Source: a bacterium (GTDB lineage: Bacteria; Bacillota_I; Bacilli_A; Mycoplasmatales; Mycoplasmoidaceae). From it: 64,000 nt of DNA. Shown piece by piece: positions 1 to 64,000 of this stretch; position 1 is the stretch's first letter, and each line of letters opens with the position of its first letter. Below the pieces are notes generated by a model. It worked only from the letters and a program-made list of their open reading frames with translations. It made no database searches and was not told the origin of the DNA. The stretch covers positions 62,001-126,000 of the forward strand of contig JAFSMC010000001.1 of the NCBI GenBank assembly GCA_017448105.1, in the 5' to 3' direction. The position numbers and the translations under genes were made by a program.

Positions 1-825
1 GAAATTAAAAGTAAGATTCCTTCAATGGAAATTGAACTTAAAAAAATGTTACTACCTGCTGACCCTAATAAAGATAAGGATGTTATCATTGAAATGCGAC
101 CTGCAGCTGGTGGTGATGAATCAGCTATTTTTGTTACTAACCTTTTTGACACATACAAACGCTATTGTGACTCACAAAAATGAACAATCAGTGTTACTGA
201 ACTTGTAGCAAATAATTTTGGTTATAACTACATCTCCTTTATTGTCAAAGGTAAAAATGTTTATAGCAAAATGAAATTTGAATCAGGTGTACATAGAGTA
301 CAAAGAGTCCCTTTTACTGAATCAAAAGGTCGTGTACATACTTCAACTATTACTGTTAGCGTTTTACCTAAATTAGATGAAATTGATTACAAAATTAACC
401 CAAACGATCTAAGAATTGATGTTTATCGTGCTTCTGGCGCTGGCGGACAACATGTTAATCGAACAGAATCTGCAGTAAGAATAACACACTTGCCTACAGG
501 AATCGTTGCTAGTTGTCAAGAAGGAAAAAGTCAAATCCAAAATCGTGAAACAGCTATGGCAATGCTAAAATCAAAGATTTGATTCCATTTATCACAGCAA
601 CAAAAACAAGATCAAGACAAAATGAGAAAAAGTCAAGTTGGAACTGGTGAAAGATCTGAAAAAATCAGAACCTACAACTATCCACAAAACAGAATCACAG
701 ATCATCGAATTAATCTAACTTTAAATAAATTAGATATGATTATGCAATCTGGTGATTTAAGTGAAATTCACAGCCAACTTCTTGCTAATGAACAAACTGA
801 ACAAATAAAAAAATTAAATTTTTAA
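1..825 (+). CDS. prfA: Peptide chain release factor 1 (5' end cut by window)
   Basis: Class-I release factor that recognises UAA/UAG and triggers peptidyl-tRNA hydrolysis on the ribosome. The catalytic GGQ loop ([11 protein letters not shown]) is encoded at about 433-462, and the family context GVHRVQRVP lies upstream of it. The frame is open from base 1, so the N-terminal part is outside the window. Two in-frame TGA codons (181-183, 580-582) fall at Trp positions, so UGA is sense. RF1 alone suffices where UGA is not a stop, and RF2 is typically absent in such mollicutes. prmC follows directly, with the stop at 823-825 and its ATG at 826, which suggests translational coupling. Confidence 0.97.
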
Positions 826-1635
826 ATGACTTTTTTAAACCTATTGCTTTGATTCCAAAATAAATATGGTACTAAACATCAAAATGTCTTTTTTGAGCTT
901 GTTTTCTTCTTATCCAAAAAAGCAAAAACAAAACTGTTTTTTATTGAAAATAAAAACAACAAAATTGACTTTAGTAAACAAAAATTTGATTCATTGTGTG
1001 ATAAATATTTCAATAAAAAAATTTCTCTTGCTCATTTAACTAAGCAAACATTATTTTGTAACCTAACATTTTGTATTGACAAAAAAGTTTTAGCTCCAAG
1101 AGAAATTACTGAACAAATGACTAATGATTTCATCAGATATATTAAGAAAAAAAGCAAAATTAAAGTTTATGACTTATGTGCTGGTAGTGGGAATATCGGC
1201 ATTAGCATCAAAAAGCATTGTCCAAAACATAAAATAGTTTGTCTTGACAAATACCAATATTGCATTAGCAATATTAAAAGAAATTGTCAACTGCATAAAG
1301 TTAAGATTAAAATCATCAAAGGAGATGTATTAAAATTTCTAAACAAAAATAAGCAATTAGACTATATTATCTCCAACCCACCATATGTTGATCAAAAAAA
1401 TGATAAGTATATTGTTAATACCGCTTGGGAAAGCAAAAATGCTTTATTTGCAAAAGAAAATGGACTATATTATTTCAGAAAATATTTTACATGATTAAGC
1501 AAAAACAAATGCAAAGAATGCTGATTAGAATATGGTTTGCTTCAAAAACATAGATTAATCCATTTATTAAAAAAATACCCAAAATTAAAATATAGATTGG
1601 TGAAAAATTATTTAATTATTCGTAAAAAAATATAA
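826..1635 (+). CDS. prmC: Release factor glutamine methyltransferase PrmC/HemK
   Basis: SAM-dependent N5-glutamine methyltransferase that modifies the Gln of the GGQ motif in release factors. It is encoded immediately after its substrate prfA. The protein is 269 aa. A SAM-binding glycine motif (LCAGSGNIG) lies in the middle, followed by the diagnostic NPPY tetrapeptide at about residues 184-187. The N-terminal helical domain is short and divergent. The ATG at 826 abuts the prfA stop, so translation is probably coupled. In-frame TGA codons (for example 1492-1494) read as Trp. The end is at TAA 1633-1635. Confidence 0.93.
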
Positions 1636-1642
1636 TATTTGC

Positions 1643-3298
1643 ATGGCACACACACTTATAGTTCTAAATGGCATCTTATTTTTGTTATGCATTGTTTATG
1701 CTGGTTTTTTTGTTGCCAACAAAATAATTTTTAACAAATATATCCAATGTTTACAAAAGTATGATACCATTCTTGGTCAAGTAATGAATATAGCTTTTAC
1801 AAAGGTAAATGCTTTAGCTGAAAAAAACCAGCCGTTAAAAGAAAAAATTGGCATATTAAATATAGCTAGATCACAAATTGTTGACAACTTAAATTGTTGC
1901 AAACAAGACTTTTTTATTTTCGACAACCAATTAAAGAACTTTCATCTTATATATTGCTATAAGTTAATAAAAGAATGCACAAAAAAACTACAAATTTGTT
2001 TTGATGACTTTTCTAAATTCAAAAAAGAATTTGACAATATCTCACAATATAGTCAAATTATTGAAGACACAGGTTACTTTTATTCAGATTTTATTTGTAG
2101 GCTGAAAAATGACTACTATTCAAAAGATATGTGTAATGATAATTTACCAAAAATAAATGATCTTATTGTTAGTGCAAGTAAATCAGCATCAAAGTTAAAT
2201 GATTATGCTAAAGAAGACAACATTGTTACTGTTATTAATGCAATCAAAACAGTTCAAAATGAAACTAATGCTCTATTTGAAACATTTAATAATTACCAAC
2301 AACTACTATTAGCAAAAAAACATATGGTAAGCACATATAATGTTGTTTTAAAATTAATGGCTGACCACAATTTTGAAACAATTGTTAATAGAAAAAACAA
2401 AAAAACTATTGAAATTAATCAAAAAATTTATGAAGAAAACATAAGTGCTTTCAACACTAAAATTGCTGAATTAGATTTCCAAAATGCTTTTATCCATTTA
2501 CACAACGCTTTTAATGCTTACAACAATATTAATATTTTTGCAAGAACACAATTAAAAGCACCAAGGTTAGTTAACAAAGCTATTGCTGTTTTAAATCAAG
2601 AAATATCTTGATTGCTAAATAATAGAGAAGAAGTAAAAGCAAATCTATTAAAAATTAAAAGATACTTCACATGTCAAAAGGTTATCACACTAGTTGACGA
2701 AATTATTCCAAATATCAATCAAATCAGTTTAATATCATCACAAATTAAAAATATTACTCCTTATGACCAAAATAATACTAAACAAATCATTGATGAACTC
2801 CTTTCATTATGAAAAATAGTTCTAGACACAAAAAATCGAATAGCAATTAAATTAAAAGATTTAACTGATTTCATAAATAAGAATATTGATTTCATTTCAA
2901 GATTAAACAATTTGTATATTTTGCAATACCAATTGTTGGTCTATACAAATGAATTATTTACAAATCAAAACAAATTAGAATGTGAAAAAATTGTTAATGA
3001 CAACTTATCAAAAATAAATTGAAATTTACAACTTTTACTTGAAAACAATGAAAAATTTAACTTTATTAATTTCAGTGATGATCTAATTACAATGGAAAAA
3101 ACTACAGAAAACATCATTAGAAAAATGCATTTACAAAAAACGTTTAAAGAATTAGCAACTGAAATGTTTGTCTTCACTAATAGATACCAACATAAATATG
3201 GCCAAAAATTAAATAATGCCGAAAAAATGTACCATCAAAATGACTTCCAAGGCTGTCTAAATGCTTTAATTGAAGTTTGTAAAATTGCTTCATGTTAA
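1643..3298 (+). CDS. EzrA-like membrane-anchored coiled-coil protein
   Basis: A 551-aa protein with one N-terminal transmembrane helix (about residues 5-27) and a long, helical, Lys/Asn/Gln-rich cytoplasmic region with no enzymatic motif. This architecture and length match EzrA, the FtsZ-ring regulator of Firmicutes (about 560 aa). Similarity is architectural rather than residue-level, so the name is tentative. The gene lies 7 nt after prmC and is probably cotranscribed with prfA-prmC. TGA codons at 2609-2611, 2810-2812 and 3018-3020 read as Trp. It could alternatively be a lineage-specific cytoskeletal or adhesion-related protein. Confidence 0.6.
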
Positions 3299-3348
3299 AT
3301 TTTTATTTTTTAAACTTGAAAGTTAAAAAATGCAAATAGTTTTTTCAA

Positions 3349-3867
3349 CTATATCTTAACCAGTAATTTATCAATAGATTTTCTTTGTGAATGCATTTCG
3401 CTAGGTTTTGCATCGTCTGCTGGATAACCGATAGGAAAAATCCCTACAAGGTCATAATCATTTAACTCTGGGAAAGCGTTTTTTACTAATTTATCATCAA
3501 AATGACCAAGTCAAGTTGTACCAAGACCTAAAGCAGCAATTTCAAGAATCATATGAGTTGCTGCAATCGACGCATCAACTTGGTTATATGATTTATTGTC
3601 AAATTTTCTTAAATAACCAGTTGTTTTGCAAGCTCCAATAGCAATAGCAAGCGGTGCTTCTTTCATAAAAGGAAAAATAATTAAGTCATCAAGCTTTTGC
3701 TTTGCTTGTTTTGAGCTAAACAAAAAGACTTTAAAAGCTTGAGAGTTTTTAGCAGTCGGAGCTAATTGTATTGCTTTTAAAATTTTGTCGATCTTTTCTT
3801 GTTCAACTTGTTGACTTTTAAATTTTCTTACTGAATAACGTTCTCTAGCTAATTTTAGAAAATCCAT
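3349..3867 (-). CDS. Nitroreductase family FMN oxidoreductase
   Basis: A 172-aa flavoprotein of the nitroreductase fold. The N-terminus shows the family pattern LARERYSVRKF (FMN phosphate-binding Arg cluster) followed by APTAKNSQ. A central helix contains AATHMILEIAALGLGTTW, and the C-terminal half has the usual G-x-P strand. Such enzymes reduce nitro compounds, quinones or flavins with NAD(P)H; the substrate here is unknown. It lies downstream of the mraZ-rsmH-FtsA-like genes in the same direction, about 60 bp after the FtsA-like stop, where mycoplasmas often carry ftsZ. The end lies in a weak 6-bp inverted repeat (3336-3352) shared with the convergent gene. Confidence 0.88.
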
Positions 3868-3930
3868 ATTAAAACCTCATTTTTTATAACTAATTATAAA
3901 AAATAATAATTTCAACTATTTCAACTATAT

Positions 3931-5040
3931 TTAATTTTTAACTGTATAGTCTTCACTAATAGCAACATCAAGAAAAGTCAAAGATTTTTTGATATCTTTT
4001 GTTCTTAAAATGTCCATTGGACTAGTTCTTTGTCCAATATTTAAATTTGCTAGACAAATTTGCTGAGATAATTTCATTTTTTCTTGACCAATAATGTGAA
4101 TAACTTTTGCTGGTAAGTTATTAATCATATTACAAAATCTATCAAAAATATTTTGATGTTTACAATAAATAGAAATTTTGTTTTGACTGCTACTTAAAGA
4201 AATATTTTCACGGTCAAGAAGCATCAAAAAGGTTTTTTCCACTTGGTTCAAAAATGAAGATAGTTTAATTTTTTTAATATTAAAAAAACCTCTTCCCATT
4301 TGAACAGAAAGATCAATATCCTTGTTAACAATTGATGAATTTTTTACTAACAAATTTGCCATGTCAAGCATTTTTTTGGCTTCATTGTCAGAAACGTCTA
4401 AATTTTCAGCAAGTGCAACAATAAAATCATAGTAATTTTGTTTAGTGCTATTAATTTTATTGATTTTTCCATACTTATATTGAATAACTTGTAAATTGTC
4501 ATCATCGTCAAAATGAATAATAGTTTCACTATTAACATTCTTACAAGCAAAAGTATTTAAAATGTTTTTAGTTGAAGTAATTTTAATACCTAATTGTGTA
4601 CAAGCATGATAAACTTGTTTAATAACCTTGGCTTCTAAAATATAAGCATCAAATGTTGCTGTTATTTGTTTAGTTTCATCATCAATAACCATATCTTTTA
4701 TAACAACATCATTAGTGAAACAGTTGTTTTCACTATCTAGACGTTTAATGATTTGTGTTAGTAAATCGTTCTGGTCATTACAATTGTCAAAAATTTCATT
4801 GCAAGTGATACGAGAAATGTTTCTACTATCAATGATAAGTTCTACTTCATTGATTGTTTTATAAAGATAAGCTTCAGTGCTATCTTTAAGAATAAGAATT
4901 TGGGTTTTAATATCATCGGTTTTGTTAAGTTTAATTTCTTTGTAGCAGCAAAGGTGTTTATTTTGACCAGTAAAACTAATTACCGCTAATGAGATATAGT
5001 TGTTATTAAAGAATAAAAGTTGTTTGTGTTTGATTGACAT
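3931..5040 (-). CDS. Degenerate FtsA/actin-like protein of the dcw remnant
   Basis: A 369-aa protein encoded directly after rsmH (gap of 4 nt), the position of FtsA-like genes such as MG223 in small dcw clusters. Residues around 160-215 keep the shape of the actin-family second phosphate loop (hydrophobic strand, D-rich turn, strand, YGKI, then EAKKML resembling the FtsA A-E-x-x-K helix). The glycine-rich GGGT nucleotide motif is replaced by an acidic DDDD stretch, so ATP binding is doubtful. No C-terminal membrane-targeting amphipathic helix was recognised. The role, tethering or regulating division, is inferred from position. Confidence 0.6.
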   Translation of the reverse strand: MSIKHKQLLFFNNNYISLAVISFTGQNKHLCCYKEIKLNKTDDIKTQILILKDSTEAYLYKTINEVELIIDSRNISRITCNEIFDNCNDQNDLLTQIIKRLDSENNCFTNDVVIKDMVIDDETKQITATFDAYILEAKVIKQVYHACTQLGIKITSTKNILNTFACKNVNSETIIHFDDDDNLQVIQYKYGKINKINSTKQNYYDFIVALAENLDVSDNEAKKMLDMANLLVKNSSIVNKDIDLSVQMGRGFFNIKKIKLSSFLNQVEKTFLMLLDRENISLSSSQNKISIYCKHQNIFDRFCNMINNLPAKVIHIIGQEKMKLSQQICLANLNIGQRTSPMDILRTKDIKKSLTFLDVAISEDYTVKN

Positions 5041-5044
5041 TTTT

Positions 5045-5989
5045 TTATCCTATCCTTTGGATAATCCGCAATTTCGCACTTTGGCTTCTTTTATTACGAT
5101 TTATTTCTGCTAGTGATGGTCGAAGTGGCTTTTTATTAATAAGCTGATAACATGCCTTCTTTTGCGCATATAAAGGAACATTAGAATCATAAATATCATG
5201 TGATTTACTAGCATTATTAAAGATTTGCTTAACAATACGATCTTCTAATGAATGGAAACTAATAACAGCCAAAATACCATTGATTTTTAATAGTTTTAAA
5301 CTAGTAGTAAGAGCTTGTTTCAAAACGTTTAATTCATCATTAACAACGATTCGCAGAGCTTGGAAATATTGTTTTGCTGGATGTTTTCTAATGAACGATC
5401 CAGGAGTGTTAGAACAAATAATTTCACTTAATTGTTTTGTGGTAGTAATAGCATTTTTAGCACGTCTATTTAAGATGGTATCAACAATTCTATATGGCTT
5501 TTTAACTTCCCCATATTGTTGAAAAATATTATTAAGTTCTTGTTTCGAATAATGATTAATGATATATTGGGCAGTTAATGATGTTTGTTTTGACATTCGC
5601 ATGTCAAGTGGGCCATTTAAGTTATAGCTAAACCCTCTTGTTGAATCATCAAACATTAAACTATTAACACCTAAGTCAAAAATAATACCATCAAAAGTTT
5701 TTTCTGGAAATTGTTTAATTCCAGTAAAGTTTTGATTAAAAAATTTAACATTTTTTGCATTAGCAAAGTGTCTCTTTAAATATTTAATTGCAATTTCATC
5801 TTGATCAAAACAATATAGCTTACCAGTTGTTAAGTTTTCTAAAATCTTAGAAGAATGACCACCAAAACCAGATGTGCAATCTAAATAAGTACCATTTGAT
5901 TTGATGTTAAGGCAATCTATTGTTTCTTTTAATAAAACTGGAATATGGATTAATGATGTGTGTTTATTTTGCATTGTTATTTTCATCAT
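5045..5989 (-). CDS. rsmH: 16S rRNA m4C1402 methyltransferase RsmH (MraW)
   Basis: SAM-dependent N4-methyltransferase for C1402 of 16S rRNA in the decoding centre. The 314-aa protein has the N-terminal HIPVLLKETIDCL signature, the SAM loop DCTSGFGGHS, the FDLGVNSLMFDD region and the C-terminal ISFHSLEDRIVK motif. Length is normal. ATG codons at 5989, 5986 and 5974 are all possible. The first is used here; any of them overlaps the mraZ 3' end (mraZ stop 5964-5966), as expected in a coupled dcw operon. Confidence 0.96.
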   Translation of the reverse strand: MMKITMQNKHTSLIHIPVLLKETIDCLNIKSNGTYLDCTSGFGGHSSKILENLTTGKLYCFDQDEIAIKYLKRHFANAKNVKFFNQNFTGIKQFPEKTFDGIIFDLGVNSLMFDDSTRGFSYNLNGPLDMRMSKQTSLTAQYIINHYSKQELNNIFQQYGEVKKPYRIVDTILNRRAKNAITTTKQLSEIICSNTPGSFIRKHPAKQYFQALRIVVNDELNVLKQALTTSLKLLKINGILAVISFHSLEDRIVKQIFNNASKSHDIYDSNVPLYAQKKACYQLINKKPLRPSLAEINRNKRSQSAKLRIIQRIG

Positions 5990-6410
5990 CAATTCTTTCT
6001 GCTACTTGTTCAAACAAACTATTAGTGTCATTGACAAATTTTTTGTAAGTGTTTGCATTTCAAATTTCAATCTTATTTCCCAGCCCAATGAAAACAATTT
6101 CTTTGTCAAGTTTAGCTAAAGTTTTTAAATTATTGGGAATAAGAATACGATTGGCTTTATCAAGTTCAATTTCATGAGTGTTAGCTAGAATTTGTCTTGT
6201 TAAAATCCTGGTGTCTTTTTTATTTTGACTATATTCTTTAATTTTGTTTCAATAATTAGTAAAACCAGCAGTAGTATGTATTTCTAAACAGCCATCAAAA
6301 CCTTTAGAAATAATTACTTTTTTAGTAGGAAAATTTTTTGCAAACTTTATTGGCATTGCAACTCTATTTTTCTCATCTACATTGTGCGTATATGTACCTA
6401 AAAATAACAT
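5964..6410 (-). CDS. mraZ: Transcriptional regulator MraZ
   Basis: A 148-aa DNA-binding AbrB-like protein and first gene of the dcw operon. It has two family repeats, each with the D-x-x-x-R signature (VDEKNRV near residues 11-17 and LDKANRI in the second half). The family forms ring oligomers that bind tandem short repeats upstream of mraZ. Exactly such repeats lie just in front of this ATG (see 6411-6442). There is no clear Shine-Dalgarno sequence, and the expected 5' UTR is only about 20 nt. It overlaps rsmH. Confidence 0.95.
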
Positions 6411-6442
6411 ACCACTTTTTACCACTTTTTACCACTATTATA
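6411..6442 (-). promoter_or_regulatory. mraZ promoter with three tandem MraZ boxes
   Basis: Read on the minus strand, a perfect -10 TATAAT (6442-6437) is followed at once by three AGTGGTA-type repeats in exact 10-bp register (6436-6431, 6426-6421, 6416-6411), the last touching the mraZ start codon. MraZ is known to bind tandem GTGG-like repeats near its own promoter. Here the array covers the predicted transcription start and leader instead of lying upstream of -35. That placement favours autorepression or roadblock, though the direction of regulation is inferred. Confidence 0.82.
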
Positions 6443-6472
6443 CAAAAATAATATATTTTTCACTAAAAAATT

Positions 6473-6513
6473 TTAAAAAATAAACAAGCACCATGGATTG
6501 CATGATGCTTGTT
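6473..6513 (-). terminator. Rho-independent terminator of the leuS-pepA operon
   Basis: On the minus strand, arms 6513-6501 and 6495-6483 form a 13-bp stem (including one G-U pair) around a 5-nt loop, followed by a run TATTTTTT. It lies just after the small ORF ending at 6531 and upstream of the mraZ promoter. It separates the leuS-helicase-pepA operon from the dcw operon. Confidence 0.87.
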
Positions 6514-6530
6514 ATATTTTGAAAAACTAT

Positions 6531-6680
6531 CTAATTATTTAAGAAACAAATAATGCAAATCAAACTAACTATTGAGCAACCTAGAATTAATAATCCAATG
6601 ATCATCAATCACTTATTTTTTCTTTTTATCTTTGCTAATGCTTGAAGAGTTAATTTTTTATTTGGATTAGTTTTAGACAT
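6531..6680 (-). CDS. Tiny single-pass membrane protein after pepA
   Basis: A 49-aa ORF. Residues 1-23 are polar and rich in Lys, and residues 24-47 are a strongly hydrophobic helix containing LILGCS, ending FLNN. The ATG lies 6 nt after the pepA stop and the ORF ends just before the operon terminator, so it is probably cotranscribed and translationally coupled. One TGA codon encodes Trp. It has the general shape of SecE or a small stress membrane peptide, but I recognise no SecE signature. The cysteine is not preceded by a good lipobox. Function unknown. Confidence 0.6.
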
Positions 6681-6686
6681 AATATG

Positions 6687-8036
6687 TTATTCTCTATTAA
6701 AAATGTTTAATACAAAATTATAAAAAATTAAAACAAAAGGATTAATAGATTTCCCACAATATTCATTGGTTCCTGCATTATCAAGATGAATAAAATTATC
6801 ATTCTTGCTGTTAAATTTACTTAAGAAAGCTGCAGCAGTAGCATTACCAGCTGTTTTACCAAAATTTAAATTACCATAATCAGCGACTGTACTCGATTTT
6901 TCTACACATTCTAGATATTCTGGTAAAAGGGGAAGTTCAAGAGCATATTCACCAGCCAAAGAACAAGCATTGTAAAATTGCTTTGCAATTTTGGGATTAG
7001 TTGATCAAAATGGATTTAAGATTTCGCCAAAACATAATGCACTTAAACCAGTTAAAGTCGCACAACTTAATAAAACAGTAGGTGCAATTTTTTTATCAGT
7101 GTAACTAATAGCATCAGCAAGAATAAGTCTACCTTCAGCATCAGTATCATTAACTTCCACAGTTTTACCATTATAAGCAGTGTAAATATCACCAACTTTA
7201 TAAGCTTTGTCATTAATGAAGTTCTTAGCTAATGGAATAACTCCAACAGCATTAACTTTGGTCTTGTTTTTAGCTAAAGCTAAAATGGTTCCAAAGACTG
7301 CTGCAGCATTAGTCATATCCTCATTCATTTTTTTCATAGCATGGCTCGGTTTTAAACTATAACCGCCAGTGTCCATCATAATTCCCTTACCAACTAAAGC
7401 TACTTTCTTTTTAGCAGCATTATTGTAATATTCAAGAATTAGTACTTGTGCCGTTTCATCACTACCTTTGTTTACGGCTTGTAAAAGTTGCATTTTATTT
7501 AATTCAGATTGAGCAAGTAGAGATACTTTAACTTTTTTAACACCAGCCAGTTTTTGTTTAACAAAGTCAATAAACTTTTTGATTCCCATATGGTTACATG
7601 GCGCTACTTGAGCATATTGTGCGTAATTAGTTGCTAAACCCACTTCATTAGCAAGTTTATAAACTTGTTCATATTTCTTAGAAACAATAATATTAAATTG
7701 GGTCTTTTTTTCTTTGTTTGTCTTCAAACAAAAATCAGTCAAATTTAAACTATTTAACTTACAAACAATAGCAAAACACATATTAGTTATTTGTTTCTTA
7801 GGAATCAAATCTAGGAAAGAATCAAGATTAAAATAAAAGTTTTTGTTTTTTAATTTGAAGAGAGATGCAGATAGTTTTCTTATGAACAAACGGCCATCAA
7901 AAGTTTTTGATGGATCAATAGCAAAATTGATTTTAACATCAACTATTCATGTTTCAAAATGTTTATGATCTTTGGTTGCTTTAACTGCATTAAATGTAAA
8001 AACATCTTTGTTAGATCTATTTAATTTTATTTCCAT
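6687..8036 (-). CDS. pepA: Leucyl aminopeptidase (M17 family)
   Basis: Two-metal cytosolic aminopeptidase that releases N-terminal residues from peptides, a main source of amino acids in peptide-importing mollicutes. The 449-aa protein shows the M17 metal and catalytic motifs: VGKGIMMDTGG, KMNEDMTNA and NDTDAEGRL. The start at 8036 is supported by a good Shine-Dalgarno (AAAGGAG, about 5 nt upstream). The 5' end overlaps the 3' end of the DEAD-box helicase gene by 20 nt. TGA at 7007-7005 encodes Trp. Confidence 0.96.
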
Positions 8037-9360
8037 ATTTGCTCCTTTGAATTAAGATATTTTTGTACTTATTATCAAGATATTTACGTTTTGCTTTTTG
8101 TTTAAGTTTAAAAATTTGTTGTTTTAACTTTTTCTTATATCCCGGTTTTACTCTTTTTGCTTTATTATTATAAAGTCTATTTATTTGCATTTTCCAGATT
8201 GGATCATTATTTAATCAATTTTTCTTAAAGCGTGTGTTTTTATCTTTATTAATTAATTGGTTATTAATAAGTAAATAATATCTCCAACTAATTGACTTAG
8301 AAGATAAACGGGCAATTTGTTTATCAATAGTTTTGTTATAGATAACATAGCTATTACCATGATAGTTTTTACGACCAGTTCTACCTGAACGATGTAGATA
8401 TCATAAATCATCTTTAGGCAAATTGTAAGAAATAATGTCACTAACCCCTTCAAGATCAATGCCTCTTGAAGCTAAATCAGTTGCAACTAAATATTTGTAG
8501 TGGTTATTTTTAAGTTGTTTAAAAATATTTTTTCTTGTTCGGTCATCTAAATCATTGTGTAAAATTGCTACAAATTTCTTAACACTTCTAAGTCATAAAT
8601 AGATCTTTTTAACTTCTTGCTTAGTGTTAGCAAAAATAATGCACATGTAAGGATTAATCACATTGATTAATTGTTGCAAAACCGAAAATGGTTCAAGATT
8701 ATTTTTAGTGTAAACCACAATATGATTAATTTGTTGATGACGATAAAACTTGTCGTTGTCTAAAATTACTTTAAGATCATGTGCAACTTTTTTATAAATT
8801 GCTGTTTGACTTTGATTGATTGAAGCAGAAAGAAAGATTTTTTGTACATTGGTGCGATGAAGTTGCATTTTTTCAAAAATATATTTTATATCACCAATAA
8901 AACTATGATCAAATAGCATATCAGCTTCATCAAAAACAATAGTTTTTAAAAATTTAGAGTTCAATTTTCCTTTAACAATACTAGATTTTAATTTTGGTAA
9001 ATTAGTAATCAAAATGTCACAAGATTCATCAAAATTATCATTTTTGTAAATACCAACTTTAATTTCTATATTTGGTTTAGCTAATTTAACGAAATTATCA
9101 TAAATTTGCCATGATAACTCCTTAGTTGGAACCACAACAATAGCTTGAATTCTTTTAGGAGTTAAAGGAACTATTTTATTTAAAATAGGAAGCAGATAAC
9201 ACAAAGTTTTACCTGAACCAGTCTGAGCTAATAATAAACTATTATGATGGTTGCTTACAATAGTTAAACTTTTTTGTTGAATAGGTGTTAAATTGATAAA
9301 TCCATTAGCTTTCAATGAAGTTTGCAATCAAGGTTTCAAAGATAAATCAACAAACTTCAT
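8017..9360 (-). CDS. DEAD-box RNA helicase
   Basis: ATP-dependent RNA helicase of 447 aa, likely acting in ribosome assembly or mRNA turnover. Motifs run in order: Q-motif (LTPIQQ), Walker A (AQTGSGKT), motif II DEAD (FDEADML), motif III LSAS, motif V (ATDLASRGID) and motif VI (HRSGRTGR). A basic C-terminal tail follows. The start MKFVDLSLKPW is 6 nt after the leuS stop, and the C-terminus overlaps pepA by 20 nt, giving a compact leuS-helicase-pepA operon. It resembles CshA/DeaD-type helicases, but the subfamily was not resolved. Confidence 0.93.
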
Positions 9361-9366
9361 AATGAA

Positions 9367-11769
9367 CTAAATAATAAAATTAAGAATTTTATTTTTTACA
9401 TAAATTGTTTTTTTGATTGTATTATTTTTTAGAAATTTAATGATTTTAGAATCTTTTTTAGCTAAAGTGACAATTTTGTTTTGAGATAAGTTGGTTTTTA
9501 TAACAATAACACTTCTTACTTTACCATTGATTTGAATTGGTAAGGAAATAGTTTCAGATTTAATAGAAGTTTTATCAATACTTGGTCAGTTTTCTTTAGT
9601 AACTGAAGTAGATTTTTTAGTAATAAATTGATATAGATATTCAGCTAAAAAAGGAGCAAAACAACTTAAAACTACTAAGAAGTTTTTAGCATGTGGCAAA
9701 TAAAGTTGTTTGTCTTTATAACAAGCATTAATATAAACCATCATGTTGCTTATAGCGACATTAAACTTATAATCTTCAAGGTTTTTAGTTACATCATTAA
9801 CAAAAACATTATAAGCTTTGTTAAGCATGTCACTTACTTGATTAGATTTATAAGAAGGTTGATTAACAAAAAGATTATAAACACGATCTAATCATTTTCT
9901 ACAACCTGATAAACTTTTTTCTGACCATGGCAAAGTAGCAGTAATTGGTCCCATAAACATTTCATATAGTCTTAATGTATCAGCGCCATATTTCTTGACA
10001 ATGTCATTAGGGTTAATAACATTACCACGCGATTTAGACATCTTTTCACCATTAGGACCAAGAATCATTCCTTGGTTAATAAGTTTGTAGAATGGTTCTT
10101 TACATGAAACTACTTTGATGTCATATAAGAATTTATGTCAAAATCTTGCATATAGTAAGTGCAAAACCGCATGTTCTTGACCACCAACATATAAATCTAC
10201 TGGTAATCATTTCTTAAAAATTTCTTTAGCTTTAAGAGAGTTTAATGGCAGATATGAACCATCATCTTGTTTTAATAAATAAGCAAGATAATATCAACAA
10301 CTTCCTGCTCATTGAGGCATAGTATTAGTTTCACGACGATATTTTTTATTACCTTTTTCAATATTTACTCAATCTTTTAAGTTAGCTAATGGGCTTTGTC
10401 CATCATTAGTTGGAGTAATATTTTCACAGAAAGGAATAGTTAATGGTAAATCTTCCACTAAGATTGCTTTATTATTTTCATCAAAAATGATTGGAAATGG
10501 TTCACCTCAATATCTTTGCCTTGAAAAAATTCAATCTTTTAGTTTAAAATTGCTTGTAATGCTACCAGCATTAATTTTTGCTAAATATCTATTGATAATT
10601 TTTGCTGCTTCTTTATTATTTAAACCATTAGCAAAATCAGAATTAATATGTTTTCCATCACCTTCACAACATTCTTCTTTTGTATCAATGATTTTGATTA
10701 TTTCAAGTTTATTTTGCTTTGCAAAATCAAAATCTCGTTTATCACAACTAGCTACACCCATAACCATACCAGTTGCATAGTCATTTAAAACATAATCAGC
10801 AACATAAATAGGAATCTTTTTACCATTTACTGGATTAATTGCATAACATCCTGTAAAAACCCCAGTTTTAATTTTAGTTTCTTGTCTTTGTAATAATGAT
10901 TTTCTTTTAGTTGATTCTATATACTGATTAACACTTGCTTTATATTTAGAAGCAATAATTTTAGATAAAATTGTATTTTCTGGTGCAATTGCAATAAATG
11001 TCACACCAAAAATAGTATCAACTCTTGTTGTAAACACTGTTAAATCAACCTTAGCAGTAGTCTTAAAAATGACATTGGTGCCATAGCTCTTGCCAATTCA
11101 ATTGGTTTGAATTGATTTCAAACTATCTGGTCAATTAGTTAATTTTAAATCTTCAATTAAACGATCAGCATATTTAGTAATTTTCAAAACCCATTGTTTC
11201 ATTTTCTTCTTAACAATTGGATAACTACCACGTTCTGAGACCATCACTCCATTTTCAATTAAAATTTCTTCATTAGCTAAGGCGGTATGTAGTTTTTCAC
11301 ACCAATTTACTTCAACATCTCTAAGTTCCGCTAATCCATGTTTGAATAATTGACAAAAAATCCATTGAGTTCATTTATAGTACTTGGGATCAGTAGTATC
11401 AACTTCCTTTTTATAGTCAAAACTTAAACCTAAGGATTGAAGTTGTTTCCTAAAAGTAGCAATATTTTTTTGGGTAAAAGTTGCTGGATGGTTGCCTGTA
11501 GAAATAGCATATTGTTCTGCAGGCAAGCCAAAAGCATCCCATCCTATGGGATGAAGAACATTAAAACCTTGAAAACGTTTAAATCTTGAATAGATATCTG
11601 TTGCTGTGTAACCTTTAGGATGACCAACATGTAATCCAGAACCAGAAGGATAAGGAAACATGTCAAGAACATAAAGTTTTTTCTTAAAACTATTAACATC
11701 AAAATAATATGTATCATCTTTTCTTCAAAAGCTTTGGATTTCTTTCTCAATTTTTACATGATCATACAT
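9367..11769 (-). CDS. leuS: Leucyl-tRNA synthetase
   Basis: Class Ia synthetase of 800 aa. The HIGH signature appears as HVGHP after [10 protein letters not shown], and the KMSKS loop is encoded near 10024-10045. The insertion (editing) domain sits between them with the [12 protein letters not shown] element. Many in-frame TGA codons at Trp positions split the frame. The start [12 protein letters not shown] is typical of the family. A short intergenic region to the divergent NifU-like gene holds the promoter; no T-box leader is visible. Confidence 0.97.
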
Positions 11770-11840
11770 AAAATACCATTAATTGCTTTTACAAAGCACT
11801 ACATGAGTGAATTATATAATATACCAATTAACAATATCTA

Positions 11841-12116
11841 ATGAAAAAAACAAACTCACAAAAAAAGATTATTGACAAAATTTGCAAATACTTAAAAGAA
11901 ATTAAGTTTTTTATCAACCATGATGGTGGTGATGTTAATTTTGTTAGCTTTGAAAAAGGGATTTTAACCCTAGAAATTACAGGAGCTTGTATTGGTTGTG
12001 TTCATTTTACTAATACTTATGACTATGGGATTAAAATTGCTTTAATGAGCAAAATAAAAGAAATTAAAGATGTAGTCTTTACTATTCCTAAAAAAACTAA
12101 ATGACATATTTTTTAA
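11841..12116 (+). CDS. NifU C-terminal-domain protein (Fe-S carrier)
   Basis: A 91-aa protein made only of the NifU/Nfu C-terminal fold. It carries the HDGGDV segment and the cluster-binding CxxC in GACIGC (about residues 51-56). Such proteins hold and deliver a [4Fe-4S] or [2Fe-2S] cluster to apo-enzymes. A -10-like TATAAT lies just upstream (about 11813-11820). The frame continues through a TGA Trp codon to TAA 12114-12116 and overlaps the convergent Nif3-like gene by 20 nt. Its presence agrees with the three Fe-S lyases elsewhere in this window, which are plausible clients (inference). Confidence 0.87.
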
Positions 12117-12882
12117 CTTCACTATAAATTTTAGTGATTCTAATGTTGTGAAACCTTTGTTTTAAGTATTGATCAATTGTATCAACAAAAATGTTCTCTA
12201 CTTCATGACCAACATCAAGAAAATATAAACTAAATTGGTTAATTGTTAATCAATTATGATATTTAAGATCGCCTGTAATAAATAAAGTAGCAGATGAATC
12301 TAGATTGCCATCAAAAGTTTTAGATAAAACATCATAGCCAGAACCAGCACAAATAGCTAGATGTCTAAATAATCTAGAATCATCATTTATATTAGTAATA
12401 AACATTTGACAATGTTTAACTTTGGTTTTAAATACATCAGCAATTTGTTTAACCGACATACCACAAGGTAAATCAATCATAATAAATTCATTGTTAATAT
12501 CATTTTTAAATCAACGAAAATTTTTAAAACCCAGAATTTGAGCTAGAACAACATTCATACCTTTTTTGTTGTTGTCATAACAAGTATGTAAACACAAACA
12601 AGAAATTTGATTGTCTTGTAGTCTTTTAATAATTGTTTGTTCCTTTTTATTAATTGGATGATCGGGATTTTTTTGAAAAATAGGGTGATGACTAATAATA
12701 ATTTGTGCATTTTGTCTTAAAGCTTGATCAACCACATTTTCCGTGATGTCCAAACAAATAACACATGATGTAATGTCTTGACCTTGATCAAAAAAAGATA
12801 ATAAACCAGATTCATCTCATTTTTCTTGGCAATCCAATGGATATCTCTTCAAAATATGATTAACAAAAGCCTTAATTTTCAT
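12097..12882 (-). CDS. Nif3-like dinuclear metal centre protein
   Basis: A 261-aa member of the NIF3/YqfO family, metal-binding proteins of uncertain function (proposed GTP cyclohydrolase I type 2 or metal chaperone). Characteristic features are IISHHPIFQK near the N-terminal third and the C-terminal GHEVEN (G-H-x-x-x-E) signature. It is the short form without the inserted PII-like domain. Its ATG overlaps the trmK 3' end by 11 nt. The same trmK-nif3 pairing downstream of rpoD is common in Firmicutes, which supports all three calls. Confidence 0.92.
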
Positions 12883-13552
12883 TTTTATTCTTTTTAGATA
12901 ATTGCATGTTAATAATTAATAACATCTTTTTATATTTTGAATTATAAACATGCAAATTATTTCTAATAATTTTATTCTTGTAAAAATGCAACATTTTTTC
13001 CCAACTATCTAAACAAATCTGTTTATTATATTGCCCAAAAAAATAGTAATAAGAATTTGCTTTAGTTTTAGATTTAGATTCTGAAAATGAAGCAAGAATA
13101 ACTTGATAAAATTTCATGTTATCAACAAAAGTTAACTCTTTTTTTATAACAAAACCATGAAAATCTAGTCATTTTCTTAGAACATCCACATCTTTGTGGG
13201 TTAAAAGAATAAATTTACTAGACAAAAGATTTTTGTCACATGTTTTTAAAATACTAATAATAGTTTTTGTCCCTAAACCACTGCAAACAATATAAGATGG
13301 TTTTAAAGTAGTCTTTTTAGTAATTTGTTTAAGCCCATTATTTAAAATATTTGTTGTCTTTGACAACAAATGATATTTCTTAAGATTCTTAATACCAATT
13401 TGTAGTGGTTGTCTTTTATTGTCAATATTAATAACATGTTGACATTTTCTTTTACTCAATAAACTAATTGACAATAGAGCATGATCACTACCAACATCAA
13501 AAACACATTGACAACGATCAATAAGTTTAACTAATGCATCAATCCTATTCAT
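12872..13552 (-). CDS. trmK: tRNA adenine-N1(22) methyltransferase TrmK
   Basis: SAM-dependent methyltransferase (226 aa) for m1A22 in tRNA. The N-terminus carries the family pattern [11 protein letters not shown]...VFDVGSDHA as the SAM-binding motif. A middle motif CSGLGTKTI corresponds to the conserved GMGG region in a degenerate form. The ATG at 13552 overlaps the rpoD stop (13545-13547), and the 3' end overlaps nif3. The region after residue 130 is divergent and Lys-rich. The call rests on motif plus the rpoD-trmK-nif3 order. Confidence 0.9.
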
Positions 13553-15137
13553 TAAGAACAAAACTACGAAGCTTTTCTGATTTAGATGGGTGTTTTAGTT
13601 TTCTAATAGCTTTAGCTTCAATTTGTCTCACATTTTCATGAGGAATTCTTAATTCTTTAGCAACTTCATCAAGAGTATGAGCATAAGTATATGGCTCTAA
13701 ACCATAACGCATTTTCATCACTTTTTGTTCTTCATTAGTTAAAGTTGTTTTTAACATTTGAGCAATTTGTTCTCTTAATAAGTTATCTGCAGTAAATTCA
13801 TTAGGAGTAGCGACATCATCTTGTTTAACAAAATCAGCAATTTGACTATCTTCATCATTAACAATAGATTTATCAAGTGAAATTGGATCAATATTAATTT
13901 TTTTGATTCCTACTACTTTTCTAGTGGTAAAGCCTTTTGATGAACCACCTAATTCATCAGTAATTTCTTCAATAGTTGGTTGTCTACCTAATCTTTGAAT
14001 TAATTCATGTTCAGCTTTAGCCACTTTATTGATAGTTTCAACCATATGAACAGGAATTCTAATGGTTTTTGATTGGTCAGCAATAGCTCTAGTAATAGCC
14101 TGTCTGATTCACCATGTTGCATAAGTCGAAAACTTATTGCCTAACCATCAATTATATTTTTCAATAGCCTTCATTAAGCCGGTTTGCCCTTCTTGAACAA
14201 GATCTTCAAGATCTAAACCACGGTTTAAAAACTTCTTAGCAATTGATGTTACCAAACGTAAATTTGAAGTAACAAGTTGATCAATCGCAAGTTGTTTAAG
14301 TCTTGGATTAGAACTTTCTTTGAGCATTAAAGCTAAAAAGATTTCTTGAGCAAAAGAAAGCATTTTGCTTGCACTTAATGATGAAAGTTGTGATTTAGCA
14401 GGATCATTTAATTTATCACGAACACAGATGGCTGAAGTTTGTGCTTTATTGCGTAAATGATCATTTTTGTTATTCTTATTAAGAATAAATTGTACATCAT
14501 CAACAGTAAATTTTTTGAATTTCAAATAATCTTTAATTTTAATGTTTGATTCTAAAAGATCATTTAAAACTTTGCAGAATTGTTTTGGTTCAAGTGTATA
14601 AGGGCGGAATTCTTGAATAATTTTTGTTGTTGTAACCATCCCACGGTCACGACGCTTTGTTTCCACCTTCATAATAATTTTTGAAGTTCTTTCAGAAAGC
14701 TCAATTTTGGTAATTTGTCTACGTTTAGATTGAGCTGAAATAATGAATGTTAAAAAAGCTTTTTCTAAAATTGCTAATACTTGTCTATTTCTAGAAATGT
14801 TAGCAAGATTTTTTAATAAAATTTTTTTAATATTAGGAAATTCTTCTGGTGAATAAACATTAACTAACATTTTTAGCAGTGCTTCTTTAACTTTAGGAGA
14901 AACATTATATTTTCTAGGTATAGATTTTACACCACGTTTTTTTGGTTTCTTTACAACAACAACTTTAGCTTTTTTCTTAGCTTTTTTTTCTCTATATTTT
15001 GCCTTTTTAGCTTTCTTTTTGGCTTTTTTTGGTCTTACTTTTAGTTTTTTTTTGTTTTTTTTAACAACTTTTTTAGTTTTTTTAGAACTTGATTTTTTCT
15101 TATTAGTTTTTTTAGTTTTTTTTACTTTTTTTGTCAT
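13545..15137 (-). CDS. rpoD: Major RNA polymerase sigma factor with lysine-rich N-terminal tail
   Basis: Primary sigma-70 factor (530 aa). The C-terminal half carries region 2 ([45 protein letters not shown]), region 3 and region 4 ([26 protein letters not shown]). The N-terminal about 70 residues are almost entirely Lys with Ala, Ser, Thr and Val, a histone-H1-like tail that replaces region 1.1. Translation starts at ATG 15137, after a purine-rich AAGAAAA. A -10 and a perfect dyad lie just upstream. As the principal sigma factor it recognises the TATAAT boxes seen across the window. Confidence 0.95.
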
Positions 15138-15164
15138 GATTTTTTCTTGCTGAATGATTGAAAT

Positions 15165-15197
15165 ATTATAACACAAAAATCATCATGATTTTTGTGT
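15165..15197 (-). promoter_or_regulatory. rpoD promoter -10 abutted by a perfect 12-bp dyad
   Basis: On the minus strand a TATAAT (15170-15165) lies about 28 nt before the rpoD ATG. Immediately upstream, 15171-15182 and 15186-15197 are perfect inverted 12-bp arms (ACACAAAAATCA and complement) with a 3-nt centre. The dyad therefore occupies the spacer and -35 position of this promoter. It could be an operator. It could also be a hairpin ending the upstream small-peptide transcript, although no clean T-run follows. Confidence 0.6.
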
Positions 15198-15257
15198 GAT
15201 AACAATGTCATTTCTAAAATTATTAACAAAAAAGTATGGTAAAACAAATACTAAAAA

Positions 15258-15497
15258 TTAGAGATAAATAGAAACTGCACTTCTACTTGGCATTGGTGAA
15301 AGGCGCATATATGCTTTTGATCTTTTAGTAGCGTATCCGCTTTTTTGATAACCATTTCCATTTGTCATTCTAGACATTTCCATAATTGTCCCAGCTACTG
15401 AAGTAATTGTTGACAATAAAGTACCTATCCCAAGAGCAATGGTATAAAATGAACCACCTTTAAGATTTTGCTTAGCATGTTTTGATAAAACTTTCAT
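15258..15497 (-). CDS. Small double-glycine-leader-like peptide
   Basis: A 79-aa peptide in three parts. A short polar leader (residues 1-13) ends in GG at 14-15, resembling bacteriocin or ComC-type leaders cut after Gly-Gly. Residues 16-42 form a Gly/Thr/Ser-rich hydrophobic helix (SFYTIALGIGTLL...VAGTIM). A cationic Tyr/Ser/Arg tail follows. The ATG at 15497 has a perfect GGAGG 3 nt upstream, the strongest ribosome site in this region, so it is very likely translated. It lies between ackA and rpoD. No peptidase-containing exporter is in the window. It may instead be a conserved small membrane protein. Confidence 0.75.
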   Translation of the reverse strand: MKVLSKHAKQNLKGGSFYTIALGIGTLLSTITSVAGTIMEMSRMTNGNGYQKSGYATKRSKAYMRLSPMPSRSAVSIYL

Positions 15498-15500
15498 ATT

Positions 15501-15527
15501 CCTCCATAAATTCAGGAGTTTTACTCC
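15501..15527 (-). promoter_or_regulatory. Leader hairpin and strong SD of the double-glycine peptide
   Basis: On the minus strand the leader reads GGGAGT-AAA-ACTCCT, a 5-bp stem with 3-nt loop (15527-15515), followed 9 nt later by the Shine-Dalgarno GGAGG (15505-15501). The ACTCC arm can pair either with the upstream GGAGT or with the downstream GGAG of the SD. The leader could therefore switch between SD-free and SD-blocked states. The pairing potential is seen; the regulatory role is inferred. Confidence 0.4.
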
Positions 15528-15570
15528 CTTATTTATTAAATGGTGATACGAAAAAGTTTTGTTACAAGAA

Positions 15571-16761
15571 TTAACCAATTATTTGCTTAGTATCAGAAGC
15601 TATTAATAATTCTTCATTAGTATGAATTTTATAAACTTTGATTTTACTAAAAAGTTTTGAAACCTTAATAAAATCATCATATTTAGCACAAGTTTTATTT
15701 GAATCAATTTTAAGTTTAACAATTTTAATTTGATCAGCTACTTCAATTGGTAAATCGCCATCATTTTCACCACAACCAGCAGTAAAAACAATTGCATCAA
15801 CTTTGTTATCTAACTCATTAATGTATTGAACAATGTAGTTAGCAATTCTTTGCACTTGAATTTGTCTTGCTAAAATAGCAGCTTGATTCTTTTCACTTGC
15901 TTTTTGACAAACATCACGAGTATCAGAAAAACCACACAAACCAAGCAAACCTGCTTTTTTGTTTAAGAAGTCGTCGACTTCTTGAACACTATATTTTTGA
16001 CGAAGCAAAAACAAAGCAACTGAAGCATCAATGTCACCGCATCTTGTTCCCATTACTAAGCCAGCCAATGGACTAAATCCCATAGTTGTGTCATAACTTT
16101 TACCATTTTTAACACAACAAATAGAAGCACCATTACCAATATGACAAATAATTAAATTTGGTGCTTTTTTGTGAAGAATTTGTTGCATTTTTTTTGTTAC
16201 ATAACTATAACTTGTTCCGTGGAAACCATAACGTCTAATCTTATATTTGTTAGTTATGCTACGTGCTAAAGTGTAATCGTAATTCTTTTGTGGGATAGTA
16301 GTATGAAAACTTGTATCAAATACTCCAACATTTTTAGCTTTAGGAATTAGTTTTTTAAACACTAAAACTACATCTCTTTCAGGTAAGTTATGCAAAGGGG
16401 CAATTTTGCCATATTCTCCAACTAAAGTAAGATTCTTTTCATCATCAATGCTTGTAGATTTTTTAAAGACATCTCCACCCATTGCAACACGATGACCAAT
16501 TCCAACAATTTCATCATAAGTTTTGATTACTTCTAATTTTTTTAAAACATCTAAAGCAATTTGTGCTGCTTTAGCATGATCAGGCATAGCAATTTTTTTA
16601 TCTATTTTTTGTTTATTTATTAAGTTAGTTGTACTAATATGACCATCAATGAAGATTCTTTCACACAAACCTGATGCTAAAGCAGTAAGTTTTTCATAAT
16701 CATAAACCTTAAATTTAATTGAGCTACTACCAGCATTAATAACCAATATTTTCTTATCCAT
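15571..16761 (-). CDS. ackA: Acetate kinase
   Basis: Converts acetyl phosphate and ADP to acetate and ATP, a main substrate-level phosphorylation step in mycoplasmas. The 396-aa protein has the N-terminal VINAGSSSIKFKVYD signature, HNLPERD, FDTSFHTTIP, RRYGFHGTS and GNGASICCVKNG motifs of the ASKHA fold. Shine-Dalgarno AAAGAGGAA precedes ATG 16761. A -10 (TATAAT, plus-strand attata 16818-16823) is visible upstream. The usual partner pta is not adjacent. Pyruvate from the serine and cysteine lyases in this window could feed this step (inference). Confidence 0.97.
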   Translation of the reverse strand: MDKKILVINAGSSSIKFKVYDYEKLTALASGLCERIFIDGHISTTNLINKQKIDKKIAMPDHAKAAQIALDVLKKLEVIKTYDEIVGIGHRVAMGGDVFKKSTSIDDEKNLTLVGEYGKIAPLHNLPERDVVLVFKKLIPKAKNVGVFDTSFHTTIPQKNYDYTLARSITNKYKIRRYGFHGTSYSYVTKKMQQILHKKAPNLIICHIGNGASICCVKNGKSYDTTMGFSPLAGLVMGTRCGDIDASVALFLLRQKYSVQEVDDFLNKKAGLLGLCGFSDTRDVCQKASEKNQAAILARQIQVQRIANYIVQYINELDNKVDAIVFTAGCGENDGDLPIEVADQIKIVKLKIDSNKTCAKYDDFIKVSKLFSKIKVYKIHTNEELLIASDTKQIIG

Positions 16762-16874
16762 ATGTTCCTCTTTGTTAAAATATGCAAATAAAGTTTTCAG
16801 CTTATTTATATTGTGTGATTATATAAAGTTAGCTAAAAAAATTTATATTTTTAGTTTCCGAAATGATAAATATA

Positions 16875-16919
16875 TATAATATAAGGAAAATCAAATGTTA
16901 CACACTGCTTAGTTGTAAC
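16875..16919 (+). promoter_or_regulatory. Promoter and leader hairpin of rpsL-rpsG-fusA
   Basis: A -10 box TATAAT at 16875-16880 lies about 60 nt before the rpsL ATG. Within the leader, GTTACA (16897-16902) and TGTAAC (16914-16919) can form a 6-bp hairpin ahead of the AAGGA ribosome site. It may be a ribosomal-protein autoregulatory element, but no known S7/S12 target was recognised. Confidence 0.4.
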
Positions 16920-16939
16920 TTAAAATATGAAGGAAAAAC

Positions 16940-17359
16940 ATGCCAACAATACAACAATTAATTAGAAAGAAAAGAGTAAATAAGAAGAAAAAATCTAAAT
17001 CACCAGCATTATTAAGTATTTACAATGCCTTTAAACGTCATACTAAATATGCTCCATCACCATTTAAACGTGGTGTATGTACCAGAGTTGGAACTATGAC
17101 ACCTAAAAAACCTAATTCAGCATTACGTAAATATGCCAAAGTTAAGTTAACTAATCATGAAGAAGTACTAGCTTATATTCCTGGTGAAGGCCATAACTTA
17201 CAAGAACACTCAGTAGTTTTACTGCGTGGTGGAAGAGTTAAAGACCTTCCAGGAGTGAGATACCACATTGTTCGTGGAACACTTGATACACAAGGTGTAG
17301 CTAAACGTGCTCAACAACGTTCCGCATATGGTGCTAAGAAACCTAAGGCTGCTGCTTAA
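16940..17359 (+). CDS. rpsL: 30S ribosomal protein S12
   Basis: Decoding-centre protein of 139 aa and first gene of a str-type operon rpsL-rpsG-fusA. The conserved [11 protein letters not shown] and [17 protein letters not shown] segments are intact. The Lys residues whose substitution gives streptomycin resistance in other bacteria are present in wild-type form. A short basic internal segment (residues about 10-20) precedes the core. AAGGA Shine-Dalgarno lies upstream of ATG 16940. rpsG follows after 11 nt. Confidence 0.98.
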
Positions 17360-17370
17360 AGGAGAATAAG

Positions 17371-17838
17371 ATGAGAAAGAAACAAGCTGAAAAACGTAGT
17401 GTTTTACCTGATCCAATTTTTAACTCAAGAATTGTTACTAAAGTCATTAATATTGTTATGCATGATGGTAAAAAAGGTCTTGCTCAATCCATTGTTTATG
17501 GTGCTTTTGATTTAATTGAAAAGAAAACTAAACAAAAGGCTTTTGATGTATTCAACAAAGCTTTAGATAACATCATGCCATCTCTAGAATTAAAAGTGAG
17601 AAGAATTGCTGGTAGTAACTATCAAGTCCCAACTGAAGTTAATTCAGAAAGAAAAATTGCTTTAGGTCTGAGATGGTTAGTCCTTTATGCAAGGAATAGA
17701 AACGAAAAAACTATGTTAGAACGTCTTGCTAATGAAATTATTGATGCTTCTAACAACATTGGTAATGCCATTAAGAAAAAAGAAGATACTCACCGTATGG
17801 CTGAAGCAAACAAAGCTTTTGCCCACTTACGCTTTTAA
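17371..17838 (+). CDS. rpsG: 30S ribosomal protein S7
   Basis: Primary 16S rRNA 3'-domain binder and head assembly protein, 155 aa, of standard length. Conserved features are MRKKQAEKR at the N-terminus, [16 protein letters not shown] and the C-terminal [20 protein letters not shown] strong AAGGAG Shine-Dalgarno sits in the 11-nt gap after rpsL. In many bacteria S7 represses this operon, but I could not identify the target structure here. Confidence 0.98.
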
Positions 17839-17857
17839 TTAAGGGGAAAAATAAATT

Positions 17858-19930
17858 ATGCCTAGAAAATTTCCATTAGAAAAATATCGTAACTTTGGGA
17901 TCATGGCCCATATTGATGCTGGTAAAACTACCACATCAGAAAGAATCTTATTCCACTCAGGAAAAATTCATAAAATTGGTGAAACTCATGATGGTGCTGG
18001 TACTATGGACTGAATGGAACAAGAAAAAGAACGTGGCATTACTATTACTGCTGCTGCAACATATGTTACTTGAAAAGGATTTGAATTAAACTTAATTGAT
18101 ACTCCTGGACACGTAGACTTTACTGTTGAAGTGGAAAGATCATTAAGAGTACTAGATGGAGCTGTAACTGTTTTAGATGCTCAAAATGGGGTTGAACCAC
18201 AAACAGAGACTGTTTGAAGACAAGCTAATGAATATCATGTTCCTAGAATTGTTTTTGTTAACAAGATGGACAAAGTTGGTGCTGACTTTGAAATGAGTCT
18301 TGGCACAATCAAAAAGAACTTAGGAGCTAATGGAGTAGCTATTCAATATCCGATTGGTGCTGAAAACAATTTTGTCGGAACTATTGACCTTGTTGCCATG
18401 AATTGCCGTATGTATGATGGTAAACAAGAGGAAGATTATAAAATTGCTCCAATCCCACCTGAATTAATGGAAAAAGCAAAAAAATACCGTCAAATCTTAA
18501 TTGAAGAAGCAGTTAACTATGATGAAAAATGTATGGAAAAATACTTAAATGGAGAAGAATTAACTGAAACTGAAATTAAATCTTGTATTAGAAAAGGAGT
18601 TTTATCATCTCAATTCTTCCCAGTTTTATGTGGTACAGCTTTTAAAAACAAAGGTGTTAAAGCTGTTTTAGATGCTATTGTTGATTACTTACCTTCACCT
18701 GCAGATACTAAACCAATTGTAGTTAAAGATGAAAAAACAAGCAAAGAATTATCATTAACTAATAATGATAATGATAAATTTGTTGCTTTAGCTTTTAAAG
18801 TGGCTACTGATCCATTTGTTGGTCGTTTAACTTTCATTCGAATTTATTCTGGAACTCTAAAAGCTGGAAGTTATGTTTATAACTCTAAAAAAGGAGTAAA
18901 AGAAAGAATTTCACGTTTAATTAAAATGCACTCTAATCACCGTAATGAAATTAGTGATATTGGTGCTGGTGACATTTGTGCAGTAGTTGGTTTAAAAAAC
19001 ACTATTACTGGTGAAACATTATGTTCAGAAGATATTGATGTCAAACTAGAACAAATGAAATTTGCTGAACCAGTAATTTCATTAGCTGTTGAACCTAAAA
19101 CTAAAGCTGATCAAGAAAAAATGGCTGTTGCCCTACAAAAACTAGCGGAAGAAGATCCTACCTTTAAAACTTACACTAACCAAGAAACTGGCCAATGTAT
19201 TATTTCTGGTATGGGTGAATTACATTTACAAATTATCGTTGACAGAATGAAAAGAGAATTTAAAGTAGATGTTAATGCTGGTGCTCCACAAGTTAGTTAT
19301 CGTGAAACCTTTACTAAAGCAGGAGATGCTGAAGGTAAATACATTAAACAATCTGGTGGTCATGGTCAATATGGTCACTGTGTAATTAGATTTGAACCTA
19401 ATAAAGATAAAGGTTATGAATTTGTTAATGACATCGTGGGTGGTAAAATTCCAAGAGAATTTATTAAACCAGTAGACATGGGAATCCAAGAAGCAATGAA
19501 AGCCGGTCCATTAGCTGGCTATCCATTAATTGACATCAAAGCTACTTTATATGATGGTTCTTACCATGATGTCGACTCATCGGAACTTGCCTTCAAAGTA
19601 GCAGCAAGTTTATGTTTAAAAGAAGCCGCTAAGAAATGTGGTTTAGTTTTACTTGAACCAATTATGTCAGTTGATGTTACTGTTCCAGAACAATACTTTG
19701 GTGATGCAATGGGTGATATTTCATCAAGAAGAGGAACTATTGAAGGAACTGAAACTAGAGGTAATGCCCAAATTATTAAAGCCAAAGTACCTTTAAAGAA
19801 TATGTTTGGTTATGCCACCGACCTACGTTCATTTACTCAAGGTCGTGGCAACTACATTATGCAATTTAGCCACTATGCCCAAGCTCCTAAATCTGTAGTT
19901 GATGAAGTTGTAGCTGCAAAGAAGAAATAA
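17858..19930 (+). CDS. fusA: Elongation factor G
   Basis: Translocation GTPase of 690 aa. G1 (AHIDAGKTT), G3 (DTPGHVDF) and G4 (NKMD) are present near the N-terminus. Domain IV carries GGHGQYGH and the C-terminal fold ends SYARGRGN-like (SFTQGRGNY). Start ATG 17858 follows an AAGGGG Shine-Dalgarno after rpsG. Trp codons written TGA (for example 18011-18013, 18071-18073, 18215-18217) hide the N-terminal part from a standard-code reading. It ends just before a strong bidirectional hairpin. Confidence 0.98.
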
Positions 19931-19955
19931 TAAATATTGTGAATAATTTTTATTG

Positions 19956-19981
19956 GTTACCAATGATTAATCATTGGTAAC
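19956..19981. terminator. Bidirectional hairpin between fusA and serine dehydratase
   Basis: A perfect 12-bp inverted repeat with a 2-nt centre (GTTACCAATGAT and complement). It has T-rich flanks on the plus side (cttttg) and an A-rich run (T-rich for minus transcripts) on the other side. It is placed between convergent genes and contains the stop codon of the serine dehydratase (19967-19969). It most likely terminates both transcripts. Confidence 0.82.
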
Positions 19982-21208
19982 TTTTGTTCGATATTTTAAA
20001 ACATATTTACAGTTTTTTGCTAAACCGCCAATTCCAGTTTCACGATAATCAGCTTTAAGATCATTACCAGTTTCATAAGCAATTTTAATTGTGTCATCAA
20101 TTTTAACCAATTGACGTTTATCTTTTAAGATATGCATAATTTCAGCACTATTAATAGCTCTTAGAGCATAAATAGCATTTCTTTGAATACATGGAACATA
20201 TGCACAACCACCAACAGCATCACAAGTTAAACCAATTAAATGTTGTAAGGCAGCTTCACCAGCTGCTTCAAACTCATCAATGTCAGCATGATAAGCAAGA
20301 ACAGAATACATTGCAGCAGCTAAACAACATGCCACACCAACTTCTGCTTGACAACCACCAGTTGCACCTGCAACAGAACCATTTTGTTTAATGGTTATAC
20401 CAATTAAAGCTGCAGCAGAAAGAGCTTCATAAATTTGTTGCTTTGTTGGATGAAATTGATCAACTGCTCATTTATACACTGCTGGTAAAACTCCTGCTGA
20501 ACCACATGTTGGGGCTGTTACAACCAAACCATATGTCACTGCTTCTTCATTAGTTGCCATAGCATATGCTGAAACTGTTTTAATTCTTTTAACAAAATCA
20601 GAATCACTTTTTGAAATAGAATCATAAACTTTCTTTGCACGGCGATCAAAAGCAACAATTCCAGACATTTTCCCTGTTTTTGATAAACCATGTTTAATGG
20701 TTTTTTCAAAAGCATAAATCATTTCTTCATATAATTTGATTAATTCTTCTTTAGGTTCGTGTTGACATAAAAATTGAAAGGGAGTTAGTTTTTTTTGCTT
20801 AATTATTTTCTTCATTTCAGCAAAATTTTTATATGGATAAACATTCTTAACAACTTTTTCGCCAGAAATACAAATTGTTCCTCCACCTATGGAAACAAAA
20901 CGACGATGAGCAATCAATTTTTTCTTTTTATCATAAACATCAACATCCATTGTATTTGGGTGTGGAGTTTGAGTTTTTGTATCAGCAATAATTTTATGAG
21001 GATATTTTGCAAATACTTCATTAACTGCTCGATCAAGTAAATGACCTTTATACGTTAAAGCAAAGGAACAATATAAAGTAATTTCCAAATAGCCTATACC
21101 TACTTTTTCATATTTTTCTAAAATATATTTACATGCTCTTGTTGGACCAATTGTATGACTTGATGAAGGTCCATGACCAATTTTAAATAATTCTTTAACT
21201 GAAAACAT
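19967..21208 (-). CDS. sdaA: Iron-sulfur L-serine dehydratase (single-chain)
   Basis: Deaminates L-serine to pyruvate and ammonia with a catalytic [4Fe-4S] cluster. The 413-aa chain fuses the beta domain, with substrate loop GPSSSHT at residues 13-19, to the alpha domain. The three expected cluster cysteines are C286 (GGCQAEVG), C329 (LTCD) and C340 (VPCIQRN), spaced 43 and 11 residues as in characterised enzymes. Start ATG 21208 has a GGAAGG site upstream. The gene begins 1 nt after the stop of a divergent paralog, so the pair is translationally coupled. Such enzymes are oxygen-sensitive. Confidence 0.95.
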
Positions 21209-21209
21209 A

Positions 21210-22475
21210 CTATTTGCCTTCCTTTTTTAATGCATATAGTGCATGTTGTTTAAAACAACCATGACCAATTAATTTATGTTTTTGCAAATTATCCATGCCA
21301 GTTTCATAAACAGCTTGAATAACATCATCAAGCTTACATAATTTTGGTGTTTGCATTAATGAATGATTTAAAACAGCAATTTCATAAGCTCGTAATGCAA
21401 ATGAAGCACAACGTTGAATGCATGGAATAATTGGTAATCAATGGCAAGAATCACAAGTAATACCTAGACTATGTTCAAGAGCCATTTCAAAAGCATTACC
21501 CATTTCAGAAATATTAGCATTATAGATAATATGAGAAATCAGAGCAGCAGTCATACCACAAGCAGTACCAATAACTCCACCACAACCAACAATATCTGAA
21601 GCAATTGATGCATTTTTAGAAAATAATGAACATAACAATCCAGCACCAACAAGACCATTAAATATCCTTTCTTGACTTGGTTTGTATTTATCAATAACAA
21701 ACTTTAAAGTTCCTCACAAAATACCAGTTGTTGAACATGTTGGTGAGCAAACTATTTTACTATTATTGCTAATATTTTCTTCACAAATAGCATAAACATA
21801 AGCACTAATTAATCGATTAATTGTTTCTGAACAAGATTCATTTTTTGGTTTAGTAGTTAAAATAGCTCTTGCTCTTCGTTTATAACAAATGCTAGCTTTA
21901 TTTTCAAATGTTAAATTTCCAGTTTTTTTTAAACCTGATGCAATTAAATTATTCATTACTTTTAAGCATTGTTTAAAATGTTTTACAATAATATCATTTT
22001 TTTCAAAGCTATTAACATATTTCAAAAAAGAAATATTTTTGTGTGTTAAAAAGTATTTTTCCATTTCAGCAAAATTTTGAAATGGATATTTTGGTTTTTT
22101 AGCAATGTCTGTAATTATATAGTTACCACCGCCTGTACCAATTACCCGATGAGTTATAGTTTGAGTTTTTTTCATTAAATTAATATTTACATCAAATGTA
22201 TATAGAGCACGAACAGCCGGTGGAGTGATTTTCACTGCTTTGATTCTTACCGGAACTTTTAATTCTTTAAAACCATCAATCATTACTCTTTTAAATTTAC
22301 AATCATTATGGTAATATTTTGCAAATTCATTGTATAAGCATATTTCAATACTATCGATTTTCTTAAAATCATTTAAAATCATTTTTTTGATTTCTTTGCA
22401 GGCTACATAAGGCATACAGTGTAAATCTGTATTTGGTCCATAGCCAATTTTATATACTTCAATAATTGATTTCAT
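21210..22475 (-). CDS. Divergent L-serine dehydratase paralog with altered substrate loop
   Basis: A 421-aa full-length paralog of the adjacent sdaA. It aligns from residue 1 (MKSIIEVYKIGYGP against MFSVKELFKIGHGP), which fixes the start at ATG 22475 with AAGGA 6 nt upstream. All three cluster cysteines are kept: C298 (VGCGG), C341 (ITCD) and C352 (IPCIQR), with the same 43/11 spacing. The serine-binding loop PSSSHT is replaced by PNTDLHC, and PTCGSAG by PTCSTTG. It may use another substrate or act as a partner subunit of SdaA. The two genes are separated by one base. Confidence 0.88.
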
Positions 22476-22795
22476 CCCCATTCCTTTTATTTTTTTTGAT
22501 TAATATTATCTACTTTTATTATTAACAAAAAAATATCTGATTTTAAATAAAGAAATTTTTAACAAGATAAATAAAGTATTTTTTGACTTAAAAATGGCAA
22601 ATATATATAAATATTTAAAGTTGAATATACTTAGTAATTTATTTTGTTTGTGCAAAATCGAATAGTAAATAAAAGATATGATACTGGAGCAAAATAGGAT
22701 CTAAATAATAAGCAATGAATAAATCAATTTTACAAAAGATAATTTAATTTTTATTACTACTAACCATAATAAAATGATAAGTTTCTTATTTCAGC
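22476..22795. other. 320-bp AT-rich spacer upstream of the serine dehydratase pair
   Basis: No ORF longer than about 23 codons and no RNA gene was recognised. It must hold the minus-strand promoter of the two serine dehydratase genes. A weak hairpin (about 22774-22792) after upp could end that operon. Base composition is markedly AT-rich. Confidence 0.5.
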
Positions 22796-23431
22796 CTACT
22801 TAGTACCAAAAATTCTATCACCAGCATCACCAAGACCTGGAACAATATAACAATCTTTATTTAAACATTTATCAATTGCTGCTGTGTAAATTTCTACATC
22901 TGGATGATGCTTTTGAACATATTCAATTCCTTCTGGACAACTAACAATACAACAGAATTTAATTGATTTTGGTTTTTGTTTTTTAATTAAGTTTAAAGCT
23001 AAAGCAGCAGAATGACCAGAAGCTAACATTGGATCTAATAAAAACACTACACCACCTTTAGTAGTTAAAGGATATTTTTCATAATATTTAACTGGTTGTT
23101 TAGTCCTAGGCTGTCTAAATAACCCTATATGACCAATTCTAGCAAATGGAAGCATTTCTTTAAAAGCTTCTTCCATACCTAAACCAGCTCTTAAAATAGG
23201 GATTAAAATAACCTTATCACGATTTTTCTTAGCAATAGTTTTTTGAAGGGGTGTTTCAACTGATACATTTCTAGTTTCTAAATGTTTAGAAGCTTCATAA
23301 GCAATAAAGTAGCTTAAGCACTTTAAACAACTCCTAAATAAAGTTGAATTAGTTTGCTTATCACGCATAATTGCTAATTGATGTTCAATTGTTGGATGAT
23401 TAACAAGTTTAACTTTTTTAAGTATTTTCAT
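22796..23431 (-). CDS. upp: Uracil phosphoribosyltransferase
   Basis: Pyrimidine salvage enzyme that makes UMP from uracil and PRPP. The 211-aa protein has PILRAGLGM, the PRPP-binding DPMLASGHSA (usually DPMLATGGSA) and the C-terminal uracil-binding GLGDAGDRIFGTK. Length is normal. It is the last gene of the sua5/BMP/ABC importer cluster, starting 4 nt after the permease stop. This indicates that the importer handles nucleosides or bases, including pyrimidines. PRPP would come from prs at 57.5 kb. Confidence 0.97.
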   Translation of the reverse strand: MKILKKVKLVNHPTIEHQLAIMRDKQTNSTLFRSCLKCLSYFIAYEASKHLETRNVSVETPLQKTIAKKNRDKVILIPILRAGLGMEEAFKEMLPFARIGHIGLFRQPRTKQPVKYYEKYPLTTKGGVVFLLDPMLASGHSAALALNLIKKQKPKSIKFCCIVSCPEGIEYVQKHHPDVEIYTAAIDKCLNKDCYIVPGLGDAGDRIFGTK

Positions 23432-23435
23432 TTAT

Positions 23436-24380
23436 CTACCTTTTTTCTTTAGAGAATGGAATACCACTATGAGCTGGTGGTAAAATGTTCTTACTACTAA
23501 ATAATAACACACCTAAAGTAATTACATATGGAAGACTAAAGACAATCATTGGATCAACACCAATTCTTGTAAAGACTGAAGAGTTTGCCCCAGCATTTAA
23601 AACTGCAAAGACTAAACTAAAGACACCAATTCATGGAATTTTTCATCCCCCAGTAATTAAAATAGCTAATGCCAAATAACCCATTGATTGTACAGAACCA
23701 CTAAACATTTGCATTCTAAATAAACAAATTGCACCCGCTAACCCTGCTAAAGCTCCAGAAATTAACACTCCAATTCATTGGTATTTAAACACTGAAATCC
23801 CTTGAGTATCAACGGCATTAGGGTTTTCACCTACTGCTCGATAACGCAAACCAGTTTTTGTTTTATTAATTATTATTCAAATTGCTACACAAATTAAGAC
23901 ACAAATAACAGTAAGAATAATAGTAGTACCATACAATCCTGACCCTTTAGTAACATCAAGGCTTGACACAAATCCACATCGTATACGACTTAGACCAGCA
24001 GTTGGGAATAAACTATGAGCTAATGGTTCATTTAAGAAAGCAGCTAAAGCTGCACCTACTAAGTTAATTGCTGTACCAGAAATAATATGGTTAGCTCTTA
24101 AGTTAATACAGACAAAAGCATGCATTGCTCCAATAAAAGTGGTAGCAATCATTGTTAGAATTAAGGCAATAAAAATTCCCCCAAAACCTAGATGGGAAAG
24201 ACCTACAACATCAGAAGCTAATATTCCGAAGAATAATGCCCCCATGCACATCATTCCATCAATTCCGATGTTAACAATCCCTACTTTTTCAGACATATAC
24301 CCTGAAATAGAACCAATTAATAAAATGATTCCAAACAATAAGGTACTATCTAATAATGATGCTAAATCTCCAATAATCAT
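23436..24380 (-). CDS. Nucleoside ABC transporter permease 2 (NupQ/MG121-like)
   Basis: Hydrophobic 314-aa permease of the BPD_transp_2 class with about 8-9 membrane segments. The signature GYMSEKVGIVNIGIDGMM near residues 28-45 and GENPNAVDTQGI near residue 200 are typical of BmpA-linked nucleoside importers. ATG 24380 is preceded by a strong GGAGGG Shine-Dalgarno. It follows the longer permease by 13 nt, and its 3' end is 4 nt from upp. TGA codons encode several Trp. Confidence 0.93.
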
Positions 24381-24393
24381 TTTCTTTCCCTCC

Positions 24394-26277
24394 TTATTTT
24401 GCCCCTACAAGCAAACCATCACTACTTTGGTCAACTCTTGAAACATAAAAACGTTTAATTTTTTGTCAATAGGTTGTTTTAGCAAAAATAGTTGGCATTT
24501 TGATTTTTTTAAGTTCTTTTCTAACACAATCGAAATAAATTTGTGGAATTAAATTTTCATCATAACGAATTTCTAGTTTATCTAACGAGCAGTAACGGTC
24601 ATTTTTTAAACCTTGGTAAGCTTTATCGTAAAAATTATCAATTTCTTTGATAGCGGTAAAAAAAGCAAGATAGAAAGCGTGTTTAATAGCTTTTAACTCT
24701 TGTTTTGAAGCAATATGTTGAATACCAAAATTATCACTAAATCATTTGCTTGTTTTTTCATATGCTTCTTTTTGAATCATATTAGTTTTAATCGCAGCAA
24801 TACGACCGGTATGATTAATTCTTAAGTTTTGCAATTTATTAAGATGTTGATTTTGTCTTAATTGTATTTCAGATAATTTTCTGACTTTAGATAATCATCA
24901 GAAACATATTTTGTTTCTAATAGTAGCAAAGTAACCTTGAATTTTGTTTAAACAAGAAACCTTTAGCGTTCCTTTTGTTTTAGTCAAACTTAAATATGAA
25001 ACATAATTTTTATCTAACAACATCAGTTGTTCATTACCAATATCAATAAGGATAATCTTTGATAAATTGTGATTGTTTTTAACTACTGAATATTTCTTAC
25101 CTTTAAAAACCTTAATTGCTAATCAATAAGGTTTTATATTCATAAATAAACTAATTGCTGCTGCACCATAAACTACAATTCCAAAAATAACTAATGGAAT
25201 ATTAGGATCAATACCTTTTTCACTATTTAAAGCCGTAGCACTTTCTTGAATTAAAGCAAAGAAGTAAGCAATTGGTACACAAGCAATTGGATTATTCATA
25301 GCAATTAAACCAACGGCAATGCCATTAAATCCTTCTTGTGGAATAGATTTAGCTACAGCTGTTATTGGCATTTGGGTACTGTAACCACAATAAACCATGC
25401 AGCCTAAAACTCCAGCTAAAATACCTGAAATAGCCATTGCACTAATAACATTTAATTTAACATTGTAACCATTAGCAATTGAAGCAGTTTTGCTTAAGCC
25501 GGTAGCAACTTGTTTTTTTCCTGCTACAGTAAATTTCAAGAATAAACTAACACAAACAATGCAAATGAAAGTTAAAATTAAAATCGCAATAAAAGGTTGA
25601 CCATTAATACTAAAAGTATCTCCTATATCTAAAGATTTTGTACATATGAACGAATCATCAGGTTTTATAATTGGATTTTGTGAACTATCTTTTCAACCTA
25701 AAAGCATGATACCAATGAAATAAATAAATCAATTCAGCATAATTGAACTAACAACTTCATTAACATTCAAAAATACTTTCATGGCTCCAATTGCAACAGC
25801 AACAATAGTTGCTGCACCAATTGCAACAAGTAACATAACTACTTGACTTAAACCGGTAGGTAGACCTAATTTATGAGCAACAAATGTTGCAGCAATAGCA
25901 CCAGCAAACATTTGCCCTGACACGCCCATATTAAATAAACCAGCTTTAAAAGCGACAATAAAGGCTAGAGCTGAAACAATTAAAATCCCCATAATACTAA
26001 AGACTTGGTTAAAGATTCTTATTTTATCAGCACTACTAGATACATCAAGAGCAAGCCCATCAATTAAAAGTGTTTTTCAAATAAATTTGTAATTTTTTGC
26101 ATAATCTTCTGGGTTTCATTGTCGGCAAGAAACAATAAAAGCAATAGTAGTAGCTAATAGTAAAGCAAGAGCAATTGCTAGAATAGTAGAAATAATTTTC
26201 TTAGTTGTTAACAGTCTTGAGTTAGAAAATTTAGCTTTTTCTAAAAAATATGAAAAAGCAGGACATTTATTATGCAT
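24394..26277 (-). CDS. Nucleoside ABC transporter permease 1 with long C-terminal extension
   Basis: A 627-aa protein. Residues about 25-385 form a BPD_transp_2 permease. They begin with a basic cytoplasmic end, carry a long first loop, FKAGLFNMGVSGQMFAG, and IPQEGFNGIAVGLIA near the end. Residues 386-627 are a soluble, Lys/Gln-rich extension without transmembrane segments or a recognisable motif. This is clearly longer than related permeases as I remember them. Start ATG 26277 overlaps the ATPase stop by 8 nt, with GGGAGG 6 nt upstream. The extension may be regulatory or may bind a partner in the cytosol. Confidence 0.88.
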
Positions 26278-27871
26278 ATTGTACCTCCCTATTACCCTTA
26301 TTAGTTTGTTTGGTCACAGCTCGTGACAAATATTGACCAATAATTTGACGGTTAGTTTTAGTTTTTATTGCTTCATAAACAATCTCACCGTGATCCATAA
26401 CTAAAATACGACTAGCAATTTTTAAGATTTCATCTAATTCATAAGAAATGAGAATAACACCTTTACCCTTTTTAGCTTCAGCTAAAATAAGTTCATGAAT
26501 ACTATTAATTGCTCCAACATCAAGACCACGAGTTGGTTGCACTAAAACAATTAAAGAGTGGTTTTTTGACATTTCTCTTGCCACAACCACTTTTTGTTGG
26601 TTACCACCAGATAAAGAACGCATTTTATTTCTACCTTGGTTGGCACCTAAAATATTAAATTTTGAACAAAGGTCAATAGCATTCAAACTAATTTCTCTTA
26701 GTCTTAAGAAACCAAATTTAGAAAATAACTTATTATCAATTTGGTTAGAAACTAAGTTGTAAGCTACAGATTCATCAAGCACACAACCATATTTGTGTCT
26801 ATCTTCTGGAACATGACTTAAACCAAGATTAGAAATAGTTTTAGGAGAGCAATGGGTAATATCAATATCTACCCCACTAACTTTAAAAGTGATCTTACCA
26901 CCTTTAACTTTTTGTAATCCTGCTAAAGCTAAAGCTAATTCAGTTTGACCATTGCCTTCAATTCCAGCAATCCCTAAAATTTCGCCTGGATTAACATGAA
27001 AAGATAAATTCTTAACTGCTGTTAATTTTGGTTCATTATGTCTTGCTAAGTGAAGATTTTCTACTTTTAAAAGTGTTTCTGAAGTAACAGCAAAAGATTG
27101 TAAATTTGGTTTTTCAATAACTTTTGTTCCTACCATTAATTCAGTAATTTTGCTTTGAGAAACATCTTTCATGTTATAAGTACCAACTGTTTTGCCTTTT
27201 CTTAGAATGGTTACACGGTCAGCAACTTGTTCAACTTCATTTAATTTATGTGTAATTAAAATGATAGTTTTACCTTCTTTTTTCAAAACTCGTAACATTT
27301 GTAAAAAACCAGTAATTTCATCATCAGATAAAATTGCGGTTGGTTCATCAAAAATCAAAATATCTGATTGACGATATAACAATTTAATAATTTCTGTTCT
27401 TTGTTGTTGACCAACTGAAACAAGAGAAGTTTTCATATTTAAATCAATATGAAAATTGTATGTTTGACAAATTTTTTTAATTTTTTCTATAGAAGTTTTA
27501 TAGTCAAGGAAGCCACCACGTTTAGTTGATTCAGCTCCCAAAATAATGTTATCTAATAAAGAAAAAACTTGAACTAATTTAAAGTGTTGGTGAACCATAC
27601 CAAGACCAGCTTTGTTAGCTTCCATGGCATTTTTAAAGTTAACTTTTTTACCTTTAACATAGACATCACCACTATCTTGTTTATACAAACCAAATAGAAT
27701 AGACATTAAGGTAGATTTACCAGCACCATTTTCACCACATATGGCATGAATTTCGTTATATTTAACTGCCATATTAACTTTTTCATTAGCAATAATCTTA
27801 CCACCTAAAAAAGTTTTGGTAATATTCTTTAATTCTATAGCATATTGCGAAGACATATTTTTTTGTACCAT
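26270..27871 (-). CDS. Nucleoside ABC transporter ATPase (duplicated ABC domains)
   Basis: A 533-aa protein with two ABC modules, as in NupO/MG119-type and monosaccharide-type ATPases. The first has Walker A GENGAGKS, signature VSVGQQQR and Walker B ILIFDEPTA. The second has the degenerate GIEGNGQTE, signature LSGGNQQKVVVAREM and LIVLVQPTRGLDVGA. The canonical second-domain Walker A is therefore altered, as is usual for this family. AAGGAG precedes ATG 27871. It energises uptake through the two permeases encoded next to it. Confidence 0.94.
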   Translation of the reverse strand: MVQKNMSSQYAIELKNITKTFLGGKIIANEKVNMAVKYNEIHAICGENGAGKSTLMSILFGLYKQDSGDVYVKGKKVNFKNAMEANKAGLGMVHQHFKLVQVFSLLDNIILGAESTKRGGFLDYKTSIEKIKKICQTYNFHIDLNMKTSLVSVGQQQRTEIIKLLYRQSDILIFDEPTAILSDDEITGFLQMLRVLKKEGKTIILITHKLNEVEQVADRVTILRKGKTVGTYNMKDVSQSKITELMVGTKVIEKPNLQSFAVTSETLLKVENLHLARHNEPKLTAVKNLSFHVNPGEILGIAGIEGNGQTELALALAGLQKVKGGKITFKVSGVDIDITHCSPKTISNLGLSHVPEDRHKYGCVLDESVAYNLVSNQIDNKLFSKFGFLRLREISLNAIDLCSKFNILGANQGRNKMRSLSGGNQQKVVVAREMSKNHSLIVLVQPTRGLDVGAINSIHELILAEAKKGKGVILISYELDEILKIASRILVMDHGEIVYEAIKTKTNRQIIGQYLSRAVTKQTNKGNREVQYA

Positions 27872-27886
27872 AGCTTTTCTCCTTTT

Positions 27887-29992
27887 CTAACTAATGAAAT
27901 ACATATTGTCATCTATTCATTGTAAAATAGAAGAGTGGCCAGCATTGATGGCTTCAGTTTTTTTAAAATTAATTCCATATTCATCTTCATCTAGGATTTC
28001 ACCAAGAAACTCACTATACATTGCATAATGGTTCATTAAAGAAATAGAGATCTTGCTAGCTCCTTCAGCACCAGTTGGTACTGTTGCTAATTCTTCAAAC
28101 TTAGCATTATAGAAAGGATCTTCATTATCAAGATGAATATTATGAAGTTCTAGAAAAGCATGTTTATCTTTACCTTGCCAAATATCACCAAACGGTTTTG
28201 AGTTGCCATTATTATCCTCTAATTCTAAATATTGCAAAATTGTCGCAAGGTAGTATCATCCAGCTTCAGATATTCCACAGCCACCATTAAGTAAGTTTCC
28301 GTTAGTAACATAACCAATTGAACAAATAGATCTTTTTGGATCAGGTTCATTTTCATTATTTTTTTTACTAATATCTCAATTTAAATCTTGAGTGAAAAGT
28401 TCACTTTGTTTTTGAGCAAAATAACTAATATTTTTAGTAGCAGAGAATTTAAAAATTCCATTTCTAATCTTTGGATCTATTGCTTCTGGCTCTTTAGTTT
28501 TAATTGGTGACGAATTATTAGTTTGGAAATCTGACAATTCCATTGCAGAGTCAACACCAATAATAATACAATTAGAAGAACGTGATTTGATTTCCTGAGC
28601 AGTATCTGCACCTTGTGGACCAGCAACACAAATAATAGCAGAAGCTTGTCTATTCAATAACTCTCGGCTTATTCCTAATGCATCACCTTGAACAAATGAA
28701 CCTGTAAAGTAAGCATTAGTTTTATCAAGAGAAATGATTTGAACACATAAATCATGCATGATTTTTTCTTTGATTTCTTCAGTTTTTTCTCTTGAATTTG
28801 GATATTTGTCATTAACAAATTTAACTAAGTCCGGGAAATTTTCATTAGTTGATTTATCACCTTCAAGGACCTTGTCAACAAGATTAGGTAAAATATGATT
28901 GTTATACAATTCAACACCACGTTGAATGCCACCCATAAAGATTCTAACAGTTGGAAGATTGATTCCACCATATGCACCAATTGATAATGGACGTGCTTCA
29001 CTATAATAAATATCAATGTTTTTTAAGAAAAAACAACAAGTTGCTAAAGCACATAAGAAAGCAGATTGGTCAGCGCGGAATAAGCTTGAAGAAATATGTT
29101 GGTTGTTTGGAACACTACCATCATACAAAAATATTGCTGAACTATCTATACTACCACTCATTTGGTTGTAATATTGATTATTCTTTGAATCTTTGACAAT
29201 GTTATTGTAAGTACTTAAAGGTGAAGCGTGGTTATAACCCACAAGATGCAATAGATACGGGTAATCAGGAGTAGAACCGGGATCCCTTTCCTTATCATCA
29301 GAAGATGGAGAAACCGAATCTTCATATGCAACTTTTAGACCTTCTGGAGTATCTTGAAGTGGTTTTTGTACATAAGCAATATTTTGGGAAATTTCTGTAA
29401 CAACACTATTAGTAGGAGCATTGATGTCTTCATCATATATTCCTTCAACTCATTTACCATCTTTGTACTTCATACCACCGTGGATATAACGAATAATACC
29501 AGTATATAGTGATTGATTGAAAGAGTGGTCTAGAGCAGTATGGTCTTTACCATCAATAACGACTGTACTAATTTTATAACGTTCATTCATAATTTTATAG
29601 ACAAAGTCTTGGGTAGGATCAAGCTTAGATCATGACTCATCAGAACCATCATAATATTTAGTGCCAACCTTACTACCATTTTCTGCTTTGTTAAAAAACG
29701 GTTGGTGTATTTTAGAACGTGATTCTGCTGTCGCAGATTTGGAAGTTGGAGCTGAAACAAAATCTTCTATACCTACCACATTCCACATTGAAGGCGAATT
29801 TTGATCAGCATAACTATTTTCTTTTGAAGCAAGTAAACGTTTAGTTTGATCAGACAAATTGATGTAGTCCATTTTGAAACTAGTAGCTGAAATACCAAAA
29901 ACCACCCCAAAACTAAGAGTAATTAATGATACACCAGCAATTATCTTAAGTGGCAGATTAGCTTTTTTTAATATTTTTTTAATTTTTTCCAT
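27887..29992 (-). CDS. BMP/PnrA-family substrate-binding protein, oversized and lacking a lipobox
   Basis: A 701-aa extracellular binding protein for the nucleoside importer. The N-terminus has a basic stretch and one hydrophobic segment (residues about 16-37, ending FGISATSF) but no cysteine lipobox. It is therefore either an uncleaved membrane anchor or a type-I signal. BMP-type motifs occur late in the chain: ICVAGPQGADTAQEI, CIIIGVDSAMEL and a GCGISEAGW region before the ATG-distal end. The size is about twice the usual 330-380 aa, with a long insertion in the first half. It starts 2 nt after sua5, with AAGGAG inside that gene. Confidence 0.85.
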
Positions 29993-29994
29993 GG

Positions 29995-30555
29995 TTATCT
30001 CCTTGCTTGATCAATTTCTTGTAAAATTTTATTCCCATCTATTACTCCTTGTCTTAAAATAATCATTCGATCTAAATCAACAATTGTTGATGGCAAAGCA
30101 CTAAACCCCGCTTGTTGTTCATTATCATCTACAAAACAAACAACATTACTATATTTGCCAAAGACATCTATTGCTTCTTGCAAATTATTAATTGGAGTTT
30201 TGCCTGAAATATTGGCACTTGAAGAAAACAATGGTCCAACTTGATTAATTAAATCAAGAATCAGATCATTATTAGGAATACGATAAGCTTGTTTCTTAAA
30301 AACAAAAGTTAAAGCTCCAGGTAAGTATTTGTCTAAAATTTGGATATAGTTTTTATCTAAATTATTAATCTGGAACAAGTTATTAACAAATTTAACAAGT
30401 TTTTTAGATTTTTTTCTTTTCTTAATTTTGTAGATTAAGGAATCATCTAAACTAACAACACCCCAAACGGTGTCAGTAGGCAAAACAATGCATTTATTGT
30501 TTTTTAGCTCAAAAGCAATTTCATCAATTTGATTGTTAGTATAAATTTGAAGCAT
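29995..30555 (-). CDS. Threonylcarbamoyl-AMP synthase (Sua5/YrdC family)
   Basis: Makes threonylcarbamoyl-AMP for the universal t6A37 tRNA modification. The 186-aa protein has the core YrdC motifs: VLPTDTVWGV, the basic KKRKKSK patch, LPGALTFVF, and the SSSANISG loop. It lacks the C-terminal Sua5 domain and is shorter than TsaC1-type proteins only by surface loops. The first ATG (30555) is used; a TTG 18 nt upstream is a weaker option. It heads the nucleoside importer operon, with no evident functional link. Confidence 0.9.
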   Translation of the reverse strand: MLQIYTNNQIDEIAFELKNNKCIVLPTDTVWGVVSLDDSLIYKIKKRKKSKKLVKFVNNLFQINNLDKNYIQILDKYLPGALTFVFKKQAYRIPNNDLILDLINQVGPLFSSSANISGKTPINNLQEAIDVFGKYSNVVCFVDDNEQQAGFSALPSTIVDLDRMIILRQGVIDGNKILQEIDQARR

Positions 30556-30739
30556 TGCTATATTTAATATCAATATTGTATATATACAGAATAATTTTTT
30601 CTCACTTTTTTGTTTTTTTTAAAATAACTCTACTTAAAAATGATTAAAAAAGATGTAAAAAATATTCATTTTTTAAAAATGCTTTAGTTAAAATTCTGAT
30701 TTTAAAGAACTGACAACAGTCACGATAAATAAAAGTAAG

Positions 30740-30772
30740 TATAATTTAAAAGTAATTGTTTTAAACAATTAC
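30740..30772 (+). promoter_or_regulatory. rny promoter -10 followed by a perfect 10-bp dyad
   Basis: TATAAT at 30740-30745 is followed by GTAATTGTTT-T-AAACAATTAC (30752-30772), a perfect inverted repeat at or just past the predicted transcription start of rny. No T-run follows, so it is not a simple terminator. It would form a 5'-end hairpin in the mRNA or act as an operator. Confidence 0.5.
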
Positions 30773-30803
30773 ACTATATAAATAAAAAATTTTTAAACTA
30801 AAT

Positions 30804-32048
30804 ATGAGCGCAGCAATAATCACTTTACTTGTTTTATTATCTGCTTGTTTGTTATTATTATTTGTCTTTTTTATTCAAAAACAAGAAAAATGATACAAAA
30901 GATATCCTAATAATGAAACAATAGATAATAAAACACAAATTCTAGAAAAACGACTAAATGAATTAACATCTAATTACCAAAAATTGCTTGATAAAAAGTT
31001 AAGTACTAACCAAGCCTTAATTGATTTTTTGAAACTAAAAAACTATAAATATGAGTTTGACAAAAACTTAGCTAATCTAAAAGCTAGACAAATTATTCTA
31101 GACACTATTGATAATAATGTCTACAAAGTCATTAATGAAACATCAACTGCTTCTATCAGAATAGATGAACAAATTAAGCCAAAAATTATTGGTACTAAAG
31201 GTAAACATATTGATTTTTTTAAAAAAATCACTAAAACTGACATCAAAATAGAACAAAAAACACCTTTTGTTACAATTAGTAGTAGTAACTCTGTTAGGCG
31301 TCATTTAGCTATTTGTATCTTTAAACATATGGTTAAATCTAATGCTTTTGACATAAAAGCAATTGAAAATATTTACAAAAAAGAAGCAAAAATTCAAATT
31401 AAGTCATTTGAAAAGATTGGCAAGGATTACATTGTAAACAAATTACAATTATTTGATATAAACCCAAAACTTTATGAATATGTTGGTCGTTTACAATATC
31501 GTACTTCTTACTCGCAAAATGTCTTAGGGCATTGCTATGAATGTGCTCTTTTAGCTGAAAAAATGGCCAAACAACTAGGTTTAGACCCATATATTGCCAA
31601 AATGTGTGCTTTCTTCCATGATCTTGGTAAGTCCATAGATCAAGAAGATGGTAGCTATAACCATGTGAATGTTGGAACTCAAATAGCTAATAAATGTCAT
31701 TTACCCAATATTGTCATTAATGTCATAAGAAACCATCATAGTAAATATGCTAAAGATCCATATGTGGTATTAACCAAAATAGCTGATACTATTTCTGCTG
31801 GTATTTCTGGTGCTAGAACTATTAACCAAGAAATTTATGCTAAAGCTAAACTTATTGAAGACATTTGTATCAACAATAAGTTTGTCTATGATGCAAAAAC
31901 TATTAAGGGTAATAACTTTGTTAATGTCATTATTACTAAAAACTACAATTATCAATCTAAAGATGAAGTTCTTGAACAACAATTAATTGAAGAATTAACT
32001 AAAAATTCAGAGTTAAAAAATTTAAAAATTAGTTTTACTTTTCAATAG
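30804..32048 (+). CDS. rny: Ribonuclease Y
   Basis: Membrane-anchored endoribonuclease that starts mRNA decay in low-GC Gram-positives. The 414-aa protein has an N-terminal transmembrane helix (residues about 4-25) and a short coiled coil. A KH domain follows (IIGTKGKHIDFFKKIT region, about residues 125-145). The HD domain carries the metal pair H272-D273 in FFHDLGKS, preceded by GHCYECALLA. It is shorter than the 520-aa Bacillus enzyme because the coiled coil is reduced, as in mycoplasmas. ATG 30804 includes MSAAIITLL; one TGA codes Trp. Confidence 0.95.
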
Positions 32049-32062
32049 AGGTTTGGATTAAT

Positions 32063-32416
32063 TTAAAGTTGACTATTAAGATCTTTAGCCAATGTGCTAG
32101 CACCTTGACCAACAATAATGGTGTAAGTATTATTGTTAATACTTATCCCTCTTTTAGTAATTTTGTGAATGCTTGTAACATCAACAACATTTTTATCTTT
32201 AACCTCTACTATTAGAGAAGAAAGTGAAGCTTTGACTGAAGCAATGTTTTCTTTTTTAAAAGCAGAAAGAACATGTTTGGTATTAATTAAACATGTAGAA
32301 CTAGTAAGCAAAGTACTATTTTTAGTTTCATTAGCCTTTAATTTAGCTTTCACTTTTCTGCCCAAATAACCAAAAGTTAAAATGTTTAGTAGAATATATT
32401 TTCAAGATTTATTCAT
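32063..32416 (-). CDS. Orphan PTS EIIB-like protein (MG129 type)
   Basis: A 117-aa protein with a short hydrophobic N-terminus (KYILLNILTFGYLG) followed by a glucose-family EIIB-like fold. The candidate phospho-acceptor cysteine is in STCLINTK. No EIIC or EIIA is near. Its length and its position between rny and trpS match MG129 of M. genitalium (MG130 rny, MG126 trpS), from which I take the identification. Whether it transfers phosphate or has become regulatory is unknown. It is convergent with rny and divergent from trpS. Confidence 0.72.
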
Positions 32417-32425
32417 TTTTAACCC

Positions 32426-32493
32426 GAATGTATATGACCCTTTGAAATGTTGTCATATACATTCTTGTGCTTTTATTATAAATTTAGTATAAT
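32426..32493. promoter_or_regulatory. Divergent EIIB/trpS control region with 13-bp inverted repeat
   Basis: A perfect 13-bp inverted repeat, GAATGTATATGAC (32426-32438) and GTCATATACATTC (32452-32464), with a 13-nt centre. For trpS, -35 TTGTGC (32465-32470) and -10 TATAAT (32488-32493) are 17 bp apart, and the repeat abuts the -35. For the EIIB gene the arms overlap a plausible -35 (ATGACA) and -10 (TATACA). It looks like a shared operator. The regulator is unknown. Confidence 0.6.
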
Positions 32494-32525
32494 TAAAAAA
32501 CAAAAATTTTTGAACTAAATTCACA

Positions 32526-33554
32526 GTGAAAAATACTTTTACAAAAACTAACAAAAAACCTATTATGTTAAGTGGAATTCAACCCACCAATAATTTAACA
32601 TTGGGCAATTATCTTGGTTCAATTAAACCATATGTTAAATTGCAGAATAAATACAAGATGTATGTTTTTGTTGCTGATTTACATGCTTTGACTAATAAAT
32701 TTGATAAAAATAATTTGGTTAACAATAAAAGAAACATTGTTTGTGCTTATTATGCAGCTGGACTTGATTTTAATAAATGCATTATCTTTAACCAATCAGA
32801 TGTTATTAGCCACAATGATGTTAGTCATGTCCTTTTATGCCACACCACTTTAGGTGAACTAGAAAGAATGACACAATTCAAAGATAAAGGATTATCAAAG
32901 AATGATAATAATACTTTTTATGTTAGAACTGGATTATTAACTTATCCAGTTTTAATGGCAGCCGATATTCTTCTGTATGATGCTAATGCAGTTATTGTTG
33001 GTACTGATCAAAAACAACATTTAGAATTAACAAGAAATATTGCTACAAGAATGAATAACAAATATGGCAAAATGTTTGTTTTACCTGAACCTGTTATTAT
33101 GGCCCATAGCGCAAGAGTAATGGATCTGTTAGACCCATCAATTAAAATGTCTAAATCAAATACTAATCCCAAAGGAGTAATTTACTTATCTGATCCACTA
33201 AATGTTGTTTACAAGAAGATTATGCAAGCTAAAACTGATAGCTTTAACAAAGTAAACTATGATGTTAAAAAACAACCAGGTATTTCTAATTTAATAGAAA
33301 TATATGTTGCTATTAGCAATATATCAATTGAAACTATTGTTAAAAAATATGCTAATCAAAACTATGCAGTTTTTAAAAAAGATCTTGCAAATTTGGTTTG
33401 CAAAGAACTTAAAACTTTTCAAACTAAATTTAAAAAAGCCGAAGCAATCTTTGATAAGCAAATTAAACCATTATTAGTTAAAAATGCAAAAATTTGTACA
33501 CAAATTGTTAGAAAAAAAACTAGTCTAGTTTACAAAAAAATTGGCTTGCAATAA
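32526..33554 (+). CDS. trpS: Tryptophanyl-tRNA synthetase
   Basis: Class Ic synthetase, 342 aa from GTG 32526. An internal ATG at 32565 (MLSGIQPTNN) is the alternative start and is closer to the usual N-terminus. The HIGH-like motif is GNYLG, the KMSKS loop is IKMSKSNTNPKG, and the GTDQKQHLELTR and ERMTQFKDK segments are conserved. In this organism it must charge a tRNA-Trp reading UGA as well as UGG. Its own frame shows no TGA interruption. The Cof-like gene begins one base after the trpS stop codon. Confidence 0.96.
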   Translation: MKNTFTKTNKKPIMLSGIQPTNNLTLGNYLGSIKPYVKLQNKYKMYVFVADLHALTNKFDKNNLVNNKRNIVCAYYAAGLDFNKCIIFNQSDVISHNDVSHVLLCHTTLGELERMTQFKDKGLSKNDNNTFYVRTGLLTYPVLMAADILLYDANAVIVGTDQKQHLELTRNIATRMNNKYGKMFVLPEPVIMAHSARVMDLLDPSIKMSKSNTNPKGVIYLSDPLNVVYKKIMQAKTDSFNKVNYDVKKQPGISNLIEIYVAISNISIETIVKKYANQNYAVFKKDLANLVCKELKTFQTKFKKAEAIFDKQIKPLLVKNAKICTQIVRKKTSLVYKKIGLQ

Positions 33555-33555
33555 T

Positions 33556-34458
33556 ATGATCTTTAATTCTACTGCATTTAAACAAAACCAAAAAACCACT
33601 TCATTAGACAATAGATGTTTAATTATTGTTGATTTGGATGGTACATTACTTAACCAAAAAGCAGAAATTACTAAAAAAACATACAACACAGTAAAAAAAA
33701 TAATTAATGCTGGCCACAAGTTTTGTATTTTTACTGGTAGACCACTAAGAAATAGTAAAAAATTTCATGATTTACTAAATCTTGATACTCCTATTGTTAA
33801 CTACAATGGTGCTTTTATCTCTAACCCTAAGAATCCAAGATTTAAACCATTAGAATTTTCTATTTCAAGAAATGTAATAATTGATTTACTTTCTGATAAG
33901 AAAATTACTAATATTATTGACAATGTTTTAATTGAAACTCAAGAAGGTTCATTCTTTTTATATCATCCAAGAACCAAAGAACAATTAAAGGCAACCTTGC
34001 AACATTTTCATATTGTTAATGCCCAAAATGTTAAGTATATGGATGGTGACCCAAATGCCTTAAGGGGTGATGTATTATCAATTTTAATTAACTTATCTGA
34101 CAATGACCACAAACATATTTCTGATTTAATGTATTACATTAAATTGCACTCATCAACCATGTTAATCAGAAGTTGGTCAGAAGAAATTTTAGGAACCATT
34201 ATTGAAATTAATAGTTACTTTGCTACTAAAGGAATGGCATTAAGATTTATTTCAGCTTACTACAATATTCCTTTAGAAAGAATTTATACTTTTGGTGATA
34301 GCGACAATGATGTTGACATGTTATCAGCTGGTGTTAATAGTTATGCTATGCGCAATGGAACATACATTGCTAAAATGGCTGCAAGTAAAATTACTCAATT
34401 CACTAATGAACAAGATGGTGTTGCTTTTGAATTAAAAAAGATTTTCAAAAAAATATAA
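33556..34458 (+). CDS. Cof-type HAD phosphatase
   Basis: A 300-aa haloacid-dehalogenase hydrolase of class IIB. Motif I is VDLDGTLLN (nucleophile Asp), motif II is FTGRP, and motif IV is FGDSDNDVDML. A cap domain lies between them. The substrate is probably a sugar phosphate or nucleotide and cannot be assigned. ATG 33556 lies one base past the trpS stop. The trpS-Cof pairing matches MG126-MG125. The convergent alaS stop is one base away, with no terminator hairpin. Confidence 0.93.
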   Translation: MIFNSTAFKQNQKTTSLDNRCLIIVDLDGTLLNQKAEITKKTYNTVKKIINAGHKFCIFTGRPLRNSKKFHDLLNLDTPIVNYNGAFISNPKNPRFKPLEFSISRNVIIDLLSDKKITNIIDNVLIETQEGSFFLYHPRTKEQLKATLQHFHIVNAQNVKYMDGDPNALRGDVLSILINLSDNDHKHISDLMYYIKLHSSTMLIRSWSEEILGTIIEINSYFATKGMALRFISAYYNIPLERIYTFGDSDNDVDMLSAGVNSYAMRNGTYIAKMAASKITQFTNEQDGVAFELKKIFKKI

Positions 34459-34459
34459 A

Positions 34460-37204
34460 TTAATTCTTTTTAGCAAATCAAGTTTTAATTTTTTTAAGAT
34501 CATTAGGTTGACGGTTTGCTGAACCTTGAACAAACACATCACTACCACCGCCTTTGGCTTCAATAATAGTGGTAAATTCTTTCAAAATTTGTTTACAATC
34601 ATCAGCTTTACCAGACATAGTTTTCTTATTTTTTGCAAAGATAAAGAAAAGTTTATTTTGGTTGTGAGTTAAAATCAAAAAGATTTTATCTTTATAAACA
34701 TTAACTATTTTTTGAGCTAAAGCAATTAATAAACTTGGATCAAAGTTTCCAACATCGATAAATTGATAAATCTTATCATCTTGTAATTTAAAATTGTCAA
34801 TAACTTTTTGAATTTGATTATTCAAATTACTTTTTTGGGCTTGTCTTTGAGCTAATTGGAAAGAGGGAAGGAGAGAAACGAGTTTTTGTTTTTGCTGTTT
34901 GATTTCTGTTCATGATTTAGCTGGTTGATAATCATCAACAAACTTCTTAATATCCTTAATAACTGAATCTTTAGTATTTTTATCAACATTAGCTAAGAAG
35001 TTTTGCATTTGTTTTACTTGTGATTGAACAGTTTTATTTTCGGTTTCAATATATTGAAGAGTTAAATTATCTCCAGCAATAATTTCTAAACGTCAGTTAC
35101 CTGAACCTTTAGCAAGCAATTTAATAATATGCATTTGTTGCAAATCGTGAATATTTTTTATGTGAGTACCACAACACACTTCACAACTAATATTCCCTAT
35201 TTCAACAACATTTAATTTACCACTAATTTTGGCATAAACATCATCAAAATTAGCTAGGGCATGTTTGCTTTTAGCTTCTTTTAAAGTTAATTGTTCAATA
35301 ACAACATTTTCCCCATGTTTAATTCATTGATTTACTTGATCCTCCACTTGTTGAAGTTCTTTATCTGTTAAGTGTTTATGATAATGGAAATCAAAAGTAG
35401 CTTTATGAATTGTTTTAGATGTGCCATCTTGATTAATTTCTTTACTAATTAATCTATTTAAAGCACTATGTAATAAGTGAATACATGTATGATGTCTTGC
35501 TAAAATCATTCTGGCATTTGGATCTGTAGCAATTGATGCTTTATCACCAAGATTAATCACAACATTGCTGTTATTAGTAATGCAATGAAAATGCTGATGG
35601 TTTGGTCCTTGAGTACAATCATCAACCTTAAAGGTTATTTCATTAATCTTAATAGTCCCTTGGTCAGCAGCTTGGCCACCAGCTAAAGCATATATAGTGG
35701 TTTTATCAAAGACAAGTCAATACTTACCTGGAACTTTTATAGTTTTAATTTGTTTGAACTTCGCATCAAAGATACCAACAATTTTAGCTTGAGTGGTTAA
35801 AGAATCATACAAAAAGACTGACGGTTCTTTAAATGCTAATAAATCAGCATTTTGTTGGGCTCAAACTTTATTGTGTTGAGGTAAAATAGTTGAAGATTTC
35901 TTTTTATGTTGTTCAATTAAAGTATTAACTGCTTTAAGATCAATTTTTAAATTACTTTTTTGTGCAAGTTCAAGAATGATTTCTAATGGAAAACCATAAG
36001 TATCTAATAATTTGAAAACTTGATCTGCTGGAATAGTTTGTTTTTTACTAATAACCATCTTATTAAACAGTTCAAAACCATTACTGATAGTTTTATTAAA
36101 TAAATTTTCTTCATATTGCAAAATTTCAATGATTTGATTTTGTTTTGAAAGCAAGTAATCATAATATCCAGACATTACTGAAATAATTTCCTTAGTTACA
36201 ACTTCAATGAAGTTCTCACTAATTTCTAGTTTTTTAGCATAAATCATAGCTCGACGGATAAGTTTTCTTAACACATAACCATTTTCTTTGTTGCTTGGCA
36301 CTACCCCATCAGCAATAGCAAAACAACATGCTTTTAAATGGTCAACAATGATTTTATAAGCACTGTTGATAGCAGATTGCTTCTTATCATTAGTAAAGTA
36401 AGCATTTTGGTTGTACTTAAGTGGACTGAATGTTTGTAAAACATTAATTACTTTAATAAAAGTATCAATTTCAAAATTAGTTGGGGTATTTTGTAACACA
36501 CAAGCTAATCTTTCTAACCCCGCACCAGTATCAATGTTTTTTCTAGCTAACTCACTGTAATTACCTTTACCATCATTGTCAAATTGAGAAAAAACAATAT
36601 TTCATATCTCTACATAGCGATCATTTTCAATATCTTCATAAAAAAGTTTGATTCCTTTTTTAGCAAAATCAAATTCCGGTCCACGATCATAATAAATTTC
36701 TGTGCATGGTCCACATGGTCCAGCCCCAATATCTCAAAAGTTTCTATCTTTATTGCATTTAATAATATGAGTTTTATCAATTAATTTAGATCAAAGGTTG
36801 TAAGCTTCATCATCTTTTTCATAAACAGTAATATAAATTCTTCTTGGGTCTAATTTATAAACATCTACAAGAAGTTCATATGCCCAATTGATGGCTTCTT
36901 TTTTAAAGTAGTCACCAATAGAAAAATTGCCAAGCATTTCAAAAAAAGAATGGTGTCTACTGGTCACACCAATATTTTCAATATCATTAGTTCTAATGGC
37001 TTTTTGGCTATTGGCCAAACGTTTAGATGGTGGGTTTTGTAAGCCTGAGAAATACTTCTTTAAAGTAGCTACTCCAGAATTAATTCACAAAAGGGTTGGA
37101 TCATCTTCAGGAATCAAAGATTTAGATGGTAACACCAAATGGTCTTTACTTTTTCAAAAGTCTAGTCATGTTTGACGGATTTTATCAACAGTTCATTTAA
37201 TCAT
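34460..37204 (-). CDS. alaS: Alanyl-tRNA synthetase
   Basis: Class II synthetase of 914 aa with editing function. The catalytic domain begins [13 protein letters not shown] and contains [15 protein letters not shown] and [17 protein letters not shown]. The editing site metal ligands appear in [14 protein letters not shown] and CCGTHIK. A C-Ala region follows, with [16 protein letters not shown]. Many TGA Trp codons break the frame. The start ATG 37204 has the TGA-Trp at codon 4. It is divergent from dnaJ. Confidence 0.97.
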
Positions 37205-37277
37205 GATGAATATATACAGTTAATACTTTTAATTATATAGACATACACTTACTACATACGTGTTAGATATAAGTAAA

Positions 37278-37317
37278 TTAGCAAATTTGTTGAAAGAGTG
37301 CTAATTTTCTATATAAT
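37278..37317 (+). promoter_or_regulatory. Degenerate CIRCE operator and -10 of dnaJ (leaderless promoter)
   Basis: TTAGCAAAT-N9-GAGTGCTAA (37278-37304) matches the HrcA-binding CIRCE element with a perfect right arm and a 6/9 left arm. TATAAT follows at 37312-37317, only 6 nt before the dnaJ ATG. The predicted transcript therefore starts at or next to the start codon and would be leaderless. It predicts heat-shock control of dnaJ-grpE. Confidence 0.85.
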
Positions 37318-37323
37318 TAAAAA

Positions 37324-38526
37324 ATGGCAACAAGTAAACGTGACTATTATGAAGTACTTGGCGTAGATAAAAACGCTAGTGAACAAGATATTAAGAAAGC
37401 TTTTAGAAAGCTGGCCATGATGTACCATCCTGACAGAAATAAAGCTAAAGATGCAGAAGCTAAATTTAAAGAAATTAATGAAGCCTACTCTGTACTTTCT
37501 GATAAACAAAAAAGAGCAACATATGATCAATTTGGTCATGATGGACTAAATCAACAAGGATTTAGTAGTAGTAGCTTTGACCCATTTGATATTTTTAACC
37601 AATTCTTTGGTGGCTCTGGTGGAGGAGTTAAATTCTCTTTTGGTGATGGAGAAGATGATGATAATGATATCTTCAGCAATATTTTTGGTGGTGGAAGAAG
37701 ATCGACCAAAAGACAACAAAACTATGAAACTGTTCCTTATAGTTTAAATTTACAAACAAGTGTTGATATTACTTTCCAAGAATCAGTTCTTGGTTGTAAA
37801 AAAGACATTACAATTAAAACTAAAGTAACATGTGACGAATGTCATGGTTCTGGTGCTAGCAATGAAGCTAATGCAATTGGTGAATGCGAATATTGCCATG
37901 GTAAAGGAGTTGTATTTCAACAAAAAAGAACTATGTTTGGAATAATGCAAACACAAACTGTTTGTCCTTATTGTCATGGTAATGGTAAAGTTATTAAAAA
38001 GAAATGTTCTAAATGCAATGGTAAAAAATATGTTACCAATTTCAAAAATTTAGAAATTGACATTAAACCAGGAATTTTAAACAACCAAACTATTATTATT
38101 CATAATGAAGGCAATAGTTTTAAAGATCATATTGGTGATTTATATGTGCTTATTAATGTCAAACCTTCCAAATTCTTTACTATTGACCACAATCGCCTTT
38201 TTTTACATTTAAAAGTTGATCCTTTAAAAGCCATTTTTGGTGGTGAAATTGTTGTTCCAACTCCTTATGGCAACAAAACTATTAAATTGCCATCTCAAAC
38301 TAGAGATGGAGAAATCATTGAAATTCCTAATGCTGGAATTAAAAATATTAAAAATAATAGATTTTTATCCTCAAATGGTCCATTATTTGTAGTTATTAGC
38401 TATACTAAACCAAATATTTATGATAGAAAAACTCTAAAGACATTAAAAGAAATTTATGACCAAAACCCTAACCAAGAAGTAGATAAATTCTACCATGATA
38501 TTCAAAAGGAGATTGGCAATGAGTAA
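37324..38526 (+). CDS. dnaJ: Chaperone DnaJ
   Basis: Hsp40 co-chaperone that delivers substrates to DnaK and stimulates its ATPase. The 400-aa protein has a J domain ([11 protein letters not shown], catalytic HPD in YHPDRN), a Gly/Phe-rich linker (residues about 75-120), and four zinc-finger repeats ([32 protein letters not shown]). A complete C-terminal substrate domain follows. There is no Shine-Dalgarno, consistent with a leaderless transcript from the CIRCE promoter. It overlaps grpE by 8 nt; dnaK is not in the window. Confidence 0.98.
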
Positions 38527-39157
38527 GAAAAAAACTAAAGAAGAAGAAAAACAAAAAGATAAAGTTGCAAACAAACCTAAAGAAGAAAACAAAATTGATT
38601 TTAAACAACAACTTGCAGAATTGATCAAAAAGTCTTTAGAGAAAGAAACTATTATTCACCAAAAAGAAGAAGTTATTAATAACTTAAAGAAACAAATTGA
38701 AACTATTAATGAAGAATACAAAAAACAAATTTCTTCTAAGATGAATGAAGCCAATAATTTACTTGCTCAAAAAAACAAAGAATTAGAAGCTAAATATCAT
38801 GATGCAATGACTAATGCTAAGAAATATGCTATTAAAGACCAAGCTTTAAACTTGATTAACATAGTTAATCAATTTGAAATTGCTTGCAATTATAAATTGC
38901 AAGATGAAAAGTTAATTAATTACCAAAAAGGTTTTAAAATCTTTTTAACAATGTTTAACAACTTGCTTAAAGATTTAAACATTACTATGATTCAACCAAA
39001 GATTAATGAAGAATTTGAACCAAGCAAAATGGAATGCTTAGAAACCACTAATGATCCGGCTTATGGTAATAATGTTATCACTCAAGTAATTAATGGTGGT
39101 TATATGCTTTATGATATTGTCTTAAAACCAGCTTTAGTTAAGGTAAACAAGAAATAA
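38519..39157 (+). CDS. grpE: Nucleotide exchange factor GrpE
   Basis: Releases ADP from DnaK. The 212-aa protein has a Lys/Glu-rich disordered start, a long coiled coil (about residues 25-95) and a C-terminal beta domain ending [26 protein letters not shown], where the family pattern G-Y-x-L-x-D-x-x-L-R-P-A-x-V is evident. ATG 38519 lies inside the dnaJ 3' end and has AAAAGGAG 8 nt upstream, so translation is coupled to dnaJ. Confidence 0.95.
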
Positions 39158-39183
39158 TTTTATCTAAGTATAATTAAATAATT

Positions 39184-39858
39184 ATGCGAGCAATTAGCAA
39201 ACCAAAGTCTTTTGTTAAGAAAATTCCTAACATTCTAACCATTGTTAGAGTGGGTTGTTTTCCTATCATTACTGTCTTTTTAATCCTAAATATTTATTTT
39301 GTTATTCCTTTTTATTCTCTAAATAATCCATTAAAATCAAGTGAAATATATTCAGAAATTAATTTGTTCCATTTTATCGCGGGAATGGTTTTTGTTATTG
39401 CTAGTTTAACAGACTTTGTAGACGGTTACATAGCAAGAAAATACCATTGTGAAAGTACTTTTGGTAAATTATGGGATCCACTTGCTGATAAATTAATTGT
39501 TAATAGTGTCTTAATTTTATTCAGTTATCAAAAAATAATTCCTATTTATATTCCAATCATCATGATTGCTAGAGATGTTGTTGTTAATGCTTATAAAATG
39601 TATGCGGCAAGCCAAAATGTAATTGTGGCTGCTGATTACTATGGTAAAGCTAAGACAGTTGCACAAATGGCTGCAATTATTCTTGCTTTCTTTATTTTCT
39701 GCAACAAGTCTGAAGAAAATTCAATAAACCAAAACAGCAAATTTGTATATTGAGCAGTACAAAATTTATTATTCTATCTAGCGACATTACTTTCAGTAAT
39801 TTCATTAGTTATTTATATTTGAAAAATAAACAACCAATTAAAAACTAAAAATAAATAA
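39184..39858 (+). CDS. pgsA: CDP-diacylglycerol-glycerol-3-phosphate phosphatidyltransferase
   Basis: Makes phosphatidylglycerophosphate, the precursor of PG and cardiolipin in the membrane. The 224-aa integral membrane protein has the CDP-alcohol phosphatidyltransferase motif D-x2-D-G-x2-A-R...G-x3-D-x3-D, seen as DFVDGYIAR and GKLWDPLAD. A TATAAT at 39169-39174 is 9 nt from the ATG, so the leader is very short. Two TGA Trp codons lie near the C-terminus. The stop lies in a hairpin shared with lon. Confidence 0.94.
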
Positions 39859-39867
39859 TTTATTTTT
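39847..39867. terminator. AT-only bidirectional hairpin between pgsA and lon
   Basis: Perfect 10-bp inverted repeat (AAAAATAAAT and complement) with one central base. It contains the stop codons of both convergent genes (pgsA 39856-39858, lon 39862-39860). The arms end in T5 on each strand. Thermodynamically it is weak, but the layout mirrors the fusA/sdaA junction. Confidence 0.5.
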
Positions 39868-42229
39868 GTTTAATGTTTTTACCAACAAACACTTTAGTTT
39901 GTTTTAACACTTTATTTTTAAACACAATGTTGAAGATTTCATCATAGTGTTCAACTAAATAAATTGTAATATTGTCAGCCACTTCTTGTGGAATATCTTG
40001 TAAGAATCTTTCATCACTTGCTGGAATAATAATAGTTTTTACTCCACCACGATAAGCTGAAATAGTTTTTTCTTTAACTCCACCAATAATTAAAACTTTA
40101 CCACGTAAAGTAATTTCTCCAGTCATAGATAAAGTGTTTTTAACACTTTTGTGTGATAACACTGAAATTAAAGCAGTGGTTAAAGTTACTCCAGCCGATG
40201 GACCATCCTTAGGAATGCCGCCTGAAGGGACATGGATATGAATATCAATATTTTTGAAGTCAATATCACCTAAACCATATTTAGCGGCATTGGTTTTAAC
40301 AAAACCAACTGCAACCTCTGCTGATTCTTTCATAGTTTCTTTTAAGTTACCAGTAATTTTTAAATCACCTTTACCACTAAAAGTAGTTACTTCTATTTGT
40401 AATAAGTCACCACCAGCAGTAGTGTAAGCCATTCCATTAACAATTCCTGGAATATTTTCTTTTTCTTTTAGTGTATATTCATAAATTTCTTTAAGAAGGT
40501 AAACTTTAACTTGTTTAATGTCAATAACTTTTTTAGTACTTTTCTTACTATTTAAAATTTCAACAACATATTTTCTAGCTATTTTACTAATAACTCTTTC
40601 AAGTTCTCTGACCCCTGCTTCACATGTGTAGTGACGGATCATATATAAAATAGCGTCATCTTTAAAAGATAATTCTTTATCAGTTAAAGCACAATTAGTT
40701 AATACTTTAGGAATTAGATATTGTTTAGCAATAGCTAATTTTTCTAATTCCGTATAAGAAGTTAATTCAATAATTTCTAAACGGTCATACAAAGCAGCAG
40801 GGATTTGTTCAGCATAGTTAGCTGTAGCAACAAACATAACTTTTGATAGGTCATAATCTTCTTCAATATAGTTATCACTAAACTTATCATTTTGTTCTGG
40901 GTCTAAAACTTCAAGCATTGCTGATGCCGGATCACCACGATATTGGTCGGCACTCATTTTGTCAATTTCATCAAGTAAGAAAAGTGGATTTAACACTTTT
41001 GCTTTTTTCATGCCTTTAATAATTCTTCCTGGCATTGAACCCAAATAAGTCCGTCTATGACCTCTTATTTCTGCTTCATCTTTTACACCACCTAAAGACA
41101 TCTTCACGAATGGTTTATTTAAAGCATTAGCAATTGACATTGCTAATGATGATTTACCAACACCTGGCGGGCCAACTAAACAAATAATTGGTGCTTTAGT
41201 GTTCTTACTTTTAGCTCTTACAGCTAAGTATTCAATGATTCGTTCTTTAACTTTAGCTAAACCATAATGACTCTTATCTAGTACAGATTTTACTTTACGG
41301 ATATCATTGTTATCATTAGAAACTTGTCACCATGGTAAGTCAAGTAATCATTCAATATAAGTTCTAATCATTGAAATTTCTTGGGGGTTGGCAGTTTCGA
41401 GACGGTTAATTTCTTTTTCCAATTTAGCTTTAATGGCAGCAGGATAAGGATTTTCTCTAACAATTTTTCTAAAGTTAGCAGCATCATCTTCTTTAGAAGA
41501 TATTTCATTTAAATCCTCTTTGATGACACGCATCTTTTCACGCAAATAAAATTCTTTTTGTTGTTTATTTAAAGCTTGGTTAACTTTGGTTGTAACTTCA
41601 CGGTCGACTGAACCCATATCATGACTATTAGCTACAAAACTACAAAGTAGTTCAACTTTTGACTTTAAAGAATTTAAAGATAAAACTTTTTGTTTTTGTT
41701 CAAAGCTAATTGGTAATTCATTAGTAATAGCATAAACAACATCTAAAGCAGTAGGTAATTTATCAATATCTTTAGAGCTATTGGCTGCAATCATTGTATT
41801 AATTTTTTTAGAAATGGTTGCATCATATCTTGACAATAAACTCAAAAGTAAATCAAGATTGGCATTCTTTTCTTTAATCATATTTTGATCGTTAAGAGGT
41901 GTATAAGTAGTTTCAATAATCTTATTTTGATCATCAATATATAAGTTATCAATTAAAACTCTTGTGGTTGGTAAAACTTCAAGTTTTAATTCATTGTCAC
42001 TACCTGTAAGTTTAATAATTTTAGCCAATACACCAACATTGTATATTTCACTTGTTTTTTTGATTTCATCAATTTCAGGATTGATTTGTTGTACTAAAAC
42101 AATAGTTTTTTTACTATCATTAAAAGCTGTTTGTACAGTTTTTAAACTATATGGTCTAGCAACAATAATTGTCTTCGGCACATTAGGAAATGCTACCACT
42201 CCACGCATGATTAAAGTATATTTTCTCAT
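39860..42229 (-). CDS. lon: ATP-dependent protease Lon
   Basis: AAA+ serine protease of 789 aa for damaged and regulatory proteins. It has an N-terminal substrate domain (MRGVVAFPN), Walker A GPPGVGKS, Walker B FLLDEIDKM and the Ser-Lys catalytic dyad in KDGPSAGVTL (Ser about 677) and GGVKEKT. TGA Trp codons around 41.14-41.35 kb split the frame. It is preceded by an AGGGG ribosome site and a CIRCE operator. In mycoplasmas without ClpXP, Lon is one of only two main soluble proteases (family knowledge). Confidence 0.98.
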
Positions 42230-42257
42230 TAGATTACCCCTTGAATATGTTTATATT

Positions 42258-42284
42258 TTAGCACATTAAAAATTAGAGTGCTAA
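42258..42284 (-). promoter_or_regulatory. CIRCE operator of lon
   Basis: TTAGCACAT-N9-GAGTGCTAA, 7/9 and 9/9 against the consensus arms, 28 nt before the lon ATG on the minus strand. A -10-like TAAAAT or ATATAA overlaps its lon-proximal end. It predicts HrcA repression and heat induction of lon. Confidence 0.88.
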
Positions 42285-42297
42285 TGTTATTGGCAAA

Positions 42298-44433
42298 TTA
42301 TGAACCGAATGGAACAATAGCTACCTTTCTGCTAGTTTTATCAATTGTTACTAAATATTTTTTATTTTTAATCAATTTGTCAGCCAGAATATCACTAGCA
42401 ATAATATTCTCAATATTTTTCTGGATAAATCGTTTAATTGGTCTAGCTCCAAAGACCGGATCATAACCATTCTTAACCACAAAATCAACTAATTTATTAT
42501 CAAATACTATTTGATAATCTTCATTAATTAAACGGTTGGTTAAAGTGTTTAACTGATTTTTAACTACTTCTTTAATTGTAACTTTTTCTAATGGTTTAAA
42601 GACGATAATTTCATCAATTCTATTAACAAATTCTGGTTTTAATTTGTTTTTAATAATTAACATTACTTTATCAAGGTTTTCATTACTTAAAACCTGTTCG
42701 CTGCCTAAATTAGAAGTCATGATAATAATAGTGTTTTTAAAATTGACAAAATGTCCTTGACTATCTTTTAATTGTCCATCATCAAGAATTTGAAGGAGGA
42801 TGTTTAATACATCTGGATGAGCCTTTTCAATTTCATCAAATAATAAGACTGCGTAAGGTTTTCTTCTCACAGCTTCTGATAATAAACCACCTTGATCATA
42901 ACCAACATAACCTGGTGGGGCACCAATTAGTTTAGCTACTGAATGCTTTTCCATAAATTCAGACATATCGAATCTAATCATAGCTTTTTCAGAATCAAAT
43001 AAGTTAGTAGTTAAAACTTTGGCTAAATAAGTTTTACCAACACCAGTTGGACCTAGGAATAAAAATGAACCAATTGGTTTATTAGGATCATTAATGCCAG
43101 CTCTTCCTCTTAAAACAGCACTAGTAACTAATTTGACTGCTTCATCTTGACCTTTGACACACTTTTTAATTTCTACTTCTAAATTATTTAATTTAGTTTT
43201 TTCAGATTGTAAAAGCTTCTTTAATGGAATCCCAGTCATAGTAGAAATAACTTCTGCCACTTCATTAACTGTTACACTATTTGAAAAAGCATGGTTAACA
43301 TTTAGTTTAGTAAAGTTTTGTTCTGTTTTCTTGAGCTCTTTTTGTAATTGTGGAATAGTTTCATACAATAATTTACTTGCTTTTTCAAATTGTCCATCTT
43401 GTTGCAAAATTTCAATTTGATTTTTTCTCAGTTCAATTTCTTTTTTTAAATTAGCAATATGAGTATGAACTTCTTTTTGTTCATTTCATTCTTTGTTTCT
43501 AACTATTTGATTCTTTTTAAGTTTTTCAAGTTTTTGTTCAATTTCTTTTAATTGTTTTTTTGATTTATCATCTTCTTCTTTTGCTAAAGCAATCTTAGCA
43601 GTTTCTAAATAAATAATTTCACGATTAATTTTATCTAAATCAGGTGGTAAAGAATGGAATTGAGTTTTTACTTTAGAAGCAGCTTCATCAATTAAATCAA
43701 TAGATTTATCTGGCAAATATCGATCAGAAATATATCGATCAGATAAATTAACAGCTGCTACTAAAGCAGAATCATGAATTTGCACTTGATGAAATAATTC
43801 TCATCTTTCTTTTAAACCTCTCATAATGGTTAAAGCTTCTTCTTTAGAAGGTTCTGAAACAATAATTTTCTGCATTCTTCTTTCCAAAGCTGCATCTTTT
43901 TCAATATATTTACGATATTCATCTAATGTAGTGGCTCCAATAACTTTTATTTCACCTCTAGCCATCATCGGTTTTAAGATATTGGCAGCATCCATAGAAC
44001 CTTGAAGATTTTTTCCAGTTCCAACTAACTGATGAATTTCATCAATAAAAAGAATAATGTTACCATTGCTTTCTTTTACTTGTTTAATTACTTTATGTAA
44101 TCTTTCCTCAAATTGCCCTTGAAAACTGGCTCCAGCAATTAAAGAAGACAAAGAAAGTTCATAAATTTCTTTATCTAAAAGATTATTAGGAACATCTTTA
44201 TTAATAATTCTTTGAGCAAATCCTTCTACTATAGCAGTTTTACCAACACCTGGTTGACCAATTAAAACTGGATTATTCTTAGTCTTCCTAGAAATAATTT
44301 CAATGATTCTTCTTATTTCTGCTTCACGACCAATAATTGGATCAATCTTGTTTTCTTTCACTTCTTTAGTAATATTACGACCAAATTGTTCAAGAGCATT
44401 AGCTTTATCTGGTTCCTTATAATTAAATTCCAT
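42298..44433 (-). CDS. clpB: Disaggregase ClpB, short form without N-terminal domain
   Basis: Hsp104-type AAA+ unfoldase that works with DnaK-DnaJ-GrpE. The 711-aa protein begins at [25 protein letters not shown], so the usual N-terminal domain of about 140 residues is missing, as in M. genitalium ClpB. The first AAA module has GQPGVGKT, a coiled-coil M domain follows, and the second module has GPTGVGKT and [13 protein letters not shown]. Its promoter shows TATAAT directly downstream of a perfect CIRCE. The start is preceded by AAGAGGT. Confidence 0.97.
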
Positions 44434-44465
44434 TTTTTATACCTCTTTTTTATTATACAACAAAA

Positions 44466-44492
44466 TTAGCACTCTTTTAGTTTGAGTGCTAA
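44466..44492 (-). promoter_or_regulatory. Perfect CIRCE operator of clpB
   Basis: TTAGCACTC-N9-GAGTGCTAA, a full consensus match, lying just upstream of a TATAAT and about 33 nt before the clpB ATG. It is the strongest of the three CIRCE sites in the window and implies an HrcA repressor encoded elsewhere. Confidence 0.96.
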
Positions 44493-44670
44493 TTAATGTT
44501 AAAGTTTTTTTGATTTTTATATACAATTAAAAACTAACAACAGATTCAATAATCATTAAGAAATAAATATACCTAACAAATAATGCGAAATATACTACAA
44601 AAAAATATAAAATGCACTATTTTTTTAATATATAAAATATATATTAACTATTAGAAAGTAATTTAAAAAT

Positions 44671-46014
44671 ATGACAAAAAAGAAAATTAAATTGAAACCA
44701 AAAAACTTTATTCTTGAATTAATTAAACAGCAAGTTAAACCTGCTTTAGGTTGTACTGAAATTGGAATCGTTGCACTTGCAGCTGCTAAAGCCGCTAAAA
44801 TGTTACCAAATAGATTTGCTTCTGCAAATGTTAAAATCTCAACATGTATTTATCGTAATGATATTAGAGTGGGGGTACCTAAACTTGGCATTTGTGGTAT
44901 TTCTACTATTGCAGCGGCTGGATTTATTCTCAAAAATCCTGAAAAAAAATTAAGTTGTATTGATGATTTAAACTCTAAAAATATTCCACTTGTAAAGAAA
45001 CTAGGTTCATCTAAGAAAATTACTATCAAAATTGATTATAGTGCAGAGTCTGTTTATACATACGTTGAAGCAATGGATATTAAAAGAAATGTTGCTAAAG
45101 TATTAATTGCTGGTGCTCATGATCATATTGTTTCAGCAAAATTAAATGGTAAAGAAACTATTAAATCTTCAAACAAAAAATCTGCTATTTCATCTGATAT
45201 CAACTTTGATGAACATGTTAATGATATGAGTTTAGAACAAGTTTATAACTGTATTAAAAAGATGACTATATCAGATTTAAAGTTTTTAGATGCAAATATC
45301 AAAATGAACAATAAGATTTGTAATTTTGGACTAAAACACTATGAACGTGGTTCTTTAACCGAAGCTTTATTGAAAGCTGATAAAGCTAAAAATAAGCATT
45401 GTGGTTTTTTAAAAAGTCAATGAATTAATAAAGTTATTCTACATACATGCGCAGGTGTAGAAGCAAGAATGTATGGAAATAATTACCCTGTAATGACTTC
45501 TGCTAATTCTGGTGACCATGGTCTAACAGTGTCAATACCTCTATCTGTTTATGCTAAAATCAATAAAATTTCAAATTTAAAATTATTTCAAGCATTGTTA
45601 TTTGCTCATTATGTAACATGATATATTAAATCCCATGTTGGTCATTTATGTGGAATGTGTGGGTGTGCTGTAGCAGCTGCTCCTGGAGCAGTTTGTGGAA
45701 TTGCATATCAACTTGGATGATCATGAAAAAAGATTAATGATTTGCTAAATGCTCATTTATGTAGTCAACTTGGCATCATGTGCGATGGTGCTAAACCTTC
45801 ATGTGCATACAAATGCATTAATGCTATTTTAAATGGCTACTTAGCACTAACTATTGTTGAACATAATGGTAAAATTTTATCTAAAGATGGTGTAGTTTAT
45901 AAAGATGTTGATAAAACCATTAAAAATTACAAATTTATTTCTCGCAAAACCTTAAAAAGCCTTGCTGATACTGCCGTCCAAATGCTAGATAATATGCAAA
46001 AATTGCATGATTAA
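44671..46014 (+). CDS. L-cysteine desulfidase / serine dehydratase alpha-family Fe-S enzyme
   Basis: A 447-aa member of the UPF0597 (CdsB/CyuA/YhaM) family, which eliminates sulfide from L-cysteine, or water from serine, giving pyruvate and ammonia with a [4Fe-4S] cluster. The family signature PALGCTE places the first cysteine at C28. A second cluster of cysteines is C327, C330 and C332 (LCGMCGC), and a third is C371 and C378 (MCDGAKPSC). Four TGA Trp codons split the frame. It is monocistronic, divergent from clpB. With sdaA and its paralog it is the third such Fe-S lyase in the window. Confidence 0.9.
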
Positions 46015-46136
46015 TTATTCTTGTTATAAAAATTTAAGTTGTTGTTTATTAAATGCTCTTTGCTAGCTTATAAATTCAACTAATAAATCGCTTGTTAATT
46101 TTTGTTTCTAAGCAAGCGGTTGAGCACAACTACCTT

Positions 46137-46169
46137 TAGATTTAAAACTATTTGTAAATCTAGTTTTTT
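46137..46169 (+). terminator. Probable terminator after the cysteine desulfidase gene
   Basis: TAGATTTA (46137-46144) and TAAATCTA (46155-46162) form an 8-bp stem with a 10-nt loop, followed by GTTTTTT. It is about 120 nt past the stop codon. A second 6-bp hairpin, CGCTTG/CAAGCG, lies between (about 46089-46117). Nothing else was recognised in the 46015-46252 gap. Confidence 0.55.
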
Positions 46170-46252
46170 ATCTATAAAAGAATAAACTTCTGTAACAAAA
46201 AAATTACATTATAGGTTTCGTAAACCTAATTCATAAAAACAAAATAGTTGTC

Positions 46253-46648
46253 TTAACGTTTAGTAAATTGAGGACTTCTTCTTGCCCCATATTTACCATA
46301 TTTTTTACGTTCTTTAACTCTTGAATCTCTTGTAACTAGCTTTGCTTTCTTTAAAGCAGTTTTTAGCTCTTTATTAGAAACAACTAAGGCTCTAGCAATA
46401 CCTAATCTAATTGCTCCAGCTTGACCTTTAAAACCACCACCTAAAACTTTCACATGAACATCAAAGTTTTTAGTATTTTCAGTTAATTCTAAAGGTTGTA
46501 ACATATCTTGGATCACTAAGCGATTAGGAAAATATTGAGCAGGAGTTTTACCATTAATTAAAATCTTGCCAGTTCCTGGAATAAGCAATACTTTAGCAAC
46601 TGAACTTTTTCTTCGACCTAAGCCTTTGTATTCAACTTCATTTCTCAT
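46253..46648 (-). CDS. rpsI: 30S ribosomal protein S9
   Basis: Small-subunit head protein, 131 aa, whose C-terminal tail reaches the P-site tRNA. It has [12 protein letters not shown] near the N-terminus, [23 protein letters not shown] in the middle, and the invariant C-terminus with [16 protein letters not shown] 46648 is chosen over an upstream TTG because a GGAAG site lies about 9 nt before it. It follows rplM, the usual L13-S9 pair. Confidence 0.98.
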
Positions 46649-46658
46649 GGACAACTTC

Positions 46659-47096
46659 CTACTTTCCTACCTTAATTAGTTGAGGTTTTTGAGCATCATG
46701 CTTATCAGTTTCTTTTTTATAAGCATGTAATTTAGTAATAATTTTATTACTTAATCTGTTTTTAGGTAGCATTCCTTTAATAGCTCTTGTAACTAATTCA
46801 TCACTATATTTGGCAAGCATCACTTTTCCACTTCTTTTTCTTAGCCCACCAATAAAACCTGAATGATCATACCAAAATTTATCTTCTTTTTTATTAGCAG
46901 TCAAAATAACTTTATCACAATTAGTGATAATTAAATAATCGCCACAGTCAACATTAGGAGTAAAATCAATTTTGTTTTTACCACGTAAAATATTCGCAGC
47001 TTTGACGGCTAACTTGCCTAACACTACACCACTAGCGTCAATTTTATATCATTGGCGTTTAATTTCTTTTGGTTTTAGCATCGTTGTCTTTTGCAT
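46659..47096 (-). CDS. rplM: 50S ribosomal protein L13
   Basis: Large-subunit assembly protein of 145 aa. It begins [17 protein letters not shown] (TGA as Trp) and contains [31 protein letters not shown] (normal family: Y-x-H-S-G) and [12 protein letters not shown]. Its stop is 10 nt before the rpsI start. The pair forms an operon downstream of rpoC on the same strand. Confidence 0.97.
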
Positions 47097-47124
47097 AATC
47101 ACTATTTTTCTATTTTAACACAAA

Positions 47125-50100
47125 TTAGTATTCTTTTTTGTACATTTCATTACCGAGTTTAATAATTTCTTCACTAGACATTAAACTAGTACCAATAGGA
47201 AGCAATTTCCCCAACATAACATTCTCTTTTAATCCAGTAAGGTTGTCATATTCTGCTTTAACTGCTGCATCAGTTAGAATTTTTTTGGTATCTTGGAAAC
47301 TTGCTGCAGCAAGGAATGAACCAGATTTAGTGGTTGCTACATTGTCTAGTCCAAAGATAATATTAGTTGCCGTTGGTAAATTAACATTTTTCTTGTTTTT
47401 CAACATTTGATTAATTTCATTAGCAAAAGTGTTCTCTTCAACAACTTCACCAATAAAGAAACGACTATCACCAGGATAACTAATTTTTAATTTATTGGTT
47501 AGTTGTCTAATGATGATTTCAATATATTTATCTGAAATTTCAATACCTTGGATACGATAAACTTTTTGTACTTCTTTAATTAAATAATCTCTTACTTTAG
47601 CAATACCAGAGATTTGAAGAAGTTGCTTCATGTTGATTGCCCCTTCAGTTAATTTATCACCAGCATTAACTTCTTCATTCTTTTCAACTCGTAATACTGC
47701 TCTTAGAGAATTAACAACATGAGCAAGCTCTTCATTAGTTTTACTATTTTTAACATAAATGATTGGACCGCTTTCAGTTCATTCAATTTTTGAGACTTTT
47801 CCAGAGATTTTAGCAATGACTGCTACTTCATTTTCTCTTGGTGGAACCATATCAAATAATTGTTTTAAACGTTCAAAGCCTTGAGCAATGTTACTTTCAC
47901 CAGCTGCCCCCCCTGTGTGGAAAGTACGCATAGTAAGCTGTGTACCAGGTTCACCAATAGATTGAGCAGCTACTACTCCAATTGCTGAACCAATGGCAAT
48001 TGGTTTATTAGTTGCTAAGTCATTACCAAAACATTTTTGGCAAACTCCATTAGTACATTTACAATGTAAAACTGATCTTACTAATACTTGCTTAATACCA
48101 AGGTTTTCAATTTTTTGGGCCATTTCTACTGTAATGATTTCATCTTTTTTTACTAATATTTTGCCATCTTTAGGATTAATAATATTAGCAAAGGCATAAC
48201 GATTAGCAATACGTTCTCATAGGCTTTCTACTTTTGAATTTTGCTTTGCATCAACGATAGCTTCAACTAACAAACCTTTAGTTGTATGACAATCTTCTTC
48301 TTTAACAATAATTTCTTGAGCAGCATCAACTAATTTTCTAGTCATATAACCAGATTTAGAAGTTTTCATCGCTGTGTCGGCCATCCCTTTTCTTGCCCCA
48401 TATGATGAATTAAAATATTCAGAAACAGTTAAACCTTCTAGGAAATTATGTTTAATTGGTGTTTCAATAGTGTCTTTAACAACATTAGATTTAGTTTTTT
48501 GGTCATAGTTATACGATTTTGACATCAATCCCCGCATACCAAGCAATTGGGTAAATTGACTTACATTACCTCTTGCTCCAGAATTTGCCATGATAACTAC
48601 TGAGTTATCTTGGTATTTTTCATCATGCATAATTTTGTCAATATCATTAGTAACATGATCTTTAACTTTTGCCCAAAGACTGACTACTTTGGTGTATCTT
48701 TCATCATCAGTTAATAAACCTTTTTCAAATTGGCGTTTTAAGCTAACAACTTTTTCATCAGCATCTTTAAAGTAATTAACCTTGTCATGATAAATTGGTA
48801 AATCGAAAGCAGAAATAGTAATTGAAGATTTGGTTGAGTATTCAAAGCCAATATCTTTAATAGCATCCATAGTTTTAGCCACCACTTCAATTGGAAATTT
48901 CTTATAAAGAATGTTAACAATGTTTTGTAAGGTTTTCTTACTATAAGGCAAGGAAGTGGTAATTTTTTTAATTCATTCATGAACATTTTGTCCCATTGGT
49001 ACTAAATGTGTTTTTGGCACATTACCAATATCACTAGCATTGTTCATGTATGGCATAGAAGTTGGGAAAATACTATTGAAAATTATCTTACCAACAGTAG
49101 TTAATAAGATATGGTTAGATGGTAAACCTTTATCTAAATAGTTGTTGGTACTAATCCCGACAATGGCATGTAAATTAACTTGTTTTAATTCGTAAGCTTT
49201 AATAGCCTCTTGAACTGTGGCAAAAATTGTTCCTTCGCCTTGTTGTTTTCTAACACATTTAGAAATATAAAACACTCCTAGAATCATGTCTTGAGTTGGA
49301 GTAACAACAGGTTTGCCATCTTTTGGTCCTAAAATGTGTCAAGAAGCTAATAAAATACTTCTTGCTTCAGCAATAGCTTCTTTAGAAAGAGGAACATAAA
49401 CACCCATTTGATCCCCATCAAAATCAGCATTAAAGGCAGTGGTAACTAATGGATGTAATCTAATAGCCTTACCATCAACAATTTTTGGTTCAAAAGCTTG
49501 AACAGATAAACGGTGTAATGTCGGTGCACGATTTAATAATACTGGATGTTGTTTAACTACTTTTTCTAGAATTTGGAAAATTACATCGTGTTGCTGTAAA
49601 ATTAATTTTTCTGCTTGTTTAATGTTGGAAGCAATTGGTTGCTTTTCAATACCATTTTCATCATATCTAGTAATAAGCTCATGAATAATATAAGGTTTAA
49701 ATAATTGGATAGCCATAATTGCTGGCAAACCAACTTGGTACATTTTTAATTCTGGACCAACAACAATTACTGAACGGCCTGAGAAGTCAACACGTTTACC
49801 AAGTAAATTTTGACGGAATAAACCTTGTTTACCTTTTAAATGATCAGTTAAAGATTTTAATGGTCGATGATCTTTTGAAACACTTGGTTTAGATCTTGAA
49901 GCATTATCAAATAAAGCATCAACTGATTCTTGTAACATTCTTCTTTCATTATCAAGCATGATTTCAGGTGTTCTATCATCCATTAATCTTTTTAATCTTT
50001 GGTTACGAATAATTAGTTTTCGATAGAAAGTGTTAATATCACTAGCAGTGAAACGACCATTTTCTAGTTTAACAATTGGTCTAGTATCTGGTGGAGTAAC

Positions 50101-51021
50101 TGGAATAACATCAAACACCATTCATTCTGGTTTAATATGAGAATTAATAAACCATTTTACTACTTCTAAACGTGACATTAAACGTTTAAATTGTAAACTT
50201 GATGGGGTAGTTTTCTTTAGGGCATTAGTAATATCTCTTGATTCTTTACTAAGATTAATTTCTTGTAATAATTGTTTAATTGCTAAAGAACCAGTACCAA
50301 TTTTAATCCCTGAATATTTTTCAATTAAACCAAAGATATATTTGGTTTCAAAAACTAAGTTTTGGTTTCTAATAGCTTCAACATATTGGCTAATTTCTTC
50401 TAAGTCTTGTGATAATTCAATAGCTTTTTTAGAATTAGAATGAGTGTGTTTCAAAGAAGCACTAATCATATCTTTAATTTTGCTTAAAACATTAGCAATT
50501 TTAGTTCTTGCTTCTTGATTAGTTTTAAGATCTGCAGCAATGGGAATAATTTGTTTAGCATGATAGAAAGAAGCAAATTCTTTACTATCGTTTTTCAAAA
50601 CAACACTATTAACAAAATAGATAATTTGCTCTACTTCTTTGTAACTCATGTTCAATAATAAAGCAATTTTTGATGGGTTAGGAAGTTCTTTAGCCATTCA
50701 TATATGAGTACATGGATAGTTAAGTTTAATACAACTCATTCGTTCACGTCTAACAATAGATTCAATAATTTCTACACCACATTTTTCACAAACTTTACCA
50801 CGATATTTTACTTTTTTGTACTTACCACAAGCACATTCGAAGTTTTTTTCTGGACCAAAGATTTTTTCACAGAATAAACCATCTGGTTCTGGTTTAAAAG
50901 TTTTGTAATTAATGGTTTCAGATTTAGTTACTTCTGTGCCTCTAGCCCATTTTAAAATTTGTTCTGGACTTGCTAAACTAATTTGTAATCTTTGAATATC
51001 ATTTAAATTAATACGTGCCAT
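47125..51021 (-). CDS. rpoC: RNA polymerase beta' subunit
   Basis: Largest core subunit, 1298 aa. The N-terminus carries the zinc ribbon ([19 protein letters not shown]) and the active-site NADFDGDQM binds the catalytic magnesium (encoded near 49.4 kb). The second zinc site [11 protein letters not shown] and the trigger-loop area with [20 protein letters not shown] follow. Eight or so TGA Trp codons break the frame. AAGGAAGG precedes ATG 51021, and rpoB ends 20 nt upstream. Confidence 0.98.
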
Positions 51022-51041
51022 ATCTTATTACCTTCCTTCCT

Positions 51042-54000
51042 TTACAATAAATCAAATTCATTATCATCAACATCAGTTGTCTCAACTTGCTGTACAACGT
51101 TTTCTTCTTTTTGTTCTTGCTTGATATATTCTTCATCATCATTAACACTAGTAAAGTCATTAATATCTTGTTTATGGTTTTTACCATCAAACACAGAAAT
51201 AGCTAAACCTAAACCTTGTAGTTGTTTAGTTAGTAAAACAAAAGAATTAGGAATACTTGCTTTAGGAATATTTTTGCCTTTGACAATATTATTGTATGTT
51301 CAATTACGTCCATGAACATCATCTGACTTAATTGTTAAAAGTTCTTGTAAATTATGAGTTGCACCATAAGCTTCAAGAGCTCAAACTTCCATTTCCCCAA
51401 ATCTTTGACCACCATTTTGGCTCTTACCACCAAGTGGTTGTTGAGTAACTTTAGAATATGGGCCGCAAGCACGAGCATGAATTTTATCTTCCACCATGTG
51501 GTCTAGTTTTAACATGTACATGATTCCAATCGTAATATCACCAGGGAACGGTTCACCAGTTTGACCATCAATAAGTTTAACTTTTGCTTTTGTTTTAGCT
51601 AGATCAACACCACTTTCTTTTAAAGCATCTGCAATATCACCAAGTTTTGCTCCACTAAACACTGGGGTAGCAGCTTTAAATGATAAATCTTCAATACATA
51701 AACCACATTTATTTAAAATAATGGTTAAATCCAAATTAGTCAATTTGGTTGCATTAGTAATATTGTTACTTTCTAAGTATTTCTTAGTAATATTTTTGAA
51801 AATAGCAGCTTTTTCAATATTTAGACCAAACATTTGCGAGAAAACTTTTGGACTTTCGTTATTTTTGATTAAATCAATGATTTGTTTTTTCACAAGGTTT
51901 CTCATTGCTCAACCTAAATGAACTTCAAGAATTTGTCCTAAGTTCATACGACTTGGTACCCCTAAAGGAGAAAGTAAAATATCAATTGGTGTTCCATCTT
52001 CAAGATGTGGCATATCTTCAACTGGAACAATTTTTGAAATGGTCCCTTTATTACCATGACGTCCTGACATCTTGTCACCAATTTGTAACTTACGTTTTTG
52101 AGCAATGTAAATTTTAATTCTTTCAATTACACCGTCATCTAGTAAGTCACCATCAATACTCTTAAAACGTTTAACCCCAATAACAATTCCCCCTTCACCA
52201 TGTTTAACACTTAAAGATGAATCTCGATAACCATGAGATTTGTTACCAAAAATGACATTTAATAATTTTTCTTCTGGTGAATATTCCACAAAACCTTTTG
52301 GTGAAATTTTACCAACTAAAATATCACCTTCTTTAACTTCTGCACCAATCATGATAATTCCATCACTATCAAGGTAATTTTTTACATCATTACTAACATT
52401 TGGTAAGTCTCTAGTAATTTCTTCATCACCATTTTTAGTTTGAACAACATCACAAGTATATTCATTAATTTCAATTGATGTGTACACATCATCTTGAACT
52501 AATTTGCTTGAAACAATGATTGCATCTTCAAAGTTATAACCATGTCATGTAAGATAAGCAATAAGTGGGTTACGACCAATAGCAAGTTCTCCATTAAACA
52601 TAGCTGGTCCATCAGCTAACACTTGATCAGCTTTAACATTTTCACCTAAATTAACAATTGGAGTTTGGTTATTACAAGTGTTTTGGTTAGTCTTACGATA
52701 TTTAATCAATTTGTATTTTTCATTCTTGCCATTTTTGCATGAAATAGTAATGTGTTTACTATCTACTTCACTAACCACTCCATCGTTTTCCGCCACTATA
52801 CTCACACCAGAATCATGAGCAATTTTATATTCAGCACCAGTTCCAACAATTGGTGCATATGGTTTTAATAAAGGCACGGCTTGACGTTGCATATTGGCCC
52901 CCATTAATGCTCTTGCCGAGTCATCATTTTCTAAGAATGGAATAGCAGATGCTGCAATAGAAACAACTTGACGTGGGCAGATATCAATGTAGTTAATTTG
53001 TTTAACATCATACATTTCTTGCATTCCACGGTAACGTCCAACAATTTTCTTTTGTAATATCCTACCATTGTTATCATGATCAACATGAGAATCACAAATA
53101 ACATATTCATCTTCTTCAGAAGCGTTCATTCATCTAATTTCATTAGTAATTACTCCATCTTTAACAACATAGTAAGGACTAATTAAAAAACCGTGTTCAT
53201 CAACTTTAGCAAAACTTGATAAAGACATGATCAAACCAATGTTCATACCTTCAGGAGTTTCAATTGGACAAATTCTTCCGTAGTGACTATAGTGAACATC
53301 ACGGACAGCTAAGTTAGGGTCATCTCTTCTAATTCCACCATCACCCATAGCAGAAATACGACGTTTGTTAGTTAATTCAGAAAGAGGATTTTGTTGATCA
53401 ATAAATTGGGTTAATTGGTAAGTATTAAAAAAAGTTTTGAACACTCGTTCAAAAGGTTTGTGATTAACCACAGATTTGATAGTAGCTTTCAAAGCACGTT
53501 TTGCTTTTTGTTCATCATTCATAGTCGGAGTAGCTAAAGAAGCAAGTTTGTCTTTAATATGTTTTTCTACTCTTGCCATACCAGCAACTAACTTATTACG
53601 AAGTTGTTCATGAATTAACTTAACACGTTTATTACCTAAATGATCAATGTCATCATATGAGCCAACATTGTATGGTAAGTTAATAGCATAAGAGATCATA
53701 GCAATGATGTCTGAAATTAATAAAGTAGGAGTAAAATCACTAGTGTCAATACCAATGACACTAATACTATCATTTGATTTAGTATTATCAGCATAAATAT
53801 CTACTGATTCAACATACACTTCATCATTTAGTTTGCCATGATACTTAGGATATTGTGAGCCTTTGTTAAGTTTGAAAGTTTTACGAATATCTAATTCGTT
53901 TTTAGCAATTTTACTTTTAAAGATGTCAAGTTGTTCTTTGTTGATCAAGGCACCTTTTTTCAAAACAACTTTGCCTTTTCTATCTAAAATATCTTTAGCT

Positions 54001-55310
54001 AAAACTTTTTGATAAATACGTTCAGAAATTCTTAATTTATGGTTTAGTTTAGCTCTACCTGCTGAAGATAAATCAAAATATTTCTTTTCAAGGAAATGAC
54101 GTAAGAAAAAATCTTGATAACAGAAATCTTTGTTTTTCAAACTAATACTTTCAATTGAACGTTTTGAAACACCCAATTGATTCATAATATCCATGGCTGC
54201 TTTTTCAGTAATAATTTTATCTAATTGATCATTGATTTCTTCTTTAAAATTGTCAAGTTCTTCTCTAAGTACTTGTAAATCATGTGGAACACATTTTAGT
54301 CCTGATTTTTCATATTCAGCTCAACGTGTATCATAAATTCGACGTTTTTTAATTTCAACAGCTTTCAATTTTAAATAGTCAGCAACTAATGCTCTTAATT
54401 TGTGATCGATTCAAACACCAGTGTGTTTAACATTAGCATTTTTGTTATCTTCAATTGATTTACGGATTTTTTTAATTTCATCATTTTCCATGATAGTTTC
54501 ATGAGTATAACAACCATTGAACTTAGAAGAAATAGATTTCTTAATTCCATCAGCAGTTAATGTTTTAGTAATAGTATGAGATTCTTTACCAAAAATATCT
54601 CGGATTTGTTTTTGACTAAAACCAATAGCTTTAAGTAATTGTGTTGCTGAGAAAGTTTCCGTAGATTCAGAAGTTGAATTTTTGACAATGACTTTAATTA
54701 AACTATTATCATGGTCACGATAATCGATATAAAAATTCATCATTGTCCCTTTTGAAGGTAACAATTCACAAATATATCCTTCTACTACTTTTTTCTTTCT
54801 AGCTAATTTAATTTGTGATTTAGTTAGGATATAAGCCCCAGGACTACGCACAATTTGAGAAATAACAAATTTTTCTGTTCCATTAATGATAAAAGTTCCA
54901 CTATTGGTCATCATAGGAATTTTGGCAAAAAAGACACCATCATGAGGGTTTTTATCTTTTTTAGAAGACTTTTGTCTTTTAATTTCGCCTGTATCTTTAT
55001 TAACAAGTTCTAAATCAACATATAACACCTTACCATAAGTTTGAGATTTGTATCTTGCTTCTTCTTCAGTAAATTTACCATCATAAAATTTAATTCCTTT
55101 GTATCTTACTTCGTAAGATAAATTTTTAGGGTGATTAATTGGAAAATACATTTCAATTAATTTTGGTAAATCATTTTTTAAAAATTGTTCATAAGATTTT
55201 TTTTGTATTTCCAATAAATTCGGACCATCAAAATTAACAGGTTGCTTATTGTAGTCTCTACGTGTAACTAAATGTGCAATTTCCCTGTCAACAAATCTAC
55301 TTTTTCCCAC
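51042..55310 (-). CDS. rpoB: RNA polymerase beta subunit
   Basis: Catalytic subunit of 1422 aa. It starts at a GTG (55310) supported by AAGGAG 9 nt upstream. The rifampicin pocket reads [21 protein letters not shown], with Asn (codon 53369-53367) where E. coli has His526. Asn at this place is the known basis of natural rifampicin resistance in mollicutes. Other landmarks are [20 protein letters not shown] and [12 protein letters not shown]. The C-terminus adds an acidic Asp/Glu tail ([11 protein letters not shown]). In-frame TGA codons encode Trp. Confidence 0.98.
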
Positions 55311-55352
55311 CGTGCTACTCCTTGAAACAAAAAACTAAAACTAAAGCAATAT

Positions 55353-55403
55353 ATTATACATAATTTTCATATATATTTAAAAAAATTAAACATGTTTAAT
55401 TTT
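55353..55403 (-). promoter_or_regulatory. rpoBC promoter and upstream 22-bp palindrome
   Basis: On the minus strand a TATAAT (55358-55353) lies about 43 nt before the rpoB GTG. About 24 bp upstream of it is a perfect 22-bp AT-rich palindrome, AAAATTAAACA and its complement (55382-55403). It may be the operator of rpoBC or the terminator of the upstream glycosyltransferase transcript. Confidence 0.5.
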
Positions 55404-55451
55404 ATAGAATTAATCGTATAGGATTTTTTAAAAGAAAAAATGTTACAAAAT

Positions 55452-57301
55452 TTATTCTTTTATTTTATTTTGTTTTTTTCAAAGTTCAGTTTTAGAAACC
55501 ATTTCGTATCTAAAATCATATTTTTCAAAATGATATTCTTTAAAAGATTCATCATACCCAACTTTTGTCTTAATTCATGCACTAAAATATATCACAGTAT
55601 ACAAAAACAATGGTGCATTTATGAACAAGTACAAACATAATACGGCAACACGAATACTTTCAAAATTATTTAACAAGTAAATACTAGTGAAAATATATAA
55701 AATGGTTGTTACTAAAATGATTAAAAATTGTGATCAACAGCTTTTAAAATAAGGTGCTCAATTAAATTTAGCTAAATTTGTAGATTTTTTGTTACAAATT
55801 TAAAAGCAAATGAATTCTTTTTTACCTTTCTCTTTTTAAAAAGCGAATAGATAACAATGTGAAAAATACGATGGTGCCATAGAGCTGTTTCTATAAACAA
55901 TGCGAATAAGAAAAACTGGAATAAAATTTTAATTGGTAACTTATAGTAAATAATGAATGATAAAAAAATCAAAATATAGAAGATCGCACATACAAACCAA
56001 AATAGTATTGTCAAAGAATTTATTTTAATAACTAATGGTTCCAAATTACTATCATTTAAAAGAATTATTCAAATAATACTTTTAAAAATAAAAAGAAAAT
56101 ATTGAACTGGCATGATTACAGTAATGAATAAATACATACTTTTAAAAGCTAATGCAGCATTTTTTTCTGCAAATTTTCCTGGAGCAACATTTCTTTGAAG
56201 AAAAATATCACCTGTGTGTCACTTCAATTTTTGATTTTTTATTCCAATAATTGTTTGAGGAGACAACTTCGCAGAAAAACTATAGCAATCAGTGTAAACT
56301 ATCATATTGTTTTTTGTCCATCAAAAACCCCTTGCTGCATCACAAACAGTACATTCAATTTCTTCTAATGGAATTTGTGCTAATGAGGAAACTTTATACA
56401 TAGCACATCAACCATTTACAAGTGTTGAATTCGTACTATTAAACATACCAGAACCAGTACCAAATGTTTCATTGTATTGTGAAAATTTTGAATATAAATA
56501 GCTTAAAACATTTCTCGCACCATAAAAACTACCATTGGCAATTACACAAGCTATTTTTGCATTATTAATTAATGGTGATTTAAAATAGCAAAGAGCATTG
56601 TAAACAAAATTTGGAGTAACAATACTACTTGAATCATTTTCAAAGATGTAATCATATTGATGCCCATACTTTGAAAGAAAGTAATAAATATTACCAATTT
56701 TAGTGGGATGAGCTTTTTTATGATTAGGATCACGCTGCAATAAGTGAAAATTATGCGATTTACAAAAAGCTTTAATTTCTTGTTGTATTTCTGGTTTAGA
56801 AGAATCATCAATAATTCATATATCAATATTTTGATATGTTTGTTTTGCAGTTTGCAAAATAGTGTTAGGAAGAAAATCGTTGCATACTGGAATAAGCATA
56901 ACGACTTTATCCTTCCATCTTTTTGAATCAACACAAGAATTAATAATTTTAGCTTGTTCATTAAGTAAATGTGGATATCATTTTTTATAAGTCAAATACG
57001 TAATTGATACTCTAAATATGAGATAAAGAGAAATTGCAATACATAACAATTCAAAAATAAGCAACAAAATAAAAATAACAATAGCAGTTTTTTTACCAAT
57101 AGTTATTCCATTACTAACTAAATTTTCAATGATAATTTGCAAATTTGAACTATGGCTATTTTTATAATTAAAAATATCTGGATGCAAAAAAATAAATAAG
57201 AAAACACTAATGCTTATAAAAACTGCAAGGATTAGAGCTATAAAGTTGTATTTGTTTAATCTATTAGTTTTTTTATTTAAAAAAAATTTTTCATTATTCA
57301 T
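55452..57301 (-). CDS. Membrane glycosyltransferase (GT2), interrupted by a -1 frameshift
   Basis: A multi-pass processive-type family 2 glycosyltransferase. It has two N-terminal helices, then a cytosolic GT-A domain with VVMLIPVCND, IDIWIIDDSS and IFENDSSS, a QKLKWHTGD motif resembling Q-x-x-R-W, and C-terminal helices. The frame from ATG 57301 stops at TAG 55774-55772 after about 510 residues. The -1 frame continues without a stop for about 105 residues with two more typical membrane helices and a basic tail to TAA 55452. The full product would be about 616 aa. It likely makes a membrane glycolipid or capsule polymer. The break may be recoding, mutation or phase variation. Confidence 0.75.
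55764..55790 (-). other. Slippery heptamer A AAA AAT with downstream palindrome
   Basis: Within the glycosyltransferase gene the minus strand reads A AAA AAT (55790-55784) in the zero frame, a canonical -1 slip site. Four bases later comes a perfect 16-bp palindrome AAATTTAG/CTAAATTT (55779-55764), which contains the zero-frame TAG. Slipping -1 gives TKKSTNLAKFNW and joins the two halves of the enzyme. Confidence 0.6.
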
Positions 57302-57507
57302 TATAAGGTTTGTTAAGTTTATTTTTTTAAGTTAAATTATATGATTAATTTTCATTGCAGCCAGTCAGTCGTTCCAAATATCCCATTGGTTGCAAAAAAA
57401 ATAAAAAATTTTTAATCATTTTAATTAAAACACCTGCCGAAAATAAATAATTGTTTATTCACAAAGCAATGTAAAATATAAACATATCGACTTGGAGATA
57501 AAAATTA
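57302..57507. other. Divergent spacer with a GC-richer hairpin patch
   Basis: Between the glycosyltransferase and prs. The part 57356-57394 is notably richer in GC than its surroundings and can form a 7-bp stem (TGCAGCC/GGTTGCA, one G-U) with a 25-nt loop, followed on the plus strand by eight A. No coding potential was found. The prs Shine-Dalgarno TTGGAG is at its right end. The rest is AT-rich promoter sequence. Confidence 0.4.
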
Positions 57508-58482
57508 ATGTTCACAGATAAAAATATTCTTGTTGGTTTAAGTGGAAGTCAAGAACTAACGAAATTAATTGCGAAGCACTTAAAAACAACCCCAGCAAAA
57601 ACTTTAATCAAACATTTTGCTGATGGTGAAACAATGGTAAAACCAGAAGTGCCAGTAAGAAATAAAAATGTCTTTATTGTTCAAGCAACTTCTAAACCGG
57701 TTAATGAAAACATTATGGAATTATTAATTGCTATTGATGCATTTAGGAGAGCATCAGCAAAAGCAATTAATGTTATCATTCCGTACTATGGTTATGCTAG
57801 ACAAGACAGAAAAACTTTAGGTCGCGAACCCATTACATCAAAATTGGTGGCTGATTTGATTGTTAAAGCTGGAGCAACAAGAGTTTGTATTGTTGATGTC
57901 CATGCTGAACAAATTCAAGGTTTTTTTGAAATTCCTGTTGATACCATATCAGCTTCTTATATGCTTATGGGTTCAATTCTGAAAGGAAAATCCAAAAAAA
58001 ATACTGTAGTTGTTTCACCAGACTATGGTGGTGTTAAAAGAGCAAGAAGAATTAGCGTCGAATACAACCTACCAATGGCTATTCTAGACAAAAGAAGACC
58101 AAAACCTAATGTAGCAGAAATAACTAATGTATTAGGTGATGTTAAAAATAAGGATTGTATTATTCTTGATGACATTATTGATACTGGTGGAACAATCCTT
58201 GCTGCTTGTAATATTTTAAAGAAAAAAGGAGCAAGAAATGTTATTGTTGGTGCTAGTCATGGGGTTTTTTCTAATGCTGCATCCAATAAATTTCAACAAG
58301 CAATTAAAAAGAAAATTATTGAACATATCTACATTTCTAACACTATCGATAATGTCTACAACTTAAAGATAAAAAAATTAGAAATAGTGGATATTTCTAA
58401 ATTCTTAGCAGAAATTATCCAAGTTTATACTTTATCTTCTTGTGGCTCCATTTCAAAAATTTATTCAAAAACTAAACACTAA
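57508..58482 (+). CDS. prs: Ribose-phosphate pyrophosphokinase
   Basis: Makes PRPP from ribose 5-phosphate and ATP, the substrate of Upp and other salvage transferases. The 324-aa protein has FADGETMVKPEVPVR near the start, YGYARQDRK, the PRPP-synthetase signature beginning VVDVHAEQIQGFF-like (IVDVHAEQIQGFF), SPDYGGVKRAR and the PRPP loop DDIIDTGGT. GGAG lies 8 nt before ATG 57508. Length and motifs are normal, with a slightly extended C-terminus. Confidence 0.97.
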   Translation: MFTDKNILVGLSGSQELTKLIAKHLKTTPAKTLIKHFADGETMVKPEVPVRNKNVFIVQATSKPVNENIMELLIAIDAFRRASAKAINVIIPYYGYARQDRKTLGREPITSKLVADLIVKAGATRVCIVDVHAEQIQGFFEIPVDTISASYMLMGSILKGKSKKNTVVVSPDYGGVKRARRISVEYNLPMAILDKRRPKPNVAEITNVLGDVKNKDCIILDDIIDTGGTILAACNILKKKGARNVIVGASHGVFSNAASNKFQQAIKKKIIEHIYISNTIDNVYNLKIKKLEIVDISKFLAEIIQVYTLSSCGSISKIYSKTKH

Positions 58483-58522
58483 TCATATATCATTGTAGTT
58501 AATAAATTAAGAGGTGAATAAA

Positions 58523-58897
58523 ATGAGAAAAATTATTGCTAAAAACGGTCCTCAAGCTCTTGGGCCATATGTTCATGCTATTGAGGCAAATGGAGTTTTA
58601 TATGTTTCAGGTTGCGTACCAATTAATCCAAGTGTAGGTAAAGTAGATGCTACAGACATTAAAGGACAAACTAAACAAGCCTTAGCTAATATTGAAACAA
58701 TATTAAAAGAAGCTGGTTATGTTAAAGAACATATTGTTAAATGTAATGTTTTTTTAACTAACTTAAATGACTTTGCTGATTTTAATACCGTTTATGCTGA
58801 CTTCTTTGCTGGTCACAAACCTGCAAGAGTTTGTGTAGAAGTTTCTAAAATTGCTGGTGGTAGTTTAGTAGAAATTGATGCAACAGCAGTAAAATAA
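58523..58897 (+). CDS. ridA: 2-iminobutanoate/2-iminopropanoate deaminase RidA
   Basis: Hydrolyses reactive enamine/imine intermediates (2-aminoacrylate and its imine) released by serine, threonine and cysteine lyases. The 124-aa protein has the N-terminal GPYVHAI, YVSGCVPINP, the helix QTKQALANIETIL and the catalytic segment KPARVCVEVSKIAGGSLVEIDATA with the conserved Arg. The ATG at 58523 has GAGGTG 7 nt upstream; a GTG at 58514 is unlikely. The three Fe-S lyases in the window provide an obvious source of its substrate (inference). Confidence 0.95.
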   Translation: MRKIIAKNGPQALGPYVHAIEANGVLYVSGCVPINPSVGKVDATDIKGQTKQALANIETILKEAGYVKEHIVKCNVFLTNLNDFADFNTVYADFFAGHKPARVCVEVSKIAGGSLVEIDATAVK

Positions 58898-58921
58898 AAT
58901 ATTTTTGTGTAAATATTTTAA

Positions 58922-58975
58922 TATAATGATTTCCATAATACACATTGGTGCTTAGCTGTGCCAATGTGTATTTTT
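58922..58975 (+). promoter_or_regulatory. nusA promoter with leader attenuator hairpin
   Basis: TATAAT (58922-58927) would start transcription at about 58934. Immediately downstream, ATACACATTGG (58938-58948) and CCAATGTGTAT (58961-58971) form an 11-bp stem followed by TTTT, an intrinsic-terminator shape 25 nt before the nusA ATG. It could end ridA transcripts. It could also attenuate nusA, as known for the NusA-dependent leader terminator of Bacillus nusA. Confidence 0.65.
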
Positions 58976-58999
58976 ATAGATAAACAAAATGAGGTATTT

Positions 59000-60397
59000 A
59001 TGGCTAGTAATCAAATTAAGCTAATTGTTGAAGAAATTGCCAATACAAAGCAAATTCCTGTTCCAACAGTAGTTAAAGCTTTTGAAGACGCAATGCAAAA
59101 GGCATATTCTAAAGAATTCCCTGAAGAAGTTTGTGAGGTTACTATTGATCTTGACTCTGGTAAGATCAATTTACATAAGATCTTTGATGTTGTAGAAAAT
59201 AACAAACAAGATCTTAATGAATATTTTGAAATTACTTTAGACGAAGCCAAGAAAAAAGATCCAAGTTTAAAAGTTGGTGATAAGTGAAAAGAAAAATTTG
59301 ATATTCAGAGTCTTGAAAGAAGAGTAGTTTTACATATGTTACAAGTCTTTAAACATGGTGTAGTTATTGAATCAAATAAAAACACTTATCATGAATGGAT
59401 TAGTAAAAAAGGTTCAGTTATTTATGCTGAAGTAGAAAAATATGATGCTAAAGCTAAAGTGGCTACAATCAACTTAGGTAAAACTTTTGGTTTTATGCCA
59501 AAAGTAGAATCTAACCCGGAAGATAAATTTCTTATTCCAGGCAAAAAATATAAATTTGTCATTAAAGATGTTTTACAACAAAGTAAAGGATGGCCCATTG
59601 TTTTATCTAGAGCTGATGGAGGGATTATTAAAGACCTTCTAAGTGCCAACATCCCAGAAATTGAAAACAAACAAATTGATATTGTTCAAATTGCTAGAGT
59701 TGCTGGATTTAAATCTAAAGTAGTAGTTAAATCTAATGTTAAAAGCCTTGATCCTGTTGGTGCTTGTATTGGTACTAAAGCCGATAGAATCAAAGCCATC
59801 TTAGAAGAAATGGGCAATGAAAAGATTGAATTTGTTGAATATGATGAAAATATTGGTCAATTTATTGCCAATTGTGCTAATCCAGCTGTTTTATATGGAT
59901 ATACCATTATTCCTGCCAAAACTGAAAAAGATGAACAAACTGGAGTAGAAAAAGAAATAGAAAGAAAAAAGATTATCTTAGTTATTGACCAATATAAATT
60001 AGCTTTATTAATTGGTCTAAAAGGTAATAATGTTAAATTACTTTCACAATTACTTAATGCTGATGTAGATGTTATTTCTATTGAAGATGCTGAAGAATAT
60101 AACTTAACTATCACCAAAGCACCAATGCCTAAACATTCTGTTTCCACAAATGGCAACAAAACAGCTAAAGCACCAAGTAAATTTTCTAGCGCTTACAATA
60201 AATACCATGGTGATTCAACTATGGACATTATTAATCAAATGAAAGACTTTGGCGATAATGAAGAACCAGTTATAGAAAATGCAAAGCAAGAAGAAAGTGA
60301 TGATAAACCAATTCTTGATGTAGATACTAAAAATTTAGATTCTTTCTTAGAAGATATTGAAAAGCAAACAAGCGATGCCCGCAAAAAAAATAATTAA
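59000..60397 (+). CDS. nusA: Transcription termination/antitermination factor NusA
   Basis: RNA polymerase-binding factor of 465 aa that promotes pausing and intrinsic termination. Parts in order are the N-terminal polymerase-binding domain (residues 1-130), S1, then KH1 with VDPVGACIG-like LDPVGACIGTKADRI and KH2 with LLIGLKGNNVKLLSQL. An acidic low-complexity tail follows. ATG 59000 follows GAGGT. It begins the nusA-ylxR-infB-rbfA operon without rimP, which usually precedes nusA in Firmicutes. A TGA Trp codon lies at 59285-59287. Confidence 0.96.
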
Positions 60398-60635
60398 TCA
60401 ACGTACTTGTCTAGTTACTAGACAAAAACTAAATAAAAATCAATTAATTAGATTGGTTAAAATTAACGATTGTTTAATAATTGACAAAGAACAAAACAAA
60501 CAAGGAAGAGGATATTACATAAGCAAACAACCAAACATACTAGAAATTCCTAACTTAGCAAAAATCCTTAGCAATAGAACCAAAACCAAAAATAATGACA
60601 AAATCATTGAACAATTAAAAGAAATTATTAAGTAA
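60375..60635 (+). CDS. ylxR: YlxR family RNA-binding protein (RnpM)
   Basis: An 86-aa small basic protein of the YlxR/DUF448 family. In Bacillus it has recently been linked to RNase P RNA and termination. The signature [19 protein letters not shown] near the N-terminus and GRGYYI (family GRGAY) are present. The ATG at 60375 overlaps the nusA end by 23 nt. It is in its standard place between nusA and infB; the L7Ae-like gene often found here (ylxQ) is missing. Confidence 0.93.
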
Positions 60636-60648
60636 AGGAGGCAAAATT

Positions 60649-62490
60649 ATGGCAAAGCAAAAATTTCATGATACCAGACGATCAATTGATATTAAAAAAG
60701 AAATTAAACAAATAAAAATAGGAATCCAGAACAATGTATTTGTTTTTACTGGTCCTTTATCAATTAATGACTTTGCTAAACAATTAAATAAACCTTCTGC
60801 CGAAATTATTAAGTATTTCTTTATGAAAGGAAAAATGTATTCCTTAAACCACCTTTTAACAGAAGAAGAAATGGGTGAAGTGTGCTTAGAATACAATTAT
60901 GACTTTGAAAAGAAAATTCAACTTGATGAAACTAACGTTCTTGAACATTTAAATGTTCAAGATAGTGCAAGTGATCAAGTGAAACGCCCGCCAATTGTTA
61001 CTATTATGGGGCATGTTGACCATGGCAAAACTACTTTATTAGATACAATTAGAAAATCCCACATTGTTGCTTCAGAGTTTGGGGGGATTACTCAACATAT
61101 TGGAGCTTATCAAATAAATAGAAGCAATAATCCTATAACCTTTATTGATACTCCTGGTCATGAAGCTTTTACAAAACTTCGTGCTAGAGGAGCAAGTATT
61201 ACTGACATTGTTGTTTTAGTAGTAGCTGCTAACGATGGAATTAAACCTCAAACTGAAGAGGCTATTGACCATGCTAAAGCAGCTAAAGTACCAATCATCG
61301 TTTTCATTAATAAAACTGACTTACCTGACATTAATATTGATAAAATAATGAATCAACTTTCTGAAAAAGGATTAGTTAATGAAGAGTGAGGTGGCGATAC
61401 CATCTTTGTTCAAGGCTCTGCCTTAAAAAACCAAGGAATTGATAAATTATTGGATGCTATTATTGCTGTATCTGATATGCTTGAATTAAAAGCTAATCCA
61501 AATCGTGATGGTTATGGTGTAGTGCTTGAAGCTAATATGAACAAAGGGTTAGGGCCAATTGCCACCTTAATTGTACAAAACGGAACTATTGTTAAGGGTG
61601 ATTTTATTGTTGCAGGTGAAGCTTATGGTCGAGCAAGAGTAATTTTTGATGACTGTGGCAAAGAACTAATAAAAGCTACTCCAAGCCAACCAATTAAAAT
61701 AATTGGTTTGAGTGAACCACCACAAGCTGGAAACAAATGATTAGTAATGAAAGATGAAGAGCTAGCTAAGAATATCGCTAAAAAAATTAAAGATAAACAA
61801 ATCAATTTTCTACGTACTCAAGCTATTACTAAACAAATAAATAGCTCTGATAAAGATAAAAACTTAAATGTGATTATTAAATGTGATGTGCAAGGATCAT
61901 TAGAAGCCATTAAAGCTATGTTAGAAAACATTACTGTTAAAGGGGCAAAAGTTAATCTTATCCGTAGTGCTTTGGGAGCTATTACTGAAAGTGACGTCCA
62001 ACTTGCCAAAGCTTCTAAAGCAATCATTATTGGTTTTAATGTGAAACCAATTAAGAATATTAAAGATTTAGCTCAAGAGCAAGCTATACAAATTTATTTC
62101 TATAACATTATTTACAAGTTGAAAGAAGCTATCGAAGATATGCTATATGGAACTTTAGAACCAATTGTTGTCGAAGAAGATATTGGCGAAGCAGAAGTAA
62201 AACAAATATGAAAACATTCAACAATTGGTACGATATGTGGTGTTAGCATTACTTCAGGAAAAATTTTACGTAATGCTAAAGCAAGAATCATTAGAAATGG
62301 TAGTGTTATTTATGCCAATACTATTGCTAGTATGCAACATGGCAAAGAAATAGTCAATGAAATGTCTGCTGGTAAAGAATGTGGCATTGTTATTAATAAT
62401 TTTAATGATATTAAAATCGGTGATATTATCCAAATATTTAAAGAGACCAATAAACAAGCAAAGGATGTTTTAGATGCAACAAAACAATAA
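60649..62490 (+). CDS. infB: Translation initiation factor IF-2
   Basis: GTPase that places initiator tRNA on the 30S subunit. The 613-aa protein has a very short N-terminal region followed by the G domain: G1 [10 protein letters not shown]3 DTPGHEAF and G4 NKTD. Domains II-IV follow, with [17 protein letters not shown] typical of the C-terminal part. TGA Trp codons at 61387-61389, 61738-61740 and 62209-62211 split the frame. AAAGGAGG 7 nt before the ATG is a very strong ribosome site. The end overlaps rbfA by 17 nt. Confidence 0.97.
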
Positions 62491-62833
62491 AAAGAATTAC
62501 CGCCACGACCATATTCAAAAACAAATTATGGTTATTCTTAACGAAACATTACATGATGAAATTTATGATAATATAGTTAAACTAGCCACTTTTACTGAAA
62601 CTCGTTTAACAAGTGACTATAGCACTTGTACTGTTTTTGTCGATACTTATGACCGAAAAAAAATTGATAGTGTTATTAAAGCAGTTGAAAAAGCTAAAGG
62701 TGTTTTTAAAACTCAACTAGCAAAAAAAATGACCATTAGAAAAATCCCGAATCTAAATTTTGTTAAAGATTGTTCTATTGACCGAGTCTTAAAAATTGAA
62801 AAAATTATTCAAGAAATAAATAAAAAAAAATAA
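62474..62833 (+). CDS. rbfA: Ribosome-binding factor A
   Basis: A 119-aa KH-fold 30S maturation factor. It contains HIQKQIMVILNETLHDEI near the N-terminus and an IRKIPNLNFVKDCSIDRVLKIEKI C-terminal pattern, matching the family's P-x-L-x-F-x-x-D motif. The start lies within infB, so it is coupled. It is the last gene of the nusA operon, followed at once by a terminator. Confidence 0.93.
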   Translation: MQQNNKKNYRHDHIQKQIMVILNETLHDEIYDNIVKLATFTETRLTSDYSTCTVFVDTYDRKKIDSVIKAVEKAKGVFKTQLAKKMTIRKIPNLNFVKDCSIDRVLKIEKIIQEINKKK

Positions 62834-62862
62834 AAGGATATTGAACCCTTTTATTTTTTTTA
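62829..62862 (+). terminator. Terminator of the nusA-rbfA operon
   Basis: AATAAAAGG (62829-62837) pairs with CCTTTTATT (62847-62855) over a 9-nt loop and is followed by TTTTTT. It begins within the rbfA stop codon and precedes the convergent two-TM gene. Confidence 0.82.
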
Positions 62863-62876
62863 TTGCACACAATAAA

Positions 62877-63338
62877 TTATTTTTTCTTCAATTGTGATGT
62901 ATAAAGTCTTTTTCCAACAATACGTTTCAGCTTGCCTCTAGTAGCAAATTTACCAGATTCTCCAGGAATTGGTTGTGTCATTAAATCAATAGTTTCTTTG
63001 AAACCTCATTTTAATGAACGCATTGACAAGAATACAATGAAAGAAGTAATTAACATTCCAACAATAACACATGCAGAAATTGTCATCCCTACACCATAAG
63101 GAGTTAGACCAACAATATTTTCTTGACTTTCATCTCATAAAATTCATTCACCATCATATAAAACATTAGCTGCAAAATCTCTGATGCCAAAGAATGATGA
63201 AAATTGCATAAGCATAAGTACAACAACAAATGCAATTGTTATGATTATTGACAAAAGAACAAAAAATCTTTTACCAGCATCTGTACTTTGCAACTTATCA
63301 ATTCTTTTTTGACGTTCTTCTTTTGAAATAAATGGCAT
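62877..63338 (-). CDS. Two-transmembrane-segment protein of unknown function
   Basis: A 153-aa protein. A charged N-terminus (MPFISKEERQKRIDKLQ) precedes TM1 at about residues 24-46. An extracellular loop contains FFGIRDFAANVLYDGEW, then TM2 lies at about residues 82-106. A basic C-terminal tail (KRIVGKRLYTSQLKKK) follows. ATG 63338 with AAAGG 8 nt upstream is preferred to an upstream TTG. I do not recognise the family. It is convergent with rbfA. TGA Trp codons include 63144-63146. Confidence 0.72.
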
Positions 63339-63540
63339 TATTTTTTTACCTTTCCCTTGTTTACGTCTAATAAACAAATGATTATTTTTAATATATTATA
63401 TACAGTATCCACAGTGCGTAAAAATATTTTTTACAATATCGCTTTTTATGTAGCAAAAATATTGTAATGTTGCAAAACAACACAAAACGATGACTTTGAT
63501 TATGATTGTATTTTTACACAGCTAGTTTGAAAACAAAAAA

Positions 63541-64000
63541 TTATTCTAATATTTTTTTCAATCAATTAAAAAAATGCTGATCAACTTTATAAGCACTATT
63601 GAATGAATACTCAATAAAATTCACAATTTGATCGAATAATTCAGTTGATGAATATCTGATTTCATCAAAATGATTAAAATAATAAGAATAAATTTTATTA
63701 ACAATTTGATTGGCAATATTTTCTTTAGTAGTTTCTTTAAAAAACATTGCTTGTAAATCTTGACTTACTTTACGCATTAAATCATTATCAACAAGTTGAA
63801 ATTGACTTTGAGGATTAATTTTGGTAGTTTTACTAAAATTACTATTTAAAAAAACAAAATCATAGTCAAGATCATAGCTTTTAAAAATGTTTAAAAAATT
63901 AATTTTTAGGTCATTACTAATATTCTCATCTAGAAAAACTGTTTGTAATTTCAAAAAATCATTTTGGTTAAATGATTTGGCATATTTTTGCAATAAGGTA
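63541..64000 (-). CDS. Unknown protein, C-terminal part only
   Basis: An open frame entering from beyond the window and ending at TAA 63541-63543; at least 152 residues are visible. It is rich in Asn, Phe, Lys and Asp and predicted helical, with no membrane segment or recognised motif. One TGA Trp codon precedes the C-terminal LKKILE. The first visible codons are not a reliable start. It could be a helical domain of a larger DNA- or RNA-related protein, but I cannot assign it. Confidence 0.6.

Follow-up and report, generated by a model that had tools for sequence, protein, structure and literature searches.

A split glycosyltransferase gene and its intact paralog in a mycoplasma-like bacterium

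A gene for a putative membrane-embedded glycosyltransferase in a mycoplasma-like bacterium is split between two reading frames, and its missing C-terminus remains open and conserved in the -1 frame. The split probably, though by no means certainly, reflects a recent insertion or deletion in the DNA of one of two redundant synthase genes, in which case the broken copy would be a young pseudogene or else sit in a reversible off-state. An earlier note on the window (the whole stretch of 64,000 nucleotides analyzed here) had listed programmed recoding, phase variation, a recent pseudogene and a sequencing indel as explanations. Of these options, our results agree best with a recent indel, whether it has left a pseudogene or a reversible state, and programmed recoding falls away, since neither conservation nor stimulators accompany it.

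The host genome consists of 505 kb with 72% A+T and 440 ORFs. It is a seven-contig, possibly metagenomic assembly, and the one genome of its species that the analysis covered. Relevant features are as follows.

55772 to 57301, minus strand: zero-frame ORF, GT2 synthase-type glycosyltransferase (ORF call; Pfam; NCBIfam match below the cut-off; paralog model and fold search)
55452 to 55799, minus strand: open tail in the -1 frame, the missing C-terminus (57% identity to the C-terminus of the paralog)
55784 to 55790, minus strand: A_AAA_AAT heptamer in the zero frame, likely indel site within the 28-nt overlap of the two frames
55764 to 55779, minus strand: perfect 16-bp palindrome AAATTTAGCTAAATTT, which holds the zero-frame stop (no stable RNA fold)
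55467 to 55577, minus strand: 111-bp tract with a perfect match at the 3' end of the paralog gene (G000:C7:138616-138726)
57268 to 57286, minus strand: T8 (57279-57286) and A7 (57268-57274) tracts, both inside the initial 34 nt of the split gene
G000:C7:138598-140457, in direct orientation to the split gene and 21 kb away: intact paralog in the same genome, 619 amino acids

The split gene and its predicted product

The split gene lies between rpoB (start at 55310) and the divergent prs (57508). With TGA read as Trp, the zero frame extends from an ATG at 57301 to a premature TAG at 55774-55772 and encodes 509 amino acids, in which N-terminal membrane helices are followed by a GT2 domain and then by more membrane helices before the stop. 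In the -1 frame, 115 codons remain open between 55799 and a TAA at 55454-55452; they encode the final two membrane helices together with the conserved C-terminal end, and the beginning of this frame has no ATG nearby. Because both frames are open across a stretch of 28 nt, the shift point must fall inside it. An open, homologous tail of this kind is far above chance expectation. The coordinates that the earlier note gave for the two frames, the TAG, the heptamer and the palindrome were all correct when rechecked, and homology to the C-termini of intact relatives bears out its view of the tail as the remainder of this enzyme.

The zero-frame portion, or head, matches the Pfam model Glycos_transf_2 (PF00535) with an E-value of 5.9e-8 (33.3 bits; cut-off 23.3), and it matches the PgaC_IcaA (NCBIfam) and MdoH models below their cut-offs. 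When the family profile was compared with the PDB, cellulose synthase was found at an E-value of 2e-6. The intact paralog was modeled with AlphaFold2 at a mean pLDDT of 64 (about 80-95 in most of the catalytic core, low in the membrane part); in the model, long helices flank the GT2 domain. In a fold search, this model best matched hyaluronan synthase of a Chlorella virus (E 1.4e-9; TM 0.43/0.51), and BcsA was matched both by the fold of the paralog model and by the family profile. The gene product is probably a membrane-embedded GT2 synthase-type glycosyltransferase, and putatively builds a surface sugar polymer.

The catalytic domain lies wholly ahead of the shift, which maps to a low-confidence loop of the paralog model, and is predicted to be kept in the 509-residue form. 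Without the two final membrane helices and the conserved end, this form has likely lost polymer export. We propose, conditionally, the following course of events. The frame would have been shifted by a recent, single-step change in DNA length, for which the likeliest place is the A6 tract at 55790-55785, the sole homopolymer of at least six in the overlap. The mRNA would then be translated into the 509-residue product, which is probably inactive as a polymer-exporting enzyme, and the intact paralog may make this loss tolerable. Since a short A tract can gain or lose bases a second time, the gene's state may be reversible.

Relatives of the gene and age of the break

The intact paralog is 50% identical to the head of the split gene, and its C-terminus is 57% identical to the tail over 112 amino acids (E 7e-39); the tail has weaker matches to three other intact relatives. 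When 95 genomes of the taxonomic family were searched with a profile, 11 full-length members besides the split gene were identified, with lengths of 607-630 amino acids where measured from ATG. All 11 are in a single frame, and their internal stops are exclusively TGA, whereas the split gene has TAG; the break is thus specific to the split copy. Every significant match to the tail is the C-terminus of an intact member, and none is a separate gene. In the ten relatives inspected at the aligned shift site, the site is a lysine-rich linker with varying A runs, and the A6 tract is not conserved. Slippery heptamers occur at this position in some of the ten and are absent in others, and none needs a shift. 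Plasmid records yielded no near-identical copy and viral contigs no relative, and a scan of genome contigs found only distant Bacteroidota GT2 matches. In another species, two full-length members of the synthase family are arranged in tandem (G070:C13:97313-101041).

The untranslated tail exhibits no sign of relaxed constraint and is as conserved as the head: relative to the paralog, dN is 0.338 and dS 0.77 for the tail, and 0.387 and 0.81 for the head. Part of the similarity between tail and paralog is owed to the 111-bp identical tract, and outside that tract the tail is 37% identical to the paralog, which agrees with the 29% seen in the head over its final 98 aligned codons. When neutral evolution was simulated, about 0.15 substitutions per site sufficed to leave just 5% of such tails open. 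These results imply a break that arose very recently, can revert or does not exist in the living cells, and an old pseudogene is ruled out by the open, constrained tail.

Identity within the 111-bp tract includes synonymous sites and stops a few codons short of the stop of the tail, and most of the 300 bp before the tract has only about 50% nucleotide identity to the paralog. Such identity beside strongly diverged sequence is best read as a probable recent gene conversion between the paralogs. One might combine this observation with the A tracts, and suppose that the two synthases form a small variation system in which one copy is turned off through its A tracts and trades C-terminal sequence with the other by gene conversion, so that switching and recombination would both vary the surface-polymer enzyme; we consider such an arrangement quite improbable.

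Alternative explanations of the split

The explanation that competes most seriously with a recent indel is an error in sequencing or assembly at the A tract, with the true gene intact. We regard this as a real possibility, although a less probable one. Constraint looks complete in head and tail alike, as would be expected of an intact gene that was read wrongly, which counts against an indel, and the disruption is a singleton among the relatives. According to an analysis of 1106 prokaryotic genomes, homology-validated singleton frameshifts are expected to be sequencing errors and not genuine indels (PMC3711429), and under that work's criteria the split gene counts as a singleton and does not form a conserved frameshift cluster. 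The seven-contig, possibly metagenomic nature of the assembly also favors an error. However, among 255 genes that could be compared with a congener, none is frameshifted in the host genome despite a high density of A/T tracts of at least six (5.3 per kb of ORF), which indicates a low error rate; the 95% upper bound on this zero is still about 1% of genes, so that one error among 440 ORFs is possible. In an annotation-free scan of all 440 ORFs for orphan tails, the split gene was the only clear broken gene, and the other candidates were antisense shadows, ordinary neighboring genes or unclear cases. Neither the comparison nor the scan shows a generally error-ridden assembly.

Additional observations were made during these comparisons. 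Relative to genes of the host, the congener genome has two frameshift candidates (G003:C2:1363-3656 and G003:C1:108863-109412). In the host genome, a lipoprotein-like ORF with an Ig-like stretch (L034, G000:C3, 3154-4245) runs into an open frame that, by eye, resembles the C-terminal end of a tyrosine recombinase and is a possible remnant or recombination site.

If the A tract were instead a selected contingency switch, the synthase would be turned on and off within the population. Polysaccharide synthesis is known to phase-vary in mycoplasmas, whose synthase genes have been screened for homopolynucleotide frameshifts (PMC11658790), and poly-A switches with as few as seven or eight bases are known in M. 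hominis vaa and M. fermentans p78, as cited in PMC2831843. Those cited switches are at 5' ends, whereas the site considered here lies at about 81% of the gene's length, is no longer than A6, of which the ORFs hold 1299 exact examples, and is not conserved among relatives. The T8 and A7 tracts at the gene's own 5' end are better candidates for such a switch, and yet they are only suggestive, because 24 of the 440 ORFs carry an A/T tract of at least eight in their first 60 nt. On balance, phase variation at the A6 tract appears unlikely.

Programmed -1 ribosomal frameshifting at A_AAA_AAT would produce the 509-residue form together with a longer one that slightly exceeds 600 residues. This idea, raised in the earlier note, draws on the presence of an in-frame slippery heptamer exactly in the overlap and on the open, conserved tail, but it is unsupported by what surrounds them. 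The 11 homologs are in single frames with no need of a shift. As RNA, the palindrome reaches no stable fold, its minimum free energy being 0 kcal/mol, and the 70 nt from the heptamer onward fold no better than shuffled sequences (z-score 0.07 for pseudoknot-free folds); an Rfam search gave no match. Shine-Dalgarno-like stimulators of the dnaX type are situated about 10-14 nt before the site, and here the closest candidate, AAGG, ends 33 nt before the heptamer. The heptamer itself is commonplace, with 254 in-frame occurrences in 171 of the 440 ORFs of the whole genome. Also, the ORFs contain 2243 in-frame examples of the general pattern X_XXY_YYZ, and 57 perfect 16-bp palindromes are found in 505 kb. 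The heptamer and palindrome at this site are therefore not beyond chance. Moreover, an in-frame slippery heptamer is covered by 25% of the exact A6 tracts that lie in ORFs and by 42% of all A/T tracts of at least six, so an indel in an A tract would often coincide with one. The missing conservation and stimulators lead us to reject programmed frameshifting, to which we assign only a very slight chance.

The notion that the tail is an independent gene behind a native stop deserves virtually no weight. A TTG start at 55676 would yield 74 amino acids, but there is no ATG near the beginning of the tail frame and the tail is separate in no relative. The earlier note had envisaged homologs with a native stop at this position and an independent downstream gene; the relatives are instead intact, and since all significant matches to the tail fall within intact genes, we rejected this candidate.

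A recent indel thus remains our preferred reading. If the break is real, a synthase gene has been caught very early in its loss or in an off-state, alongside an intact copy with which it has shared sequence in the recent past. In a genome with 72% A+T, where these motifs are everywhere, a slippery heptamer and a palindrome are weak evidence of recoding, and a broken synthase copy without a dedicated ribosomal frameshift signal is close to ordinary.

Comparison with known systems

Like the GT2 homopolysaccharide (capsule) synthases of mycoplasmas, whose polymer production phase-varies in several species (PMC11658790), the enzyme has a GT2 domain flanked by N- and C-terminal membrane helices. 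Its catalytic motif variants are ENDSS and QKLKW (read by eye), its product is putatively a sugar polymer, and the likeness is one of domain layout. The fold of the intact paralog's model resembles that of hyaluronan synthase and BcsA, but identity is about 15% and the membrane part of the model is of low confidence. The A6-based heptamer is shared with dnaX-type programmed -1 frameshifting in bacteria; here, however, stimulators and conservation are absent, and the last codon of the heptamer is AAT instead of AAG or AAA. The split itself has a parallel in singleton frameshifted genes in prokaryotes, whether indels or errors (PMC3711429), which are likewise homology-validated, present in one genome only and without a conserved site. 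In contrast to such genes, the split gene resides in an assembly that looks nearly free of other frameshifts.
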